A DNA stretch of 64,000 bases from Hyphomicrobiales bacterium (GTDB lineage Bacteria; Pseudomonadota; Alphaproteobacteria; Rhizobiales; RI-29): NCBI GenBank assembly GCA_016125495.1, contig WGLQ01000029.1, positions 1 through 64,000 on the forward strand, given 5' to 3'. The notes below the pieces were generated by a model that was not told where the DNA came from, did not search any database, and saw only the letters and a program-made list of their open reading frames with translations. Below are positions 1 through 64,000 of the stretch, piece after piece (the stretch's first letter is position 1; each line of letters starts with the position of its first letter). Position numbers and translations under genes: made by a program.

Positions 1-3000
1 CCGAGGCGCCGTTCGTCAAACTCGGCCGCGCGGTCGGCCGGCTCGATGTGCTGACGGACGCCGGCGTCTTTCCCTGCACCGCCTTCCTCATCTCCGAACG
101 CCACATCCTGACCAACCACCACTGCGTGCCCGGCATCGTCGACATCCCCGAGGCGCGGGCAACGCGCATCGAAGCCGTGCGCCTGGTGCTCGGCTATACG
201 CTCGACGGGGTAGCCGAGGGGGCCGAGGGCTTCACGGTGAGCGCCGTGCCGGTCGAGGCCAACCGCCGGCTCGATTATTCCATCCTCGAGGTGTTCGGCG
301 ACCCGAGCGTGCGCTTCGGGTCCTTGCGGCTGGCCAGCGTCGATCCGGTTCCGGACAATTATCCCTATTGGATCATAGGGCACCCCTTGAAGGGCGCGCA
401 GCGCATCAGCCGCGAGCAGTGCAAGAGCGCGGCCCCGGCCGTCGCCGGCGAACGCCTGCGCCATACCTGCGATACCTTGCCCGGCAACTCGGGCTCGCCC
501 GTGATCGATCCCGAAACGAAAGCCGTCGTCGCCCTCCACCATGCCGGCTCGGCGCGCGATGCGATCAATTTCGCGGTGCCGCTGTCGCTCATCGCCTCGC
601 GATCCGAGATCGTCGCGGGGCTCGTTGCAAAGTCCGCCGCTCCACCCCCGGCGCCCGGCGCGCCGCTCGCCTCCGCGCCCCTTTCCGAGGCGGCGCAGGC
701 CTGGGAGAGCATAAAGTCGACCGACAACCCCGCCTTCCTCGACGCCTTCATCAAGCGTTTTCCTGACACGGTTTTTGCCGATTTCGCGCGCGTGCGCATC
801 GCAGAGCTGGCGCGCGAGAAGGAGCCGACGGCCGAGCCCGCGCCGGCCACTGCACCCGAAGCTCCCAAGGCCGTTGCGGATAATCCCCCCGCTTCGGGCC
901 CGATCGAAACGCGTACCGCCCTCGTTTCCCCTCCCGCCACGGCTCCGGCATTCTCCCCGGCCGCTGACCTACCCATCGCAACCAGCGCCGCCGACCTCAT
1001 TGCCCGCGTGCGCGCCAGCGTGGTCAAGGTGGAGGCGACCTTCCCGAAGCGTGCCGATTCCGTGTCATCCGAGGACAGCAGGAATGTGGATGATGTCCTC
1101 AATTCGCTGCCGGTCGACCACCCGTTCCGCGACTTCTTCAAGCAGTTCCGCCAGTCCGGCAGTGGCACCGGCGCTGCCACTACTGACGGCGCCGGGAAAT
1201 CGCAGGCCATCGGCTCCGGCGTCATCGTGTCGGCGGACGGCTACATTGCCACCGTGGCGAGTGTCGCTGCAGGCGCCGATTCGCTCACCGTCACGCTCGA
1301 TGCCGGTAATGCCCTTCCCGCCACCCTGATCGACACCGATCCCCTCACCGGCCTGACGCTCTTGAAGATCGCTCCGGCAGCGCCACTGACGGCGGCCACC
1401 TTCGCCGCCCTGACCCCTGCCAAAGGCGAGCCGGTGATTGCGATCGGCGCGCCCTACGGCCTTCTCGGTTCGGTAAGCGATGGCGTGGTCGAGCGGCTCG
1501 CGGATCAGCCGCAAGGTGGCACGAGCGTCGCCCTACTCGAGATCGACATGCACGTAGCCAACGGCCATGCCGGCGCGCCGCTGTTCAACATACGCGGCGA
1601 GGTCGTCGCCCTCGTTGAAGGCTCGAGCGTCACCACCGAAGGACCAACAGGCCTTGCCATGCCGGGCTCCATTGCCGGCCCGGTGCTCGAGGAGCTTCGC
1701 GTGAGTGGCGTTTCCCGCTCCACCGCCGAGATCGTCACGCGCGTTCGTGCCAGCGCAGCCGAGCAGCCCTTCAGCACCCCGTCGCAATTCTTCGGCGAAT
1801 GGAGCCCAGCCGCAATGGCGAGTGCGCGGCGCGCCACCGTCCGCATCACGGCAACCGCCAGAGGTACCGCGAATGACGGAACCGCCCTCGCGGACCTCTC
1901 GGGCGCAGGCGTCTCCCTCGGCGACGGTCGCATCCTGACGTCTTCGTCCCTGGTCGCTGGTGCCGGAGCGATCGACGTCATGACCTCCGACGGGGGCCGA
2001 TACCGGATCGAGAAAGTGCTCGGCATCGACGCGCGGACCGGCCTTGCACTACTCCACTTGCCATCGGCCGGCCGGAACCTGCATGCCATCGAATTCGCTG
2101 GCGATGCTCCGCGAGCCGGCCAGGCAATCTTTGCTTTCCGGCCCGACGCCCCGGGCGGCGAACGTGGCATGCTTTCGGCCGCGAGCCGCAATGTCGGATC
2201 GGGGCCCTACGATCTCGTCCAGTACGACCTCGACCTTGGCGACACCTGGGGCGGCGCGCCGGTGTTCGATGCCACCGGGCGCCTCGCGGCGATCACCATC
2301 GTCAAGTATCAACCCGAGGTCGCAACGTCCGGCAAGACTGCCTCCCTCCACTTCGGCGCCCCCGCGGCTCTCGCCTCGGCCGTTGCCGGCGAACTCGCCA
2401 AGGCGGGCACCGTCTCGCGCGGCTGGCTGGGCGTCAAGATCCAGAACCTGTCGCCGGAGATCGCCACCTCGCTCGGACGGAGCGACAGCAAGGGCGCGCT
2501 CGTCACCGAGCTCACCGAGGGCGGCCCCGCCGTGAAGGCCGGCCTGCTCGCGGGCGACCTCATCCTCGCAGTCGACGGCACGGGGATCGCCGATACGAGA
2601 GACCTCGCGCGCCGCATCGCGGGCCACGCCCCGGGCAGCCGCGTCACCCTCGACATCGTTCGCCAAGGCGCTTCCGCCCGCATCGTGTTGACGCTCGGCA
2701 CCTTCCCGACGGCCGCGCCGCAGCTGGCCGCCGCACCGGCGAATGCCGCGCCGGAGGCGCCTGCCGCCCCGCCGCTCGAGGACACGCTCCCTCTCGGCGC
2801 CGTCGAACTCGCGATGTTGACTGCGCAGCGCAAAGTGCAATACGGCGTCGTGACTGCGACCGATGGTGTATTGGTTCAGAGCGTCACCCCCGGCAGTCAG
2901 GCCGCCGAGAAGGGGCTCACCGTTGGGAACGTGATCGTGGAGGTCGGCCAGGAAAGCGTACGATCGCCCCGCATGCTGGCATCCATCGCGGAAACCGCCG

Positions 3001-3386
3001 CCAACGCCGGGCGCGACAAGCTGCTCCTCCTGGTCTGGTCGAAAGAGGGGCAACGGTTCGTCGCCCTTCCGGTCTCGGAGTTGCTCCCTGCCAAGACGGT
3101 GAACACATCGACCGCCCGCCCCAGCCTATGGCGCGCCGTCACCTTCGGTGAGGGCAATCTCGGTCGCGATCCCGGCACCGCCGCCGACCTCATCATCGGG
3201 AGTTTGCGCGATGAAGGCTGGCAGGGCGAAGTCGGGCGCATCCTGTCGGCCGGCGCCGGCGAATTGCCCGACGACGTCCGCCGCGCGCTCCAGCAGGAGT
3301 TGAAGAGCCGTGGCCTCTACAAAGGGGCGATCGACGGCGACATCGGGCCCGGAACGCAGCGCGCCTTGCGCAGCCTCGTGCCGTGA
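1..3386 (+). CDS. Multi-domain trypsin-like serine protease with PDZ domains and peptidoglycan-binding-like tail (5' end missing)
   Basis: The frame is open to the left edge, so the start lies outside. Numbering from a GTG at 48, an N-terminal trypsin-like domain carries TNHHC (His25), an Asp near residue 74 and GNSGSP (Ser148), so it looks catalytic. Two more trypsin-like folds follow (about 330-530 and 590-790), but their Ser motifs read GHAGAP and TWGGAP and the His is lost, so they look inactive. Two PDZ-like domains (about 800-895 and 925-1015) and a C-terminal segment resembling a peptidoglycan-binding repeat (IDGDIGPGTQRAL) follow. Domain order resembles a much-expanded HtrA/DegP, probably in the envelope. 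A Pro/Ala-rich stretch separates domains one and two. Substrate unknown. Confidence 0.85.
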   Translation, partial: EAPFVKLGRAVGRLDVLTDAGVFPCTAFLISERHILTNHHCVPGIVDIPEARATRIEAVRLVLGYTLDGVAEGAEGFTVSAVPVEANRRLDYSILEVFGDPSVRFGSLRLASVDPVPDNYPYWIIGHPLKGAQRISREQCKSAAPAVAGERLRHTCDTLPGNSGSPVIDPETKAVVALHHAGSARDAINFAVPLSLIASRSEIVAGLVAKSAAPPPAPGAPLASAPLSEAAQAWESIKSTDNPAFLDAFIKRFPDTVFADFARVRIAELAREKEPTAEPAPATAPEAPKAVADNPPASGPIETRTALVSPPATAPAFSPAADLPIATSAADLIARVRASVVKVEATFPKRADSVSSEDSRNVDDVLNSLPVDHPFRDFFKQFRQSGSGTGAATTDGAGKSQAIGSGVIVSADGYIATVASVAAGADSLTVTLDAGNALPATLIDTDPLTGLTLLKIAPAAPLTAATFAALTPAKGEPVIAIGAPYGLLGSVSDGVVERLADQPQGGTSVALLEIDMHVANGHAGAPLFNIRGEVVALVEGSSVTTEGPTGLAMPGSIAGPVLEELRVSGVSRSTAEIVTRVRASAAEQPFSTPSQFFGEWSPAAMASARRATVRITATARGTANDGTALADLSGAGVSLGDGRILTSSSLVAGAGAIDVMTSDGGRYRIEKVLGIDARTGLALLHLPSAGRNLHAIEFAGDAPRAGQAIFAFRPDAPGGERGMLSAASRNVGSGPYDLVQYDLDLGDTWGGAPVFDATGRLAAITIVKYQPEVATSGKTASLHFGAPAALASAVAGELAKAGTVSRGWLGVKIQNLSPEIATSLGRSDSKGALVTELTEGGPAVKAGLLAGDLILAVDGTGIADTRDLARRIAGHAPGSRVTLDIVRQGASARIVLTLGTFPTAAPQLAAAPANAAPEAPAAPPLEDTLPLGAVELAMLTAQRKVQYGVVTATDGVLVQSVTPGSQAAEKGLTVGNVIVEVGQESVRSPRMLASIAETAANAGRDKLLLLVWSKEGQRFVALPVSELLPAKTVNTSTARPSLWRAVTFGEGNLGRDPGTAADLIIGSLRDEGWQGEVGRILSAGAGELPDDVRRALQQELKSRGLYKGAIDGDIGPGTQRALRSLVP

Positions 3387-3407
3387 ATTTCGCCGCTCGA
3401 TGAACGC

Positions 3408-3441
3408 GAGGGCCCGGGGGCGCCGACCGCTCCCGGGCCTC
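3408..3441 (+). terminator. GC-rich stem-loop after the protease gene
   Basis: GAGGGCCCGGG pairs with CCCGGGCCTC (one bulged G) around a 13-nt loop, 22 nt beyond the protease stop codon. There is no T-run, so it may act as an mRNA 3' end stabiliser rather than a classical intrinsic terminator. Confidence 0.5.
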
Positions 3442-3536
3442 GGCTGGTGATCGCGACCGCCGCGATTCCACTTCTGGCCCCGTCCCTGATCGGATAGTGT
3501 AGCGCGCAACGAAGTAGCGATCAGGGGGCTGACGGC

Positions 3537-4115
3537 ATGAGCGCATGGATCCGGATGATATCGGACGAGGAGGCCTCGCCTGAATTGAAGGCGGTGCTCG
3601 ACCTCGCCCGCACGCCGCACGGCACGGTCGACAATGTCATGCGGGTCCACTCCCTGCGCCCGAACACCATGCGTGGCCACGTCATCCTCTATCGCGCCGC
3701 CCTCCACGACGACACCAACACGCTGCCCATGTGGCTCCAGGAGACGGTCGCCTCGTACGTTTCCATCCTGAACGACTGCCCCTATTCGCTCGCCAACCAC
3801 TGGTCCAACGCCCGTCACCTGATGGCCGACGATGCCCGCGCCGATCGCATCAAGGCCGCCCTCGACGCCCGGCGTCCGGCCGACGTTTTCGACGGTCGTG
3901 AACTCGCGCTGATGGAGTACGCCGAAAAACTCACGCTGCGCCCCGGCGCCATGCAGCGCGCCGACGTCGAGCGCATGCAGGCGGCCGGCCTCGACGACGG
4001 CGAAATCCTGGAGGCCAACCAGATCATCGGTTATTTCAACTACGTGAACCGGTTGCTCAACGGTCTCGGCGTCTCGACGGCGGGCGACGTCATCGGCTAT
4101 TACGCCAAGGACTGA
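3537..4115 (+). CDS. Peroxidase-related / carboxymuconolactone decarboxylase-like (AhpD fold) protein
   Basis: 192 aa, matching the uncharacterised peroxidase-related branch of the AhpD-like fold in length and layout. The core helix has Glu69, Cys81 and His88 in the expected order, but the usual CxxC is CPYS (Cys81, Ser84), so the resolving cysteine is replaced by serine. The family reduces peroxides or carries out related thiol chemistry in the cytoplasm; with one Cys, activity would need an external thiol or may differ. The start ATG has AGGGGG about 9 nt upstream. It lies between the protease terminator and an M29-like gene with no overlap, so operon membership is unclear. Confidence 0.75.
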   Translation: MSAWIRMISDEEASPELKAVLDLARTPHGTVDNVMRVHSLRPNTMRGHVILYRAALHDDTNTLPMWLQETVASYVSILNDCPYSLANHWSNARHLMADDARADRIKAALDARRPADVFDGRELALMEYAEKLTLRPGAMQRADVERMQAAGLDDGEILEANQIIGYFNYVNRLLNGLGVSTAGDVIGYYAKD

Positions 4116-4200
4116 AACGTCGGGATCGCCCGACCGTGTCGCGCCGGCCGGTGGCCGACTCGACCAAGGGGGCGGAGAAGTGGTGGGGAGATCAGCGGCG

Positions 4201-5283
4201 ATGACGAGCCTCGACGACGCCGCCACGGACCTTCGGCGGGGAGCCCGAAATCTGCTGCTCGACTGTGCCGGCCTCGCGCCGGGCGAGCGCCTCCTCCTCG
4301 TGCATGAGCGGCCCGACCTCGGCTGGTACGATCGCGGCGCCGCCGACGCGCTGGCGGACGCGGCCCGCCGGATCGGCGCCGAGGTCTCGATGGTCGAGGT
4401 CGACGGCCCTGCCAATGCCCCCTCGCCGTCGCTCGCGGCCGCCATGGCCCGGAACGACGTGACCGTTTTTCTCGCCCGCATCGGCGATCAGGGTCGCTTC
4501 GATGCCGTCCCAGCCGGCCAGCGCCGCGTCATGAGTTATGCGCGAACGGCCGCGCAATTGGCCTCCGCATTCGGCACGACGCCCTATGCCGCCACCAAGG
4601 CGCTGAAGGAGGCGGTCGACGATATCCTCCTTTCCGCCCGTCACATCGAGATCACCTGCCCGGACGGCACGGCTGTTTCCGGGACGCCGCCGCTTGCCGT
4701 GCCCCGCGCCGATGTCACGGTCCGGCGCTTTCCGCTCGGTGTGCCACAGCCGGTGAGCGCCAGGGGCTTTTCCGGTCGGGTCGCGCTGCGCGACTACCTG
4801 ACCCCGACCGGCTCGCGCGTCTACGAGCCCGCCTGTATTCCCCTCGAGGCGACGGTCCACGCCCATTTCGAGGCGGGCCGCCTCGACCGGCTTTCGGGTC
4901 CCGCCGGCGTGGTCGCGCTCATCGAGGAGCATTACGAGCACGTTGCCGGGCTCTTCGGCATCGACCGGGCCGTCGTACACTCCTGGCATGCGGGCTTCCA
5001 TCCGGCCTGCGGTTTTTCCGGGCGCCCGGCCGATGACCCCGACCTCTGGTCCAACTCGGTCTTCAACAGTCCCCGCGCCCTGCATTTCCACACCTGCGGC
5101 GACTATGCGCCGGGCGAAATCTGCTGGCTCGTTCCGCAACCGACCGTGACGGTCGATGGAACGGCGCTCTGGCAGGATGGCCGCCTGCACGCCGAACGCT
5201 TCGAGCCGACGGCGCGCTGCCTCGAGGTGCACCCCGCGCTGCAGGAATTGTTTTCCTCACCACCGGCGCCCATCTCGGCCTGA
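4201..5283 (+). CDS. M29 aminopeptidase / NicX-like metalloenzyme
   Basis: 360 aa from the ATG at 4201, which has GGGGAG about 10 nt upstream; an in-frame GTG at 4180 is less well placed. The N-terminal half (LLDCAGLAPGERLLLV, then acidic repeats) resembles aminopeptidase T (M29) and 2,5-dihydroxypyridine dioxygenase (NicX) proteins, which share a fold and a C-terminal metal site. Candidate ligands are Glu/His residues in EEHYEH, HSWHAGFHPAC and LHFHTCGDYAPGE. The reaction cannot be chosen from sequence: peptide-bond hydrolysis and aromatic ring opening are both found in the fold. It converges on the amino-acid ABC operon. Confidence 0.6.
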   Translation: MTSLDDAATDLRRGARNLLLDCAGLAPGERLLLVHERPDLGWYDRGAADALADAARRIGAEVSMVEVDGPANAPSPSLAAAMARNDVTVFLARIGDQGRFDAVPAGQRRVMSYARTAAQLASAFGTTPYAATKALKEAVDDILLSARHIEITCPDGTAVSGTPPLAVPRADVTVRRFPLGVPQPVSARGFSGRVALRDYLTPTGSRVYEPACIPLEATVHAHFEAGRLDRLSGPAGVVALIEEHYEHVAGLFGIDRAVVHSWHAGFHPACGFSGRPADDPDLWSNSVFNSPRALHFHTCGDYAPGEICWLVPQPTVTVDGTALWQDGRLHAERFEPTARCLEVHPALQELFSSPPAPISA

Positions 5284-5317
5284 GCCCGCCGGGCACCTGC
5301 CCGTTGCGCCGGGTGGG

Positions 5318-6073
5318 TCAGTGCGAAAGAATCTGCGAGAGGAAGAGCTTGGCCCTGTCGCTGACAGGGGCGTTGAAGAACGTCTCGGGGCTCGCTACCT
5401 CGACGATCTCGCCATGGTCCATGAAGACGATGCGATCCGCCACCTTGCGCGCAAAACCCATCTCGTGCGTCACGCAGATCATCGTCATGCCGTCCTGCGC
5501 CAGCTCCACCATGACATCGAGCACACCGGAGATCATTTCCGGATCGAGCGCTGAGGTCGGCTCGTCGAACAGCATGATCTTGGGCCGCATGCAGAGCGCG
5601 CGGGCGATCGCGACGCGCTGCTGCTGGCCGCCCGAGAGCTGCGCCGGATATTTTCCCGCCTGCTCGGCGATTCGCACCCGCTCGAGGTAGTGCATCGCGA
5701 GATCGCGCGCCTCGGCCTTCGCCACCTTGAGGTTCCGCACTGGCCCGAGCGTGAGATTGTCCAGCACCGTCATGTGCGGGAAGAGATTGAAGCTCTGGAA
5801 CACCATGCCGACCTGGCGGCGCACCTCCTCGAGGCCGCGCATGCCGGGCGTCACCTCGCGCCCATCGACCCGGATGGTCCCGGCCTGATGTTCTTCCAGC
5901 TGGTTGATGCAGCGGATCAGTGTGGACTTTCCCGATCCCGACGGCCCGCAGATGACCACACGCTCGCCGCTCCCCACATTGAGGTCGACGTTGAAGAGGG
6001 CGCAGAATTCCCCGTACCACTTGCCGACTCCGGTCATTTCGACGAGGGGCCGGGCGTTGTCTTGTCGTGTCAT
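5318..6073 (-). CDS. Amino-acid ABC transporter ATP-binding protein (GlnQ/HisP type)
   Basis: 251 aa from the ATG at 6073. Walker A GPSGSGKST is at 43-51, the Q-loop (FQSFNLFP) near 92-99, signature LSGGQQQR at 146-153 and Walker B FDEP at 169-172, followed by the switch His in VTHE. All are intact, so it should power uptake. A GTG at 6130 overlaps the upstream permease stop as GTGA and would add 19 residues; the ATG at 6073 has GAGG about 9 nt upstream and gives the usual family length. It is the last gene of the importer operon. Substrate is a polar amino acid by family; the exact one is unknown. Confidence 0.92.
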   Translation of the reverse strand: MTRQDNARPLVEMTGVGKWYGEFCALFNVDLNVGSGERVVICGPSGSGKSTLIRCINQLEEHQAGTIRVDGREVTPGMRGLEEVRRQVGMVFQSFNLFPHMTVLDNLTLGPVRNLKVAKAEARDLAMHYLERVRIAEQAGKYPAQLSGGQQQRVAIARALCMRPKIMLFDEPTSALDPEMISGVLDVMVELAQDGMTMICVTHEMGFARKVADRIVFMDHGEIVEVASPETFFNAPVSDRAKLFLSQILSH

Positions 6074-6126
6074 GCGAATGGCCTCGTCTGGTTCGGCGGT
6101 GGCGGCAGCGGGCGGCGTGCCGCCGT

Positions 6127-7032
6127 TCACCGTCTGCTCTTTCGTGCCCGCGCCTCGAGGCGCGCAAAGAGCACGGCGAAACTGTAGCAAAGTACGAAGT
6201 AGAGGCCCGCCACGAGGATCCACGTCTCGAACACGCGCGTCGTCGAGGCCGCTACCTCGGTCGCGAGATACGTGAGCTCCTGGATGGAGATGAGGGAGAC
6301 GATGGCGGAATCCTTGATGAGCGTGATGAACTGGCCAGCGAGTGGTGGCAGGATTCGGCGCACCGCTTGCGGCATCACGACATCGCGCAGCACGTTGAAT
6401 GGCGAGAGCCCGATCGCCCTGGCCGCCTCCCACTGCCCCTTTTCGACGGACTGGATGCCGGCCCTGACGATCTCCGTGATGTAGGCCCCCTCGAACAGCG
6501 CGAGGCAGACCACACCCGCGATGAAGTTGTCGATTAGCGCCGGCGAGCCGAAAGCGAAGACGAAGAGCGAGTTGTCCACGAGCGGACTGTTGCGATCGAT
6601 CGAGTCGAGTCCGATCGCGGGAAAGAGCTGGCTGGAGATGAAATAGTAGAAGATGAAAATGAACACGACCGGCGGAATGTTGCGCACGAGTTCCACATAG
6701 CTGCGCGAGAGGATGCGCAGCGTGAGGTTGCTCGAAGTGCGGCAGTAGCCCATTACGCCGCCGATGATTGTAGCAAGGATGGTCGCCCAGAACGCGAGCC
6801 TGAGGGTCGTCGCCAGCCCCTGTAGGAGGAGGTTCGAAACCCAGGTGCCGGTGCCCTCGTCGAAGCGCACGACGAACCCGAACACGCGCGACCAGTCCCA
6901 GTGATAGACCAGCACGCCGTTGACCCGATAGGCGATGAAGATCACCAGCAGCGCGATGGCGCCGAACACGACGAAGTCGAGCGCCGAAAGGCGACGCGGC
7001 GGCGGCGGTGGTGGTGGCGTCGTCCGGTCCAT
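6127..7032 (-). CDS. Amino-acid ABC transporter permease (HisM/GlnP type)
   Basis: 301 aa inner-membrane permease. After a Pro-rich cytoplasmic N-terminus (PPPPPPP, residues 6-12) comes a first membrane helix (about 18-38), then the conserved core beginning GLATTLRLAFWATILATIIG. The EAA loop that docks the ATPase reads EAARAIGLSPFNVLRDVVMPQA. It pairs with the second permease at 7993 to make a heterodimeric channel, and its stop overlaps a possible GTG start of the ATPase gene. Confidence 0.9.
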   Translation of the reverse strand: MDRTTPPPPPPPRRLSALDFVVFGAIALLVIFIAYRVNGVLVYHWDWSRVFGFVVRFDEGTGTWVSNLLLQGLATTLRLAFWATILATIIGGVMGYCRTSSNLTLRILSRSYVELVRNIPPVVFIFIFYYFISSQLFPAIGLDSIDRNSPLVDNSLFVFAFGSPALIDNFIAGVVCLALFEGAYITEIVRAGIQSVEKGQWEAARAIGLSPFNVLRDVVMPQAVRRILPPLAGQFITLIKDSAIVSLISIQELTYLATEVAASTTRVFETWILVAGLYFVLCYSFAVLFARLEARARKSRR

Positions 7033-7061
7033 CGGCAGGCCGTGTCCTCGCGGTTGCGATT

Positions 7062-7091
7062 GCCGCCGGCGGGTCGCTCTCCGCCGACGGC
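7062..7091 (-). other. Stem-loop between binding-protein and permease genes
   Basis: Eleven-base arms (GCCGCCGGCGG and CCGCCGACGGC, one mismatch that is a G-U pair in RNA) enclose an 8-nt loop. It starts 42 nt downstream of the binding-protein stop in the transcript. Hairpins here in ABC operons commonly protect the binding-protein message and lower expression of the distal membrane genes; that role is inferred. Confidence 0.55.
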
Positions 7092-7133
7092 GCTTCTCTC
7101 AGCCCGGGTTGGCTGCCGTTTCGGTGTCCCCGC

Positions 7134-7967
7134 TCATTGCGTCGGGGCGACGTTGTCCTTCCACGCCGCCTGGCTCTTGAACCAGTAGTCGTGACGCTCC
7201 TTCAGCCAACCGCTGCTGTTGTTCACCAGGATCCAGTTGGAGAAATAGTTGAGCGCGTCGTGATCGCCCTTGCGCAGCGCGAACGCCTCGTCGCCCGTCG
7301 TCAGGTTCGTGCCGTCGAAGGCCACGAACACCTTGTCGGGATGCGCGTCGGACCAGAAGCGCGGCTTCGGCGCGCTCGAGATCATCGCGTGTGCGTTGCC
7401 GTTGACGACCTCCTGGAACGCTTGGGCGTCGTCGTCGAACTGGCGCAGCGTCGCCTTGGGGAAGAGCTTCTGAGCGGCGTTGCAGGGCGTCGCGCCGCGC
7501 CGGCAGGCGATGGTGACGCCTGCGGCATTGTAATCCTCACGTGTCGTGAACGAGCCGGCCAGCGCCTTGTTGGCGGCCATCTGCTGGCCGGAGTGGGCGT
7601 AGGGGATGGTGAAGTTGACCGTGAGGTTGCGCTGCGGCGTGATCGACATGCCGCCGATGATGACGTCGAACTTCTTGGCGATGAGGGCGGGGATGATGCC
7701 GCTCCAGGCCGTTGGAACGAACTCGACCTTGACGCCCATGTCCTCGGCGACTTTGGTGGCGACGTCGATTTCGAAGCCCATGAGGTTGCCGGCCTTGTCG
7801 CGCATCGCCCAAGGCACGAACGTGCTCATGCCGACGCGCAACGTGCCGCGCTGCTGAATTTCTTCCAGCAGGCCCTGTGCCGAGGCGCCCTGGGAGCCGC
7901 CCGTCACGGCGGCGGCCGCGAGCGCCGCGGCGACCGCGAGACCCTTCAGCCGATTCCACATTTTCAT
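7134..7967 (-). CDS. Amino-acid ABC transporter periplasmic substrate-binding protein
   Basis: 277 aa. A Sec signal peptide (about 1-30, cleavage near GASA) precedes a family-3 solute-binding fold: RGTLRVGMSTFVPWAMRDK, then GFEIDVATKVAEDMGVKVEFV and FDVIIGGMSITPQR, the classic ligand-binding motifs. The second lobe has two Cys (ACRRGATPC) that could form a disulphide. It delivers substrate to the permease pair encoded either side. The start ATG follows GGAGGAG on the minus strand. The gene is 25 nt from the upstream permease and is separated from the downstream permease by about 100 nt containing a hairpin. Confidence 0.92.
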   Translation of the reverse strand: MKMWNRLKGLAVAAALAAAAVTGGSQGASAQGLLEEIQQRGTLRVGMSTFVPWAMRDKAGNLMGFEIDVATKVAEDMGVKVEFVPTAWSGIIPALIAKKFDVIIGGMSITPQRNLTVNFTIPYAHSGQQMAANKALAGSFTTREDYNAAGVTIACRRGATPCNAAQKLFPKATLRQFDDDAQAFQEVVNGNAHAMISSAPKPRFWSDAHPDKVFVAFDGTNLTTGDEAFALRKGDHDALNYFSNWILVNNSSGWLKERHDYWFKSQAAWKDNVAPTQ

Positions 7968-7992
7968 TCTCCTCCTCCGTCTTTCGGATGCT

Positions 7993-8838
7993 CTAGCGCC
8001 TGCCCGCGTCGAGCTTTCTTTCGAGCATCGTCACGGCCAGGGACAGGCTGACGGTGAGTGCGAGATAGATGCCCGCGACGATGAACCAGATTTCGAACGC
8101 CATGAAGGTGTCCGATATGAGATTGAGGCCTTCCGTCGTCAGTTCGGCGACCGCGATGACGCTGACGATCGCGGAATGCTTGACGAGCGAAATGATGAGG
8201 CCGGTGAGCGGTGGCAGGATGAGTGGCAGCGCCTGCGGGATGACGATGAAGCGGTACTTGTCCGCGGTCGTGAAGCCGTTGGCGTCGGCCGCCTCGTACT
8301 GGCCGCGATCGACGGCCTGGATACCGCCCCGGATGATCTCGGCGGCGAACGAGCCCTCGAAGAAGGCGAGACACAGCACACCGGCCCAGAAGCGGTCGAC
8401 GCCGAAAATCGGCGCCAGAACGAAGTAGAAGAGGAAGAGCTGGACGAGCAGCGGCGTGTTGCGGATCGCCTCGAGGTACCAGGTCGCCACTATGCGCCCG
8501 GAGATCGAATCCGAAAGGCGAAGGAACGCCGTGACCAGCCCGATGGCGATCGCGAGAACGCTGCTGATCGCCGCGAGACGGATCGTCTCGATGAGGCCGC
8601 GCACGAGCGGCCCGTAGATCACCTCGCCATCGATCACACGGTAGAAGAACGGTGGGACGCGGTACCACTGCCAATTGTATTCCATGGCCGCTGCGCCGCG
8701 GTAGATGAGCCAAGCAATGAGGCCGAGCACGATCACCGCCTGCGCCACCTCACCCCCTCGGCGCAGGGCGCGCCCGGTGATCGGAACGCGGGGCGCCCGT
8801 CTTTCGGAACTGGGGCTTGGCACTGTCGTCACGTTCAT
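7993..8838 (-). CDS. Amino-acid ABC transporter permease
   Basis: 281 aa from the ATG at 8838; a GTG at 8892 would add 18 atypical residues. A membrane helix near 31-48 precedes the conserved permease core (GLIETIRLAAISSVLAIAIG) and the EAA loop EAADANGFTTADKYRFIVIPQA. It is the first gene of the importer operon, with a plausible sigma-70 promoter 70-100 nt upstream. No convincing ribosome-binding site precedes either start, so the start is provisional. Confidence 0.88.
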   Translation of the reverse strand: MNVTTVPSPSSERRAPRVPITGRALRRGGEVAQAVIVLGLIAWLIYRGAAAMEYNWQWYRVPPFFYRVIDGEVIYGPLVRGLIETIRLAAISSVLAIAIGLVTAFLRLSDSISGRIVATWYLEAIRNTPLLVQLFLFYFVLAPIFGVDRFWAGVLCLAFFEGSFAAEIIRGGIQAVDRGQYEAADANGFTTADKYRFIVIPQALPLILPPLTGLIISLVKHSAIVSVIAVAELTTEGLNLISDTFMAFEIWFIVAGIYLALTVSLSLAVTMLERKLDAGRR

Positions 8839-8909
8839 CGCAGCGACAGCTGAGGTGGGATGGTGGAACGCACGGACAGGCACCCGATGCACGAGTACGG
8901 ACGAACGCG

Positions 8910-8939
8910 AGTATCCCCATAGGCATATCGCGAAGTCAA
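8910..8939 (-). promoter_or_regulatory. Putative sigma-70 promoter for the amino-acid ABC operon
   Basis: On the minus strand TTGACT and GATACT are separated by 18 nt (-35 at 8939-8934, -10 at 8915-8910). This places transcription start near 8903, about 65 nt before the permease ATG, in the gap that separates the importer from the upstream aminotransferase/decarboxylase pair. Confidence 0.45.
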
Positions 8940-8968
8940 CGAGGTTGCGGCTCTGGATTGCGCGGATG

Positions 8969-9538
8969 CTATGACTTGGCGCTCCCGAACGTTGGTGCTC
9001 TGCCGATCAGGAAACAATGCGCCCGCGAGTGGGCGTAGGCTTCATCGATCGTTGCGGCCATGCCGGAGACGTCCTTCGGCTCCTCGATCGCCGTGTAGCC
9101 GAGACCCATGACGTCGAGGATCGGCTCGACGATGCGCACGCCATAGGACGCCGATTGCCGCGACCGCAGGTGCGGTTCCTTACCCTGCAACCCGACCATC
9201 ATACAGATCGGCAGCTCGTAATCCATGGCGATGGCCCGCACGGCATTGAGCGAATCCATCAGCCCCGTCTGCTGCATCATCAGCACCGCGCGCGTCCCCG
9301 TGTAGGACATCGCCGCGCAGATCGAGACCCCCTCGTCCTCCTTGCAGATGCGCACGAGCTTGAAATCGGGGTCGCGCGAGATCGGCCAGAGGAGGCCGTC
9401 GCTCGTGACGATGTCGGGCAGCGCGACGACGAACCGCACACTGGCCCGCTTGAGTTCGGCGATGATCGCTTCGCCACTGGGCGCTGCGAACGGTGCGCCG
9501 CCGCATGCCCCGTCGCCGTGCCGAGCGGCCTCAACCAT
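8969..9538 (-). CDS. ThDP-dependent decarboxylase alpha subunit (sulfopyruvate/phosphonopyruvate decarboxylase type)
   Basis: 189 aa pyrimidine-binding (N-terminal) half of a ThDP enzyme. It has VRFVVALPDIV, the catalytic-Glu region CKEDEGVSI (Glu67/Glu69) and MMQQTGLMDSLNAV, as in ComD-like alpha subunits. The pyrophosphate-binding half is absent; a matching beta subunit is encoded at 24403-24966. The ATG at 9538 has GGGAGG just upstream and overlaps the aminotransferase stop by 8 nt (ATGGTTGA), so the pair is translationally coupled. Transamination followed by decarboxylation of a 2-oxo acid, such as cysteate via sulfopyruvate, would fit; the substrate is inference. Confidence 0.8.
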   Translation of the reverse strand: MVEAARHGDGACGGAPFAAPSGEAIIAELKRASVRFVVALPDIVTSDGLLWPISRDPDFKLVRICKEDEGVSICAAMSYTGTRAVLMMQQTGLMDSLNAVRAIAMDYELPICMMVGLQGKEPHLRSRQSASYGVRIVEPILDVMGLGYTAIEEPKDVSGMAATIDEAYAHSRAHCFLIGRAPTFGSAKS

Positions 9539-10631
9539 TACCACCTCCCTCGAGAAACATCTGCAGCGCGAGCACGGCGGCTCCGATCTCCGCCTCCCGC
9601 CCGATGGTGATGCGGATGCAATCGTCGTAGGCCGGGGCGGCAAAGCGGCGCACGGCGATGCCGCCGCGTCGCAGCGCATCGCTCGCCGCCGCTGCCGTGT
9701 GGCTGGCTTTGGGGAACCGCACGAGCACGAAATTACCCTGGCTCGGCACCGGCGCGAGACCGAGCGCCGCGAGCTGTGTTGTCAGCAGACCACGCAAACG
9801 GATGGTTGTCTCGCGCACGTGGCGCGCGTGTTCCCGATCGCCGATCGCCGCCATCGCCGCCGCGAGCGAAGGGCTTGCGACGGGGAACGTCATTCCGATC
9901 CGCATCACCGCATCGACCACCGCGCGCGGGCCGTACAGCCAACCGACGCGGGCGCCTGCAAGGCCATGAATCTTCGAGAACGTGTGCGTGACGACGACGT
10001 TCTCGGCCTCCTCGACCAGCCGGTGGCCGGGAGAATAGTCGGCCGCGTCGGCATACTCGGCATAGGCGCAGTCGAGCACCAGCAGGACGTTGCCGGGCAG
10101 GCCGGCATGCAGCCGCCGCACCTCGCTTTCCGAAAGGTAGGTGCCGGAGGGGTTGTCCGGATTGGCGAGGTAGACCATGCGCGTGCGCTCGCCGACCCGC
10201 GCGAGGATGGCCTCCACACTCGCCTTGAGCGCCTCGTCCGGTGCCGCGATTGCCACGGCATCGTTGGCCAGGGCGTAATTGGGCACCTTCGGGTAGCCAT
10301 TGGCGCTGCGAACAAGCTCGCTGCCCGGCGCGAGGTAGGCCCGGGCAAGGCGCGCCAATAGATCGTCCGAGCCGTGTCCTATCGCGATCCGGTCGGCGTC
10401 GAGTTCGTGCGCCTCCGCGATCGCCGGTGCGAGCTGTCTGTGCGGCTCCTCGAAGTAGCGCTCGATACCGCTGACCGCGGCCCGCGCAGCCTCGATGGCT
10501 CGCGGGCTCGGCCCGAAGGCGCTTTCGTTGGAGTTGAGCGCGATGGCGACCGGGGGGCCATCCAGGCCGGCCTGCGCGAGCATGTGGCCCTTGATGGTGA
10601 GCAGTCCGGGGCGGGGTGTGGGGCGCGTCAT
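9531..10631 (-). CDS. HisC-like PLP-dependent class I/II aminotransferase
   Basis: 366 aa from the ATG at 10631. The fold-type I layout is clear: LNSNESAFGPSP (33-44), GHGSDDLL, NPDNPSGTYLS (157-168), DCAYAEY and the PLP lysine Lys220 in HTFSKIHGLAG, followed by AGARVGW. It resembles histidinol-phosphate aminotransferases, but no his genes are nearby, and coupling to the decarboxylase subunit suggests it feeds a 2-oxo acid to that enzyme. The start faces an AstE-like gene across a 119-nt divergent region. Confidence 0.85.
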   Translation of the reverse strand: MTRPTPRPGLLTIKGHMLAQAGLDGPPVAIALNSNESAFGPSPRAIEAARAAVSGIERYFEEPHRQLAPAIAEAHELDADRIAIGHGSDDLLARLARAYLAPGSELVRSANGYPKVPNYALANDAVAIAAPDEALKASVEAILARVGERTRMVYLANPDNPSGTYLSESEVRRLHAGLPGNVLLVLDCAYAEYADAADYSPGHRLVEEAENVVVTHTFSKIHGLAGARVGWLYGPRAVVDAVMRIGMTFPVASPSLAAAMAAIGDREHARHVRETTIRLRGLLTTQLAALGLAPVPSQGNFVLVRFPKASHTAAAASDALRRGGIAVRRFAAPAYDDCIRITIGREAEIGAAVLALQMFLEGGGNG

Positions 10632-10677
10632 TGCCGGCTCATGTTGTCCTAGGTCGCCATCTATCACATTGCCGGTT

Positions 10678-10711
10678 CGAATTTTCAATTCGCTTTCGCT
10701 GATCTTATGCT
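10678..10711 (+). promoter_or_regulatory. Divergent control region: palindrome and weak promoter
   Basis: CGAATT-TTC-AATTCG is a perfect 6-bp inverted repeat (10678-10692). It overlaps a possible plus-strand promoter, TTTCAA (10683-10688), 17 nt, TATGCT (10706-10711), ahead of the deacylase gene. This is the only obvious symmetric site between the divergent operons. Confidence 0.35.
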
Positions 10712-10750
10712 AGGCACGGTCCAGCACCTGTCCCGCATACCGGAGCCACC

Positions 10751-11794
10751 ATGCCGGAGAGCGCGCCGGTCAGCCGGCTGACGAGCACGATCGACCTTTC
10801 AGCGCCTGGCAAGCGGTTCGGGGAGCTTTGCCTGCGCTGGTCGGACAACGCCCAGCCGCTCGGCTATCACGCCATTCCGGTCGTCGCCATCGTGGGCAAG
10901 CCCGGGCCGAGCGCGCTCCTCGTAGCCGGTGTCCACGGCGACGAGTTCGAGGGTCCCGCCGCGCTCATGCGTCTCGCCCACGCGCTCGAGCCGGACGAGG
11001 TCGATGGCCGCATCGTCATCCTCCCGGCCCTCAACATGCCGGCGGTTGAGCGCTCGAGCCGTGTCTCCCCGCTCGACGGCGTCAATCTCAACCGGGCCTT
11101 TCCGGGCGATCGCGACGGCGGTCCGTCCGCCATGCTCGCGCACTACGTCGAGGCGGTCCTGATGCCTGGCTGCGACCTCGTGGTCGATCTCCACAGCGGC
11201 GGGAAGGCCTCCGTTTTCACCCCATGCGCCCTTGCCGCGCGGGATGGGGATCGGCTCCTCGAGGCGCGCAATTTCGCGCTTGCCAGGGCATTCGGCGCCC
11301 AGACGGTCTGGGTTCTCGGCGGCTTCAACGACAATCGCAGCGTCAATGCCGCCGCCGCCCGTTGCAAGGTTCCGATGATCGCTGCCGAACTCGGTGGCGG
11401 GGGCGGCTGCGAGCCGGCCCTCGTGGCGCTCGCCGAGGTGGGCGTTCGGCGCTGCCTCGCCGCCGTCGGCATCCTCGCCGATGCGCCGGCACCTCCGGAT
11501 TGGACCACTGGCCGGCCACGCCCGGTCGAGATCCGTTCGCTTTCACAGAATGTTTATGCTCCCTTGAATGGCGTCTTCGAGCGCGCGTTCGCGGCCGGCG
11601 ACGAAGTCGAGGCGGGCGATGTCGCCGGCCGGCTGTACCTCCTCGACGAACCGGGCCGGGTCCCGATCGAACTACGCTTTCCCGTGAGCGGTCTGGTTCT
11701 TGCCCACGGCAACAGGGGGCATGCTATGCGGGGCGACATGTTGGCGATGGTCGCGGCCGACGCGACCGACGTGGAACTGGGAGGAGCCTCATGA
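10751..11794 (+). CDS. Succinylglutamate desuccinylase/aspartoacylase (DoeB-like) zinc deacylase
   Basis: 347 aa M14-like zinc amidohydrolase. VHGDE (His62, Glu65) and VDLHSGG (His148) supply the zinc ligands, and the substrate-binding NLNRAFPG is at 112-119. The C-terminal third is the small beta domain found in N-acetyl-diaminobutyrate deacetylase DoeB-type proteins. It would remove an acyl group from an amino acid in the cytoplasm. Its stop overlaps the ATG of the Rieske gene (ATGA at 11791), so both probably serve one pathway. Substrate not determined. Confidence 0.82.
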   Translation: MPESAPVSRLTSTIDLSAPGKRFGELCLRWSDNAQPLGYHAIPVVAIVGKPGPSALLVAGVHGDEFEGPAALMRLAHALEPDEVDGRIVILPALNMPAVERSSRVSPLDGVNLNRAFPGDRDGGPSAMLAHYVEAVLMPGCDLVVDLHSGGKASVFTPCALAARDGDRLLEARNFALARAFGAQTVWVLGGFNDNRSVNAAAARCKVPMIAAELGGGGGCEPALVALAEVGVRRCLAAVGILADAPAPPDWTTGRPRPVEIRSLSQNVYAPLNGVFERAFAAGDEVEAGDVAGRLYLLDEPGRVPIELRFPVSGLVLAHGNRGHAMRGDMLAMVAADATDVELGGAS

Positions 11795-12831
11795 CAACGG
11801 CGAGCTTCGTTCGCAATGCCTGGTACGTGGCGGGCTGGAGCCGCGACTTCGGTCGCGAAATGCGCGCCCTTCGCATCCTCGGGGAGGACGTGGTCTTCTA
11901 CCGGCGCGAGGACGGCGCGCCGGTCGCCTTGGAGGACGCCTGCCCCCACCGCAAGCTGCCGCTTTCCAAGGGCCGCCTCATCGGTGACGACGTCGAGTGC
12001 GGTTATCACGGGTTGACGTTCGACTGCTCCGGCGCCTGCGTCCGCGCGCCGACCCAGGAAGGGCACATCCCGGCTCGCGCCGTGGTCCACAGCTATCCCG
12101 TGGCGGATCGCTGGGATCTCCTCTGGGTTTGGATGGGTGAGCCGGCCGCCGCCGACCCCGAGGCGATCATCGACATTCCGCATTTCGACGATCCGACCTG
12201 GGGGCGCACGCCCGGCGGCAGCATGGACGTCGCTTGCAATTACCTTTACGTCATGGACAACCTCCTCGATCCGTCCCATGTCGCCTGGGTGCACGTGACA
12301 TCGTTCGCCGGTGCCGGCACCGAGAGCGAGCCGCTGCGGGTCGACACGCTCGAGGATGGCGTGCTCGTCTGGCGCTGGCTGAACGATCGCCCGCCGCCGC
12401 CCTACTATGCGAACCTTGTCCGGTTTTCCGGCAATTGCGATCGCAAGCAGCACTATGAGTGCCGCGTCCCCTCGATCGCGATCAACAAGTCGATATTCAC
12501 GCCCAAGGGTACGGGAGGATCGGAAGGCGCGCTTCCCGCCGAGGCTTTCATCAACGTCTCTTACAACTTCATGACGCCCGTCGACGAGGCCAACACCCGC
12601 TACTTCTGGTTCCAGCATCGCAACACCGACCCCGACAACGCGGAGGTCTCGCAGCGGATGTTCGAAGGAGCGAAAATGGCGTTCGAGGAGGATCGCCTCG
12701 TTCTCGTACACGTTCAGGACGGCATGGCTCGCTCGCGCACGCCGCATTTCAATCTCGGCATCGATGCGGGCGCCGTCCGCTTTCGTCAGATGGTGGACCG
12801 GCGCATCGCTGGCGAACGGCCAGCGGGCTGA
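11791..12831 (+). CDS. Rieske non-heme iron oxygenase, VanA-like
   Basis: 346 aa. The N-terminal Rieske [2Fe-2S] domain has CPH (Cys51, His53) and CGYH (Cys70, His73). The catalytic domain has DNLLDPSHVAWVH giving Asp160, His163 and His168 as mononuclear iron ligands, with bridging Asn157 or Asp156. Layout and length match vanillate demethylase oxygenase-type enzymes (demethylation or hydroxylation). The start is fixed by the 4-nt overlap with the deacylase gene and GGGAGGAG upstream. No reductase is encoded nearby, so electrons must come from elsewhere. Confidence 0.88.
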   Translation: MTTASFVRNAWYVAGWSRDFGREMRALRILGEDVVFYRREDGAPVALEDACPHRKLPLSKGRLIGDDVECGYHGLTFDCSGACVRAPTQEGHIPARAVVHSYPVADRWDLLWVWMGEPAAADPEAIIDIPHFDDPTWGRTPGGSMDVACNYLYVMDNLLDPSHVAWVHVTSFAGAGTESEPLRVDTLEDGVLVWRWLNDRPPPPYYANLVRFSGNCDRKQHYECRVPSIAINKSIFTPKGTGGSEGALPAEAFINVSYNFMTPVDEANTRYFWFQHRNTDPDNAEVSQRMFEGAKMAFEEDRLVLVHVQDGMARSRTPHFNLGIDAGAVRFRQMVDRRIAGERPAG

Positions 12832-12849
12832 GTTGGCGCCGCAACTCAG
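12828..12849. terminator. Perfect hairpin spanning both stop codons of a convergent gene pair
   Basis: CTGAGTTG and CAACTCAG pair perfectly around GCGCCG. The left arm holds the Rieske stop and the right arm the stop of the oppositely oriented oxidoreductase. No T-run, so a bidirectional mRNA 3' end or weak terminator. Confidence 0.5.
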
Positions 12850-15068
12850 GAGGCCGCGATCCCGGCCCCCCCTTCGCTCTCCGCGAGCGGGCGGATGGAA
12901 ACGCGCGTGTCACTGACCGCCGGTGACTTGCCGGTGCGCGCCGTCGACGCACGGACCAGTGCGCTGACCGTGCCCCCGCTCGTGGTCCGCTTGCGCCAAT
13001 GCCCGTGCACCATGGCCACGACACCCGGACGCACCAGCCGGCCGACACGCGCAACGGCAATGAGTTCGCCCAGTGCGTTGGAGACGACGACCATGCTGCC
13101 GTCGGCTATGCCGAGGGCTTGCGCATCTGCCTCGTTGATCGAGATTTCCAGGGGCTCGGCGGATGACGCCGTCGCCTCGCCGTCGCCATAGCAGGAGTTG
13201 AGGAACCGGTGTGACTTCGAACTGATCAGATGGAATGGATGGCGCTCGGCGTCCCGCCTCTTCGCACCTCCCGCCTCGACATGGCATGGCAGCGGGTCGA
13301 CCGGTGTGCCATCCTGTCCACCCTCGTAGCCTTGTCGGAAATGCGCCATCACGAATGCGCCCCTGGCGGCGAGGGAGGAGGCGAATTCCGCCTTGCCGCT
13401 CGGGGTCGGAAAGCGCCCATCGGCGTGCGGCAGCCGAGTTTCCGCAGCACCGACCGCGAGACGTGCGGAGCCTTTATCGAGAAGCGCCTCGAGAGTGATG
13501 CCCGCGAGCGCTGGATGGGTCCAGTCGAGCGCCTCGCGCGCGATCTCGAGATCGCTCCTCAGGAGGCTCGGATGCGCTTTCGCAAGGCCTGTCGCCTCGG
13601 CGAGTCGCCGGAAGAGTTCCGCGTTGGAGACGGCTTCGCCGAGCGGTTCGATCGCCGGCAGGTTGGCCATGAGATGGAAATGACCCCAGCTGTACATGAT
13701 GTCGAACTGCTCGAGCTGGGTCGTGGCCGGCAGCACGATGTCGGCATGCTCGGCCGTCTCGGTCATGAACTGTTCGCTGACGATGAGGAAGAGATCGCTG
13801 CGCGCGAGCCCGGCGAGCACCTTGTTCTGCTCCCCGCACGCAGAAAGGGGATTGCAATTGTAGACGACCAGCGCCTCGATTGGCGGCTCCAGTGACCTTT
13901 CGCCGGTGAGCAGCGGCCCGAGTTCGAAAAGGTTGAGGACGCGCGTGCCGGGACGAATGAGGTCGGCGCGCGTCAGAGCCGCCCGGTTGATCGGAAAGGC
14001 ACGGCCGGCACTCTGCATGATGCCGCCGCCGACCTCGCGCCATGAGCCCGTCAGCACCGAGATCGCGCATATCGCCCGCACGGCGTCGCCACCGTTCTCC
14101 TGGCGCTCGAGCGCGACGCCGAGCCGCATGGCCAGCGGCTGGGCGGCGGCAAGCGCCTGCGCGAGAGCCACGATTTCCCCGGCGGCAAGCCCCGTTACGC
14201 GGCCTGCGACCTCCGGCGGCCAGTCGCGCGCGCGCTCGGCGAGTTCATCGATCCCGATCGCGGATCGCCGGGTGAATTCCTCATCCACCAGCCCATCGCG
14301 AAAGAGGACGTGGATGACCCCGAGCGCGAGCGCGCAATCCGTTCCCGGCAGCGGCTGCACGTGCGTGTCTGCCTTGCGTGCCGTCCGCGACAGCCGCGGG
14401 TCGATGACCGTGAGTTTCGCGCCCCGCCTCCTGGCCTCGGAGATGAAATGCCAGTGATGCGGCCCGGTCGCCACGATATTGCAGCCCCAGAGCACGATGT
14501 GTCGGGCGTGCGCGAAGCTCTCGGCATCGAGTCCCGCGGTCGGCCCGAGTACCATGTTGTGGGCGAGCCCGGCGCCCGAATTGCAGAAGGTGCGTTCCGC
14601 GATCGAGGCGCCGAGCGCGTTGAAGAAGGGATCGCCGCAGTGCAGGCCGTTGACCAGCCCCTGCTGGCCGAGATAGCTGCACGGCAGGATCGCTTCAGAG
14701 CCACGCCGCGCGGCGATCGCACCGAGCCGCTCCGCGATCTCTACCAGCGCCTCGTTCCAGGTGATCCGCGCGAAGCGCCCCTCACCCTTGGCGCCAACGC
14801 GTCGCAGTGGATGCAGGATGCGCCCGGGGTGATGAACGCGCCGTTCGTAGTTCCTGACCTTGGCGCAGAGCGAGCCACGCGTGAAAGGGTGTTCCGGATC
14901 GCCCGCCACCCCGATGATGCGATCCTGCTCCACGTGTGTCAGCATCGCGCATGTATCGGGGCAGTCGTGCGGGCAGGCGTTCCTGACCGTGCGCCGACCG
15001 TCGCCGGCCGCGCTGCCGCCAGCCGACCCGCCGACGTCCGTGCCAGCGCCACCCGGACCGATCATCAT
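12846..15068 (-). CDS. Molybdopterin-dependent oxidoreductase with [4Fe-4S] cluster (DMSO reductase superfamily)
   Basis: 740 aa from the ATG at 15068, which has GGAGG 8 nt upstream; a longer start at 15143 lies within the upstream ATPase gene. Cys32, Cys36, Cys40 (CPHDCPDTC) and Cys68 (SLCAK) bind a 4Fe-4S cluster, followed by the molybdopterin domains (LWGCNIVATGPHHWHF, VIDPRLSRTARKAD) and the C-terminal dinucleotide-binding domain (HLISSKSHRFLNSCYGD). There is no Tat signal, so it is probably cytoplasmic. Its position at the end of a polyamine-type ABC operon suggests it acts on the imported compound or a product. Formate-dehydrogenase-like activity is possible but not shown. Confidence 0.82.
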   Translation of the reverse strand: MMIGPGGAGTDVGGSAGGSAAGDGRRTVRNACPHDCPDTCAMLTHVEQDRIIGVAGDPEHPFTRGSLCAKVRNYERRVHHPGRILHPLRRVGAKGEGRFARITWNEALVEIAERLGAIAARRGSEAILPCSYLGQQGLVNGLHCGDPFFNALGASIAERTFCNSGAGLAHNMVLGPTAGLDAESFAHARHIVLWGCNIVATGPHHWHFISEARRRGAKLTVIDPRLSRTARKADTHVQPLPGTDCALALGVIHVLFRDGLVDEEFTRRSAIGIDELAERARDWPPEVAGRVTGLAAGEIVALAQALAAAQPLAMRLGVALERQENGGDAVRAICAISVLTGSWREVGGGIMQSAGRAFPINRAALTRADLIRPGTRVLNLFELGPLLTGERSLEPPIEALVVYNCNPLSACGEQNKVLAGLARSDLFLIVSEQFMTETAEHADIVLPATTQLEQFDIMYSWGHFHLMANLPAIEPLGEAVSNAELFRRLAEATGLAKAHPSLLRSDLEIAREALDWTHPALAGITLEALLDKGSARLAVGAAETRLPHADGRFPTPSGKAEFASSLAARGAFVMAHFRQGYEGGQDGTPVDPLPCHVEAGGAKRRDAERHPFHLISSKSHRFLNSCYGDGEATASSAEPLEISINEADAQALGIADGSMVVVSNALGELIAVARVGRLVRPGVVAMVHGHWRKRTTSGGTVSALVRASTARTGKSPAVSDTRVSIRPLAESEGGAGIAAS

Positions 15069-15117
15069 CTCGCCCGCCTCCATCGAGGTCGGGTCGGCGC
15101 CCCAGGCCGGTTCGCGC

Positions 15118-16191
15118 TCATCGCGTTTCGAGCACGAGGGCATCCTCCGGCCGCCATGCGAGTACGACTTTGTCGCCGACCCGCACCGTGACTTCCTCCG
15201 GTCGCGTTTCGGTGAGGATCGGCTTGCCGCGGCCGACGTCGATCAGCAGGTCGAGGAGGTTGCCGGAGAACGTGCTGGCGATAACCGTTCCCTGCATCCG
15301 GCTGCCGCCACCGCCACCCGAGCCCTCCGGCAACGCCGCGATGTGCTCCGGGCGCACCCCGACGCTGACCCGCTCACCGACTCGCCGGTCACCGGCCTTC
15401 GCGCGCACCGTCGTACCATCCTCGAGGCGCACCGTCGCGATTCCTGCGTGGTTCTCGGTGAGCGTCCCCTCGAGCAGGTTGATGCGTCCGACGAAGCCGG
15501 CAACGAACGTCGACTTCGGGCGGTTGTAGATTTCCTCCGCGGTGCCCAGCTGTTCGAGGAGGCCCTCGTTCATCACGGCGATGCGGTCCGACATGCTCAT
15601 CGCCTCCGTCTGGTCGTGCGTCACGAACACGGTGGTGATCTGCAATTCTTTCTGGATGCGCCGCAGTTCGAACTGCATCGTCTCGCGCAGTTTCAGATCG
15701 AGCGCGCCGAGCGGCTCGTCCATGAGCAGCACGCGCGGCGGATAGGCCACGGCCCGCGCCACCGCGATGCGTTGCGCCTGGCCACCGCTCAGCTCCGATG
15801 GGTAGCGGTTTTCCACCCCAGGCAGCCGCACCAGCTCGAGCAGCTCGCGCACGCGCGGTTCGATCCGTTCGCGCGGCGTGCGCCGCTCGCGCAGTGGGAA
15901 CGCGATGTTCTCTGCGATCGTCAGGTGCGGAAAGAGCGCATAGTCCTGAAAGACCATGCCGATCTCGCGTCGCTGCGGCGGCAGGTCGGTGACGTCGTCG
16001 TCGCCGAGCAGGATCTGGCCCTGCGTCGGATCGATGAATCCGGCGATCAGCCGCAGCGTCGTCGTCTTGCCGCAGCCCGAAGGCCCGAGGAGGGTGATGA
16101 ACTCCCCCTCCTCGATTTCGAGGTCGAGTGCCCGAAGGGCGGTGACCGCGCCATAGCTCTTGCTGACGCTTTTCAGAGTGACGCGCGACAT
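15118..16191 (-). CDS. Polyamine-type ABC transporter ATP-binding protein (PotA-like)
   Basis: 357 aa with Walker A GPSGCGKTT (36-44), signature LSGGQAQR (133-140), Walker B MDEP (156-159) and a C-terminal TOBE domain from about 280. Motifs are intact. It energises the permease pair encoded just upstream. Its 3' end is 49 nt from the chosen start of the molybdopterin enzyme. Confidence 0.92.
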   Translation of the reverse strand: MSRVTLKSVSKSYGAVTALRALDLEIEEGEFITLLGPSGCGKTTTLRLIAGFIDPTQGQILLGDDDVTDLPPQRREIGMVFQDYALFPHLTIAENIAFPLRERRTPRERIEPRVRELLELVRLPGVENRYPSELSGGQAQRIAVARAVAYPPRVLLMDEPLGALDLKLRETMQFELRRIQKELQITTVFVTHDQTEAMSMSDRIAVMNEGLLEQLGTAEEIYNRPKSTFVAGFVGRINLLEGTLTENHAGIATVRLEDGTTVRAKAGDRRVGERVSVGVRPEHIAALPEGSGGGGGSRMQGTVIASTFSGNLLDLLIDVGRGKPILTETRPEEVTVRVGDKVVLAWRPEDALVLETR

Positions 16192-16222
16192 GCACTGCCC
16201 CCGGTCGTCGTGGTTCGCGTCA

Positions 16223-17299
16223 CTATTGGGCGACCATCCGGTTCCACTCGTCCGTCCAGTCGGAGATTTGGAACTTCGAGTAGTCCGTGCGCTGCTGCTT
16301 CTGGATCTTCACCGGGTCGAGGACCAGCATCTCCGCGATCACCGGGTCCTCGCCCATGCGAGCGATGGCGTTGCGGTTGATCGGCGTGATGCCGCTCTTC
16401 TTGGCGAAGAGGAGCTGGAATTCCTCGTCGAGGTATTCGTTGAGGAACCAGTGCGCGGCCTCCACGTTCGTGCTGTTGCTCATGATGCCGAGCCAGCCTT
16501 CCTTGGCGACACCCACCATGCCTTCCTTGATGAAGGGATGCACGCTGGTGACGTTGACGCCCGCGTTCTTCGCCCTGAGGCACCAGCCGGCATTCGAGAC
16601 CGAGGCATAGACGTCGCCCGACTGGTACTGTTGCACGAGCTCGCCGCCCTGCGACCAGAACTTGAGGATTTTCATGGCCTTGAGCATTTCGAGGGCGGGT
16701 TTGATATTGTTTTCATCGCCACCCGTCGCATAGGCGAGCGAGCCGAGATTGGCGAGTCCACCGCCCGAGTTGATGTCGGGAAAGGAAATCCGCCCCTCGA
16801 GTTCCGGGCGCACGAGATCCTTGTAGGTCGTCGGGGCCGGGATGCCGAGTTCTGCGAACTTGTCCTTATTGTAGCAAATGACCTCCTGGGTGTGCCAGGA
16901 CCCGATCATGTTCTCGTTGTACTGGTAGGCGTCCATGTGCTGCTTGTTGGGGATCAGCTCCAGGTTGAGCTTCTGGAGGAAGCCGGCCTCGAGGATGTCG
17001 GAGACCTGCGCGTCGAGAATCTCCATGATGTCGAACGGGGCCTGGCCGCGTGCCGCGACGACTTTCGCGAAGTTCGCCTGCGGGCTACCGGTGACGAACT
17101 CGATCTTGCCGCCTTCGGCCTCGAAGCGCGGCACGATGCGCTCTTCCATGTTGGCCTTCCAGGAGCCGCCCCAGGTTCCGATTCGCAGCGTTACGCCATC
17201 GAATTTTCCGGCGAGCGCGGGTCCGGCGAGCGCCTGCGTGATTGCGAGCAGGGTCCCGACGATCAGGGCCTTGCCGCCAGTCGACTTCCATCCACTCAT
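16223..17299 (-). CDS. Polyamine-type ABC transporter periplasmic binding protein (PotD-like)
   Basis: 358 aa with a signal peptide (about 1-30, cleavage near GPALA) and a family-1 solute-binding fold typical of spermidine/putrescine systems: LRIGTWGGSWKAN, PFDIMEILDA, EVICYNKDKFAELGIPAPTTYKDLV and GRISFPDINSGGG. The start is supported by GGAGGAGG upstream. Polyamine or a related organic cation is the family expectation; the ligand is unproven. Confidence 0.9.
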   Translation of the reverse strand: MSGWKSTGGKALIVGTLLAITQALAGPALAGKFDGVTLRIGTWGGSWKANMEERIVPRFEAEGGKIEFVTGSPQANFAKVVAARGQAPFDIMEILDAQVSDILEAGFLQKLNLELIPNKQHMDAYQYNENMIGSWHTQEVICYNKDKFAELGIPAPTTYKDLVRPELEGRISFPDINSGGGLANLGSLAYATGGDENNIKPALEMLKAMKILKFWSQGGELVQQYQSGDVYASVSNAGWCLRAKNAGVNVTSVHPFIKEGMVGVAKEGWLGIMSNSTNVEAAHWFLNEYLDEEFQLLFAKKSGITPINRNAIARMGEDPVIAEMLVLDPVKIQKQQRTDYSKFQISDWTDEWNRMVAQ

Positions 17300-17368
17300 T
17301 CGTATTCCTCCTCCAAGTAGAGAACCGGACGCGCCTTCCGGCCAACCGGTCGTCGCGTCAACTCCCAG

Positions 17369-18235
17369 TCAGCGCCCTCCTCCGCCCCCCGTTCGGAGCA
17401 GGACCTCGAGCCCCACCACCCGCTGCATGACGAGAAGCAGCGCGAGGCAAACCAGTATCACCACGCTCGCCGAGGCCATGAGGCTCGGGTCGAAGTCGTT
17501 CTCGAGCGCAAAGAAGATTTCGACGGGGTAGGTGACGAACCCCGGCACCGTGAGGAAGATCGAGATCGGCACGTCTGCGAACGACACCATGAAGGCATAG
17601 AGCGCACCCGCATAGACCCCCGGCATGATCACCGGCAGCGTCACCCGCCGGAATGCGCGCCAGGGCGTTGCGCCGTGGATGACAGCGGCCTCCTCGAGCC
17701 GCCGGTCGAAGCGCTGCAGGATGGCCGTGACGGTGCCGACCACATAGGGCGTCGCAACGAAGATGTGGCCGAGCGCGAGGCCCGCCAGCGTGCCCTGCCA
17801 GTAGAGCCCGGTGAGGTCGCCGACCAGATAGTAGAGCTGAAGGAAAGCAATTCCCGTCACGATGGAGGGAATCTGCAATGGCGCCCGGAAGATTGCCGCG
17901 ATCAGCGCCTTTCCGGGCAGGTTGCTCCTGACCAGACCGAGCGCGGCCGGCACCCCGAGCAGGCACGCCCCGACCGCCGAGATCGCGGCGAGCGCGAAGC
18001 TGAGCCCGAGCGCCTCGAATTGTGTTCGCGGTATCTGAGTGTACCAGTGGAAGGACAGGTTCTTCGGTGGGAAATCGAAGGAGGCGTCGACCGTTTCGGT
18101 GGGACCGTTGAACGATGTTCCGATCACCACGACGATGGGTGCGAGCAGGAAGATGTAGGACAGTGAGCAGTAGAGCCAGAAGAGACCCTTGCCGAGGCGG
18201 CGTTGCACGCGGTGGATGGAAAAGGGCCTGGCCAT
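17369..18235 (-). CDS. ABC transporter permease (PotC-like)
   Basis: 288 aa membrane permease with about six helices, the first near residues 17-42. The docking loop reads EEAAVIHGATPWRAFRRVTLPVI, and the family motif FADVPISIFLTVPG is present. It starts 4 nt after the stop of the partner permease and lies upstream of the binding-protein gene, so all four transporter genes form one operon. Confidence 0.9.
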   Translation of the reverse strand: MARPFSIHRVQRRLGKGLFWLYCSLSYIFLLAPIVVVIGTSFNGPTETVDASFDFPPKNLSFHWYTQIPRTQFEALGLSFALAAISAVGACLLGVPAALGLVRSNLPGKALIAAIFRAPLQIPSIVTGIAFLQLYYLVGDLTGLYWQGTLAGLALGHIFVATPYVVGTVTAILQRFDRRLEEAAVIHGATPWRAFRRVTLPVIMPGVYAGALYAFMVSFADVPISIFLTVPGFVTYPVEIFFALENDFDPSLMASASVVILVCLALLLVMQRVVGLEVLLRTGGGGGR

Positions 18236-18239
18236 CTGT

Positions 18240-19142
18240 TCACACCGTCACGAGATGGGCCGCCCGCATCCGCCGCAGCAGGTAGATGGAGAGGATGTTG
18301 ATGAGGATGACCGAGAAAAGCAGCACGGCCGCCAGCGTCGCCGCCATGGAATACTTGATGTCCATGAATACGGTCCGCTGGATCAGAACCGGCAGCGTGA
18401 ACACGCGTCCGCCCCCGAGCAAGGCGGCCGAGGTGAAGGCGCCCATGCACATGTTGAAGACCATGAGGACCATGGCCGTCACACCTGGCAACGCCAGTGG
18501 GAAGATTACGCGGTAATAGACCCGCCAACGGCTGGCCCCGTGGATCTGCGCCGCCTCCTCGAACGAGCGCGGGATGGTCTGAATGACGCTGTAGAGGAGC
18601 AGCACCCCGAACCCGAGCGTGAAATGCATGAGGCCGATGACGACGCCCGTCTCCTTGCCGAAGATGCTGTAGGGTCCGCTGACGAGGCCGAGCGAGAGCA
18701 GCGTCTTGTTCAGCACCCCGCTCGCCGAGAAGATCACGATGAGGCCGTAGACCTTGATGACGATGGTGATGAAGGTGGAGACGACGATGCTCGCGAGCAG
18801 AACCATCGCCCACCTCGAGCGCATGCGCGCGATGAGGTAGGCGACGGGAAATCCGAGGAGGAGCGTGAAGAGTGCCGCGAGCGCCGAGGTCTTCACCGTC
18901 ACCCAGAGGGTGTTCAGATAGAAGCCGTCCGTGAAGAACCTGACGTAGTTGTCGAGGATGAAATCTTTGCCGGTGCGCCCCAGCCCGAGATCCTTGAAGA
19001 AGCTGCGCTCCAGGAAGACGAGCTGCGACGCCGCGACCAGGATGAAACTGAACACGAAAGGGGGAACGAGCAGTAGCCACCAACGGACGTGCAACTCTCC
19101 GCCCCCAGACTCGCGGCCCGGCTCCACCGCCGACGCCACCAC
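18240..19142 (-). CDS. ABC transporter permease (PotB-like)
   Basis: 300 aa permease, first gene of the polyamine-type operon. A membrane helix at about 20-42 precedes the periplasmic region, and the docking loop reads EEAAQIHGASRWRVYYRVIFPLA. The start is a GTG at 19142 with no clear ribosome-binding site, so it is provisional. A promoter candidate lies about 90-115 nt upstream. Confidence 0.85.
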   Translation of the reverse strand: MVASAVEPGRESGGGELHVRWWLLLVPPFVFSFILVAASQLVFLERSFFKDLGLGRTGKDFILDNYVRFFTDGFYLNTLWVTVKTSALAALFTLLLGFPVAYLIARMRSRWAMVLLASIVVSTFITIVIKVYGLIVIFSASGVLNKTLLSLGLVSGPYSIFGKETGVVIGLMHFTLGFGVLLLYSVIQTIPRSFEEAAQIHGASRWRVYYRVIFPLALPGVTAMVLMVFNMCMGAFTSAALLGGGRVFTLPVLIQRTVFMDIKYSMAATLAAVLLFSVILINILSIYLLRRMRAAHLVTV

Positions 19143-19229
19143 AATTGGCGCGGTAAGGAACCCTCGCGGGCCCTATTCCACGAACGTGTGCCAAGCAACG
19201 AGGCGCACCGCCCCAGCCCCCACATCGTC

Positions 19230-19258
19230 ATTCTTGAACCCTCCAGTCATTCGGTCAA
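19230..19258 (-). promoter_or_regulatory. Putative sigma-70 promoter for the polyamine-type ABC operon
   Basis: Reading the minus strand, TTGACC (19258-19253) and AAGAAT (19235-19230) are 17 nt apart. Transcription would begin near 19223, leaving an 80-nt leader. The rest of the 291-nt divergent region (19143-19433) shows no other clear site. Confidence 0.35.
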
Positions 19259-19433
19259 GCCCCTTTCACCCGATCGCAAATGCTGATTTGTTATGCAAAC
19301 GGTCGGCCGAATGCCAACCCTTCGCGAGCACGGGTGCGCCGAAGTGACGTGGCTGAGGGCGTATCCGAAGGTCGCCACAGGCAGTGGCAGGTTCGCTGTG
19401 GTCGTCGACAGCTCGCATGGGGGAGCCCGAAAG

Positions 19434-20378
19434 ATGAGTGCAGCGCACCGCGCCGAAGGTGTCACCGACGGCGGTAGTGACGTCGTCACGGCGATCCTCG
19501 TCATGCTGTTGTCGACGCTGTTCCTGTCGGTGATGCAGGCGCTGGTGCGCTACATCGGCGATGACATGTCCGCGATCCAGGTGACGTTCCTGCGCAGCAT
19601 CTTCGGGCTGATTTTCATCCTCCCGTTCCTCGTCGGCAAGGGTCGGGCGGGTCTGGTGACCCACCGCCCCGGCCTGCATGCGCTGCGCGGCGTCCTGATC
19701 GCCGTCTCGACGGTCACCTTCTTTTGGGGTCTGGCCCGCGTGCCGCTGGCCGAGGCGACTGTGCTGAGCCTCGTCGGGATCATCTTCGGCTCGGTCGGTG
19801 CGGTGATCTTCCTCGGCGAGCCGATGCGCTGGCGGCGCTGGTTGGCCGTTGGTGTGAGCTTTCTCGGTACCCTCGTCATTCTGCGCCCCGGCTTGATCGA
19901 ACCTTCGCTCGGCGCCTATGCGGTTCTCCTCTCGTCGATCACCTGGGGTCTCGCTCTGGTCGTCGTGAAGGAACTCTCGCGCACCGATTCATCGCTCTCC
20001 ATCATCGCCTGGTCGCTCATCCTGATGACGGTGTTCTCCTTCGTGATGACGATCCCGGTCTGGCGTTGGCCGAGCCTGGAGGAATGGTTCGTTGGCGCGC
20101 TGATCGGCGCCACCGCCACCGCCGGTCATTTCGCCATGACGAAATCGCTGCAGCTCGCCGATGCCACCATCGTGCTGCCGCTCAACTTCACGCGCCTCAT
20201 CTGGGCGGCGCTCATCGGTTATGTCTGGTTCGCCGAGGTGCCCGACGTCTGGACCTGGGTCGGCTCGATCCTCATCGCGGGCAGCGTCACCTACATCAGT
20301 CGGCGGGAGGCGGCCCTGCGCCGTCAGGCCGTTGCCGCCCGAACGGCGCACGATCCCGCGCCCAGGCCGGCGCCCTGA
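19434..20378 (+). CDS. EamA/DMT family transporter
   Basis: 314 aa from the ATG at 19434, which has GGGGGAG about 9 nt upstream; the frame extends 47 codons further but without membrane character. Ten hydrophobic helices form two EamA repeats, the second beginning near PSLGAYAVLLSSITWGLALV. Members are inner-membrane exporters of metabolites or amino acids. Substrate unknown. Confidence 0.85.
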   Translation: MSAAHRAEGVTDGGSDVVTAILVMLLSTLFLSVMQALVRYIGDDMSAIQVTFLRSIFGLIFILPFLVGKGRAGLVTHRPGLHALRGVLIAVSTVTFFWGLARVPLAEATVLSLVGIIFGSVGAVIFLGEPMRWRRWLAVGVSFLGTLVILRPGLIEPSLGAYAVLLSSITWGLALVVVKELSRTDSSLSIIAWSLILMTVFSFVMTIPVWRWPSLEEWFVGALIGATATAGHFAMTKSLQLADATIVLPLNFTRLIWAALIGYVWFAEVPDVWTWVGSILIAGSVTYISRREAALRRQAVAARTAHDPAPRPAP

Positions 20379-20388
20379 ACCTCAGGCG
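20371..20388. terminator. Short hairpin containing both stop codons of a convergent pair
   Basis: CGCCCTGA and TCAGGCG pair (one extra C) around ACC. The TGA of the EamA gene and the reverse TGA of the hydrolase gene sit in opposite arms, as at 12828-12849. Confidence 0.35.
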
Positions 20389-21200
20389 ACGGGGCGCGCG
20401 CGGCGGCCCGAACCCGCCCCTTCGAGGAGGAATTCGGCCAGGAGTGCGTCGAACACCTCGGCCCGCTCGACCTGGACGAGATGCGAGGCGCCCTCGATGA
20501 TCTCGAGCTGTGCGCCCGCCACCCCCGCCGCGATGCGCTCGGCATCGGCTGGCGGTGTCGCAACGTCGCCGACCCCGGTGATCAGCAAGAGCGGCGTGGT
20601 GATCTCGACCAGCCGCTCGCGCACGTCGAAGTCGCGCACTGCCATGCTCGAGGCGGCATAGCCGGCGAGCGGCGCGCCCAGCACCATGCGCCGTACAGCC
20701 GCGACCTCCTCGCGGCCGGCGGTAAGGAACGGCGGCGTGAACCAGCGAGCCAGCAACTCGTCGATGATCCCCTCGAGGCCGACCTCGGCGAGCCGTGCGA
20801 GCCGCCGGTCGAACCCCGATTTGTCGTCGACGCCCGCGCTCGCGCCGACCAGCACCATGCGGGCAAAGCGCTCCGGCGCCTCGAGCGCGAGCCAGAGCCC
20901 GACCATGCTGCCGAGCGACAGTCCGCAAAAGGCCGCCCGACGGACCCCGACATGATCCATGACCGCGAGCGCGTCACGCCCGAAGTCGGCGATCGCATAG
21001 GGCCCGGGTGGCACCGACGATCCGCCATGTCCGCGACCGTCGATGTTGAGGATGGCGAAGTGCGCGCCGAGCTGGCGGACTTGCGGCGCCCAGAGCCCGC
21101 GGTTCGCGCCGAGCGAATGGTGCAGCACCAGCCAGGGCTGACCAGGCGTGCCCTCGACGACGTATTCGATCTCCGTCGCCCCGGTCCTCAGTCGCGCCAT
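20382..21200 (-). CDS. Alpha/beta hydrolase (PcaD-like)
   Basis: 272 aa. Nucleophile Ser95 sits in GLSLGS, the oxyanion region is HHSLGANRGLW, and the catalytic His is in EGASHLVQVE. It is closest in style to 3-oxoadipate enol-lactonases; a lactonase would fit after a sugar or alcohol dehydrogenase. The gene overlaps the end of the gluconate-dehydrogenase subunit 3-like gene by 13 nt, making a three-gene operon. Confidence 0.82.
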   Translation of the reverse strand: MARLRTGATEIEYVVEGTPGQPWLVLHHSLGANRGLWAPQVRQLGAHFAILNIDGRGHGGSSVPPGPYAIADFGRDALAVMDHVGVRRAAFCGLSLGSMVGLWLALEAPERFARMVLVGASAGVDDKSGFDRRLARLAEVGLEGIIDELLARWFTPPFLTAGREEVAAVRRMVLGAPLAGYAASSMAVRDFDVRERLVEITTPLLLITGVGDVATPPADAERIAAGVAGAQLEIIEGASHLVQVERAEVFDALLAEFLLEGAGSGRRARPVA

Positions 21201-21709
21201 GTCTCGTCCCCTTCGACCCGCGTTCCGCCACCTGCGCCATGCCCGGCGTCCGACGATCCGGCATCCCGGTACATCGCGGGTCGCTCCATCATCTCCATCA
21301 CCAACTCCTCGGCGCCGAACCCGTCCCGCGGCAGACTGAGCGCCTGCTGGCCGTTGTAGGCCAGTGCCGCCTGCACCCGGCGATCCAGGTAGTAGGCACC
21401 CGCCACCACCTGCATGAGCAACGTGAGTTCACCTGGTTGCTCGGCTTCGATCCGCTCGAGCGCAGCCTCGGGCGCGGTGCCGGCGAGCTTTTCGAGCAGC
21501 CGCGAGAGCGGCGCCAGAAGGTCGGGTCTCGCCGCCAGCACGGCATCCGTTGGGGCACCGGAAAGCGCCAGTTCGTCGGCTCCCGGCATGGCGCTATGGG
21601 CGGGCGCGATGAGCGCCGCGAGTCCGGCGAGCGTCGCGCGCTGGCTCGGTCCGAGCACGCCAGGTGCCGGTTCTCCTGTTTGAGTATTCTTCTTGCCGCC
21701 GTCGGTCAT
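21188..21709 (-). CDS. Gluconate 2-dehydrogenase subunit 3-like protein
   Basis: 173 aa from the ATG at 21709, which overlaps the GMC gene stop (ATGA). The N-terminal half (LGPSQRATLAGLAALIAPA, then MPGADEL) matches the small subunit of flavoprotein sugar dehydrogenases, which helps assembly or export of the large subunit. Unlike typical members it has no Tat or Sec signal here; it begins MTDGGKKNTQ. Function inferred from the family and the overlap. Confidence 0.7.
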   Translation of the reverse strand: MTDGGKKNTQTGEPAPGVLGPSQRATLAGLAALIAPAHSAMPGADELALSGAPTDAVLAARPDLLAPLSRLLEKLAGTAPEAALERIEAEQPGELTLLMQVVAGAYYLDRRVQAALAYNGQQALSLPRDGFGAEELVMEMMERPAMYRDAGSSDAGHGAGGGTRVEGDETWRD

Positions 21710-23295
21710 CCCGCCACCGCCATGTCCCTGCGGCGCGCAAAGACGCCGTCCGCGGCCCTGAGCGCGAGCGCCGCGATCGTCGCTGCCGGATTGACGCTCG
21801 AGCATGTCACGAAGACGCTGCCGTCGACGATCATCAGGTTGGGGATGTCGTGGCAGCGGTTCCAACGATCGACCACCGAGCGTTCGGGATCGTCTCCCAT
21901 CCGGCAGGTGCCGAGCGCGTGCCAGCCATTCTCCACCACGAGCTCGCGCGTCAGCGTCCGCCGTGCCCCTGCCTCCAGGAACGATTCCTCGGCCCGGCGC
22001 GACATGAAGGCCAGCATCGCGCGCGCGTTCTCCGCGATGCGGTAGGTGAGGCGCGGTGCCGGCATGCCGTGACGGTCGCGCAATGCCGCATCGAGCGTGA
22101 CGTTGTTGTTCTCGTCCGGCAGGTCCTCCGCCGTGATGCCCCAGACAGCCGAGCGCCCGAGCCATTCCGCGACGTTGCGGTGCATCGCCTCACCCCAGAC
22201 CCGTTTCCCGGGACGCGGATAGAGAGCCGCCAACAGCGGTCCGCCCGAGGGCGACAGGTTCCACTTCGCGCCCCTGAGGAATCCCCGTGCGCCGTCCGTT
22301 TCCGCGAACTGCATGGAATAGAGGCTCTGGCCCCAGTGCCCTTGCCAACTGGTCATCGGCTCGTCGAATTGACCGATGATGCGGGCGAGCGGGTGCATCA
22401 TCAGGCGGCGTCCGACCAGTCCGGAGCTGTTGGCGAGGCCACCCCCGCCCGAGTTCAGGAGAATTCGCGGCGTCGCGATGGCATGCGCCGCGAGCACGAC
22501 GAGACGGGCCCGCGCGTGCTGCTCGCGGCCCTCGGCATCGTGATAGATCGCCCCGTCGGCGCGGCCGGCGTGGTCGATCGTGATGCGCGCCACGCTCGCC
22601 CCGGTGACGAGCCTTGCCCCGAGCCGTTCCGCTTTCGGCCAGTGTGTGAGGTCCGTCGAGGCCTTGGCGGTTTCGTTGCAACCCGCCCGGCAGGTGCTGC
22701 GCTGCACGCAGGGTCGCCGGCCGTCGTAGGCGCGCGACGCGATGGCATTCGAGCCCGGCCACCAGTGCCAGCCGAGCCGCATGTGCGCCGCCGCCACCCG
22801 TTCGCCCCATGCCCCGATCGGCAGCGGTGGCATCGGATAGTCAGGGCGCGGCGGATAGGCCGGATCGCCGGCGAGACCGGAGACGCCGAACTGGCGGTCC
22901 ACCGCGTCGTAGTAGGGGGCCAGTTCGCGGTAGTCGATCGGCCAGTCGTCGGCCACGCCATCGAGTGAGCGGACCCGGAAATCCGATGGCAGAAAGCGCA
23001 TCCAGTGGGCGCTGTAGAGGATGGTGCTGCCGCCGGCGCCGTGAAACAGCATCGGTTTGATGTCGGAGGTATCGTCTGCGATCGGCGTGTCGTCCGGCCC
23101 GCGCCGCACATTGGGGTTCGCATGCCACGGCCCGAGCGCGGCGAGTTCGAATTCGTCGCGCCGGCCGGGATAATCCTCCGGGCTCCATCGCCGCCCCTGC
23201 TCGAGGCAGACGACATCGACCCCCGCCTCGGCGAGCCGAAGCGAGAAGACGGCACCCGACAACCCTCCCCCGATCACCAAAACGTCCGACTGCAT
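21706..23295 (-). CDS. GMC-family FAD oxidoreductase (gluconate dehydrogenase large-subunit type)
   Basis: 529 aa. It starts with a dinucleotide fold DVLVIGGGLSG (residues 4-14), has FHGAGGSTILYSAHWMRF near the flavin, and ends with GWHALGTCRMG and CSSVNPAATIAALALRAAD, the active-site His/Asn region. It oxidises an alcohol or sugar, passing electrons to an acceptor. Cys-rich CVQRSTCRAGC resembles sorbitol/gluconate dehydrogenase large subunits. ATG at 23295 chosen; 23319 is also possible and neither has a clear ribosome-binding site. No cytochrome subunit gene follows. Confidence 0.83.
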   Translation of the reverse strand: MQSDVLVIGGGLSGAVFSLRLAEAGVDVVCLEQGRRWSPEDYPGRRDEFELAALGPWHANPNVRRGPDDTPIADDTSDIKPMLFHGAGGSTILYSAHWMRFLPSDFRVRSLDGVADDWPIDYRELAPYYDAVDRQFGVSGLAGDPAYPPRPDYPMPPLPIGAWGERVAAAHMRLGWHWWPGSNAIASRAYDGRRPCVQRSTCRAGCNETAKASTDLTHWPKAERLGARLVTGASVARITIDHAGRADGAIYHDAEGREQHARARLVVLAAHAIATPRILLNSGGGGLANSSGLVGRRLMMHPLARIIGQFDEPMTSWQGHWGQSLYSMQFAETDGARGFLRGAKWNLSPSGGPLLAALYPRPGKRVWGEAMHRNVAEWLGRSAVWGITAEDLPDENNNVTLDAALRDRHGMPAPRLTYRIAENARAMLAFMSRRAEESFLEAGARRTLTRELVVENGWHALGTCRMGDDPERSVVDRWNRCHDIPNLMIVDGSVFVTCSSVNPAATIAALALRAADGVFARRRDMAVAG

Positions 23296-23460
23296 GTGCC
23301 AGTCTGGCGCCCGAACCATGGTTGGCGCAAGGGCTGACGTCGTGCACTTCGAGATCGGCGAGGTCCGCGCGAGTCCGGCTGGACGCCGTCCGGTCCGATT
23401 GCCATATGTCGTAATGTTATGATAGCGGCCGTAGATGGTTCGCAGACGGGGAGTGCCCAT

Positions 23461-24366
23461 TTGACCTTCCGCCAGCTCGATGCCTTTCGCGCCTTGATGC
23501 TCACCGGCACGGTGACCGGCGCGGCGCAGATGCTGGGCATCTCGCAGCCGGCCATGAGCCGGCTGATCGCCGATTTCGAGGAGGAGGTGCAACTGCGCCT
23601 CTTCAACCGCACGGGCCGCCGGCTGGTGCCGACGAGCGAGGCGCGGGCCCTGTTCGAGGAAGTGCGCCGCGCCTTTGCCGGGTTGGACCGGATTCGCGAG
23701 GCCGCGGAGGCGATCCGCGCCTACAAGCACGAGCGGCTGCGCGTGGTCGCCATTCCGAGCATCGGTGCCGGCGCGGGTGTCGAGCTGGTGCGCCGCTTCG
23801 CCGAGACGCACCCGAACGTCTCGATCTCCCTCGAGATCCAGGCGACCAACGGCGTCATCGATCTCATCACCGCGCAGCAGGCCGACGTCGCCATCGCCCA
23901 CCCCTATATCGAAACGGCGAACGTCAATTCCCGCGTGCTCGATTCCGGGCCCTCCGTTTGTCTTCTGCCGGTCGGCCATCCGCTGGCCCGCGCCGAGGTG
24001 ATCCGACCGCAGGATCTGCGCGGCGAGAGCTACATCTCGTTCCGTCCAGATTCGGTCTACCGCCACCGCATCGACTCGCTGTTCCGCGAGGCGGGCATTT
24101 CGCGCGACATGCGCTTCGAGGTGCGCACCACCGAGGGTGTCTGCGCCATGGTGGCGGCCGGGCTCGGTGTCGCCATCGTCGGCCCCTACCTGCCCGATCA
24201 GGCCGTCGTGGGCTGCGTCGTGCGCCCGTTCGAGCCTGTCGTCCTCGTCGAACTGGCGTTGATCTGGTATGCGAACCAGCCGCTATCGGCCATCGCCGAG
24301 GAGTTCCTCGCCATGGTCGAGCGCCATTTCCTCGACGAGCAGGTCCAGGTGTCGGTCGGGGCCTGA
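23461..24366 (+). CDS. LysR-family transcriptional regulator
   Basis: 301 aa from the TTG at 23461, which has GGGGAG 7 nt upstream and gives the standard LysR N-terminus; an ATG at 23419 would add 14 residues. The winged HTH (about 3-60: GAAQMLGISQPAMSRLIADF) is followed by a periplasmic-binding-like effector domain. It is divergent from the GMC operon with a 165-nt gap and so probably controls it. Confidence 0.88.
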   Translation: MTFRQLDAFRALMLTGTVTGAAQMLGISQPAMSRLIADFEEEVQLRLFNRTGRRLVPTSEARALFEEVRRAFAGLDRIREAAEAIRAYKHERLRVVAIPSIGAGAGVELVRRFAETHPNVSISLEIQATNGVIDLITAQQADVAIAHPYIETANVNSRVLDSGPSVCLLPVGHPLARAEVIRPQDLRGESYISFRPDSVYRHRIDSLFREAGISRDMRFEVRTTEGVCAMVAAGLGVAIVGPYLPDQAVVGCVVRPFEPVVLVELALIWYANQPLSAIAEEFLAMVERHFLDEQVQVSVGA

Positions 24367-24402
24367 CGATCGCTTCGACGCGTACCGCCCGCCGCCGACT
24401 GA

Positions 24403-24966
24403 TCAGACCTGGTTGATTGCCGTGCGAAACCGCTCGCGCGCCGCGCTGCTGTGAATGGTGGCATAGTCGCGCGGGTAGTTCTCGCCCGGCTCGATCGCGA
24501 GCACTGTGAGGCTTGGGCCGGGGCTTTCGAGAATCGCAGCGATATTTTCCTCCAGCTCGCCGAGCGCCGCCAGTGTCCAGGCCCGCCGGTAGCCGGCCGC
24601 GAGTGCCATCGCGGCAAAGTCGATGCGCTCCGGTCCTGGCAATGGATGCGCGCCGTTCACTTCGTAGGTGCCGTTGTAGAAGAGGAAGTGGCGCAGGTTC
24701 TCGGGCGCCGCGCCCGCGATCGTGACGAGCGAGCCAAGGTTCATGAGCAGGCTCCCGTCGCCGTCGAAGCAGAGCACGCGCTTGTCGGGTCGCGCGAGCG
24801 CGAGACCGAGCGCGTGCGACGAGGCCGCCCCCATGGCGCCGGTGGAGATGTAGTTGAGCGGGCGCGGCGCGATGGCCATCCAGTCGAACAACGCCTGATA
24901 GACGGCCACGACGATGTCGTCGCCGACGTGCCGCTTCAGGATTTCGAGCGCGTGGTCTCTCCGCAT
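24403..24966 (-). CDS. ThDP-dependent decarboxylase beta subunit
   Basis: 187 aa from the ATG at 24966. It is the pyrophosphate-binding half of a ThDP enzyme: FDGDGSLLMNLGSL followed by FLFYNGTYEVNG gives the GDG...N motif that binds Mg-ThDP. STGAMGAASSHALGLALA is typical of ComE-type beta subunits. The alpha half is encoded 15 kb away (8969-9538) on the same strand. It is monocistronic here, convergent with the LysR gene and divergent from the aldehyde dehydrogenase. Confidence 0.82.
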   Translation of the reverse strand: MRRDHALEILKRHVGDDIVVAVYQALFDWMAIAPRPLNYISTGAMGAASSHALGLALARPDKRVLCFDGDGSLLMNLGSLVTIAGAAPENLRHFLFYNGTYEVNGAHPLPGPERIDFAAMALAAGYRRAWTLAALGELEENIAAILESPGPSLTVLAIEPGENYPRDYATIHSSAARERFRTAINQV

Positions 24967-25263
24967 GCTTGGCCCCAACTCGCGACGTGGCGACCCGCCT
25001 GGCGGCCGGGCATCGCCGAAGGACGATCGACATTCATCGAAAATGACGCCGCATGCTGCGACCTATCCATCACAAGCTGGCGCATCGGCAGTGCTTCACA
25101 TTCGGAAAGATTATGCTACGTTCGTCGGCGTCGATCAACTGCGGAGCGCGGGGCCGAGGCCGCAACAGTCTCGTCCGAGGGGTGGCTCGTTCGCCCTGCG
25201 GCGCCACGCAGGTGCGAGAGGATCGGCAGGGTGCAGGGTGCGGCTCCGGGTTCGGTCCAGTCG
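24967..25263. other. Divergent intergenic region, no gene
   Basis: About 300 nt between the ThDP beta-subunit and aldehyde dehydrogenase genes. The segment near 25095-25120 is locally AT-rich and holds TATGCT (25112-25117), a possible -10 box for the rightward operon, but no well-spaced -35 box is visible. I see no gene here. Confidence 0.4.
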
Positions 25264-26736
25264 ATGCAGTCTTTTGGTCACGTGATTGCCGGGCGCTGGC
25301 AGCCCCCCGTTTCGGGAGGCATGATCGAATCGATCGACCCGGCGACCGGCGAGGTCTGGTGCCGTATCGCGCGAGGTGACGCGGCCGATGCCGCCGCCGC
25401 GGTGTCCGCCGCCCGCGCGGCCTTCGACGATGGTTGGGGAACCTCGAGCCCATCCGCTCGCGCCGACGCCCTGTCCAGCATCGCCGACGTTCTCGATGCG
25501 CGCTGGGAGGAACTGGTCGAATCCGAGGTCCGCGACAACGGCAAGCGCATCACCGAGGTGCGCGCCCAGTTTCGCTCCCTTTCCGGCTGGTATCGCCATT
25601 TCGCGCGCGAAGCGTCCCGGATTTCGGCGCACCCGCTGGAGAACGCCACGCCCGGCATCGAGAGCGAGGCGAGCTACGAGCCCTTCGGCGTGGTCCTCGC
25701 CGTCACGCCCTGGAACTCCCCGCTGATGATCGCCGCATGGAAGCTCGGTCCCGCGCTCGCGGCCGGCAACACCGTCGTGGTCAAGCCGTCCGAGCATGCC
25801 TCCGTTTCGACCTTGCGCTTCGCCGAACTCCTCGGCGCGACGCGCCTGCCGGCCGGCGCCGTCAACGTCGTCACCGGTTACGGGCACGAGGTCGGCGAGG
25901 CGCTCGTGCGTGATGCCCGCGTCGCCAAGGTCAGCTTCACCGGCTCCGACTTCGGCGGCAGCCGGGTCGCGGCCGCCGCCGCGGCCGGCGTCAAGCCGGT
26001 CACGCTCGAACTCGGTGGCAAGTCGCCGCAACTCGTCTTTGCGGACGCCGACCTCCAAAGCGCCGTGAACGGCGTGCTCTCCGGCATTTTCCTCTCGAAT
26101 GGTCAAACCTGCGTCGCTGGTTCGCGCGCGATCGTCGAAGAAGCGATCCTCGGGCCGTTTCTCGATTCCCTGCTCGAGCGCGTGCGGGCGCTGCGAATAG
26201 GTGATCCGATGAGCGAGGCGACCGACATCGGCCCCCTCGCCAACGCGCCCCATCTCGAAAAGGTCCTCGCGATGATCGAACGCGCGCGGGTCGAGGGGGC
26301 ACGATGCCTTGCCGGCGGTCGCCGCGCACGCGTCGAAGCCAAGCCCGGTGGCCTCTTCGTCGAGCCGACGGTTTTTGCCGACGTGACGCCGGCCATGCAG
26401 CTCTGGCGCGAGGAGGTTTTCGGACCGGTCCTCGCGGTGACGTCCTTCAGGGGAGAGGCCGAGGCCCTCGCGCTCGCCAACGACAGCGCGTATGGGCTTG
26501 CCGCCGGGGTCTGGACGTCCGACCCGCAGCGCGCCCGGCGCCTCGCTGCCGGCATTTGCGCAGGCACCGTCTACGTAAATCACTATCGCAGCGTCGATCC
26601 CGGTGCGCCCATCGGCGGCTGCAAGCGGTCGGGTTACGGCCGCGAACTCGGACCGGACGCGGTCAAGGACTATCAGCAGGTGAAATCGGTTTGGATAGGC
26701 ACGAGACCGGTCGCGGATCCGTTCGCGGCCCGTTGA
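25264..26736 (+). CDS. NAD(P)-dependent aldehyde dehydrogenase
   Basis: 490 aa. The full catalytic set is present: Asn151 (TPWNSPL), Glu249 (TLELGGKS) and nucleophile Cys283 (NGQTCVAGSR), with the coenzyme fold FTGSDFGG. It oxidises an aldehyde to an acid; the specific aldehyde is not evident. First gene of the Rieske/DUF1116/amidase operon (26 nt to the next gene), so it probably handles the aldehyde released by the oxygenase. The ATG at 25264 lacks a strong ribosome-binding site; an in-frame GTG at 25231 is an alternative. Confidence 0.88.
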   Translation: MQSFGHVIAGRWQPPVSGGMIESIDPATGEVWCRIARGDAADAAAAVSAARAAFDDGWGTSSPSARADALSSIADVLDARWEELVESEVRDNGKRITEVRAQFRSLSGWYRHFAREASRISAHPLENATPGIESEASYEPFGVVLAVTPWNSPLMIAAWKLGPALAAGNTVVVKPSEHASVSTLRFAELLGATRLPAGAVNVVTGYGHEVGEALVRDARVAKVSFTGSDFGGSRVAAAAAAGVKPVTLELGGKSPQLVFADADLQSAVNGVLSGIFLSNGQTCVAGSRAIVEEAILGPFLDSLLERVRALRIGDPMSEATDIGPLANAPHLEKVLAMIERARVEGARCLAGGRRARVEAKPGGLFVEPTVFADVTPAMQLWREEVFGPVLAVTSFRGEAEALALANDSAYGLAAGVWTSDPQRARRLAAGICAGTVYVNHYRSVDPGAPIGGCKRSGYGRELGPDAVKDYQQVKSVWIGTRPVADPFAAR

Positions 26737-26762
26737 GGCTGGAGGCTGGAGGATATGAAACG

Positions 26763-28118
26763 ATGACATCGCCATTCGAGATTCCCGAAGGCAATTACCG
26801 CGGCCACCAGCGCCAGGATGTCTGGAAGATGGAGCCGGATCCGGAGCTGAGCGAGGTTGGTCCGGGGACGGATTGCGGCGAGTATCTGCGGCGCTACTGG
26901 ATGCCGGTGGCGATGACGAACCAGGTCGGCGATCTGCCCTACCGCATCCGCGTGCTGGGAGAGGATCTCGTTATCTTCCGCGAGAAGGGCGGCAAGCTCG
27001 GCCTCGTCCACCTGCACTGCGCCCACCGCAACATGTCGCTCGAATTCGGCATCATCGAGCACGGCGGCATTCGCTGCAGCTATCACGGATGGAAATACGG
27101 CAACGACGGCACGATCCTCGATACGCCCTGCGAGCCGCCGGCGAGCCAGGTCAAGCACAAGGCTTGCCTCGGCGCTTACCCCGTCATCGAATACAAGGGC
27201 TTGGCCTTCACCTACATGGGCCCGCCGTCGACCATGCCGCCGTTCCCCGTGTTCGACACGTTCGACGAGGAGGGCGACGAGATGATCCCCTACCTCATCA
27301 AATCGCCGTGCAACTGGCTGCAGGTGATGGAAAACGCGTGGGACCCGTTCCACGTCGTCTATCTGCACACCAAGGCGGTGCGCACCCAGTTCATCGAGGC
27401 CTTCGCCGAACTGCCGATGATCGAGTTCTTCGAGCGGCCCTACGGCAATTTCTACACGAACACCCGTCGCGTTGGTGACATCATCTGGCTGCGCATCCAC
27501 GACAAGATGCTGCCGAGCTTCACCCAGAACGGCGGCCATTTCCCTCTCCCCGAGGACTCGCGCTATTTCGGCCGCTGCGGCCTCTCGCGCTGGGTCACCC
27601 CGATCGACGACACCAACACCATGGTCATCGCCTGGCGACACTTCCGCGAGGGTGACGATCCGCGCGGCCTGACCAACAAGGCCGAGGTCGGCTACGGTAC
27701 GACCGACTTCTACGGCCAGGGTCCCGATCGCTCCTACGAGCAGCGCCAGCGCGATCCGGGCGATTACGACGCCTGGGTCTCGCAGGGCCCGAGGAACATT
27801 CACGCGCGGGAGAACATGGGCTTCACCGACCGCGGCGTCGGCAAGGTGCGGCGTGAATTGCGCGCGGCCATCCGCGCCGTCAAGGAAGGCAAGCCCGCCG
27901 TGCAGCCCTCGCTCTCCTTCAAGATGCCGATTCCGACCTACGGTGGTGACAGCATGCTTCGCATTCCGCCGCAGCCCGGCCGCGACGACGGTGCCGTGCT
28001 CAAGGAGGTCGCCCACAAGGTCGCGGAGATCTACATGTCGGCCGATCACCTCTCCGGCGCGGAACGCAAGGCGCACATCGTCTCCGAGCTGAAGAAGTAC
28101 GAGGCGAGCTGGGCATGA
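26763..28118 (+). CDS. Rieske oxygenase alpha subunit (phthalate-dioxygenase type)
   Basis: 451 aa from the ATG at 26763 with GGAGG 10 nt upstream. The Rieske cluster ligands are Cys86, His88, Cys105 and His108; the catalytic iron ligands lie in ENAWDPFHVVYLH (Asp194, His197, His202, with Asn191). The opening GEYLRRYWMPVA is typical of phthalate 4,5-dioxygenase-like enzymes acting on aromatics or N/O-methyl groups. Its stop overlaps the next gene by ATGA. No reductase gene is adjacent. Confidence 0.88.
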   Translation: MTSPFEIPEGNYRGHQRQDVWKMEPDPELSEVGPGTDCGEYLRRYWMPVAMTNQVGDLPYRIRVLGEDLVIFREKGGKLGLVHLHCAHRNMSLEFGIIEHGGIRCSYHGWKYGNDGTILDTPCEPPASQVKHKACLGAYPVIEYKGLAFTYMGPPSTMPPFPVFDTFDEEGDEMIPYLIKSPCNWLQVMENAWDPFHVVYLHTKAVRTQFIEAFAELPMIEFFERPYGNFYTNTRRVGDIIWLRIHDKMLPSFTQNGGHFPLPEDSRYFGRCGLSRWVTPIDDTNTMVIAWRHFREGDDPRGLTNKAEVGYGTTDFYGQGPDRSYEQRQRDPGDYDAWVSQGPRNIHARENMGFTDRGVGKVRRELRAAIRAVKEGKPAVQPSLSFKMPIPTYGGDSMLRIPPQPGRDDGAVLKEVAHKVAEIYMSADHLSGAERKAHIVSELKKYEASWA

Positions 28119-28753
28119 GCCGCGTTGCCATCAACCCCGGCCGTGTCGAATGGTCCGGAGAAAATCCCGGGATTTACCTGAAAGAGGACGCGGCGGGCGA
28201 TTATACCGCCCTGGCGCTCTTCTTTCGGGTCGTCCTCTCGCCGCATGGCCGTGGTCATGCGGCGATCGTTCTGGGTGCTCCCGGCGAGGCTCGCGGCTGG
28301 CCGTCCGTGCCGAATTTCATCCTCACCGATAACCAGCAGATGATGCGTTGGATCGTCGACGGATGGGTGCGCTACATGCCGACCTTCCTCGGTCGGGCGG
28401 GCCTCGGTGCGATGACTTGGCTCCACCTCGATTCCGTCGAGCGTCGGCCGGGTGATCTTTCGACGCGCTACAGTGAGGTCCTACGCGGCTCGGGTCTGGC
28501 GCTCGAATTGCGCTGGGAGGATATGGGCCCGCCCCTGCCCGTCGAGGTGACGCGCGAGAATTCGGCGACCAAGATGCACGAGATGTATTCGGTCTTCCTC
28601 GAGGCCCGCCGCGCCTCGATCGTCATCAATGGTACGCCCTTGCCGGGCGCGGTGCGCGAGCGCCAGTTCTTCGGGCGCACCATGAGCACGGCGTTTCTCG
28701 CCTTCTCGGAAACCTGGGTGACGCCCGCCGCGTCGCGCGACAAGGCCAGCTAG
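28115..28753 (+). CDS. Unrecognised protein, first of two tandem paralogues (X)
   Basis: 212 aa, no signal peptide or membrane helix. I do not recognise the family. It shares with the next protein an N-terminal motif W-[ST]-GENPGI (residues 13-20 here), ALFFRV near 35, a central WED and a C-terminal NG-PLPG plus FSETW. Its start overlaps the Rieske gene stop by ATGA, so it is translated with that oxygenase. Mostly beta-strand character by eye. Possible roles: oxygenase accessory subunit, small-molecule-binding protein, or isomerase; none is supported beyond position. Confidence 0.75.
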   Translation: MSRVAINPGRVEWSGENPGIYLKEDAAGDYTALALFFRVVLSPHGRGHAAIVLGAPGEARGWPSVPNFILTDNQQMMRWIVDGWVRYMPTFLGRAGLGAMTWLHLDSVERRPGDLSTRYSEVLRGSGLALELRWEDMGPPLPVEVTRENSATKMHEMYSVFLEARRASIVINGTPLPGAVRERQFFGRTMSTAFLAFSETWVTPAASRDKAS

Positions 28754-28762
28754 GAGCCCACC

Positions 28763-29395
28763 ATGCCGCTCTCCGAGCCGATCACGCCGGGCACCGTCGA
28801 CTGGACGGGGGAAAATCCCGGCATCCTGCTGAAGGACGACAGCGACGGGTTCGCCGCCATGGCGTTGTTCTTCCGCGTCGCCTGGTCGCCCGTCGGTCAG
28901 GGTCACGCCCTCCTATTATATGCGAGCCCGGCCGCGGCCGAGGCGCCCGCCGATGCGCCGAACGTCCTGCTTGCCGACAATCTGGCGCTCGCTGAATTCC
29001 TCCGGGACGGCTTCATCGCTCGGCTCGCCGCGTTCCGTCAGGCCCCGGCGTTCGGCGGTCTGCGGCTCCTCGAGGCGCGCGCCGCGGCACCCGAGGGCGA
29101 TCCCATGGGCGGGCGCTATGCAGAGACGATGACGACGGGTGAGCTTGCCGTCCAGCTCGTCTGGGAGGACCTCGAGGCCCCCATGGCGCTGGAGCTCTCG
29201 CCCGATCAGGTCGGCACCCGGGCACACACCATGTTTACCCTGCTCGTGCCCGCCCGCCGGGCCGCGATCCTCGTCAACGGCCGCCCGCTGCCCGGCCACG
29301 TCGGCAAGCGCGTGCAGGCCGGCATGGAAACCACGACCGCCTTCCTCTATTTCTCAGAAACGTGGATCATTCCGCCCGCCGCCGCGAACGGCTAG
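28763..29395 (+). CDS. Unrecognised protein, second of two tandem paralogues (Y)
   Basis: 210 aa. It aligns with protein X along its whole length: VDWTGENPGILLKDD, MALFFRVAWSP, QLVWEDLEAP, ILVNGRPLPG and FSETWIIPP. It starts 9 nt after X, with AGGAG overlapping the X stop codon. Divergence is strongest in the middle third, so the two may form a heteromer with different pockets. Function unknown; no export signal. Confidence 0.75.
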   Translation: MPLSEPITPGTVDWTGENPGILLKDDSDGFAAMALFFRVAWSPVGQGHALLLYASPAAAEAPADAPNVLLADNLALAEFLRDGFIARLAAFRQAPAFGGLRLLEARAAAPEGDPMGGRYAETMTTGELAVQLVWEDLEAPMALELSPDQVGTRAHTMFTLLVPARRAAILVNGRPLPGHVGKRVQAGMETTTAFLYFSETWIIPPAAANG

Positions 29396-29413
29396 GCCAC
29401 CGAGGACCGCCCG

Positions 29414-30631
29414 ATGCCCAGCTCCGAGCTCCATCCCGCCGATCGCCTGGCGTTCGACCGCGCGGTCACCGCCCAGCCCGTGTGGAACCGCCTTCAGACC
29501 GCCGCCGATGCGTTCGGCCTCGAGCGCAACGTGCTCCTGCATGCGGGACCGGCCTTCCGCTCGGCGGCCTCGATCTCGCCCCCGATCCTCAACTCGGCGA
29601 CGGTCGCGGCCGTCTACGAAGGCCTCGCCCCCGACTTCGAGCGCGCCGAGGACATGATCCGCGCCGGCGAGATCGTGCTCCGACCGGCCCAGGATCATGG
29701 CGTGGTGACGCCGCTCGCCGCCGTCGTCAGCGCCTCCATGCCTCTCCACGCGGTTTATGATGCCCATCGCGGCCAGGTGCGGACCTTCGCCCCGATCAAT
29801 GGCGGTTCGCGCCCGGCGCTGCGCCTTGGCCAACGCTCGATGGTGGTCCTCGAGCACATCCGCTGGCTGAACGACGCCTTCTGTGAGACGCTGGAGCGGG
29901 GCATCGCCGAGGGCATCGGCGTCATCCCGCTCGCCGTCGCCGGCCTTTCGGCGGGCGACGACTGCCACGGGCGCACCGTTGCCTCGACCGCGGCATGGAT
30001 CGAGGAACTCGAGGAGCGCTCCCCCGGCGGCATCCGCGATGCCGCTGCACTCGAATTCATGCGCGCGTCGCCGAGCCTCTTCCTCAATCTCTGGATGGCC
30101 GCCACCAAATGCATCATGACGGTCGCTTCCGGCGTCGCCGGTTCCGGCCTCGTGACGGCCGCCGGCGGCAACGGCCAGGAGACCGGTATCCAGGTATCGG
30201 GTCTGCCCGGCCGCTGGTTCATCGATCGCGCGGGGCCCCCTGTCGGCCGTCTCGATGTCGCCGTCCCGAATGATCGCGTCATGGGCGCCGTTGGCGACAG
30301 CGCCGTCGTCGAGGCCTTCGGGCTCGGCGCCATGGCGATCGATACTGCTCCCGAGCAGATGAAGGGCCTCGGGGAATTCCTCCCCGTCGACGCCGCCGAC
30401 CGCCGCGCACACCTGCGTCTCGGCATCCATCCCTACTTCCGTGCTCTCGATGTGCGGCTCGGCGTGTCGGCCCGCGCCGCCGCCGGTTTCGGTCGCGGCC
30501 CCGTCATCGCGCTCGGCATGATCGACCGCACGGGAGAGAAAGGCCGACTCGGTGGCGGCATCTACGACATGCCGGTCAATTCGTTCGCTGCGGCCGCGGC
30601 CGCACTCGACGAGAAGGGAGCCCACGCATGA
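29414..30631 (+). CDS. DUF1116 family protein (AllG/YlbE-like)
   Basis: 405 aa covering the whole DUF1116 family. Recognisable blocks include LLHAGPAF, PILNSATVAAVYEGLA, DHGVVTPLAAVVSASMP, GDDCHGRTVAS, SLFLNLWMAATK, GNGQETGIQVSGLPGRWF and GDSAVVEAFGLGAMA. In E. coli the YlbE member is one of three proteins of the oxamate carbamoyltransferase of allantoin breakdown. The partners (FdrA-like and DUF2877) are not in this window, so a different reaction or unlinked partners are possible. Its stop overlaps the amidase start by ATGA. Confidence 0.8.
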   Translation: MPSSELHPADRLAFDRAVTAQPVWNRLQTAADAFGLERNVLLHAGPAFRSAASISPPILNSATVAAVYEGLAPDFERAEDMIRAGEIVLRPAQDHGVVTPLAAVVSASMPLHAVYDAHRGQVRTFAPINGGSRPALRLGQRSMVVLEHIRWLNDAFCETLERGIAEGIGVIPLAVAGLSAGDDCHGRTVASTAAWIEELEERSPGGIRDAAALEFMRASPSLFLNLWMAATKCIMTVASGVAGSGLVTAAGGNGQETGIQVSGLPGRWFIDRAGPPVGRLDVAVPNDRVMGAVGDSAVVEAFGLGAMAIDTAPEQMKGLGEFLPVDAADRRAHLRLGIHPYFRALDVRLGVSARAAAGFGRGPVIALGMIDRTGEKGRLGGGIYDMPVNSFAAAAAALDEKGAHA

Positions 30632-31920
30632 CCGCCCCGCTCGCGCATCTCGGAGCGGCCGAGGTCGCGGCCTCGATCCGGGCCGGCATCACGACTGCCG
30701 AGGCCGTCATGCAGGCTTGCCTTTCCCGCATCTCCGAGCGCGAGGAAGCGGTCGGGGCTTTCATTTCCATCGACCCCGAGCGCGTGATCGCCGCGGCGAA
30801 GGCCGCCGACCAATCGCCGCCGGTTGGCCCCCTCCACGGCGTGCCCTTTGCCATCAAGGACATCATCGAGACCGCCGACCATCCGACCGGTTGGGGCTCG
30901 CGCGTCTACGCGGGTCGCCGGACGGGCCGCAATGCGAGCTGCGTCGAGTTGATGCTCCGGGCGGGCGCCGTTCCGGTCGGCAAGACGGTCAGCACCGAGT
31001 TCGCCTATTTTTCTCCTGGAAAGACCGCCAATCCCGTCAACCTCGGCCACACGCCCGGCGGCTCGTCGAGCGGCTCCGCCGCCGCCGTCGCCGATCGCAT
31101 GGTGCCGCTCGCCTTCGGTTCGCAGACGGCCGCCTCCCTGATCCGCCCGGCCGCCTATTGCGGGGTTCCGGGCTACAAGCCGACGCATGGCGACTTCGAC
31201 CTCGACGGTGTGATGGGTTTGGCTCCCAGCCTCGACACGCTCGGCGTCTATGCCCGCGATGTGACCGATTTCATCCTCGTTCGGGCCGCACTCTGCCACA
31301 GCGATCCCGCCGCTTCGGCCGGGTTCGAGGACCGCGCCCCCCGCATTGCCCTGATGCGTGGGCCGCACTGGTGGGAGGGGTCGCTGGAGATGCGCGATAC
31401 CTGCACCACGGCTCTCGCGAAGCTCGCCGCCGCTGGCGCCGAGACCGGCGAGCTTGCGCATCCCGACATCTTCGGAGATCTCACCGAAGCTCAGAAGACG
31501 GTGATGGCTTACGAAACCGCACGCACGCGGATCTACGAATATTCCCGCCACCGCTCGCAGGTGAGCGATCATTTCATCTCCCTGGTCGAAACCGGACTGG
31601 CCATCCCGCGCGCCGCATACGAGGCGGCTGTGCGCACCCGGGCCACTGCCCAGCGGATTCTCGAGCAGATGTTCATGGAGGTGGATGCCATTCTCGCTCC
31701 CGCTGCTCCGGGAGAGGCGCCCGCGGGGCTGGGGGCCACTGGCGATCCGCTCTACAGCCGCGCCTGGACGTTGTTGCAGGTGCCGTGCATTGCGTTGCCG
31801 TCAGGGACCGGGCCGAACGGTCTGCCGCTCGCGGTGCAACTCGTCGGCCGCCACGGCGGCGACGACCGTCTTCTCGCGGTGGCGGCCTGGGCCGCCGGAG
31901 TTCTTGCGCCGAAGTCTTGA
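30628..31920 (+). CDS. Amidase signature family hydrolase
   Basis: 430 aa. The Ser-cisSer-Lys triad is complete: Lys77 (FAIKD), Ser146 in GGSSSGS and nucleophile Ser170 in QTAASLIRPA. It hydrolyses a C-N bond of an amide, carbamate or similar compound in the cytoplasm. Overlap with the DUF1116 gene implies a shared pathway, perhaps hydrolysis of a carbamoyl-type intermediate; this is inference. Last gene of the operon; 93 nt separate it from soxB. Confidence 0.87.
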   Translation: MTAPLAHLGAAEVAASIRAGITTAEAVMQACLSRISEREEAVGAFISIDPERVIAAAKAADQSPPVGPLHGVPFAIKDIIETADHPTGWGSRVYAGRRTGRNASCVELMLRAGAVPVGKTVSTEFAYFSPGKTANPVNLGHTPGGSSSGSAAAVADRMVPLAFGSQTAASLIRPAAYCGVPGYKPTHGDFDLDGVMGLAPSLDTLGVYARDVTDFILVRAALCHSDPAASAGFEDRAPRIALMRGPHWWEGSLEMRDTCTTALAKLAAAGAETGELAHPDIFGDLTEAQKTVMAYETARTRIYEYSRHRSQVSDHFISLVETGLAIPRAAYEAAVRTRATAQRILEQMFMEVDAILAPAAPGEAPAGLGATGDPLYSRAWTLLQVPCIALPSGTGPNGLPLAVQLVGRHGGDDRLLAVAAWAAGVLAPKS

Positions 31921-32013
31921 GGGCGGTTGACAACGGCACCGGAACCGGCCGGGGCTGGCATGGTGCACGTCCGCCATCGAGTTCGAGGGGGACGGTGGGT
32001 ATTGGGGGATGCC

Positions 32014-33264
32014 GTGAAGCGCTATTCCATTTTCAGCTTGGCGCGAAATGCGCTCTCCGGGCACCAGAACTGGTGGGAGGCCTGGCGCAGCCCGCCGCTG
32101 AAGGAGGAATACGACGTCGTTGTCATCGGGGCCGGCGGCCATGGTCTCGCGACCGCCTATTATCTCGCCGCCCACCACGGCATCACCGACGTCGCGGTGC
32201 TGGACAAGGGCTGGCTCGGCGGCGGCAATGTTGCGCGCAACACCGTCACGATCCGCTCGAACTACATGCGCGACGCCAGCATTCCGTTCTTCGTCAAGAG
32301 CGTCGCGCTGTTCGATGGTCTGACCCGCGAACTCAACTTCAACCTGATGTACTCCAAGCGCAGCATGATCGACGTCATCCAGACGTATCCCAAGCTGCGT
32401 GAAATTCGCCGGCGCATGCTAACGATGGACCTTTATGGCTCCACCTACGAGCCGATTTCGGTCGAGGAATTGCGCCGCCGCATCCCACCCTTGACGGGCG
32501 GCGGTCCGGGCACCCGTCTGCCGATCGTCGCCGGCATGGTGCACACCGACGCTGCCGTCTGCCGCCACGATGCGGTCGCCTGGGGCTATGCCCGCGCGGC
32601 GGACTCGCGCGGCGTCGAGATGCATCAGAACACGCCCGTCACCTCCCTCCTGCGCGGACCGGATGGTGCCATTGCCGGTGTGGAGACGCCGCGCGGCCGC
32701 ATCAGGGCCAAGAAAGTCGCGGTCGTCGTCTCCGGTCACACGACGACGCTCACCGAGACGGTCGGCCTGCGGCTGCCGCTGCGAACTTTCAACCTGACCG
32801 CCTTCGTCTCCGAGCCGGTCAAGCCGCTCGTCGATGTCATCGTGAACTGCCCCGACATCGGCGTTTATCTGAGCCAGTCGGACAAGGGGGAACTGGTCAT
32901 CGGCGGTGCCCCCGATCCGGGCCAGTCGTTCCGCCGCGACATCAAGCAGACGGTCTTCGAGGATGCCGTCGCCGCGATGCTCGAACTCTTTCCATCCTTC
33001 CGGCGCCTCAAGATGCTGCGCCAATGGGGCGGTACGCTCGACATCGCGCACGATGCCTCCCCGATCGTCAGCCGCTCCGAGATTCCGGGTCTCTACATTT
33101 CCGCCGGTTGGTGGGGCGGCTTCAAGGCGATCCCCGCCGGCGGCTACACACTGGCCCACCTGATCGCCAACGACGAGCCCCATCCGCTCGTCGTCCCATT
33201 CTCCCTCGATCGCTTCCGGACGCTGGATTTCATCCTCGAGTCCGGTACGACCACCGCCCGCTGA
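32014..33264 (+). CDS. soxB: Sarcosine oxidase beta subunit
   Basis: 416 aa from the GTG at 32014, which has GGGGGA 4-5 nt upstream. The N-terminus (RYSIFSLARNALSGHQNWW) is diagnostic of the heterotetrameric enzyme, followed by the FAD motif GAGGHG (39-44). The beta subunit carries FAD and covalent FMN and oxidises sarcosine to glycine, passing a C1 unit to the alpha subunit. First gene of soxBDAG. Confidence 0.94.
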   Translation: MKRYSIFSLARNALSGHQNWWEAWRSPPLKEEYDVVVIGAGGHGLATAYYLAAHHGITDVAVLDKGWLGGGNVARNTVTIRSNYMRDASIPFFVKSVALFDGLTRELNFNLMYSKRSMIDVIQTYPKLREIRRRMLTMDLYGSTYEPISVEELRRRIPPLTGGGPGTRLPIVAGMVHTDAAVCRHDAVAWGYARAADSRGVEMHQNTPVTSLLRGPDGAIAGVETPRGRIRAKKVAVVVSGHTTTLTETVGLRLPLRTFNLTAFVSEPVKPLVDVIVNCPDIGVYLSQSDKGELVIGGAPDPGQSFRRDIKQTVFEDAVAAMLELFPSFRRLKMLRQWGGTLDIAHDASPIVSRSEIPGLYISAGWWGGFKAIPAGGYTLAHLIANDEPHPLVVPFSLDRFRTLDFILESGTTTAR

Positions 33265-33275
33265 GGTTTCCCGAC

Positions 33276-33554
33276 ATGCTCGTTGTGCCCTGCCCGTTCT
33301 GTGGCGAGAGGAACGAAAGCGAATTCGTCAATGCCGGCCCGTCGCGCCCGCGCCGTCCGGACGACCCGAATTCGCACGACGCGGCCGCCTGGGTGGATTA
33401 TCTGACGGTGCCGGAGAATCCGATGGGACCGGTCCTCGAAAGCTGGTGGCACATGCGCGGCTGCGGCATGTGGTTCAAACTGACTCGGGATACCGTGACG
33501 CATCAAATCCTCGTTGCGGATGCTGGCGCAGGGGCGGCGAGCCATGAAGCATAA
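33276..33554 (+). CDS. soxD: Sarcosine oxidase delta subunit
   Basis: 92 aa. CPFCGERNESEF at the N-terminus is the zinc-binding knuckle typical of the delta subunit, with C-terminal HMRGCGMWFKLTRDT. It is a structural subunit of the tetramer. It starts 11 nt after soxB and overlaps soxA by 11 nt. Confidence 0.92.
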   Translation: MLVVPCPFCGERNESEFVNAGPSRPRRPDDPNSHDAAAWVDYLTVPENPMGPVLESWWHMRGCGMWFKLTRDTVTHQILVADAGAGAASHEA

Positions 33555-36501
33555 TGCCTTTCGCCTCCCCTCCGGCGGCGCCATCGACCGTTCCCGCCCG
33601 CTTCGCTTTCGTTTCAACGGGTGGGAATACGTCGGCTACGAAGGCGACACCCTCGCCTCCGCGCTGCTCGCCAACGGCGTTTCCCTCACCGGCCGCAGCT
33701 TCAAGTATCATCGCCCGCGCGGCATCGTCGGCGCCGGCGTCGAAGAGCCCGCGAGCCTCGTCGAGCTTCAGGGTGGCGATGCGAGCGCGAACCAGCCGAT
33801 CACCGCGGTCAGGCTGCGCGAAGGGCTCGATGCCCGTTCCGTCAACTGCTGGCCGTCGCCGTCGTTCGACCTCATGGCGATCAACCAGTTGTTTTCCGGC
33901 TTGTTGCCGGCGGCCTTCTACTACAAGACCTTCATGTGGCCGGATTGGCATCTCTTCGAACCATTCATCCGCCGTGCGGCCGGCCTCGCCGGTGCGCCGG
34001 CCCGGCGCCCGGACAAGGGGCGTTACGAGAGCCGCAACTGGCACTGCGACGTCCTCGTGGTCGGTGCTGGGCCGGCCGGCCTCATGGCGGCACTGACTGC
34101 CGGGCGGGCCGGTTGCCGTGTCGTGTTGGTCGACGATCAATCGGAGCCGGGCGGCTCGCTGCTGGCGTGTCGCACCACCATCGACGGGTTGCCGGGTGTC
34201 GACTGGGCCGCCAAGGTCGCCGCCGAGCTGGACGCGATGCCGGACGTCGTGCGGCTCACCGATGCCACCGCCTGGGCAGTCAGAGAAAATAATTACGTGC
34301 TCGTGACAGAGCGCTCGCCCGATGTCGCGCACCTCCTCCAGCGCACCTGGCGCATTCGCGCCCGCCGTCTCATCGTCGCCGCCGGCGCCATCGAGCGGAT
34401 GCTGGTCTTCGAGGGCAATGATCGGCCGGGCGTCATGCTCGCCTCTGCCGCGCGCCGCTACGTCAATCGACATGCTGTCGTGCCCGGGCGCCGGGCGGTG
34501 ATCTTCGCCAACAATTCGAGCGCCTACGATGCTGCCGGTGATCTTGCGGCGGCGGGCATCGCGGTCGAGGCGATCGTCGATGCCCGGCCACACGGCGCGC
34601 CCGGTCAGGAGCGGTTGCCGGCCGGCACGCAACTGCGCGCCGGACATGTCGTTGCAAAGGCCCACGGCCGGCGCCGCGTCGACGGCGTTGCCATCCGCCC
34701 CATAGACGGCGGCCGTTCGGAGGATATCGACTGCGACCTTCTCTGCCTCTCTGGTGGCTGGTCGCCGACCGTGCATTTGTTTTCCCAGTCGCGCGGGCCG
34801 CTCGTCTATGACGAGACCATTGCCGCCTTTCGCCCGGGACCGGTGGCGGGGCCGTTCGCATGCGCGGGCGGCGCGGACGGAATATTCGACCTCGGTGGTG
34901 CAATGGCGTCCGGTGTCGCCGTGGCCGGGACCGCTATCGCCGCCCTCGGTACGTCGTCTTCTCCTGCGGCCTCGGATCTCTCCGTTCCCGCCACCCCGGG
35001 TGAGACGCCCTACGATATCCACTCCCTGTGGCACGTCGACGGCATGAAGCCGGGCGCCAAGGCTTTCGTCGACATCCAGAACGACGTCACCCTTTCCGAT
35101 GTCCATCTCGCGATCCGTGAGGGCTACGGAGCCGTCGAGCACGTCAAGCGCTACACCACGGCCGGCATGGGTTTCGATCAGGGAAAGACCGGTAACATCA
35201 ATGTGGTGGGGTCCGTCGCCCGCCGTCGCGGCATCGCCATGGAGGCGGTCGGCACCACGACGTTCCGCCCGCCCTACGTTCCGGTCGAATTCGGGGCGAT
35301 CGCGGGCTTGCGCGAGGAATCCGTCATCCTCCCCTATCGCCACACCCCGCTCACGGCCTGGCACGTCGAGAGGGGAGCGACGATGTACGAGGCCGGCGCC
35401 CGCTGGCGGCGTCCGGGATATTATCCCCTCCCCGGTGAAAGCTTTCAGGAGACCGTCGACCGCGAAAGCAGGGTGGTGCGGGAAGGAGCCGGTATCTACG
35501 ACGGCTCTCCCCTCGGCAAATTCGATATTCAGGGGCGCGACGCCGCGCGGCTCCTCGACATGCTCTACACCAACGATTTCGCATCCCTTGCGACCGGCAT
35601 GGGGCGCTACGGTCTGATGTTGAGCGACGATGGCCTGATCCTCGACGATGGCGTCACGATCAAGCTCGCCGACGACCACTACTGGATGTCGACATCGACG
35701 GGCAACGCCGACCTCGTCTACCGCCACATCGAGCATTTTCTCCAGATCGAGCGACCGGAGTGGGATGTCCGCGTGACGACCATGACCACCCGTTGGGCGA
35801 ATGCGACGGTCTGCGGCCCGAAGGCGCGCGAGGTCATGGAGGCCGCAGGCACCGATCTCGACCTTTCACCGTCGGCTTTTCCGTTCATGGCGATGCGAGA
35901 GGGAAGGGTTGCGGGTATTCCGGCGCGCGTCTGCCGCGTCAGCTTCACCGGCGAGCTGAGCTTCGAGGTGAACGTGCGCTCGCGCGATGCCCTCGCGCTC
36001 TGGGAGGCACTAATGGCTGCCGGCAAGGCGCATGGCATCACGCCGGTCGGCTCGGAGGGCAATCACGTGCTGCGGGTCGAGAAGGGGTTTCTCTCCCTCG
36101 GCCACGAGGCCGACGGCACCGTCGATGCCTTCGACCTCGGCATGGGTTGGATCGTCTCGAAGACGAAGGAGGATTTCATCGGCAAGCGCGCCATGGAGAT
36201 CCGGCGTGCCGGACCGGCGCCACGCCGCGAACTCGTCGGCCTCCTGCCGGCTGACCCGTCGCGTCTCGTGGCGGAAGGTGCTCCCTTGACGCCGGGCGGT
36301 CGCCGGGAACCGTCGGAAGGGCTGGTGACGGCTTGCGTCTGGAGCGTCGTTGCCGGCCGCACCGTCGCGCTCGGTCTCCTCGCCAATGGCCGCGCCCGTC
36401 ACGGCGAGACGGTCCATGCCCGCATGAAAGAGGATATCGCACCCATGGTCGTGACCAGACCATGCTTCCATGATCCGAAAGGCGAGCGGCTGAGGGGCTG
36501 A
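33544..36501 (+). CDS. soxA: Sarcosine oxidase alpha subunit
   Basis: 985 aa, the usual length. An N-terminal 2Fe-2S-ferredoxin-like fold without cluster cysteines (about 18-100) is followed by an NAD-binding domain (VVGAGPAG near 172-179) and, from about 600, a GcvT-type folate-binding domain. The C-terminal part transfers the methyl-derived carbon to tetrahydrofolate, giving 5,10-methylene-THF. The start overlaps soxD. Confidence 0.94.
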   Translation: MKHNAFRLPSGGAIDRSRPLRFRFNGWEYVGYEGDTLASALLANGVSLTGRSFKYHRPRGIVGAGVEEPASLVELQGGDASANQPITAVRLREGLDARSVNCWPSPSFDLMAINQLFSGLLPAAFYYKTFMWPDWHLFEPFIRRAAGLAGAPARRPDKGRYESRNWHCDVLVVGAGPAGLMAALTAGRAGCRVVLVDDQSEPGGSLLACRTTIDGLPGVDWAAKVAAELDAMPDVVRLTDATAWAVRENNYVLVTERSPDVAHLLQRTWRIRARRLIVAAGAIERMLVFEGNDRPGVMLASAARRYVNRHAVVPGRRAVIFANNSSAYDAAGDLAAAGIAVEAIVDARPHGAPGQERLPAGTQLRAGHVVAKAHGRRRVDGVAIRPIDGGRSEDIDCDLLCLSGGWSPTVHLFSQSRGPLVYDETIAAFRPGPVAGPFACAGGADGIFDLGGAMASGVAVAGTAIAALGTSSSPAASDLSVPATPGETPYDIHSLWHVDGMKPGAKAFVDIQNDVTLSDVHLAIREGYGAVEHVKRYTTAGMGFDQGKTGNINVVGSVARRRGIAMEAVGTTTFRPPYVPVEFGAIAGLREESVILPYRHTPLTAWHVERGATMYEAGARWRRPGYYPLPGESFQETVDRESRVVREGAGIYDGSPLGKFDIQGRDAARLLDMLYTNDFASLATGMGRYGLMLSDDGLILDDGVTIKLADDHYWMSTSTGNADLVYRHIEHFLQIERPEWDVRVTTMTTRWANATVCGPKAREVMEAAGTDLDLSPSAFPFMAMREGRVAGIPARVCRVSFTGELSFEVNVRSRDALALWEALMAAGKAHGITPVGSEGNHVLRVEKGFLSLGHEADGTVDAFDLGMGWIVSKTKEDFIGKRAMEIRRAGPAPRRELVGLLPADPSRLVAEGAPLTPGGRREPSEGLVTACVWSVVAGRTVALGLLANGRARHGETVHARMKEDIAPMVVTRPCFHDPKGERLRG

Positions 36502-36504
36502 ACC

Positions 36505-37035
36505 ATGGCTTACGTCGTCGAAGTCAAGCGCGAGCCTATGGCCGCGGTGCTCGATCTGAAGGGCCGCGGCACGACCGTCGCGGCCGTTCTCGCGCGCCTC
36601 GGCGCCAGTCTTCCCGACCGCCCCATGACGACGGCACGCGGTCCGGACCTTGCCGTCCACTGGATCGGCAAGGACCATTGGCTGTTGACGGCGCCGATCG
36701 CCGAGGAAGCGCGGATTGCCGTGGTCGCCGAGGAGGAGGCGGAACGCATGCGCGCCGGGGGCGCCAGCGCCGTGCTGCTGAGTGACGCCTACGCCTTCTT
36801 TTCGATCCGCGGTCGCGATGCGGGCGCCATCGTCGCGATCGCGAGCCCGCTCGACGTCCACTCGCGTGCCTTTCCCGAGGAGGGTGCCGCATTGACGGAG
36901 GCATTCGGCCTGCCGGCGCTCGTCGTTCGCCGGCCGGACGGCTTCGATCTCGCCGTCGAGCGCAGCTACGCCAACATGATCGCCGACTACCTCGCCCGCG
37001 CCACCACCGGCACCGGCGGCATTTCCCATCCCTGA
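36505..37035 (+). CDS. soxG: Sarcosine oxidase gamma subunit
   Basis: 176 aa, 3 nt after soxA. Sequence and size match the small GcvT-like gamma subunit (HWIGKDHWLLTAP, SDAYAFFSIRG, ERSYANMIADYL). It completes the soxBDAG order seen in other alphaproteobacteria and ends the operon. Confidence 0.92.
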   Translation: MAYVVEVKREPMAAVLDLKGRGTTVAAVLARLGASLPDRPMTTARGPDLAVHWIGKDHWLLTAPIAEEARIAVVAEEEAERMRAGGASAVLLSDAYAFFSIRGRDAGAIVAIASPLDVHSRAFPEEGAALTEAFGLPALVVRRPDGFDLAVERSYANMIADYLARATTGTGGISHP

Positions 37036-37078
37036 GCAGAGTGGAGGCCGTCCGGTCGCGGCCCGTCACTTCCTCTCC

Positions 37079-37909
37079 TCAGAGGTTCGCGATGAACCGC
37101 GACGCCTCGTGCGAGGCGACGGTGGCGCGCCGGATCAACTGGTCGAAATGCCGCGACAGGCGCTCGACCGTCGGGCGTGCCGTCAGCACCACGTAGATGT
37201 CGCCCATGTAGAGCGCGGCGCGCTGCTGACCGAAGACGGTGTAGGGCGCCGAATAGACCTCCCGACCGTCGTAGAGGTAGAGCCGCACGGTCGGATAGAG
37301 TTCATCGACGAGGCGGGCCATGTGCGCGAGCTGGCGGGCCCGCAGCGTCTCGGGCAACTCGCGCCAGATGTCTTCCCCGCGCTTGAGACCGAAGAGCCGT
37401 TCACGGGGCATGCAGATCTCCATGTCCGTTTCCGGTCGACGGGAATAGTCGAGCGCCTGCTCGGTGTGCTCCACCTTGATCTCGGTCGAGGGGCCGCTGC
37501 GCCGGCCGTGCTCGAAAGCAGTCACCTCGGGCAGCATGAGCAGGTCCGGGAGCCGCGAAGGCACATAGCGGATTTTCGCTCCGGCAACCTCCTTGCGCCA
37601 GGCCTCGAGGCGGGAGTCGTCGGCACCGCGCACCCCTTCCTCGATCTCGACGCTTTCGGAAACCTCCGTCGCCAGCGCATCCTCGTCCCGCAGCCCCAGC
37701 AACCAGTCGAGGCTGACACCCTGCGAATGGGCGATGTTGATCAGCGTTTCGGCGCGCGGCAGTCGTGGGCTGGCGTCGGACAGAACCTGAGCGAGCGCCG
37801 AACGGTCGACGTGCGCCGCTGCCGCGAGCCGCGCCTGGGTCAGCTGCATGCGCGCCATCAACTCGCGCAGCCGCACGCGGAAGACGGCAGCGATGTCGCG
37901 TTTGTCCAT
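37079..37909 (-). CDS. XRE-family transcriptional regulator
   Basis: 276 aa. An N-terminal HTH (about 8-70: MQLTQARLAAAAHVDRSALAQVL, read in parts) is followed by a linker and a C-terminal domain of about 190 residues rich in charged residues, resembling regulators found beside sarcosine and creatine catabolic genes. It converges on soxG and diverges from the desaturase gene across an AT-rich 147-nt region with inverted repeats, so it may control the rightward transcript, the sox operon or itself. Confidence 0.8.
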   Translation of the reverse strand: MDKRDIAAVFRVRLRELMARMQLTQARLAAAAHVDRSALAQVLSDASPRLPRAETLINIAHSQGVSLDWLLGLRDEDALATEVSESVEIEEGVRGADDSRLEAWRKEVAGAKIRYVPSRLPDLLMLPEVTAFEHGRRSGPSTEIKVEHTEQALDYSRRPETDMEICMPRERLFGLKRGEDIWRELPETLRARQLAHMARLVDELYPTVRLYLYDGREVYSAPYTVFGQQRAALYMGDIYVVLTARPTVERLSRHFDQLIRRATVASHEASRFIANL

Positions 37910-37933
37910 TTGATTACGGAATGAAACAATTGG

Positions 37934-37997
37934 TTACTAAAGAAAACATTCTGCAGTATGATTGCATCATTCTCAACCTGAAGTGAGCAATACTCAC
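37934..37997 (+). promoter_or_regulatory. Promoter and inverted repeats ahead of the desaturase gene
   Basis: TTACTA (37934-37939) and TATGAT (37957-37962) are 17 nt apart. An inverted repeat GAATGA (37919-37924)/TCATTC (37967-37972) brackets them, and GTGAG-CAATA-CTCAC follows at 37983-37997. These are plausible operator sites for the adjacent XRE regulator. The region is notably AT-rich for this genome. Confidence 0.4.
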
Positions 37998-38056
37998 GTT
38001 GTCGTGATCGCCCGGATCCGCCCAACGTCGTGCATCTGGCACGACGGAGCTGCGCC

Positions 38057-39145
38057 ATGGGCGATGCGAAGGGAATCAACGGCTTGGCGCCGCGGCACGG
38101 TGGTTCGACCGGGTCCGGCGCGGCGCGCGAGTGGCGGACGTTCGCCATGCTCGCGGTCTGCCACGCCGCCTGGCTTGCGGGCATCGCGGCCTTCGGTGGC
38201 ATGGGGGGCCCGCCGGCGTGGTTCGGGCTGATGCTCGCCATCTTCGCCACGACCCTGCACTCCTCGCTGCAGCACGAGGCCCTGCACGGCCATCCGACCC
38301 GCAACCCGCACCTCAACGAGGCTCTCGTCTTCCTGCCGATCGGGCTCGCCTACCCTTATCGCCGCTTTCGCCTGCTGCACCTGCGCCACCACCGCAACAC
38401 GCGCCTCACCGACCCCTACGACGATCCGGAAAGCTGGTTCGTCGCCGAGGGTGACTGGTCGCGCCTTTCGCCCGCGATGCGTCTCCTCCTGCGCTTCAAT
38501 GCGACTCTCCTCGGCCGCCTCCTCGTCGGTCCGGCGGTCGGCGTGATCGGGTTCCTCGTCAACGACATGCGGCTGATCGCTGCCGGCGACCGGCACGTCA
38601 TCGACGCCTGGCTTCGCCATCTCGCGGGGCTGGTGGTGGTGCTTGCGATCGTGGTGCTCTGGGCCGGCATCCATCCGTTGGTCTACGCGCTGGCCGTCGC
38701 CTATCCGGCACTTTCCATTCTCGGCATCCGCACCTTCGCCGAGCATCGCGCCGAGCCCGCCGTGCCGCACCGCTCGGTCATCGTCGAGAGCCGGGGGCCG
38801 TTCGCCCTGCTCTTCCTCAACAACAATCTGCACGCGCTGCACCACGCTGAACCGACCGTGGCATGGTACGACTTGCCGGCCCTCTACCGGCAGCGGCGTG
38901 ATGCGGTGCTGGCGGCCAACGGGCGGTATGTGTTCAATGGCTATCGCGAGATCTTCGCCCGCTTTTTCCTGCGCCAGGTGAACGGCGTCGTTCATCCGTT
39001 CCTCCACCGCCGGACGGATGCCACACTGGCGTCTGCGGCCGGCGTTGCGTCGAACGAAGCATCGCACGAAGTCGAGGTCCGCTCGGCGGACGGGGCAAGA
39101 GTCGAAATCGAAGGGCGCAGGAACATGGCAGGTGTGACCGGATGA
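38057..39145 (+). CDS. Membrane fatty-acid desaturase family protein
   Basis: 362 aa from the ATG at 38057 with GGAG upstream. Three histidine boxes for a di-iron site are present: QHEALHGH (72-79), HLRHH (108-112) and NNLHALHH, set between membrane helices. The family inserts double bonds or hydroxyl groups into acyl chains or small substrates at the inner membrane. Its end overlaps the PhnD-like gene (ATGA), an unexpected partner, so the substrate may not be a fatty acid. Confidence 0.82.
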   Translation: MGDAKGINGLAPRHGGSTGSGAAREWRTFAMLAVCHAAWLAGIAAFGGMGGPPAWFGLMLAIFATTLHSSLQHEALHGHPTRNPHLNEALVFLPIGLAYPYRRFRLLHLRHHRNTRLTDPYDDPESWFVAEGDWSRLSPAMRLLLRFNATLLGRLLVGPAVGVIGFLVNDMRLIAAGDRHVIDAWLRHLAGLVVVLAIVVLWAGIHPLVYALAVAYPALSILGIRTFAEHRAEPAVPHRSVIVESRGPFALLFLNNNLHALHHAEPTVAWYDLPALYRQRRDAVLAANGRYVFNGYREIFARFFLRQVNGVVHPFLHRRTDATLASAAGVASNEASHEVEVRSADGARVEIEGRRNMAGVTG

Positions 39146-39969
39146 TCCTCGCCTTCAGCTATTACGCGTTCGACGAGACGCGGGACGCCTGCGCAACGCT
39201 CGCCTCAGCGCTCGCCCGCGAACTGGAACGGGAGGGATTTTCCGGCATCGACGTGCGCCCGCCCGACGAGAGTGCGCGCCTCCATTGGCACGATCCACGC
39301 CTGCTCTTTTCGCAAACCTGTGGCCTGCCCTTCGTTCGCGAGGTCGCCAGGAGCGCCCAGCTCGTCGCCACCCCGCACTACGCCGCCGCCGGTTGCACCG
39401 GGCCCGACTACACGAGCGTCATCGTCGTTCGCAAGGATGACCCCGCCGCCTCACCCGCCGATCTCGTGGGACGTGTCGCCGCCGTGAACCGGTTCGATTC
39501 GCAGTCCGGCAGCAACGCCCTCTTTGCGGTCCTGCCGCCAGAGAGTGTCGATGCCCCCTTCCTCGAGCGTGTCGATTTGACCGGTGGGCACAACGCATCG
39601 GCCCTTCGGGTCGCCGAAGGGCGCGCGGATTGTGCCGCGATCGACTCGGTCTGCTGGGCCATGTTCAATCGTCATCAGCAAGACCTCGTTGCCCGCCTTC
39701 GCGTGATCGCTCGATCCCCGGCGCATCCCGGCCTGCCATTCATCACGGCACACGAGCGGGGCTCGCACGAGCTGGACCGCATTCGCCTGGCACTCTTTCG
39801 CATGCTCGCCGATCCATCGCCGGAGCTTGCTGCCGCCCGCCGGGCGATGCTGCTGGAAGGTGCGAGCGTTCTGGATGCCGCCGCCTATGGTTCCATTGCC
39901 GAGATGGATGCGTTCGTTGCGCCGCGCGTTGCGCCCTATCTGGATGTGACTGGTACCGCCGCGCATTGA
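39142..39969 (+). CDS. PhnD/periplasmic-binding-like protein without signal peptide
   Basis: 275 aa with the bilobed PhnD-type fold: early LAFSYYAFDETRDACATLA, QTCGLPFVREV, VVRKDDPAASPADLVGRVAAVN and DCAAIDSVCWAMF. Related proteins bind phosphonates or other anions for ABC importers, but here there is no signal peptide and no permease or ATPase gene nearby. The start overlaps the desaturase stop. It may be a cytosolic ligand-binding protein; ligand unknown. Confidence 0.7.
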   Translation: MILAFSYYAFDETRDACATLASALARELEREGFSGIDVRPPDESARLHWHDPRLLFSQTCGLPFVREVARSAQLVATPHYAAAGCTGPDYTSVIVVRKDDPAASPADLVGRVAAVNRFDSQSGSNALFAVLPPESVDAPFLERVDLTGGHNASALRVAEGRADCAAIDSVCWAMFNRHQQDLVARLRVIARSPAHPGLPFITAHERGSHELDRIRLALFRMLADPSPELAAARRAMLLEGASVLDAAAYGSIAEMDAFVAPRVAPYLDVTGTAAH

Positions 39970-40067
39970 CGCAATCGGGCGCTTGCCTGCCCGCCGTTCT
40001 GCGCTAGTTTCGGGCGCGAATGGATGGGCCGCGTCCGGCGGTCCGCAAGGAACCGGCAGGTGAAGAA

Positions 40068-42514
40068 ATGGCAGAGATACCGGGCCACGCGCGGGTGTGC
40101 ATTGTCGGCGGCGGCGTCATGGGCGTCGGCCTCCTCTATCATCTGGTCGAGGAGGGATGGACGGATGTCGTCCTCGTCGAAAAGGGCGAGTTGACGTCGG
40201 GTTCGACCTGGCACGCCGCTGGCCAGTGTCCGCAGTTCGTCGGCTCCTACAACCTCGCCAAGATCCACCTCGAGGGCACGCTCCTCTATCCGCGCCTCGA
40301 GGAATTGACCGGCCAGGCCGTGAGCTGGCACGGCTGCGGTGGCATCCGCCTCGCGCTCTCGGACGAAGAGGTCGACTGGTTCCACCGGGTCGAGGCGATG
40401 TCGCGCCTCATCGGCTACGAAAGTCACGTCATCGGCCCGGACGATATCCGTAAATATCATCCCTATATCGAGACCTCGGCGTCAAGGCCGGATTCCTCAC
40501 AGTGACGGACGGTCACGTCGCGCCCGCCGACGTCACGATGGCCATGGCCGCCGGCGCTCGGCGCAAAGGCGCGACCATCTCCAGGCGGAATCGCGTAACG
40601 AACATCGTGCGCGAGGCGAGCGGCGAGTGGCGGGTCGTCACCGAGAAGGGCGACATCGTCTGCGAGCACGTGGTCAACGCCGCGGGCTCCTATGCCGATG
40701 TGGTCGGCTCCTGGACCGGCCACAACGTGCCGATCGCCAACATGCTGCACCACTACATCATCACCGAACCGGTGCAGGAACTGATCGACCTCGCCCCGGA
40801 GCTGCCCGTCGTGCGCGATCCCTGGTCGCATTGCTACATCCGCGAGGAGACGAACGGCGTCCTCGTCGGGCCGTACGAGACATCGGGCGCGCGCACCTGC
40901 TTCGATGCCGGCGTTCCGTGGGATTTCGAGAACGAGCTCGTCCCCGACGAACTCGACCGCCTCACCCCCTGGCTCGAGCGCGCCACGGAGCGCATGCCGC
41001 TCTTCGCCAAGGCCGGTATAAAATCCGTGATCTCCGGGGCGATCACGCATACGCCGGACGGCAACTTCCTCCTCGGTCCGGCGCCCGGTGCTCCCAACTA
41101 CTGGATGTCGAACGGCGCCTCCATCGGCATCTGCCAGGGCGCGGGCGCAGGAAAGTACCTCGCCCAGTGGATGGTGCACGGCGCCGCCGAAATCAACATG
41201 GCGGAATTCGATCCGCGTCGCTTCGGCAACTGGGCAACGGCGGAATATGCCCGCGTGACCTCGGTGGACGACTACCAGCACATGTATACGTGCATGCCGC
41301 CGGGCCGCCAGCACGTCGTCGGGCGACCGGTTCGCGTTTCGAGTCTCCATGAGCGCTTGCGAACGCATGGCGCCCAGTTCCAGCAGGTCGCCGGCTGGGA
41401 GCGCGCCCGCTGGTACGCAGATGCCCCGACCACCGGTTCGGGACCCGGCGACGCGGAAAAGCATTCGTACCGCCGCTCGAATGCCTTCGAAGCGGTGCGG
41501 CGAGAGGCGCTGGCCGTGCGCCAGGGCGTCGGCCTCATGGATCTCTCCACCTTCGCCAAGTTCGAGGTCTCGGGTCGCGACGCCGCCGCCGTTCTCGATC
41601 GGCTCACCGCCAATAAGCTCCCCGGCAAGCCGGGTGGTATCGTGCTCTCGCACTTCCTCAACGAGGGCGGGCGCATCCTCGGCGAAGCGACGATCACGCG
41701 CATGGCGGGCGACTGGTTCTACGTACTCTCCGGAGCGACGGCCCAGCACGCCGATTTCCACCACATCCGCAACGCCGTACGCCCTGGCGAGGATGTGCGG
41801 ATCGACGACAAGACGGATGATTATGGAACGCTGGTTCTCGCCGGCCCGAAGGCGCGGGACGTGCTGGCTTCCGTTACCGCCGCCGATGTCTCGAATGCCG
41901 CCTTCCCCTGGCTGACGGGCCGCACGCTCGAGATCGCTGGCATTTCCGTCCACGCGCTACGCGTCAACTATGTCGGCGAACTCGGTTGGGAATTGCACGC
42001 CCCGATGGATGCGCTCCCTGCGGTCTTCGATGCACTGATGGCGGCGGGCCGCCCGCATGGGCTCCGCCTCTTCGGCACCTACGCCATGAACAGCCTCAGG
42101 ATGGAAAAGGCCTATCGCGGTTACGGCTCGGACATCACCACCGAGATCACGATGGTCGAAGGTGACATGGCGCGCTTCGTCGCCTGGTCGAAGCCGGACT
42201 TCATCGGTAAGGCCGCGACCGAGGCCTCGCGCCAGCAGGGTCCGCGCATTTCTCTCGTCTACCTCGAGGTCACTGTGGAAGATGCCGACTGTCTCGGCGG
42301 CGAGCCGGTCTATCACGCGGGCCGGCTGGTCGGTGTCACGACATCGGGTGCCTATGGGTTCGCGGTCGAAAAGTCCCTCGTCTTCGCCTACGTGGAGCCG
42401 GGCCTCGCTGCACCGGGCACCGAATTCACGATCCGCCTCATCGATCGGGACCGTTCGGCTCGCGTCATTGCTCAACCGGCATACGACCCGGCCAACGCGC
42501 GGTTGAAGAGCTGA
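40068..42514 (+). pseudogene. Dimethylglycine-dehydrogenase-type FAD oxidoreductase / GcvT fusion, broken by a -1 frameshift near 40480
   Basis: The N-terminal part (40068-40499) encodes an FAD fold VCIVGGGVMG and the STWHAAG motif whose His usually carries covalent FAD. After YHPYIET the frame runs to a stop at 40499-40501. The rest, in another frame with LGVKAGFLTVTDGHVAP continuing the family sequence, is open to 42514 with the FAD C-terminal half and a complete GcvT aminomethyltransferase domain. One base appears missing around 40478-40481. No other lesion is seen, so this is either a recent mutation or a sequence error. The intact product (about 810 aa) would oxidise dimethylglycine or a relative and feed sarcosine to SoxBDAG. 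Confidence 0.85.
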
Positions 42515-42530
42515 ACTGGCCAACGGCTTC

Positions 42531-42558
42531 CGCCCCGGTGGCCATGGCCACGGGCGGG
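42531..42558. terminator. Strong hairpin between convergent genes
   Basis: GTGGCCATGGCCAC is a perfect palindrome flanked by CCGCCC and GGGCGG (two-base bulge on the left). It lies between the dehydrogenase stop and the oppositely oriented DUF900 gene. No T-run. Confidence 0.45.
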
Positions 42559-42596
42559 AGCTGTTTGGCGGCGGACGCGATCGATCGCACGCACTT

Positions 42597-44048
42597 TCAG
42601 GCAACGCCAGTCCTGCCATCCCCGGTGAGCGCCGCCCAGACCTGCTCGAGGGTCGAATCCTTCTTCACCCTCCAGAACGGCTCGCCGCGCGCCGATGCCG
42701 CCGTCGAAAGCGTTATCGTGCGGCTCAGGGCCGGGACGCGCCCTGTGATGAGGTGGCACATGTCCGAGAGCACCGAGTGCGCATTGCCATAGTAGCTGTG
42801 GCCGAGCATGTCGGTGTCGACCTCGCTGGCGTCGATCACCTCCACTTTCGCGGGCAGGATTGCGAGGGCCGCGAAGTCGCCGGCGCGCGGATAGCCGTGC
42901 ACGCCCTTCGAGGTCGCGAGCGCCGTGTCCTTCGTGGAAGTATAGAGCGTTACGCGCGAGTTCATGGCGGTGATCCGCGGCGCGATCTGGTCGATGAAGA
43001 CGTCGGCATCGATGTCGGGTGCCGTGAGGATCACCTCGCCCAGCACCTCCTTTTCCTCGTCCGTCAGGATCCAGTAGAGCTGCATCAGTGCATCCGTCAC
43101 GATCCTGTTGCCCATGCTGTGGGCGATGAGGTGCACGGTTTTTGCTCCCGTCTCGCGTACGACGTCGAGCAGGAAGGCGCGGAAATGCTCCGTCGCCCAG
43201 CGGGAATTGTTCTCTGATTCCGTGTAAGCATTGACGCCCATCTCGGTCAGCCCGGCAGTCGGCCAGTCGAACATGATGGGCGCGCCGGAAAATTTCATGT
43301 CGAATGCCATCTGTGCGGTTCGCCGCGCCGCGTCCTCGAAGGAGACCGAAAATCCGTGCACGAAGACGAAGGCCTTCTTTTCGTCCCCCATCGCGTTGTC
43401 GAGATTGGAAAGGAAGGTGGCTCGGTCGCTCGTCCCGAGGCTCAGAAGCATGATGTGTTGACCCGGCTGTTCGGAGCGGAACCACCCGGGTGCCTCGAGT
43501 TCGCCGATCTTGTGGATCTTGGGGATGCTGACCTCGCACGTCCCGTAGGTGATCGGCGAGCCGCCGCGCGGCGCCCGTGCATTGGTGAAGCGCTCGTCGG
43601 GCTTGGCGAGAGCGCCGGCGTCCGCGCGATCGGTTCCGTAGTGCACCGTCACCACGTAATGGTCCTCGCGCTCGGCACCGATGGGCGCGGCCTCACCTTC
43701 CATGGCGGGGGCCTCCATGGCGACCGGCCCGCGCTCCGGCCGTTCCATCCGCTCGGCCCGGGCCGGCATCGGAGCCGGCGCGCGCTCGCGCATGGGCGCC
43801 GGGCGCGGTGCTTCGGAGTGCGCGGGGCGCGGCGGCGCAACGGGCGCCCCCGCGCCGGTCTCCGTCATGCTGGGGCGCTCTTTGGCGATCGTCGGTGCAT
43901 CGCTTTCGCTTTCGCGTCCCGGTGCCTCGGCCTTCGGCCGCCCTCCCACGTTCTTCGTCATCAGGTAGAGGAGGAAGAAGAAAACGAACGTGACGACGCC
44001 CGCCTCGTAGGGCTGGCGGGTGAAGAAATCGATGATACCGTCGAGCAT
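42597..44048 (-). CDS. DUF900-type alpha/beta hydrolase, membrane-anchored
   Basis: 483 aa from the ATG at 44048 with GGGGAG upstream. A single N-terminal membrane helix (about 16-31) leads into a Pro/Ala/Glu/Arg-rich linker to about residue 125, then an esterase-like domain. This has FVFVHGFSVSFEDAARRTAQ, nucleophile Ser in IAHSMGNR, DIDADVF and a late His in GHSYYGNAH. The catalytic domain probably faces the periplasm. Substrate unknown. It follows the peptidoglycan-binding protein gene on the same strand after 59 nt. Confidence 0.78.
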   Translation of the reverse strand: MLDGIIDFFTRQPYEAGVVTFVFFFLLYLMTKNVGGRPKAEAPGRESESDAPTIAKERPSMTETGAGAPVAPPRPAHSEAPRPAPMRERAPAPMPARAERMERPERGPVAMEAPAMEGEAAPIGAEREDHYVVTVHYGTDRADAGALAKPDERFTNARAPRGGSPITYGTCEVSIPKIHKIGELEAPGWFRSEQPGQHIMLLSLGTSDRATFLSNLDNAMGDEKKAFVFVHGFSVSFEDAARRTAQMAFDMKFSGAPIMFDWPTAGLTEMGVNAYTESENNSRWATEHFRAFLLDVVRETGAKTVHLIAHSMGNRIVTDALMQLYWILTDEEKEVLGEVILTAPDIDADVFIDQIAPRITAMNSRVTLYTSTKDTALATSKGVHGYPRAGDFAALAILPAKVEVIDASEVDTDMLGHSYYGNAHSVLSDMCHLITGRVPALSRTITLSTAASARGEPFWRVKKDSTLEQVWAALTGDGRTGVA

Positions 44049-44107
44049 ATCGCTCCCCTCTGAGGTTTCGTTCCTCGCGTCGACCCCCGTCACGCCCGCA
44101 AACGCCG

Positions 44108-46336
44108 TCAGGCGAGCGGCGACTTGAGGCTCTCGTGCAGTACGGTCGCCACGTAACGCACCGACGTCGAGCGCGAAAGGAACGGCTGTTGCGCCCAGTA
44201 GGCCCACATCCCCGGCGGGACATAAACCATGAGGCTCGAGCGCACGCGCCCGGTCTGCCTGCCGCTCACGGTGCGGGTGTTGCGCTTGACGCGCATGGCC
44301 GCCGCCTTCCTGTCGAGGGCGCGCAGCTGCGCATCGAGCTGCTCCTGTCCCGCCAGAACGGACCCTTGGAGCGTGGTGACGAACTCGTCGTAGAGCCGTT
44401 CGACCGCGCGACGCTCACTGTCGTCCACAAGCTCTTCGAGGGCGGCGCTGGCGAGGATCGCGCTCTTCGTATTCGGGTCCCGGAGCACGGCTGCGAGACT
44501 CTGCGAGGCAACGACGCTCGCGAACCCGGCAAGCTCCCTGCGCCCTGCGCCCTGGCGCGGGTCCTGCCGGTTCGACAGCGTCTCGACCGCGCGCTTCACC
44601 GACGCGTCACCGCTTCCGTAGGCCTCGAGGATTTCGTTCACCAGGAGATCGGCGATCGCCTCGCGCGGCATGTAGAGCCGGCAGACCGCCCAGGCGATCG
44701 AGCCGACAGTTGCCGGTGAAGCAACGAGCCCTTCCTCGTTGAGTGGCCGGTAGGCCTGCCAGCCTTTGACGTCCTCGGGGATCCAGTCGAGATAGACGCC
44801 GGTCTGCTGTGTAACGCTGTTGAAGTGCGCATAATCGCTGCGTCTGAGGAGCCGGGAGCGGAAGAATCCGCCGCTGTTGAGCGCGGCCCAGCCGATCTGC
44901 GGGTTCTGCCGCCTCCACTCCTGCGACTTGTCGCGATAGGCCTTCGTATTGTAGGCAGCCTGGAAGCGCTCGATGTAGCGCGCGATCTCGGAGTCGCCGA
45001 ACCGGCTCTTCTTGAGGAGTGTTGCCTCCTGCGGGCCGAGATTGGCGATGACGTAGTGGGCCTCGGCGCAGTAGAAGCCGGCGTACTTCTTGTCGAACGT
45101 CTCCTTGTTGAGGGTCGCGAGCGTTGTCGCGAAATCCGCGAGTGAGGCCTGGTCGCAGGCCTCGAGCGAGTTGAATTTCTCCCGATCCTCGAATTTGTGA
45201 TCCGTATGATCGGTGTGGAACGGCGCCACCATCGCGGCGAAGCAGTCCCACATGTCGGCGTTCTGCTTGTAAGCCGCGAGCGTCGCATCCGGAATAGGGT
45301 CCTGCGCGCCAGCCTGATAGTCGATGGCGAAGAGCTGGATGCCGTAGTGGGGAAATTTATCCGATGGATCGTCATAGTTTCCCCAGTCGCTCTTGACGGT
45401 GATCGTTTTTCCATCCCGCCAGCCGAGCGACAGCGCGCCGAGGTGCGAGCCTCCTGCGATGGTGTACTTGTTGGCGAGAATGTCCGGGATGCGTCCGCCC
45501 TGTGCCGTCTCGTTGAGCGGAATGTCGGCGAAGTGCACCCACTCCTTCATGAGCCGCAGGTGTTGGCGGCCCATTTCCCGCGTGATGGCGTCGATCTCTC
45601 TGTGCCCCGCCTTGCCACCGAAAAAGGCGACGCGCGTGCCTGTCCCACCCGCCAGGCTGTAGCGGTGGGCCGGCCGTCGGAGCACGGCTTCCTCGGGCAG
45701 GGCTACGAGCAGAGGGGCGAGGCTCGCGGCGAACGCGCTGCCCTGGGCCGCAGCGGCGCCACCGATGAACTGGCGGACGGGGATGAGCGCCTTCGACTCG
45801 AAGAGGTCGTCGCCGCTCGTGTATGCGGGCAGCCGGGCGCCGACCGCGGCCTTCTTGACGAGGTCGTTGTGCTGGAATGGATTGTAGCTGTGGCCCGTAC
45901 CCTTGACGTTGAAGCTGCGGTTGAGCTGGCTGGATGCGATCGCGACGGCCGCCGGCCGCACGATGCCGTCGAGATTGTCCGGCAATTCGACAGCCGGTGC
46001 TGTCGGATCGAGATGGCCGAGCGCGATCTCGCCGTTCGGGTAGATCGGAACGCCGAACGACTGGACAGGCGGCAGGGTGCCAGCATCGACGGTTCCCCCA
46101 CCCGAACCACTGCCGCCGGAACCACCACCGCCGCCCGTTCCACCCGGCTGGCCGAGCGTACGCTTCATGTGCGCCAGCGTCACGGCGCCCGCGATTCCGT
46201 CCACCCCGAGCCCGTGCCGCGACTGATAGGCTTTGACGGCGTCGGCTGTCGCCGTGCCATAGATGCCATCGACCGCGAGCCCGAGCCAAGTCTGGACCTC
46301 GCGGACCTGCTCGCCGCGGGAACCAACGCGCAACAT
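44108..46336 (-). CDS. Peptidoglycan-binding protein with large uncharacterised C-terminal region
   Basis: 742 aa from the ATG at 46336. Residues 3-62 form a peptidoglycan-binding domain (VREVQTWLGLAVDGIYG, AYQSRHGLGVDGIAG), followed by a Gly/Ser linker (about 66-85) and a 650-residue region I do not recognise. That region contains GGSHLGALSLGW (His298) and FYCAEAHYV (Cys423), an order that resembles permuted papain-like amidases, plus a Lys/Arg-rich tail. No signal peptide is seen, so export would need another route. It shares orientation with the DUF900 gene. Confidence 0.7.
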   Translation of the reverse strand: MLRVGSRGEQVREVQTWLGLAVDGIYGTATADAVKAYQSRHGLGVDGIAGAVTLAHMKRTLGQPGGTGGGGGSGGSGSGGGTVDAGTLPPVQSFGVPIYPNGEIALGHLDPTAPAVELPDNLDGIVRPAAVAIASSQLNRSFNVKGTGHSYNPFQHNDLVKKAAVGARLPAYTSGDDLFESKALIPVRQFIGGAAAAQGSAFAASLAPLLVALPEEAVLRRPAHRYSLAGGTGTRVAFFGGKAGHREIDAITREMGRQHLRLMKEWVHFADIPLNETAQGGRIPDILANKYTIAGGSHLGALSLGWRDGKTITVKSDWGNYDDPSDKFPHYGIQLFAIDYQAGAQDPIPDATLAAYKQNADMWDCFAAMVAPFHTDHTDHKFEDREKFNSLEACDQASLADFATTLATLNKETFDKKYAGFYCAEAHYVIANLGPQEATLLKKSRFGDSEIARYIERFQAAYNTKAYRDKSQEWRRQNPQIGWAALNSGGFFRSRLLRRSDYAHFNSVTQQTGVYLDWIPEDVKGWQAYRPLNEEGLVASPATVGSIAWAVCRLYMPREAIADLLVNEILEAYGSGDASVKRAVETLSNRQDPRQGAGRRELAGFASVVASQSLAAVLRDPNTKSAILASAALEELVDDSERRAVERLYDEFVTTLQGSVLAGQEQLDAQLRALDRKAAAMRVKRNTRTVSGRQTGRVRSSLMVYVPPGMWAYWAQQPFLSRSTSVRYVATVLHESLKSPLA

Positions 46337-46521
46337 CACTCGACCCTTTGCGATACGGTAGCTTGGTTGCCGCAATACGGCGCCTACGACGTTACGTTGA
46401 ATGTCCTTTTCGAAGCAACCGACTTCTGGACCACCCCGTCCGACCACCGCCAGCCCTTGCTTCGCACCGGCCATGCTGCTCAATTCGGTTCCAGAGCGAA
46501 CAGCGAGTGTGAGGAGTGACC

Positions 46522-46812
46522 ATGCCAAAGGCGTATTGGATTGCCAGCGTCGAGGTGACCGACCCCGACAACTACAAGAATTACGCCGCCCTCGCGCCCG
46601 CCTGCATCGAGCGTCACGGTGGCCGGTTCCTCGCCCGCGGCGGCAAGGCCGAGCAGATGGAAGGGGCCGGCCGCCCGCGCAACGTGGTGATCGAATTTCC
46701 CTCGCTCGAAGCGGCGCGCACCTGCTACAATTCGAAGGAATATCAGGCCGCAAAGGCCGAGCGCAAAGGCGCCGGCATCGCGAGCATCGTGATCGTCGAA
46801 GGCGTCGCCTAG
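46522..46812 (+). CDS. DUF1330 domain protein
   Basis: 96 aa, one complete DUF1330 (dimeric alpha/beta barrel-like) domain: KAYWIASVEVTDPDNYKNYA, GGRFLARGG, VIEFPSLEAARTCYNSKEY and IVIVEG. The biochemical role of the family is not established. The ATG has GAGGAG 6 nt upstream. It is followed 42 nt later by a paralogue. Confidence 0.88.
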   Translation: MPKAYWIASVEVTDPDNYKNYAALAPACIERHGGRFLARGGKAEQMEGAGRPRNVVIEFPSLEAARTCYNSKEYQAAKAERKGAGIASIVIVEGVA

Positions 46813-46854
46813 GGCGTGACCCGAGGCGCGTCTCCAGGCTGAGGGAGAGCCATC

Positions 46855-47142
46855 ATGGCCAAGGGATATTGGATCGCGCACATCGCCGTCACCGACCCTG
46901 CGGCCTACGAAAAATACCGCGCCGCCAACGGTGCGGTCTTTGCGGCCTGGGGCGCGCGCTTCGTCGTTCGCGGCGGCCAGAGCGAGAACCCGGAGGGCAA
47001 GTTGCGCGGGCGCCACGTCATTCTCGAGTTCGATAGTTACGAGAAGGCCCTCGCCTGCTATCGCTCTCCGGAGTATCAGGAGCTAGTGCGCATGCGGCAG
47101 GCCGGAGCCGAGGGCGATGTCGTCATCGTCGAAGGCGTCTGA
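46855..47142 (+). CDS. DUF1330 domain protein (paralogue)
   Basis: 95 aa, similar throughout to the preceding protein (KGYWIAHIAVTDPAAYEKYR, ARFVVRGGQ, ILEFDSYEKALACYRSPEY). GGGAG precedes the ATG. Tandem duplication with moderate divergence suggests a heterodimer or separate substrates; unproven. Confidence 0.88.
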   Translation: MAKGYWIAHIAVTDPAAYEKYRAANGAVFAAWGARFVVRGGQSENPEGKLRGRHVILEFDSYEKALACYRSPEYQELVRMRQAGAEGDVVIVEGV

Positions 47143-47183
47143 GGCGCCACGATAGCATCGCCTCTCCAATCGAAGGCCGCGAC

Positions 47184-48131
47184 GTGACCGAAACCGCCGC
47201 CCCGAACACGTCCGCAGTCGGCGGCGCGGCCCCTGGGCACGCCTATCGCCGCCACGCGCTCGGCCTTGCCATGACCACCTTCGCGGTCGTGGTCATGTCG
47301 TTCGATGCCCTGCTCTTGCGCCTCATCGATGGTGACGTCTGGTCCGTTGCCGTCTGGCGCGGCCTGCTTGCCGGCTCGACCCTCTGGCTCGCGCTCATGG
47401 TCTGGCGCGGCCCAACCGGCGCCGTGCGGGCCATCGCCGGTCTCGGTTTTGTCGGCATCGCCGCCGCCTGCATCTACGGTGTCGGCGTCGTCAGCTTCGT
47501 TTCCGGTCTCGCGGCCACGAGCGTCGCCACGATCCTCGTCATCATGGCCGCAACGCCCTTGTTCTCGGCTCTCGCCGCCGCACTGCTCTTTGCCAATTGG
47601 GCTCCGCGACGCACTTGGATCGCCATGGTGTTCGGCTTCATCGGCGTGTGGATCGCGGTCAGCGGTCCGGCGAGTGAGAGCAACATCACGGGCGTCGCGA
47701 CCTGCCTGCTCTCGGCGCTCAGCCTTGGCACCTACCTCGCCGTGCTCCAGCACGTGACGCGCCTCGACACGCTCGCCACCACCGGTCTCGGCAATCTCCT
47801 CTGCGGATCGCTTGCGCTCTTCTTCGGCGATCCGCTTTCCTTCGATGCCACGCAAATGGGTTACATGCTGTTGCTGGGCCTCGTCGTTCTGCCCCTTTCC
47901 TTCGGGCTCTTCACGCTCGGTCCCCGCTACATCTCCGGCGCGGAAACCGGCCTCGTTCTGCTCCTCGAGACGGTGTTGGGGCCGTTCTGGGTCTGGCTGG
48001 TTCTGAGCGATCGGCCGGAGCCGACGGCCGTGCTCGGAGGCGCAGTGGTCGTGACCACGCTTGCGGTCAATGCCGTGCTCGGCCTGCGCGCGGCCCGCCG
48101 GCCGGTCGAGAGGGTCGACGGAGCGCTCTAG
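47184..48131 (+). CDS. EamA/DMT family transporter
   Basis: 315 aa from a GTG at 47184. Ten hydrophobic helices form two EamA repeats (from about 25 and about 165). It is an inner-membrane exporter of unknown metabolite, 41 nt after the DUF1330 pair and perhaps in their operon. Confidence 0.85.
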   Translation: MTETAAPNTSAVGGAAPGHAYRRHALGLAMTTFAVVVMSFDALLLRLIDGDVWSVAVWRGLLAGSTLWLALMVWRGPTGAVRAIAGLGFVGIAAACIYGVGVVSFVSGLAATSVATILVIMAATPLFSALAAALLFANWAPRRTWIAMVFGFIGVWIAVSGPASESNITGVATCLLSALSLGTYLAVLQHVTRLDTLATTGLGNLLCGSLALFFGDPLSFDATQMGYMLLLGLVVLPLSFGLFTLGPRYISGAETGLVLLLETVLGPFWVWLVLSDRPEPTAVLGGAVVVTTLAVNAVLGLRAARRPVERVDGAL

Positions 48132-48150
48132 CGTCGGTACCGGCGATCGG

Positions 48151-48172
48151 CCGCCGGGGTTGCCGCCGGCGG
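48151..48172. terminator. Hairpin between convergent genes
   Basis: CCGCCGG and CCGGCGG pair perfectly around an 8-nt loop, between the EamA stop and the hydrolase stop on the other strand. No T-run. Confidence 0.35.
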
Positions 48173-48194
48173 GACCGCGGCGCTTCGGGCGCGC

Positions 48195-48992
48195 TCAGGC
48201 ATTCGCGTCCGCGAGGAAGGCGAGGATCGGGCCCGTGAAATGCTCCGGTTGCTCGATGAGGCCGAGATGTTGGAGCTGCGGCACGATGATCACGCGCGCC
48301 CCGGCGATCTCGCCCGCGATCGCGCGCGACATGTCCGGCGTGCTGCCGCTGTCGTTTTCACATGTCACGACCAACGTCGCCAGCGCGATCGGTGGATCGG
48401 GCCGGATCAATTCGACGACACCCTTGGCAAGCAACTGGCGGAACTGCGCATAGCAACGGGGATCGTTCGCGAGCACCGCCGCGCGCACCGCCGCGATTTC
48501 CTCCGGCTCCCGAGAGATGAAATCCGCCGTGAACCACCGTGCGATCGTCGCATCGATCGTGGCTCCCGGTCCCCCGTCCGCCGTCGCCGCCGCCCGCTCT
48601 TCCACGAGCCGCTGCTGTTCGGCGCCCCGCTCGTGCGGCGAATTGAGGATCGCGAGCGCCGAGACGCGATGGCCGTGGTCGATCGCCACCCGCCGGTTGA
48701 TCATGCCGCCGAGGGAAAACCCGACGAGCGCCGCCTTTTCGATCCCGAGGTGGTCGAGTAGGCCGATGAGCTGGCGGGCGAGGAGACGGAGCGTCGGTGG
48801 TTCCTTCGGCAGTGCGCTCTTTCCGTGGCCCGGCAGATCGTAGGCGATCACCCGGTGGCGTTTGGCGAGGACGGGGATGTGCTTGCGCCACATGCCGCGG
48901 TGGAGTCCGAGGCCGTGGATCAACACCACGGCCGCGCCATCGTCGGGACCCGTCATCTCATAGACGGTTCCGTCGTGCTCTCGCGCTGTCAT
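48195..48992 (-). CDS. Alpha/beta hydrolase
   Basis: 265 aa from the ATG at 48992. The oxyanion motif is LIHGLGLHRGMW, nucleophile Ser93 is in GFSLGGM, and a catalytic His lies in LQHLGLIEQPEHF. It resembles PcaD/BioH-type esterases and lactonases. It lies 55 nt downstream of the luciferase-like monooxygenase gene and is probably co-transcribed, so it may hydrolyse a Baeyer-Villiger-type ester product; this is inference. Confidence 0.82.
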   Translation of the reverse strand: MTAREHDGTVYEMTGPDDGAAVVLIHGLGLHRGMWRKHIPVLAKRHRVIAYDLPGHGKSALPKEPPTLRLLARQLIGLLDHLGIEKAALVGFSLGGMINRRVAIDHGHRVSALAILNSPHERGAEQQRLVEERAAATADGGPGATIDATIARWFTADFISREPEEIAAVRAAVLANDPRCYAQFRQLLAKGVVELIRPDPPIALATLVVTCENDSGSTPDMSRAIAGEIAGARVIIVPQLQHLGLIEQPEHFTGPILAFLADANA

Positions 48993-49047
48993 CCCGACTT
49001 GATTTCCTCGTGCCAATCGCCCCCGCGCCGAGCGCCGGCCGGCCCGC

Positions 49048-50085
49048 TCATGAAAAGGCCGGGATCACCTCCTTGCAGAAGAGCTCGAGCGAACGCTTCT
49101 GGCGCGCGTGATCGAGGCCGAGGCTCGCGTAGTAGATGAAGGAATCGACCCCGAGGGCCTCGTAGCGGCGCAACTTGGCGATAGCCTCCTCGGGCGTTCC
49201 GAACATGAGGTTCTCGCGCAGCATCGCGGGATCGTATTCCCCCCGGTTGGCCAGTTCCTCGAGTGGAATCTCGCGCGGAAAGCCGTTCGCCACGTCGCCG
49301 AGGTTGCGAAACAGGTTCTCGAACTGGCCGAGCACCCGCTGGATCGCACGCACCGGCTCGTGCCAGTCGTCGGGCCGGTCGTAGAGCACCGTATGTCGCA
49401 TCATTGCCAGATGCGGGCGCGCCTTGCCGGGGAATTTCGCCATCGCCTCGTCCAGCCGGGCCTTGTAGAGTTCGGCCTCGCTGAACGGACGGGTCAGCGG
49501 CCACGACATGATATGGCAGCCGTGCTCGACGGCATAGTCGTAGGTGATGGGCGCCCGCGCGGCCACCCAGATCGGCGGATGTGGCGACTGTAGTGGCTTG
49601 GGCACCGAGGTCGACACCGGGAACGACCAGTATTTGCCCTCGTGGGTATAATCTCCTGCCCAGAGCGCTTTCAGCGCCGGCAGCATCTCGTGCATGTATT
49701 GCCAGGCGTCGCTCTGCTTGAGGCCAGGGTGCATGCGGTCGAACTCGCGCTGATAGGCGCCCGAGCCGATGCCGAACTCGAGCCGCCCGCCGCTGATGAG
49801 ATCGGTGAATGCGGCTTCCCCCGCGAGCCGGATGGGGTGCCAATAGGGCGCGACGGCGACCGCTGTGCCGAGCCGGATCCGATCGGTGTGCGCGGCCCAC
49901 CAGGTGAGGATCTGGAAGGGGTTCGGCGCGATCGTCATTTCGAGCGCATGGTGCTCGGCGGCCCAGACGATGCTGAACCCGCCGCGGTCCGCCATCTGCA
50001 CCATTTCGAGGGTGTGGCGTTCGACGTCGCGCATGTCGAGCGAACCGTCCATCCGCTCGAGATTGATCGCCAGCTGGAATTTCAT
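49048..50085 (-). CDS. Luciferase-like (LLM) flavin-dependent monooxygenase
   Basis: 345 aa TIM-barrel flavoenzyme from the ATG at 50085 with GGGAG upstream. WAAEHHALEMTIAPNPF, RIRLGTAVAVAPYWHPIRLAGEAA and RLEFGIGSGAYQREFDR are family hallmarks for FMN or F420 binding. It oxygenates a small organic molecule using reduced flavin supplied by another protein. It is divergent from a LysR gene and upstream of the hydrolase. Confidence 0.88.
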   Translation of the reverse strand: MKFQLAINLERMDGSLDMRDVERHTLEMVQMADRGGFSIVWAAEHHALEMTIAPNPFQILTWWAAHTDRIRLGTAVAVAPYWHPIRLAGEAAFTDLISGGRLEFGIGSGAYQREFDRMHPGLKQSDAWQYMHEMLPALKALWAGDYTHEGKYWSFPVSTSVPKPLQSPHPPIWVAARAPITYDYAVEHGCHIMSWPLTRPFSEAELYKARLDEAMAKFPGKARPHLAMMRHTVLYDRPDDWHEPVRAIQRVLGQFENLFRNLGDVANGFPREIPLEELANRGEYDPAMLRENLMFGTPEEAIAKLRRYEALGVDSFIYYASLGLDHARQKRSLELFCKEVIPAFS

Positions 50086-50241
50086 TCTCCCACCCCTCCG
50101 TTCCGCCCGATGGCAGCCCAACCTGATCCCACTGCCTCGACGGACCGCGTGCCCGCCGAGTTGATCACGGCCGTGACCCGGCGCCGGCGACCGCCCACGG
50201 CGACCGACAGCAAAGAAGGAGGGTGATGGCCCTCAAAATCC

Positions 50242-50292
50242 TTGTAAAGCAAAATTTTCCGCAGTAATCGTTCGAGAATTTCGAATATTCGA
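50242..50292 (+). promoter_or_regulatory. Promoter and palindrome between LLM and LysR genes
   Basis: TTGTAA (50242-50247) and TAATCG (50265-50270), 17 nt apart, could drive the LysR gene. Just downstream, TCGAATATTCGA (50281-50292) is a perfect 12-bp palindrome containing a T-N11-A-like core, a plausible LysR site for autoregulation and control of the divergent LLM operon. The 242-nt gap otherwise shows nothing. Confidence 0.4.
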
Positions 50293-50327
50293 CTTCGGAA
50301 CCAGGGTCGGGACCGGATCGACGGGAC

Positions 50328-51182
50328 ATGAACCTCAGCGAGCTGCAAACCTTCCTCGCCATCGTCGAAACCGGCAGTCTGGTGCGCGCCTCCGAGCGCC
50401 TGCGGGTCACCCAGTCGACAGTGACGGCCCGGCTCAAGAGCCTCGAGGCCAGCCTCGGTCAGACACTCCTTCACCGGCGCAAGTCGGGCATCGAATTGAC
50501 CCACGCCGGTTTTCGTTTCCGCCGCTATGCCGAGGCCATGACCGGCCTCTGGCGCCAGGCGCGCCAGGAGACGTCGTTGCCCGAGGGCGTTGCGACGATC
50601 TTCAAGCTCGGCTGCCATTGGGAATTGTGGCCCGAGATCGGGGAGACGACCTTCGAGTGCTTTCATCGCGAGCATCGCCAGGCAGCGCTCGCCGCCTGGC
50701 CCGGCGAACAGGTCGAATTGGACGCCTGGCTCGGGAACGGGCTGCTCGATGCGGCGCTCTGCTATCATCCGAGCGCGCGCCACAACGAAACCATCCACGC
50801 CCTGGTGCGCGAGCGCATCGTGCTGGTCAGCTCGCGCCCCGACAGTCCGGCGCGCTTCGACCCCCACTACGCCTATGTCCACAACGGCGACGACTTCGCC
50901 CGCGAGCATGCGGCCGCCTACGCCGATGCCGATACCTCGCGCATCCATTTCGGCTCCGCGCAGTGGGCCTTGCGGCACCTCCTGGCGAACGGCGGCTCGG
51001 CCTACCTGCCAGAGCGCCTCGCCGCTCCCGAGATCGCCTCGGGCCGCCTCCACCGGCTGGCGGACGCGCCGGAGTTCTCCCGCTCCGTTTACCTCGTCAC
51101 CACCGACGCCTGCGCCGGGAAATGGCCGTGGCTGCACACTCTGGCCCGCGATCTGGCAGGCCGCTGGGGTGACCCGGTATGA
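50328..51182 (+). CDS. LysR-family transcriptional regulator
   Basis: 284 aa. The N-terminal winged HTH (about 3-60: SLVRASERLRVTQSTVTARL) and effector domain are complete, slightly short for the family. It is divergent from the LLM monooxygenase, so that operon is the likely target. The 123-nt gap after it, before the carbonic anhydrase stop, holds no gene. Confidence 0.87.
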   Translation: MNLSELQTFLAIVETGSLVRASERLRVTQSTVTARLKSLEASLGQTLLHRRKSGIELTHAGFRFRRYAEAMTGLWRQARQETSLPEGVATIFKLGCHWELWPEIGETTFECFHREHRQAALAAWPGEQVELDAWLGNGLLDAALCYHPSARHNETIHALVRERIVLVSSRPDSPARFDPHYAYVHNGDDFAREHAAAYADADTSRIHFGSAQWALRHLLANGGSAYLPERLAAPEIASGRLHRLADAPEFSRSVYLVTTDACAGKWPWLHTLARDLAGRWGDPV

Positions 51183-51305
51183 GGAAGATAATTCATGCGC
51201 GTGGTCGCCCGCTGGGCGTTCAAGTGGGGCTCAGGTTTCGCCCGGACGGAGGCGGCGACGCGCCGCGCCGTCCTCTAGCGCCTCTCGAATTGATTTCCGC
51301 TCCAC

Positions 51306-52022
51306 TCAGAGGGGGGCGCCGGCCGCCTCCAGCAGGTCACGCCAGAGGCCTTCACGCGGATCGTAGGCGAGCAGCCGGCCCTCGTTCATGTCGTAGAGCC
51401 AGCCGTGTATGGAAAGCCGCCCCTCCGCCACGCCGTCGGCCACGCTCTGATATGTCATGAGATTGTCGATCTGGAACTGCACGTGCGCACGTGCCACCTC
51501 GTCGTGCCGCTCGGGACCCTCGAGGCCGGCCGCGCGGATCAGGGCATGCGCCGGCCGGGTGAGGTTGATCCAGCGCCTGAGGTGCTGGTCGCCCTCGATG
51601 TGGTCGGTATCGAGGAGTGCCCCGATGCCGCCGCACCCCGTATGTCCGCAGACCACGATGTCGTCGATGCCGAGATGTTCGATGGCATAGGCGATCGCCG
51701 CCCCGACACTGTCGTCGTAGGCGTGCGCCGGTGGCACGCTGTTGGCGATGTTGCGGATTTCGAAGAGTTCGCCGGGGTCCGCGCCGGTGATCTGGGCGGG
51801 CACGACACGGCTGTCCGAGCAGCCGATCCAAAGCAGGCGCGGCTTCTGCTTGGCGGTTGCCAGGTTCCGAAAGAACGCGCGGTCTCGCTCGAAGGCCTCC
51901 CGGAAGCGGGCGTGGCCTTCCATGGCATCAGCAATGTCCGGATCGATGTCCGCCAACCCGCCTGCCGGCCGGTCATCGCCGGGGCGATCGCCGTTACCGT
52001 TTTCGTCGTGCTGGCCCGACAT
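51306..52022 (-). CDS. Beta-class carbonic anhydrase
   Basis: 238 aa from the ATG at 52022 with GAGGAGG upstream. Zinc ligands Cys68, Asp70 (with Arg72, CSDSR), His127 and Cys130 (CGHTGCG) are complete. It interconverts CO2 and bicarbonate in the cytoplasm. Residues 1-35 are an acidic, Gly-rich extension. It ends a minus-strand run of formate/nitrite channel, nucleoside transporter and cupin genes. Confidence 0.93.
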   Translation of the reverse strand: MSGQHDENGNGDRPGDDRPAGGLADIDPDIADAMEGHARFREAFERDRAFFRNLATAKQKPRLLWIGCSDSRVVPAQITGADPGELFEIRNIANSVPPAHAYDDSVGAAIAYAIEHLGIDDIVVCGHTGCGGIGALLDTDHIEGDQHLRRWINLTRPAHALIRAAGLEGPERHDEVARAHVQFQIDNLMTYQSVADGVAEGRLSIHGWLYDMNEGRLLAYDPREGLWRDLLEAAGAPL

Positions 52023-52118
52023 CCCTTGAACCTCCTCGACCTCGAGACCGCAGACCACTACAACAATTAGGCTTTCCCGTGAATGCGTCGCCACCTCACT
52101 CGTCTGGTGCCGGCCGGT

Positions 52119-52529
52119 CTATTCGACCTCGAAGCCCGCGAATTCGAAGCCCGGCGCCACCGTGCAGCCAACGAGGGTCCACGCCCCGAGGCTGCGGGCC
52201 GACTGCCACGCGCCGGCTGGGACCACGGCTTGCGGGCGTTCTCCCGCCGCGAGATCGGCCCCGAGGATGACCTCTTGCTCGCCATGCGCCGTGCGTGTTG
52301 CGAGCGCCAGCGCGGCGCCGGCATAGTGGTGCCAGACCTCGGCGGCATCGACCCGGTGCCAGCGCGAGCGCTCGCCCGCCGAAAGCAGGAAATAAATCGC
52401 TGTCGAGTGCGAGCGGCCTCCGTTCGCTGCCGCGTCGCGGAATGTCTCCCGGTAGTGACCACCCTCGGGATGCGGCACGAGTCCGAGCAGGGCGATGACC
52501 TCCTCGCCCGTCAGTTGATCCTTCGGCAC
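52119..52529 (-). CDS. DUF985-type cupin protein
   Basis: 136 aa from a GTG with GGAGG 7 nt upstream. HPEGGHYRETFRD and STAIYFLLSAGERSRWHRVDAAEVWHHYAG are typical of the DUF985 cupin family. The metal or ligand and the reaction are unknown. It lies 15 nt after the nucleoside transporter gene. Confidence 0.85.
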   Translation of the reverse strand: MPKDQLTGEEVIALLGLVPHPEGGHYRETFRDAAANGGRSHSTAIYFLLSAGERSRWHRVDAAEVWHHYAGAALALATRTAHGEQEVILGADLAAGERPQAVVPAGAWQSARSLGAWTLVGCTVAPGFEFAGFEVE

Positions 52530-52544
52530 CGCCGACCTCCGTCG

Positions 52545-53822
52545 CTATTGCGTCGTCATCACGCCGATCACCGCGCCGGTCATCAGCGTCGCCAACGTGC
52601 CCGAGACGATGGTCTTGAGTCCGAGGGAGATGATTTCGCCGCGTCTCTCCGGGGCCATCGCGCAGAGCCCGCCGATCATGATGCCGAGCGATCCGAAATT
52701 CGCAAAGCCGCAGAGCGCGTAGGTCAGGATCAGCCGGGAGCGACCCGACAGCTCCTGCGCTCCCGTTTCGGCGAGCCTGAGGTAGGCGACGAACTCGTTC
52801 AGCACGGTCTTGATGCCGATGAGCGCGCCCGCCGTGACGCTTTCCGAGGCCGGTATCCCGATGAGCCAGGCGAGCGGCGCCATCGCCCAGCCGAGCAGCA
52901 TCTCGACGCTTACCTCGATGCCGAATGGCGCGCCGGCCAGGGCCAGGATCTGGTTCGCGAGATGGACCAGGGCGACAAAAACGACGAGCAGGGCGGCGAC
53001 GTTGGCGAGCAGCGTGATGCCGTCGCGTGTGCCGGCCACGATGGCATCCATGCTCGAGCCGGTTGGCTCGGCCTCCGCCATCGGTGGCGTGTCGCCGTCC
53101 TGCGTTTCCTCCGCGCCCGGCGGCACCATCAGGAAGGCGATGAGGAGGGCGGCCGGCGCGCTGATCACCGATGCCACCACCATGTGGCCCGCGGCCCCCG
53201 GCAGGCTCGCCGAGAGCAGGCTCGCATAGAGCGCGAGGACCGTTCCGGCGATCGTCGCCATCCCGACCGTCATGGTGGCAAAGAGCGCGGACCGGCTCAT
53301 GGTGACGAGGTAGGGGCGCACGAGAAGCGGCGCCTCGACCATCCCGACGAAAATGTTGGCGGCGGCGGATGTGCCGACCGGACCCGAGACGCCGAGGCTG
53401 CGCGACAGGGCCCAGGCGAAGGCCCCGACCACCGCCTGCAGCACGCCCCAATGATAGAGCAGGCGCGACAGCGCGCTGACCAGGAGGATGAGCGGCAGCG
53501 CCTGGAAGGCGAGGACGAATCCGTTCTCCGGCTTGACGATGTCGAAGGGAGCAGGGCCTCCGGCAAGGTAGCCGAACACGAGCCGCATGCCCGCGTTGCT
53601 CGCGGCCTGAAGCGCGCCGACCAGCCCGGCGATCCATTCGAACGATCCGCGGAGCACGGCGACGTTCAGCATCAGGCCGGCGATGGCGATCTGCAACGCG
53701 AGCGCGACGGCGGCCATCCGCGCGAGCCCCGTCGCCGTGAAGGCGCGGCGGTCCTCGGAGGCCGCCAGCGCCAGCAGCGGAATGACGATGAGCCCGAGGG
53801 CGCTCTGCAGCTGTCCCGACAT
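52545..53822 (-). CDS. Concentrative nucleoside transporter (NupC/CNT family)
   Basis: 425 aa from the ATG at 53822 with GGGGGG upstream. Multiple membrane helices, with the CNT hallmarks GVSGPVGTSAAANIFVGMVEAPLL and GIKTVLNEFVAYL plus YALCGFANFGSLGIMIGG. It imports nucleosides with H+ or Na+. The start excludes an upstream 30-residue stretch lacking transporter character. Confidence 0.9.
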   Translation of the reverse strand: MSGQLQSALGLIVIPLLALAASEDRRAFTATGLARMAAVALALQIAIAGLMLNVAVLRGSFEWIAGLVGALQAASNAGMRLVFGYLAGGPAPFDIVKPENGFVLAFQALPLILLVSALSRLLYHWGVLQAVVGAFAWALSRSLGVSGPVGTSAAANIFVGMVEAPLLVRPYLVTMSRSALFATMTVGMATIAGTVLALYASLLSASLPGAAGHMVVASVISAPAALLIAFLMVPPGAEETQDGDTPPMAEAEPTGSSMDAIVAGTRDGITLLANVAALLVVFVALVHLANQILALAGAPFGIEVSVEMLLGWAMAPLAWLIGIPASESVTAGALIGIKTVLNEFVAYLRLAETGAQELSGRSRLILTYALCGFANFGSLGIMIGGLCAMAPERRGEIISLGLKTIVSGTLATLMTGAVIGVMTTQ

Positions 53823-53952
53823 GCCATGCCCCCCGGCGCTCCGACGCGGGGCGCCTCGTTGCGGCCTGTCATGAAGGATGGTGCGGCTGGCATCAAGGGG
53901 TCGCCGGTTCAAGCCTCGAGCGGCCCGCCGGCCACCCTGCCGGCTGCCGGCA

Positions 53953-54816
53953 TCAGCGCCGCCCGCGCAGGTAGACGAACCAGTAGACCGCGCCCACCAT
54001 CAGGCTGCCGCCGATGAGGTTGCCGATCGTGGATACGGTGATGTTGTGCACCGCGGCCGAGACCGTGATCGCGGGAAAGTTCGCCGCACTCGCCCCGATC
54101 GAGGTCCAGAATTCGGGCCCTGCCCACGCCTTGATCATCAGCGCGTAGGGCAGGAAATAGAGGTTGGCGATGGAGTGCTCGAATCCGGCGGCAACGAAGG
54201 CTGCGATCGGCGGGACGATAACGACCACCTTGTCGGTCGTGCTGCGGGCCGAGAACGACATCCAGACCGCAAGGCAGACCAGCACGTTGCAGAGCAGCGC
54301 GAGGAAGAAGAGTTCGACGGTCTCGAGAGCCGACTTCGCCGCCGCGACGTCGAGCGCGACCTTGCCGACGGCACCGCCCCCCAATTCGTAGTGCCCTGCG
54401 AGGAAAACGAGCAAGGCGGTGCCGACCGCCCCCGCGATGTTGCCGAGATAGACGATCGCCCAGGCCACGAGCAGTGCGCGGACCGTGATGCGACGGCTGG
54501 CGCACGCCACGACCATCAGCGAATCGCCGGTGAACAGCTCCGCGCCACCGATGATCACCAGGATGAGGCCGAGCGAGAAGACGATACCGCCGAGAAGGCG
54601 CGCGATGCCCCATGGCACATCGCCCGATCCCGCGAGCACCACCGTCATGAAGATCGCCCCGAACGCGATGAAGGCGCCGGCGAGGATGCCGAGCACGCCC
54701 AGCGTCAGCGCATCACGGCCGGCCTTGGCGGCACCGACCGTCTCGCACGCGAGCGCCATCTCGGCGGGCATGAGGGCATCGACTCGAGGGGGGGTGGCAT
54801 CAAGGTCGTTGCGCAT
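53953..54816 (-). CDS. Formate/nitrite transporter family channel
   Basis: 287 aa with six membrane helices. FNT motifs include GAELFTGDSLMV, the NxxVC-like LLCNVLVCLAVWMSFSARS, and AGFEHSIANLYFLPYAL, which contains the central His. It conducts formate, nitrite or a related anion across the inner membrane. First gene of the minus-strand run ending in carbonic anhydrase; 130 nt separate it from the nucleoside transporter, so co-transcription is uncertain. Confidence 0.9.
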   Translation of the reverse strand: MRNDLDATPPRVDALMPAEMALACETVGAAKAGRDALTLGVLGILAGAFIAFGAIFMTVVLAGSGDVPWGIARLLGGIVFSLGLILVIIGGAELFTGDSLMVVACASRRITVRALLVAWAIVYLGNIAGAVGTALLVFLAGHYELGGGAVGKVALDVAAAKSALETVELFFLALLCNVLVCLAVWMSFSARSTTDKVVVIVPPIAAFVAAGFEHSIANLYFLPYALMIKAWAGPEFWTSIGASAANFPAITVSAAVHNITVSTIGNLIGGSLMVGAVYWFVYLRGRR

Positions 54817-54909
54817 TGTCGATCCGTGTCACCGTCGGCTCGAGAACTGTCGGCCCGCTGGTCGGCGGAGGGGGGGGTGGCTCCGCCGTCCGCCACGCAC
54901 GCGCCTGGC

Positions 54910-55575
54910 TCAGTACCGGAAGAATTGTTCGTGGAAGTTATTGCTCGCATTCGTGTCGTAGCCGGGGTCGATCTGGGCTGTGAACTTCAAGGTGGCGCCG
55001 GGGTTCGCCTGCTCCAGCGCCGTTGCGTCCGTCGTGACGCGTGTACGCCCCCTTGCGTTCAACCCAGGGATGGAAACCTGCCGGCGGAACTGACCCGGTG
55101 TGCGCACCTTGTCGGCATCGGAACCCGAAACCCAGATGTACCCCGGGCGGGATTGCTGAGGCCCGTTGTTGACCACGTCGATGTAGACGGTTCCACCGGA
55201 GAACCCGACGATGGAAACGGCGATGTCGAACCCGCCCACCGAAGCAGGCTGCTGGAATTGCTGTTGCGGCTCATTTGGCCGATACTTCAATAGACTAGCA
55301 GCAAAATTGGGGAAGTTGTGCCAGGCGCACTCGCCGTTCTGAACCTTCGTTATCACTTCGCGCGAGGACAGCGCGGGGAAGTTGCCGAGCCCACATCTCT
55401 GATACATCTCCGACCAGTGGTTCCAGTCGCACCGCCCGTCTTGGCTGTAAGACCCGATGCAATCGACAGCCGCGTCGAAGGCGGAGGGCCCCGCCGTTGC
55501 AGGCTGACTGCCCGAGCTTGCGATCGCGATGAGAATGGCGCCCGAGATGGCGAGGGATGCTAATGACTTGTGCAT
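54910..55575 (-). CDS. Exported protein of unknown function with CARDB-like C-terminal domain
   Basis: 221 aa with a Sec signal peptide (about 1-28, cleavage near ATAG). The first domain has four Cys (CIGSY, CDWNHW, CGLG, CAWH), suggesting two disulphides. The second half (VSIVGFSGGTVYIDVVNNG to NASNNFHEQFF) looks like a beta-sandwich of the CARDB/adhesion type. It probably acts in the periplasm or outside. No known relative recognised. Confidence 0.72.
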   Translation of the reverse strand: MHKSLASLAISGAILIAIASSGSQPATAGPSAFDAAVDCIGSYSQDGRCDWNHWSEMYQRCGLGNFPALSSREVITKVQNGECAWHNFPNFAASLLKYRPNEPQQQFQQPASVGGFDIAVSIVGFSGGTVYIDVVNNGPQQSRPGYIWVSGSDADKVRTPGQFRRQVSIPGLNARGRTRVTTDATALEQANPGATLKFTAQIDPGYDTNASNNFHEQFFRY

Positions 55576-55727
55576 TCCGGTTCCGTCCTTCCCTTGACCA
55601 GGTGGATCCTAGTGTCCAGGTGGACGCGCGACCGAGGAATGTCGCGAGCCAACGCCCCGGCCGACCGGATCGTGAATGTAGCTGCGTGTGCAGCGGGACA
55701 TGAATTGCCACACCAGGAACGGCGTGG

Positions 55728-56078
55728 TTATTTGATGATGATCTCGACGTTGTTTTCGACGGTGAAGACGATATCGCAGTATCCATAGCTGTTGACCGAG
55801 ACCCAGACGTGGCCCCGATAGGTCTGCTGGACGTGACGCCCGTTGGGTGGAATATTCGCGTAGGGAACGAGCCTCCCGTTGAAATCGACCCACGAGAGCT
55901 GGGCCGAACGGTCGGCGACCCTGTTGATCACGATCAGCTCGCGGGCGTCGTTGCTGGCCGCGGACCGCAGGCCAGCGGTGTTGCAATTTGCTTCCGCCAT
56001 GGTGGGAGAGCCGGCAATCGCCAGGATGCCAGCAAGACCGGCTATAGTCTTGAGAGACAATGTATACATGGTGCTCAT
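55728..56078 (-). CDS. Exported VHL beta-domain protein
   Basis: 116 aa from the ATG at 56078. A signal peptide (about 1-28) precedes residues 48-116, which align without gaps to the von Hippel-Lindau beta domain: NR, W63-x-D-F-x-G68, PY73-x-x-IPP, T86-YRGH90-x-W92. The human pocket residues Trp88, Tyr98, Ser111, His115 and Trp117 correspond to Trp63, Tyr73, Thr86, His90 and Trp92. A lone beta domain cannot recruit a eukaryotic ligase; a role in binding a hydroxyproline- or proline-rich ligand is inference. Cys32 and Cys101 may form a disulphide. Confidence 0.82.
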   Translation of the reverse strand: MSTMYTLSLKTIAGLAGILAIAGSPTMAEANCNTAGLRSAASNDARELIVINRVADRSAQLSWVDFNGRLVPYANIPPNGRHVQQTYRGHVWVSVNSYGYCDIVFTVENNVEIIIK

Positions 56079-56330
56079 TTCTTTTTTGCAGTGCAAACCA
56101 GCTATTGTCAGTCAATACATGCGGACCGACACGACCAGCCGAGACTAGCACACTAGACATATGCTGCAACGATTGTAATCTCGGAGGGAGCAACAGTTTG
56201 TCTTTGCGAGGCCGAGGTCCGCTCGCCGCCCCCGGTAATTGTCCTCCCAGGTGTGGAACCGAGCGATGGGGGCGACCGCGTCGACACACCGGCCACATCG
56301 TTGGAAACGCGAGGTTCGGCCGTTGCCCGG

Positions 56331-57710
56331 CTAGCGCGAGAGGATGGCCCGGGCCACCCGCTCGCCCGACATCAAGGCGCCGTGTGCCGTGCCGAAGTAG
56401 TCCGGCTCGCACGCCTCGCCCGCGAACCAGAGCCGGCCATCCCATGCCTGCTGACCGAGATCTCGGCGGGTCGCCCCGCTCGTTCCAACGGCGTTGTAGC
56501 TATAGCTGCCGGCGCTGAAGGGATCGGCCCGCCAGCGTGTGACCTGAGCACCGAGTGGTGCCGGAAAGCGGCTTCCGAACATCGCTCGCAGTGCCTCGTG
56601 GGCACTGGCCATGGTGGCCCGGTCGTCGAGCGCTTCCAGCGTGTCCGCTTCGTGCCCGGCATTGAATCCGAGGAGCACGGGCGCCCGCATGCCACGGGCG
56701 AGGGACAGCCACTCGGCCCAAAGTCCCGGTGTCGGCCCAAGCCACTCGATCCAATCGACGTCGTCCGGCCAGGCGATCCTGTCGAACCGAAGCCAGCACT
56801 TGTTGAGGAGGCCGGTCCCGAGCCCCTCTATCGCCACCTGGCGCCGCCGGCCGAGCGGCTCGGTAAAGCGCGGTCGCCCCGCCTGCAGGACGCCGAGCGG
56901 CACCGTGCAGACGACGCGATCCGCTCCGATGCGCGTTCCGTCGGCAACGCGCACCCCATCGGGGCTGACCTCCACCACCTCCATAGAGGTCCGGATGTCG
57001 AGGCCCTTCGCCAGCAAGGCGGTGATCCGGTCGAACCCGTCCGGGAAGATCACGTCGCCGCCGCCGAACTCCTCGCCGTCGTCACCATGCAGGGCCGAGA
57101 GCCGATCGGCGGGCGCCGCGTATTCCTGCTCGAGCGTGCTGTTGACGAGGTGGAGGACGAGCCGACGCTGCGCCTCGGTGGTGCCTTGCCATTCGGCGGA
57201 CTTTTCGAGCGCGGCCATCACCGACATGTCGGCTTGCCCGCGTGCGACCGCCCGGAGCGCCGATCGCAGAATTCGTTCCGCCGGCCGCATGTCGGGATCG
57301 CTGCTCTCGCCGTCGGGACCGATCAGCACTGCCGCGTCATAGCTCGTGGCGACGCGCCGGGCCCCCGCCTCGCGGGCCAGCGCGGTCAGCGGATTGCCTT
57401 TCGTTCCGTGAATCCAGCTCGCCCCGAGGTCGACCGGTACATCGGGCCAGTTGCGGGAGGTGTGGATGCGCCCCCCGATGCGCTCGCGGGCCTCGAGCAC
57501 GATCACCTCGGCGCCCCCCGCCGCGAGCATGCGGGCCGCGCCCAGACCTGCGAGACCTGCACCCACCACCACGATTCGCTCGTCGGAGGCGCGCGCCCGC
57601 CCTGCCGCCAGCAGCGCCGCCGCAATGGCTGGGCCGAGCGCCAGGACACTGCGGCGCGAAATGCGACTGCTCCTCCGTCTCGGTGTATTCGGCGTCGAAT
57701 GGCGCGGCAC
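56331..57710 (-). CDS. FAD-dependent amine oxidase (polyamine-oxidase-like) with Tat-like signal
   Basis: 459 aa from a GTG with GAGGGGAG about 8 nt upstream. An RRRSSRISRRSVLALG leader followed by a hydrophobic stretch resembles a Tat signal, implying export of the folded flavoprotein. The FAD motif VVVGAGLAGLGAARML and GGRIHTSRNW follow, and the C-terminus has FAGEACEPDYFGTAHGALMSGERVA, as in polyamine and related amine oxidases. Exported oxidation of an amine or polyamine, giving H2O2 and an aldehyde, is the family expectation. Confidence 0.88.
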   Translation of the reverse strand: MPRHSTPNTPRRRSSRISRRSVLALGPAIAAALLAAGRARASDERIVVVGAGLAGLGAARMLAAGGAEVIVLEARERIGGRIHTSRNWPDVPVDLGASWIHGTKGNPLTALAREAGARRVATSYDAAVLIGPDGESSDPDMRPAERILRSALRAVARGQADMSVMAALEKSAEWQGTTEAQRRLVLHLVNSTLEQEYAAPADRLSALHGDDGEEFGGGDVIFPDGFDRITALLAKGLDIRTSMEVVEVSPDGVRVADGTRIGADRVVCTVPLGVLQAGRPRFTEPLGRRRQVAIEGLGTGLLNKCWLRFDRIAWPDDVDWIEWLGPTPGLWAEWLSLARGMRAPVLLGFNAGHEADTLEALDDRATMASAHEALRAMFGSRFPAPLGAQVTRWRADPFSAGSYSYNAVGTSGATRRDLGQQAWDGRLWFAGEACEPDYFGTAHGALMSGERVARAILSR

Positions 57711-57889
57711 CTTCGGCTCCCCTCGAGATGACGGATTGCTGTCCTGATCCAGCCTGCATCACATCGATCTAGCCGTACGAAACCGGTCGCCACAAGTCTG
57801 TCGCGCTTGCCGGTCCCGGCCTTATGATGGCAGTGACGCAAGCGATCGGCGGTGCCGCTGCCGCTACCTTCTCGATGGAGAGACCTCGA

Positions 57890-58282
57890 ATGGACCGTTT
57901 CACCGGCGGTTGCCTTTGCGGCGACGTGCGCATCGTGGCGTCCGGCAAGCCCTATCGGGTCGGTCTCTGCCACTGCCTCGACTGCCGCAAGCATCATGGC
58001 GCCCTGTTCCATGCCAGCGCCATTTTTCCGCGGGATGCCGTGACGATCGAAGGCGAGACACGCGACTATGCTGGCCGGCATTTCTGCCCCCGTTGCGGCT
58101 CGTCCGTTTTCGCGTGCACGGCCGACGAAATCGAGGTCGCCCTCGGCGCGCTGGACGCCCCCGACCAGTTGCGGCCGACCTACGAACTCTGGACGATCCG
58201 CCGTGAAGCCTGGCTGCCACCGTTTCCGCTCGCGCGGCGCTACGAGCGCGATCGCCTCGCCGATGGGCGGAGCGAGGAATAG
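57890..58282 (+). CDS. GFA/CENP-V family zinc protein
   Basis: 130 aa from the ATG at 57890 with GGAGAG 8 nt upstream. Zinc cysteines are Cys8/Cys10 (GGCLCG), Cys27/Cys29/Cys32 (CHCLDC) and Cys66/Cys69 (CPRC), the complete GFA pattern. Some members are glutathione-dependent formaldehyde-activating enzymes, but most are uncharacterised. The upstream region faces the amine oxidase gene. Confidence 0.88.
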   Translation: MDRFTGGCLCGDVRIVASGKPYRVGLCHCLDCRKHHGALFHASAIFPRDAVTIEGETRDYAGRHFCPRCGSSVFACTADEIEVALGALDAPDQLRPTYELWTIRREAWLPPFPLARRYERDRLADGRSEE

Positions 58283-58685
58283 AACGGGCAGGAGAAGATC
58301 GCCAGCGCAGCCCACGCGACGCGCTCTCGCCGTGGCCATGCCGGAATTCCAATTCCAACGTCGCCCGATCGGTGATGTGCGGTTGGCCGGTAATGCCAGA
58401 GCCGAATACGCCGGCCCGGAGTCGACGTGCATCCAGGTGTCGCAACCGCTCCCTGGCTTGTGAGCTGGCCGAATTTCAAATCCACACTTCTCAATTGACT
58501 TAGATCAATGCTGCGACCCCGCCGGCGTGCGATCGAACAGTTCATACAACGAATGACGACCGCGCCAGTCGGCCGCCGAACCTCCGTTGGGTGATCACCG
58601 AACGGACGAACGATGGCTCTTGGCTGCCGACAGTTCCATTCGCGGTCGAACTTCTTCAAGGACATCGAAGAGGCCGAGTATCGAC
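58283..58685. other. 403-nt intergenic region with an FNR-like site, no gene
   Basis: No plausible gene on either strand. The AT-richer middle carries TTGACTTAGATCAA (58495-58508) upstream of a run of exported-protein genes. Confidence 0.5.
58495..58508 (+). promoter_or_regulatory. FNR/Anr-type site
   Basis: TTGAC-TTAG-ATCAA matches the CRP/FNR-family consensus TTGAT-N4-ATCAA with one mismatch. It lies about 180 nt before the first exported-protein gene. Oxygen or nitric-oxide control is possible; not shown. Confidence 0.4.
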
Positions 58686-59003
58686 ATGCAAAACAAGAGC
58701 AGTGGGCGAAAACTCCAGATGGCGCTGCTGGCGGCTGGTTGGATGTTCGCCATTCCAGACACGGCCGCCGCAATCCACTGCCAGAACTGGCAGATCATCG
58801 CCATCGGTCCCAAAGTACATCGGGATACGCCCCATGCCGAACTGATCGCCCGCCGCGACGCCATCGTGGAATGGATTGCAAAGGCGACCGTGGCCGAAGG
58901 TGGGCCCTACGAGTGGCCCAAATCGGATGGGCAGAATGTGCGTTGCTGGATGCCCGACCGGTCACACCACCAGTGTTCGGCCAGATCGTTTCCCTGCCGA
59001 TGA
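58686..59003 (+). CDS. Small exported Cys-containing protein (paralogue of the 60684 gene product)
   Basis: 105 aa with a signal peptide (about 1-29, cleavage near TAAA). The mature part has the pattern A-I-x-x-W ... Y-x-W ... VRC ... C ... PC, which recurs in the protein encoded at 60684-60983. Four Cys could form two disulphides. Family function unknown to me. First of five exported-protein genes on this strand. Confidence 0.65.
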   Translation: MQNKSSGRKLQMALLAAGWMFAIPDTAAAIHCQNWQIIAIGPKVHRDTPHAELIARRDAIVEWIAKATVAEGGPYEWPKSDGQNVRCWMPDRSHHQCSARSFPCR

Positions 59004-59077
59004 AGGAAGGGAATTGCCGCGTGACACGTCGAGGCAATTCCAAGAACAGTCCATAACCCTGGATCGAGGACGCAGAA

Positions 59078-59512
59078 ATGACCCATGATATCTTCCCTGC
59101 CCGCACCGCGCGCACCGCCGTGGCCGTCGCAATCGCGCTGTCGGTGGCCGCCGCTACACCCGCACTCGCTGCAACGAAATGGAGGGCAAGTCCGGCATTC
59201 GGCTCGGTTACGTTGCCGGACGAACCGAATGGGAACGCAACCGGCTCCTATACCGGCAGCGGAGGCGGCAGCATATACGGCCGCTTCGCCAAGGCCAAGT
59301 GCGGTGGAACACGGTGTCCCGGCGGTGGTTACAATCTCACCGGTTACTGGGTCGAGCCACACGCCGGCATAAAGTGCGACAAGGCGGTCCACGGTTCATT
59401 CTATTGGGGTCGTATCGACTGGACCTTCAACGACGACTACACGGAATTCAAAGGCAGTTGGAGTGATTGCGACGGTCCGATGAAGCATTCGGCAAACGGA
59501 CGACGGAACTGA
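59078..59512 (+). CDS. Exported protein of unknown function
   Basis: 144 aa with a signal peptide (about 1-31, cleavage after ALA). The mature region (GSYTGSGGGSIYGRF, then GYWVEPHAGIKCD and HGSFYWGRIDWTFND) is Gly/Trp/Tyr-rich, compatible with a small beta-barrel, with four Cys. I recognise no family. Confidence 0.65.
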   Translation: MTHDIFPARTARTAVAVAIALSVAAATPALAATKWRASPAFGSVTLPDEPNGNATGSYTGSGGGSIYGRFAKAKCGGTRCPGGGYNLTGYWVEPHAGIKCDKAVHGSFYWGRIDWTFNDDYTEFKGSWSDCDGPMKHSANGRRN

Positions 59513-59590
59513 GGGGGCAAGCCACGCGGGCCTTGTCGAGTTTGATAGGGTCGTCACGAACACTGGTTCGTTGAAACGGAGGACCGGTCG

Positions 59591-60118
59591 TTGTCGAATT
59601 GGCGGATATCCACGGGACTGCTCCTGATGATGGGACTGCTTGGGCATGCTGCGATGGCGGCGCCATCGGGCGTTGCGCCGCCAGGCTCCAGGTCGACTGC
59701 ACCCGAAGCGATGCGTATGGTGGAGAGCCATGGTTGCGCAAGTGCGGCGACCGTTGTTTTGGCGGCGAATTCCGAGACCATTGTGGCGGCCGACGGCAGT
59801 CCCGTGGAGCGCAATCTCCGCATCGGTGACAAGCTGATCGTGAGGTGGGAAAGAACTCCCGGCACCGGTTACAAGTGGCAGATCAACGCCGAGGCGAGCA
59901 GTAATATTGCTCTCATCGCTCTGACGGATCTGGGTTGGGCGGCGTTCGAGCCGCCGGCGGGTCAGAATCCGGTCATCGGCGGTCCGGGCCATCACTCGTT
60001 CGAGATCGAGGCGGTGGCCGCGGGCAGTGTTCTCCTCGTATTCGACTATTCGCGGCCGTGGGAAAATAAAGCGCCTGCGCGCCGCCAGTCGATCGAGTTG
60101 ACCATAAGTGGATCCTGA
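59591..60118 (+). CDS. Chagasin-family (I42) protease inhibitor, exported
   Basis: 175 aa from a TTG at 59591 with GGAGG 9 nt upstream. After a signal peptide (about 1-23), the three inhibitory loops of chagasin are visible: TPGTGYKW (89-96, the NPTTGY loop), GGPGHHSF (130-137) and SRPWE (154-158, the RPWxP loop). Members inhibit papain-like cysteine peptidases. Being exported, it could guard against host, competitor or own envelope peptidases. Confidence 0.82.
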   Translation: MSNWRISTGLLLMMGLLGHAAMAAPSGVAPPGSRSTAPEAMRMVESHGCASAATVVLAANSETIVAADGSPVERNLRIGDKLIVRWERTPGTGYKWQINAEASSNIALIALTDLGWAAFEPPAGQNPVIGGPGHHSFEIEAVAAGSVLLVFDYSRPWENKAPARRQSIELTISGS

Positions 60119-60188
60119 GCGCCGGGTTGCTCGCGATCCTTGACGGCTCGAGACGATGATCATTCTGGATAATCGAGAGGAAAAAGGG

Positions 60189-60608
60189 ATGTCCCTTCGA
60201 CGGATGCCTTTTCTCGCGACGATCGTCGCGATCACCATGCAGACCCTGTCCGTTGCCGCGGCCGAGCAATGCCACACGGCACAGGGCAGTGAACGGCGGG
60301 CTATTCTCGCCGCCGCGCGTCAGCCTGCCGAGCAGGCCCTGAAGCAACCGGTCGAACTTGTCGTGCGGCGGATCAAGGTGTGCGGGCCGTGGTCCTTCGT
60401 CATCGCCGATATGCGCAAGCCCGGGGGAGCACAAATCGACTGGGATTCGACGGTCTGTGCCGGCGATGTCAGTCACCTGGTCGGAGCGTTGCTGCGGAAG
60501 GCAGGAAGTGGCAGCTGGCGCGTCAAGGCTTCCGAACTCTGTCCGACCGACGTTCCATGGGTCGATTGGGCTTCCAAGTACAACGCCCCTGCCGCCCTCT
60601 GGCAGTGA
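60189..60608 (+). CDS. Small exported protein of unknown function
   Basis: 139 aa from the ATG at 60189 with GAGAGG about 9 nt upstream. Signal peptide about 1-25 (cleavage near VAAA). The mature part starts GSERRAILAAAR and has KVCGPWSFVIADM and SGSWRVKASELCPTDVPW, a pattern I have seen in many unannotated small exported proteins, without known function. Confidence 0.68.
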   Translation: MSLRRMPFLATIVAITMQTLSVAAAEQCHTAQGSERRAILAAARQPAEQALKQPVELVVRRIKVCGPWSFVIADMRKPGGAQIDWDSTVCAGDVSHLVGALLRKAGSGSWRVKASELCPTDVPWVDWASKYNAPAALWQ

Positions 60609-60683
60609 GGGGCCGTGGAATTCGATGCAGCGATGGGGGGGCGTGTCGTGCGCGCGCCCTCCCTTTGGAAGGAGGGAATCCGG

Positions 60684-60983
60684 ATGGATGGGTTGAGCCT
60701 GCGTACTCCCTTGGTCGTCGCGCTTTCGATCCTTTTGTGTCCGGCGCCGCTGGCTTCGGCGAAGACCTGCAAGGAGGACCCCGTCGAGGTGAACCATTGC
60801 GCCGTCCAAGTGCGTGGTCAGCCGCCCGTCCAGGATGTTGCGATCGGCAAGTGGCGCAACGAGGTGCGCGACCTCTACGGCCCCGAGTGGAGTTCCTGGG
60901 AGAATGCCGGCGGGCGGATACGCTGTCGTGAGGTCGGCGCCGAGATCTGCTGCAACGTCGCGGCGGTGCCGTGCAAACCGTGA
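60684..60983 (+). CDS. Small exported Cys-rich protein
   Basis: 99 aa from the ATG at 60684 with GGAGGG upstream. Signal peptide about 1-26. The mature domain has KWRNEVRDLYGPEWSSW and six Cys, ending CCNVAAVPC. Same architecture as the 58686 product, suggesting duplication within this cluster. Function unknown. Confidence 0.66.
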   Translation: MDGLSLRTPLVVALSILLCPAPLASAKTCKEDPVEVNHCAVQVRGQPPVQDVAIGKWRNEVRDLYGPEWSSWENAGGRIRCREVGAEICCNVAAVPCKP

Positions 60984-61279
60984 TCGAACGCTCCATGCCC
61001 GCGGCCGCGCGTACGAGCACCCGCGGTACCACACGCCGCTGTGCCGCCTCGCTCTCCTGCAAGCGGACCTGCCAGGAGGGAGCCTTGACGGGAAAAAGTC
61101 CGCCGACCTGCGAACAACGCCATGCGATTGGCGGAACCGGCGGTGGAAGAAAAACGAAGTCGAACACGCTCTGGTGTTCCGGCTCCGAACGTTGCTACCC
61201 ACTCGCGGCTGGCTCCCGAACCGAACGTCAGGTGTTCGACCCTAGGGCGCCGCGATTGTTGTCGCTTTCGGCTGCGCGC
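60984..61279. other. Intergenic region after the exported-protein cluster
   Basis: About 300 nt without a convincing gene. A TTG preceded by CAGGAGGGAGCC near 61084 opens a frame, but the product has no signal peptide or family resemblance and runs antisense into the TetR gene. Confidence 0.35.
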
Positions 61280-61921
61280 TCAAGGTCGCGCGCCTCGTAC
61301 CCCGGCCTCCACTTCGAGGTCGAGTCCGCAGACAGCGCCCACGGCGGCGCATCCGAGCGCCACCAGTTCATCGGACTCGAATTGCTCCGGCAGGGCACTG
61401 CCCTCCAGCCAGAGTCCATCGATGATGGCGTTCGCCGTGATCGCCATGGCGCGGCTCGTCCCGGCGGTGACCGGCCGGCCGCAATCGGCCCGGGCCTCAC
61501 TGATCAGTTCCTCCAGTCGGTCGCGGAACTGCCGGTAGGTGCGGATATGGATGTTGCGGATGGTGGGAGAGGTCTGGACCAGGGACATGAAGGCGGCCCA
61601 GAGCGACACCGGCTCGGGGCCGATACTCGGTGGTCGCAGAGATCGTTCGACGAAGCGCCGAAGCCGGTCGAGCGCGGGCTCGTCGCCGCCACCGACGGCG
61701 AGCGCCCCTTCCATGAGCTTTTGCGCATGACGCTCGAAGGCGGCGGCGATCAGGTCCTCTTTCGTCGAGAAATGATGCCGGATCAGACCCTGCGTCACCC
61801 CCGCCCGTCGCGCGATGTCGCGCACGGTGGCTGCCCCGATACCAGCTTCGCCGATCAGCTCCAGCGTCGCCGCGATCAGCTCGCTGCGCCGTTCTTCGGG
61901 GTCCAATCTGGAAACCGCCAT
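61280..61921 (-). CDS. TetR-family regulator (BetI-like)
   Basis: 213 aa from the ATG at 61921. The HTH (about 24-52: TVRDIARRAGVTQGLIRHHF) and the C-terminal ligand domain are complete and resemble BetI-type repressors of choline/betaine genes. It faces a DUF3604 gene across 133 nt with a good palindrome. A link to betaine chemistry is suggested only by the family and by the sarcosine genes 24 kb away. Confidence 0.85.
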   Translation of the reverse strand: MAVSRLDPEERRSELIAATLELIGEAGIGAATVRDIARRAGVTQGLIRHHFSTKEDLIAAAFERHAQKLMEGALAVGGGDEPALDRLRRFVERSLRPPSIGPEPVSLWAAFMSLVQTSPTIRNIHIRTYRQFRDRLEELISEARADCGRPVTAGTSRAMAITANAIIDGLWLEGSALPEQFESDELVALGCAAVGAVCGLDLEVEAGVRGARP

Positions 61922-61967
61922 GCGAGGCACCGTTAGCTCGTCCGCGAATAGGACTTGCGTCGCGTCA

Positions 61968-61987
61968 TATTATACGATTGCATAATA
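61968..61987. promoter_or_regulatory. 20-bp palindrome, probable TetR operator
   Basis: TATTAT-N8-ATAATA, perfect 6-bp arms, lies between the divergent TetR and DUF3604 genes in otherwise GC-rich DNA. The arms resemble -10 boxes, so repressor binding would block both promoters. Confidence 0.5.
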
Positions 61988-62054
61988 AGGTTGAAATCAC
62001 TTGCTGCGCAACACCTCGGCTCGGGGTGCGCGCAGCCAAAGCGGAGCGGCGGGC

Positions 62055-64000
62055 ATGTCGATCTCGAGAATTGATCACATGGGAGAGGTCTGGCCCGACG
62101 TCTTTCCGGGGGCGGAGACGGCCGATTACGGGCAGTTCACCCTCAGCCCCGAGGGTCCCGTCGAAGTGCGCAGCTTCCAGAGTTTCACCCTCGTCTACAC
62201 CGTCGGCGAATACGGCCTGGACGACACGGGCGCGATCAAGCTGGTGCAGCGGTGGACGGCCGACAACGGCGTGGTCCAATGCCATGACCCGGCGGCGCCC
62301 AACTACGTCACCGCGACGGCCTCGAACGGTGTGTCGCTGGAGTTGCACATCGAGCCCTATCCGCACCAGCGCCCCTGGTACAACGGCCTGCGGATCACCG
62401 TCGTGCGCGGCTATATGGAGCCTGGCGACACCATTACCATCGTGCTGGGCGACCGCTCCTGCGGGTCACCGGGCTACCGGCTGCAGACCTTCTCGGAAAG
62501 TTGCCTGGAGTTCCTTGTGCTCGTCGATGCCTGCGCCACGGGCGTGTTCCTGCCGCTTCCGTCGCGCGGGGTCGAAGTCGTACCGGCCGCGGTCGACCGC
62601 TGGGCGCTCGCGGCCCCGACCCTGCGGCGCCCGGGCGAACTGTTCGCCATCGGCATCCGACCGGAGGACCACTGGGGCAATGCGACCGGGTTCCACCCGA
62701 CCCGGCTGAGGCTCCGCGCATCGGGGCCGATCGACGGCCTGCCTGCCGAAGTCGACTTTCCTGTTGGTCAGCGCGCCCTTCGGATCGAGGGGCTGTCGAT
62801 CGCGGCCGAGGGGGTGACGCGTGTGGAACTCCTCTCTGCGGACGGCACCTGCCTTGCGCGCTCCAACCCGATCCTCGTCCGGCCCGGGGCGAAGGCGGCT
62901 TGGTGGGGCGACCTGCACGGGCAGAGCGGCGAGACCGTCGGCATCAACACGATCCGCGACTACTTTCGGTTCGCCCGCGATATCGCCTTTCTCGACGTGA
63001 CCAGCCACCAGGCGAACGACTTCCAGATCACCAAGGGCTTCTGGGCCGAGATCAATGCGGTCAGCGCCGAATTCGACGCGCCCGGTCGGTTCACGGCCTT
63101 TCCGGGCTACGAATGGTCGGGGAATACGCCGCTCGGCGGAGATCACAACGTCTTCTTTCGCCACGAGGGCGAACAGATCCACCGCTCGAGCCATTCGCTG
63201 CTGAGGGACCGGTCGGATCTGTCCACCGACGCTCATACGGTGCGGGACCTCTTTGCGGCGCTGCACGGGCGAGACTGCGTGCTCTATGCCCATGTCGGCG
63301 GCCGCCCCGCGGACATTTCCCGCGGCGAGGATGCGCGGCTGCGAACCGCAGTCGAGGTGCATTCCGACTGGGGCACCTTCGAATGGATCCTGACCGATGC
63401 CTTCCGCCTGGGCTACCGCGTCGGCGTCGTCTGCAACAGCGACGTGCACAAGGGCGCGCCCGGTGCCGCCTATCCGGGGGCCTCGGAATTCGGGGCGGCC
63501 AGCGGTCTGACCTGCTTTCTGGCGGACGAGCTTTCGCGCGACGGCATCCTGGCCAGCATGAGGCGCCGGCACCATTTCGGCACCACCGGCTGCCGGGCCC
63601 ATGTCGACGTGCAGGTTCACCTCGGGCCCGAGGGTCTTGTCCACCCCGAGGATCCACGCTGGTCCGACAGACCGGGCGAGGCTGCTGAGATTGCCGTAAT
63701 GGGCGACATCGCCCGCAGTCCGGATCGAGCGCTCTGCGTCGATGTGGCGGTCCACTCTGACGCCCCGGTGCTGCGCATCGATGTGATGTGCCGCGACCGC
63801 CTGGTCGAGACCGTCCGGCCCTATGCGGCGGCGGACCTCGGTCGGCGTGTTCGCGTGGTCTGGGAGGGCGCCGAGTATCGCGGCCGCGGCCGACAGACCC
63901 GCTGGCAGGGCAGCCTGCGAACGAGCAAGGCGCGGATCGAGCGCATCGGCGCGATCAACAGCTGGAACCTCGAGCGCGCGACGCGCCACCATGATCACGG
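62055..64000 (+). CDS. DUF3604 / PHP-like metal-dependent hydrolase (3' end beyond window)
   Basis: 648 codons are visible and the frame is still open at the right edge. The N-terminal 270 residues form a beta-rich region (SLELHIEPYPHQRPWYNGLR), then the PHP-like core begins with AWWGDLHGQSGE (His288) and DVTSHQAND (His318), continuing with FPGYEWSG, GDHNVFF, LYAHVGGRP and CNSDVHKG (metal ligands). DUF3604 proteins resemble PHP phosphoesterases but their substrates are unknown. No signal peptide. Divergent from a TetR gene that probably controls it. Confidence 0.85.
   Translation, partial: MSISRIDHMGEVWPDVFPGAETADYGQFTLSPEGPVEVRSFQSFTLVYTVGEYGLDDTGAIKLVQRWTADNGVVQCHDPAAPNYVTATASNGVSLELHIEPYPHQRPWYNGLRITVVRGYMEPGDTITIVLGDRSCGSPGYRLQTFSESCLEFLVLVDACATGVFLPLPSRGVEVVPAAVDRWALAAPTLRRPGELFAIGIRPEDHWGNATGFHPTRLRLRASGPIDGLPAEVDFPVGQRALRIEGLSIAAEGVTRVELLSADGTCLARSNPILVRPGAKAAWWGDLHGQSGETVGINTIRDYFRFARDIAFLDVTSHQANDFQITKGFWAEINAVSAEFDAPGRFTAFPGYEWSGNTPLGGDHNVFFRHEGEQIHRSSHSLLRDRSDLSTDAHTVRDLFAALHGRDCVLYAHVGGRPADISRGEDARLRTAVEVHSDWGTFEWILTDAFRLGYRVGVVCNSDVHKGAPGAAYPGASEFGAASGLTCFLADELSRDGILASMRRRHHFGTTGCRAHVDVQVHLGPEGLVHPEDPRWSDRPGEAAEIAVMGDIARSPDRALCVDVAVHSDAPVLRIDVMCRDRLVETVRPYAAADLGRRVRVVWEGAEYRGRGRQTRWQGSLRTSKARIERIGAINSWNLERATRHHDH

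Follow-up and report, generated by a model that had tools for sequence, protein, structure and literature searches.

Among the known systems closest to the protein reported here is the human tumour suppressor VHL, the receptor whose beta domain binds a hydroxylated peptide. Within it, hydroxyproline (Hyp) sits among Trp88, Tyr98, His110, Ser111, His115, and Trp117, where Ser111 and His115 form hydrogen bonds with the Hyp hydroxyl, Tyr98 with the carbonyl, and His110 through its backbone (PMC9528729). According to the same review, Phe91, Tyr112, Asn67, and Arg69 line one side of Hyp, and Phe76, Ile109, Pro99, Leu101, and Arg107 are among the residues lining the other side (PMC9528729). This ring site has been described as nearly invariant across metazoan VHL (PMC6650433).

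An exported bacterial form of the domain is already in print. EMK97_00595 of Litorilituus sediminis was published in 2022 as a secreted VHL beta-domain protein, and the passages devoted to it assign it, by inference, a role in tumour suppression while leaving the pocket unmentioned (PMC9002001). Table 2 of that paper further gives a 'VHL domain-containing protein' in Calothrix, Aliikangiella, and Limnohabitans (PMC9002001). Among the matches listed in a search of open-licence literature, none gave a measured ligand for a bacterial VHL-domain protein or dealt with the cleft of such a protein. Here, we describe P0001, a bacterial VHL beta-domain protein which, compared with EMK97_00595, comes from outside the Colwelliaceae and is shorter, the VHL domain of the Litorilituus protein lying at approximately residues 131-212 (PMC9002001).

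Identification of a VHL beta domain

The gene for P0001 occupies positions 55728..56078 on the minus strand of the window (the whole stretch of 64,000 nucleotides that was analysed) and encodes 116 amino acids, the coordinates including the stop codon. A preliminary description had recognised a VHL beta domain at this position, leaving the strand unstated, and had proposed a profile search, which bore the assignment out: P0001 matched PF01847 (VHL beta domain) in Pfam with an E-value of 3.5e-7, its 30.6 bits exceeding the curated threshold of 21. Two further Pfam families with E-values of 0.05-0.07 were both under their own cut-offs, and no NCBIfam model reached its cut-off. With P0001 as query, phmmer matched 24 different PDB chain sequences at E-values up to 10, every one of them VHL (E 8.3e-6 for the best match to 2.4e-5).

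Residues 63-92 of P0001, WVDFNGRLVPYANIPPNGRHVQQTYRGHVW (55803..55892, minus strand), align without gaps to human VHL 88-117, so that W63, Y73, T86, H90, and W92 correspond to VHL Trp88, Tyr98, Ser111, His115, and Trp117, with Thr in place of Ser111. The preliminary description was correct on this point, although phmmer itself placed one gap pair within the block. Furthermore, we used a leave-out profile made from 21 other bacterial sequences, from which P0001 and its closest relative were excluded and in which the five columns were masked. Against this profile, P0001 reached 44.8 bits and the stretch from human VHL 34.7 bits, whereas the best of 1000 shuffled versions of mature P0001 scored 8.2 bits. 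The homology between P0001 and VHL thus holds without the five pocket residues. A chance resemblance is ruled out by the Pfam score, the all-VHL matches in the PDB, and the shuffle test, and P0001 is a true VHL beta domain, which adds a member to an established family.

P0001 is probably exported, as had been proposed. By eye, its first 30 residues (55989..56078, minus strand) resemble a signal peptide, in which a hydrophobic segment (TIAGLAGILAIAG) is followed by AEA and then N, an A-x-A cleavage motif, with cleavage probably after A28-E29-A30. The approximately 86 residues after the leader form a single domain. We infer that this domain is probably clamped by a disulfide between Cys32 (55983..55985, minus strand) and Cys101 (55776..55778, minus strand), both of which are invariant in the family where aligned (79/79 and 77/77, respectively).

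Predicted structure and counterparts of the VHL hydroxyproline site

AlphaFold2 was run on an alignment of P0001 and its two named relatives. The five resulting models had mean pLDDT values of 78.6, 71.9, 56.4, 53.2, and 37.4, and the first of them was kept. It contains seven strands, with block-mean pLDDT of 85-93 from residue 31 on and a low-confidence leader (pLDDT <50 at residues 1-20). When this model was searched with Foldseek, the 50 matches listed were all VHL entries. VIA-align superposed residues 36-116 of the model (the VHL beta sandwich; 55731..55973, minus strand) on VHL 62-152 with a Z score of 11.3, an rmsd of 1.4 Å over 80 residues, and 28% identity, and the third row of its output was 4awj, VHL bound to capped hydroxyproline, with a Z score of 11.2. 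Structure prediction and superposition, which the preliminary description had suggested as a check, therefore returned the VHL fold. The confident model supports the placement of the five pocket residues at sites equivalent to the hydroxyproline site of VHL.

Since the end of P0001 is equivalent to VHL 152, its beta domain is complete and the elongin-binding alpha domain is absent. In this respect it departs from the CRL2-VHL E3 receptor, whose alpha domain carries the elongin-binding BC box; we take this box to lie beyond VHL 152. P0001 and human VHL share the same complete beta sandwich and the hydroxyproline-site residues (apart from the Ser111 to Thr exchange), but P0001 differs in its probable export, its probable disulfide, the missing alpha domain, and the loss of much of the remaining contact with the HIF peptide. 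Of the further VHL contacts, Phe91 and Tyr112 are kept as F66 and Y87, Leu101 is changed to Ile76, and Asn67, Arg69, Phe76, Pro99, Arg107, Ile109, and His110 are not kept. The comparison indicates that the ring site is kept in P0001 and much of the remaining peptide track is lost.

Distribution of bacterial VHL domains

The preliminary description had implied that P0001 was singular, a view which the survey of genomes contradicts. PF01847 was found above cut-off in 65 of the 397 genomes sampled from the order of the source genome (33 of 141 genera; the source genome included) and in 7 of 398 genomes of a phylum sample, three of the seven repeating the order sample, and was absent from 14 named control genomes. 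VHL domains are thus recurrent in this order, in approximately one-sixth of the sampled genomes, and P0001 is no one-off; a secreted member had also been published (PMC9002001). The source genome has one copy of the domain and was the sole return of a VHL search in its family. The named relatives are from a Hyphomicrobiales MAG and an Oricola MAG, with 75% and 52%, respectively, over the stretch that was matched. In these two orthologues, which have 61 and 54% identity to P0001, each of the five cleft residues is unchanged.

In total, 82 distinct bacterial VHL-domain proteins of 111 to 1747 amino acids were collected, and, by a crude script, 78 of them begin with a signal-peptide-like segment. 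An origin from a mobile element was also considered and rejected: neither plasmids (E 1e-3) nor phages (E 1e-2) yielded a tblastn match to P0001, and scanning viral contigs with a pattern turned up no relative either.

Conservation of the cleft

Because a search with the Pfam profile favours sequences that agree with its strongest columns, the profile was rebuilt with the five positions as X. Searched against the same 397 genomes, the masked profile had a match in 66; 60 genomes were common to both searches, 6 were found by the masked profile only, and 5 by Pfam only. Circular selection of the matches by the Pfam profile was rejected on this basis. The 82 proteins, which were drawn from both searches and include five from outside the order, were aligned to the masked profile and yielded 87 domains.

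Of the 87 domains, 83 retain Trp63, 82 have Thr or Ser at position 86 (71 Thr and 11 Ser), and 76 have His90, but only 58 have Tyr73. Trp92 is present in 72 of 80 aligned domains; in the other 7 rows the alignment ends before this position, yet the sequences have Trp there. The full pattern W-[YF]-[TS]-H-W occurs in 52/87 domains and the relaxed pattern W-x-[TS]-H-W in 66/87. When the columns of the masked-column alignment were ranked by information content, a measure which favours rare residues (Trp, Cys, and His), Cys101 and Cys32 took ranks 1-2, followed by W63 (rank 3), W92 (4), and H90 (5), with T86 at rank 11 and Y73 at rank 13. Judged from these alignments, the VHL-like cleft of the bacterial family looks to be under selection.

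The pattern is not universal. Of the six genomes recovered with the masked profile alone, four have domains that lost it (IRSQW, NQTNW twice, and RHTSW) and two keep it, and it is lost as well in the tandem VHL domains on contig 7 of another genome (G171). A 1747-amino-acid protein (L135:1663-6903, minus strand) carries four or more VHL-like domains in tandem, with degenerate residues in the cleft. Three long proteins (L130, L133, and L134), apparently BlaR1-type M56 peptidases with DUF3471, have a VHL-like domain that lacks Trp63 and His90.

Fusion partners in relatives

Pfam partners (E up to 0.01) were recorded for 80 family proteins. They comprised MliC (5 proteins), SH3_3 (5), M56 peptidase (3), DUF3471 (3), and LprI (2), and, in one protein each, a RicinB lectin (L139), a CVNH lectin, and another three weak families. 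MliC, LprI, SH3_3, and lectin partners are missing from most of the 80 proteins, and none of them was found in P0001 with Pfam at E up to 1. Twenty proteins were, in addition, scanned singly against the Pfam cut-offs. The lysozyme inhibitor MliC (PF09864) was above its cut-off in L129 (44.6 bits), below it in L083 and L019 (16.9 and 19.2 vs 22), and unlisted in L086, L088, L013, and L014, four long proteins resembling L083 and L019. LprI (PF07007), likewise a lysozyme inhibitor, was above its cut-off in L039 (26.4 bits) and below it in L084 (20.4). MliC fusions occur in proteins of families f41 and f40, and LprI fusions in f2 and f19. The presence of two unrelated lysozyme-inhibitor families beside VHL in different lineages suggests, without proving, that these proteins work at the cell envelope.

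A separate recurrent element was seen upstream of VHL domains, namely a stretch of approximately 130 amino acids with two cysteines that starts near [VI]PETD (L082, L081, L087, L095, L129, L137, and others). Its short motif is present in 16 of 82 proteins, in one of them (G343) probably by chance, and Pfam scans of L081, L082, and L129 named no family in the stretch.

Hydroxyproline-related genes

If the domain read hydroxyproline made in the same cell, prolyl-hydroxylase-type genes would be expected alongside it. PF13640 (P4H-type oxygenase) was present in 28 of 65 genomes with a VHL domain and in 123 of 332 without one (Fisher P 0.40), and PF05544 (hydroxyproline epimerase/Pro_racemase) in 35 of 65 and 180 of 332, respectively (P 1.0); neither is an association, and as both families are broad and the tests had no kinship correction, the evidence is weak. 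These results are still compatible with a ligand from another organism. The source genome contains one PF13640 match, four PF05544 matches, and no match to collagen repeats. One of the four Pro_racemase-family matches (L151; the others are L152, L153, and L154) adjoins, by eye, an ORF resembling an FAD-dependent amino-acid oxidase, an arrangement which we take to be that of hydroxyproline catabolism. The four matches and the oxidase-like neighbour suggest that the source bacterium may feed on hydroxyproline.

Proposed function and alternatives

We favour, with some reservation, the view that P0001 is an exported binding module without catalytic activity, which works at the cell envelope through its VHL-like cleft. 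It would be a small exported protein, hardly more than one VHL beta sandwich, and because it has no recognised catalytic or elongin-binding part, a binding module is the most likely role. Such a module would act in the periplasm or outside the cell through the cleft of aromatic, hydroxyl, and histidine side chains known from VHL, and a hydroxyl-carrying ring on a peptide or glycan would be a fitting ligand. The fusions to lysozyme-inhibitor, SH3, and lectin domains in some relatives would point to the envelope.

The preliminary description had gone further and named hydroxyproline or proline, possibly from a host, as the ligand. That P0001 reads these residues in extracellular proteins, for example in plant or algal hydroxyproline-rich glycoproteins or collagen, appears unlikely to us. 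The hydroxyl-bonding residues Ser111 and His115 do have counterparts in Thr86 and His90, which the family retains well (T/S in 82/87 and His in 76/87 domains), the neighbouring Phe91 and Tyr112 are kept as F66 and Y87, and the genome has its four Pro_racemase matches, one beside the oxidase-like ORF. Nevertheless, VHL genes are unlinked to PF13640 or PF05544 across the order sample, the source genome gave no collagen-repeat match, the contacts beyond the ring site are lost, and the bacterium is without any known host. What stands of the preliminary interpretation is accordingly a true VHL beta domain, probably exported, with its pocket residues, whereas the hydroxyproline or host ligand is unsupported. 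Aromatic clefts with polar side chains are common in sugar-binding proteins, and the cleft of P0001 might, by analogy, bind a sugar, with the family protecting the cell wall or blocking lysozyme-like enzymes. The fusions to MliC, LprI, SH3_3, RicinB (L139), and, in one protein, CVNH speak for this possibility, which we nonetheless consider doubtful given that only one MliC and one LprI match exceeded the Pfam cut-offs among the singly scanned proteins, that such partners are missing from the majority of the 80 proteins, and that P0001 stands alone.

The conserved residues might instead merely hold the fold, leaving a cleft without a ligand. VHL Trp117 belongs to an aromatic packing cluster (F76/W117/F119/F136) said to stabilise VHL (PMC3688787). 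Some of the conservation may therefore serve folding, and the F76 position is indeed Phe in 71 of 87 family domains. P0001, however, has V50 at F76 and S94 at F119 (F136 lies outside the comparison), the polar T86 and H90 are kept, and relatives without the pattern remain recognisable; the source on the packing cluster also reports that the modelled fold of VHL Y98H is almost unaltered, albeit with lowered stability (PMC3688787). We consider a purely structural role improbable. Membership in a ubiquitin-like degradation system, as homology to the substrate-binding domain of an E3 ligase receptor might evoke, is contradicted by the anatomy of a probably exported protein that has no elongin-binding alpha domain, and we give it practically no credence. 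Returning to the binding module that we favour, a bolder version would have the exported bacterial VHL domains read a hydroxylated ring, either host 4-hydroxyproline or a sugar mimicking it, at an old bacterial recognition site which the ubiquitin system, with the pocket of the animal oxygen-sensing receptor, took over later; we regard this as a long shot. If the cleft does bind hydroxyproline or a related group, this would suggest a job for the VHL pocket outside HIF signalling, and P0001 could be a stand-alone reader for hydroxyproline. The ligand question is directly testable because high-affinity ligands of the VHL pocket exist. Even otherwise, the lysozyme-inhibitor fusions in some relatives offer a first working idea for the role of this exported family.

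Genes adjacent to the VHL gene

By eye, the neighbouring genes or operon of P0001 are not common to the two named orthologues. The next gene on the same strand (54910-55575, minus strand) starts 152 bases downstream of the VHL gene and was not seen beside either orthologue. Its 221-amino-acid product is matched by neither Pfam nor NCBIfam models at E up to 1 and has, by eye, a signal-peptide-like start. The upstream neighbour (56331-57710, minus strand) encodes a flavin-containing amine oxidase (PF01593, 226.5 bits), the start of which appears, by eye, twin-arginine-like.
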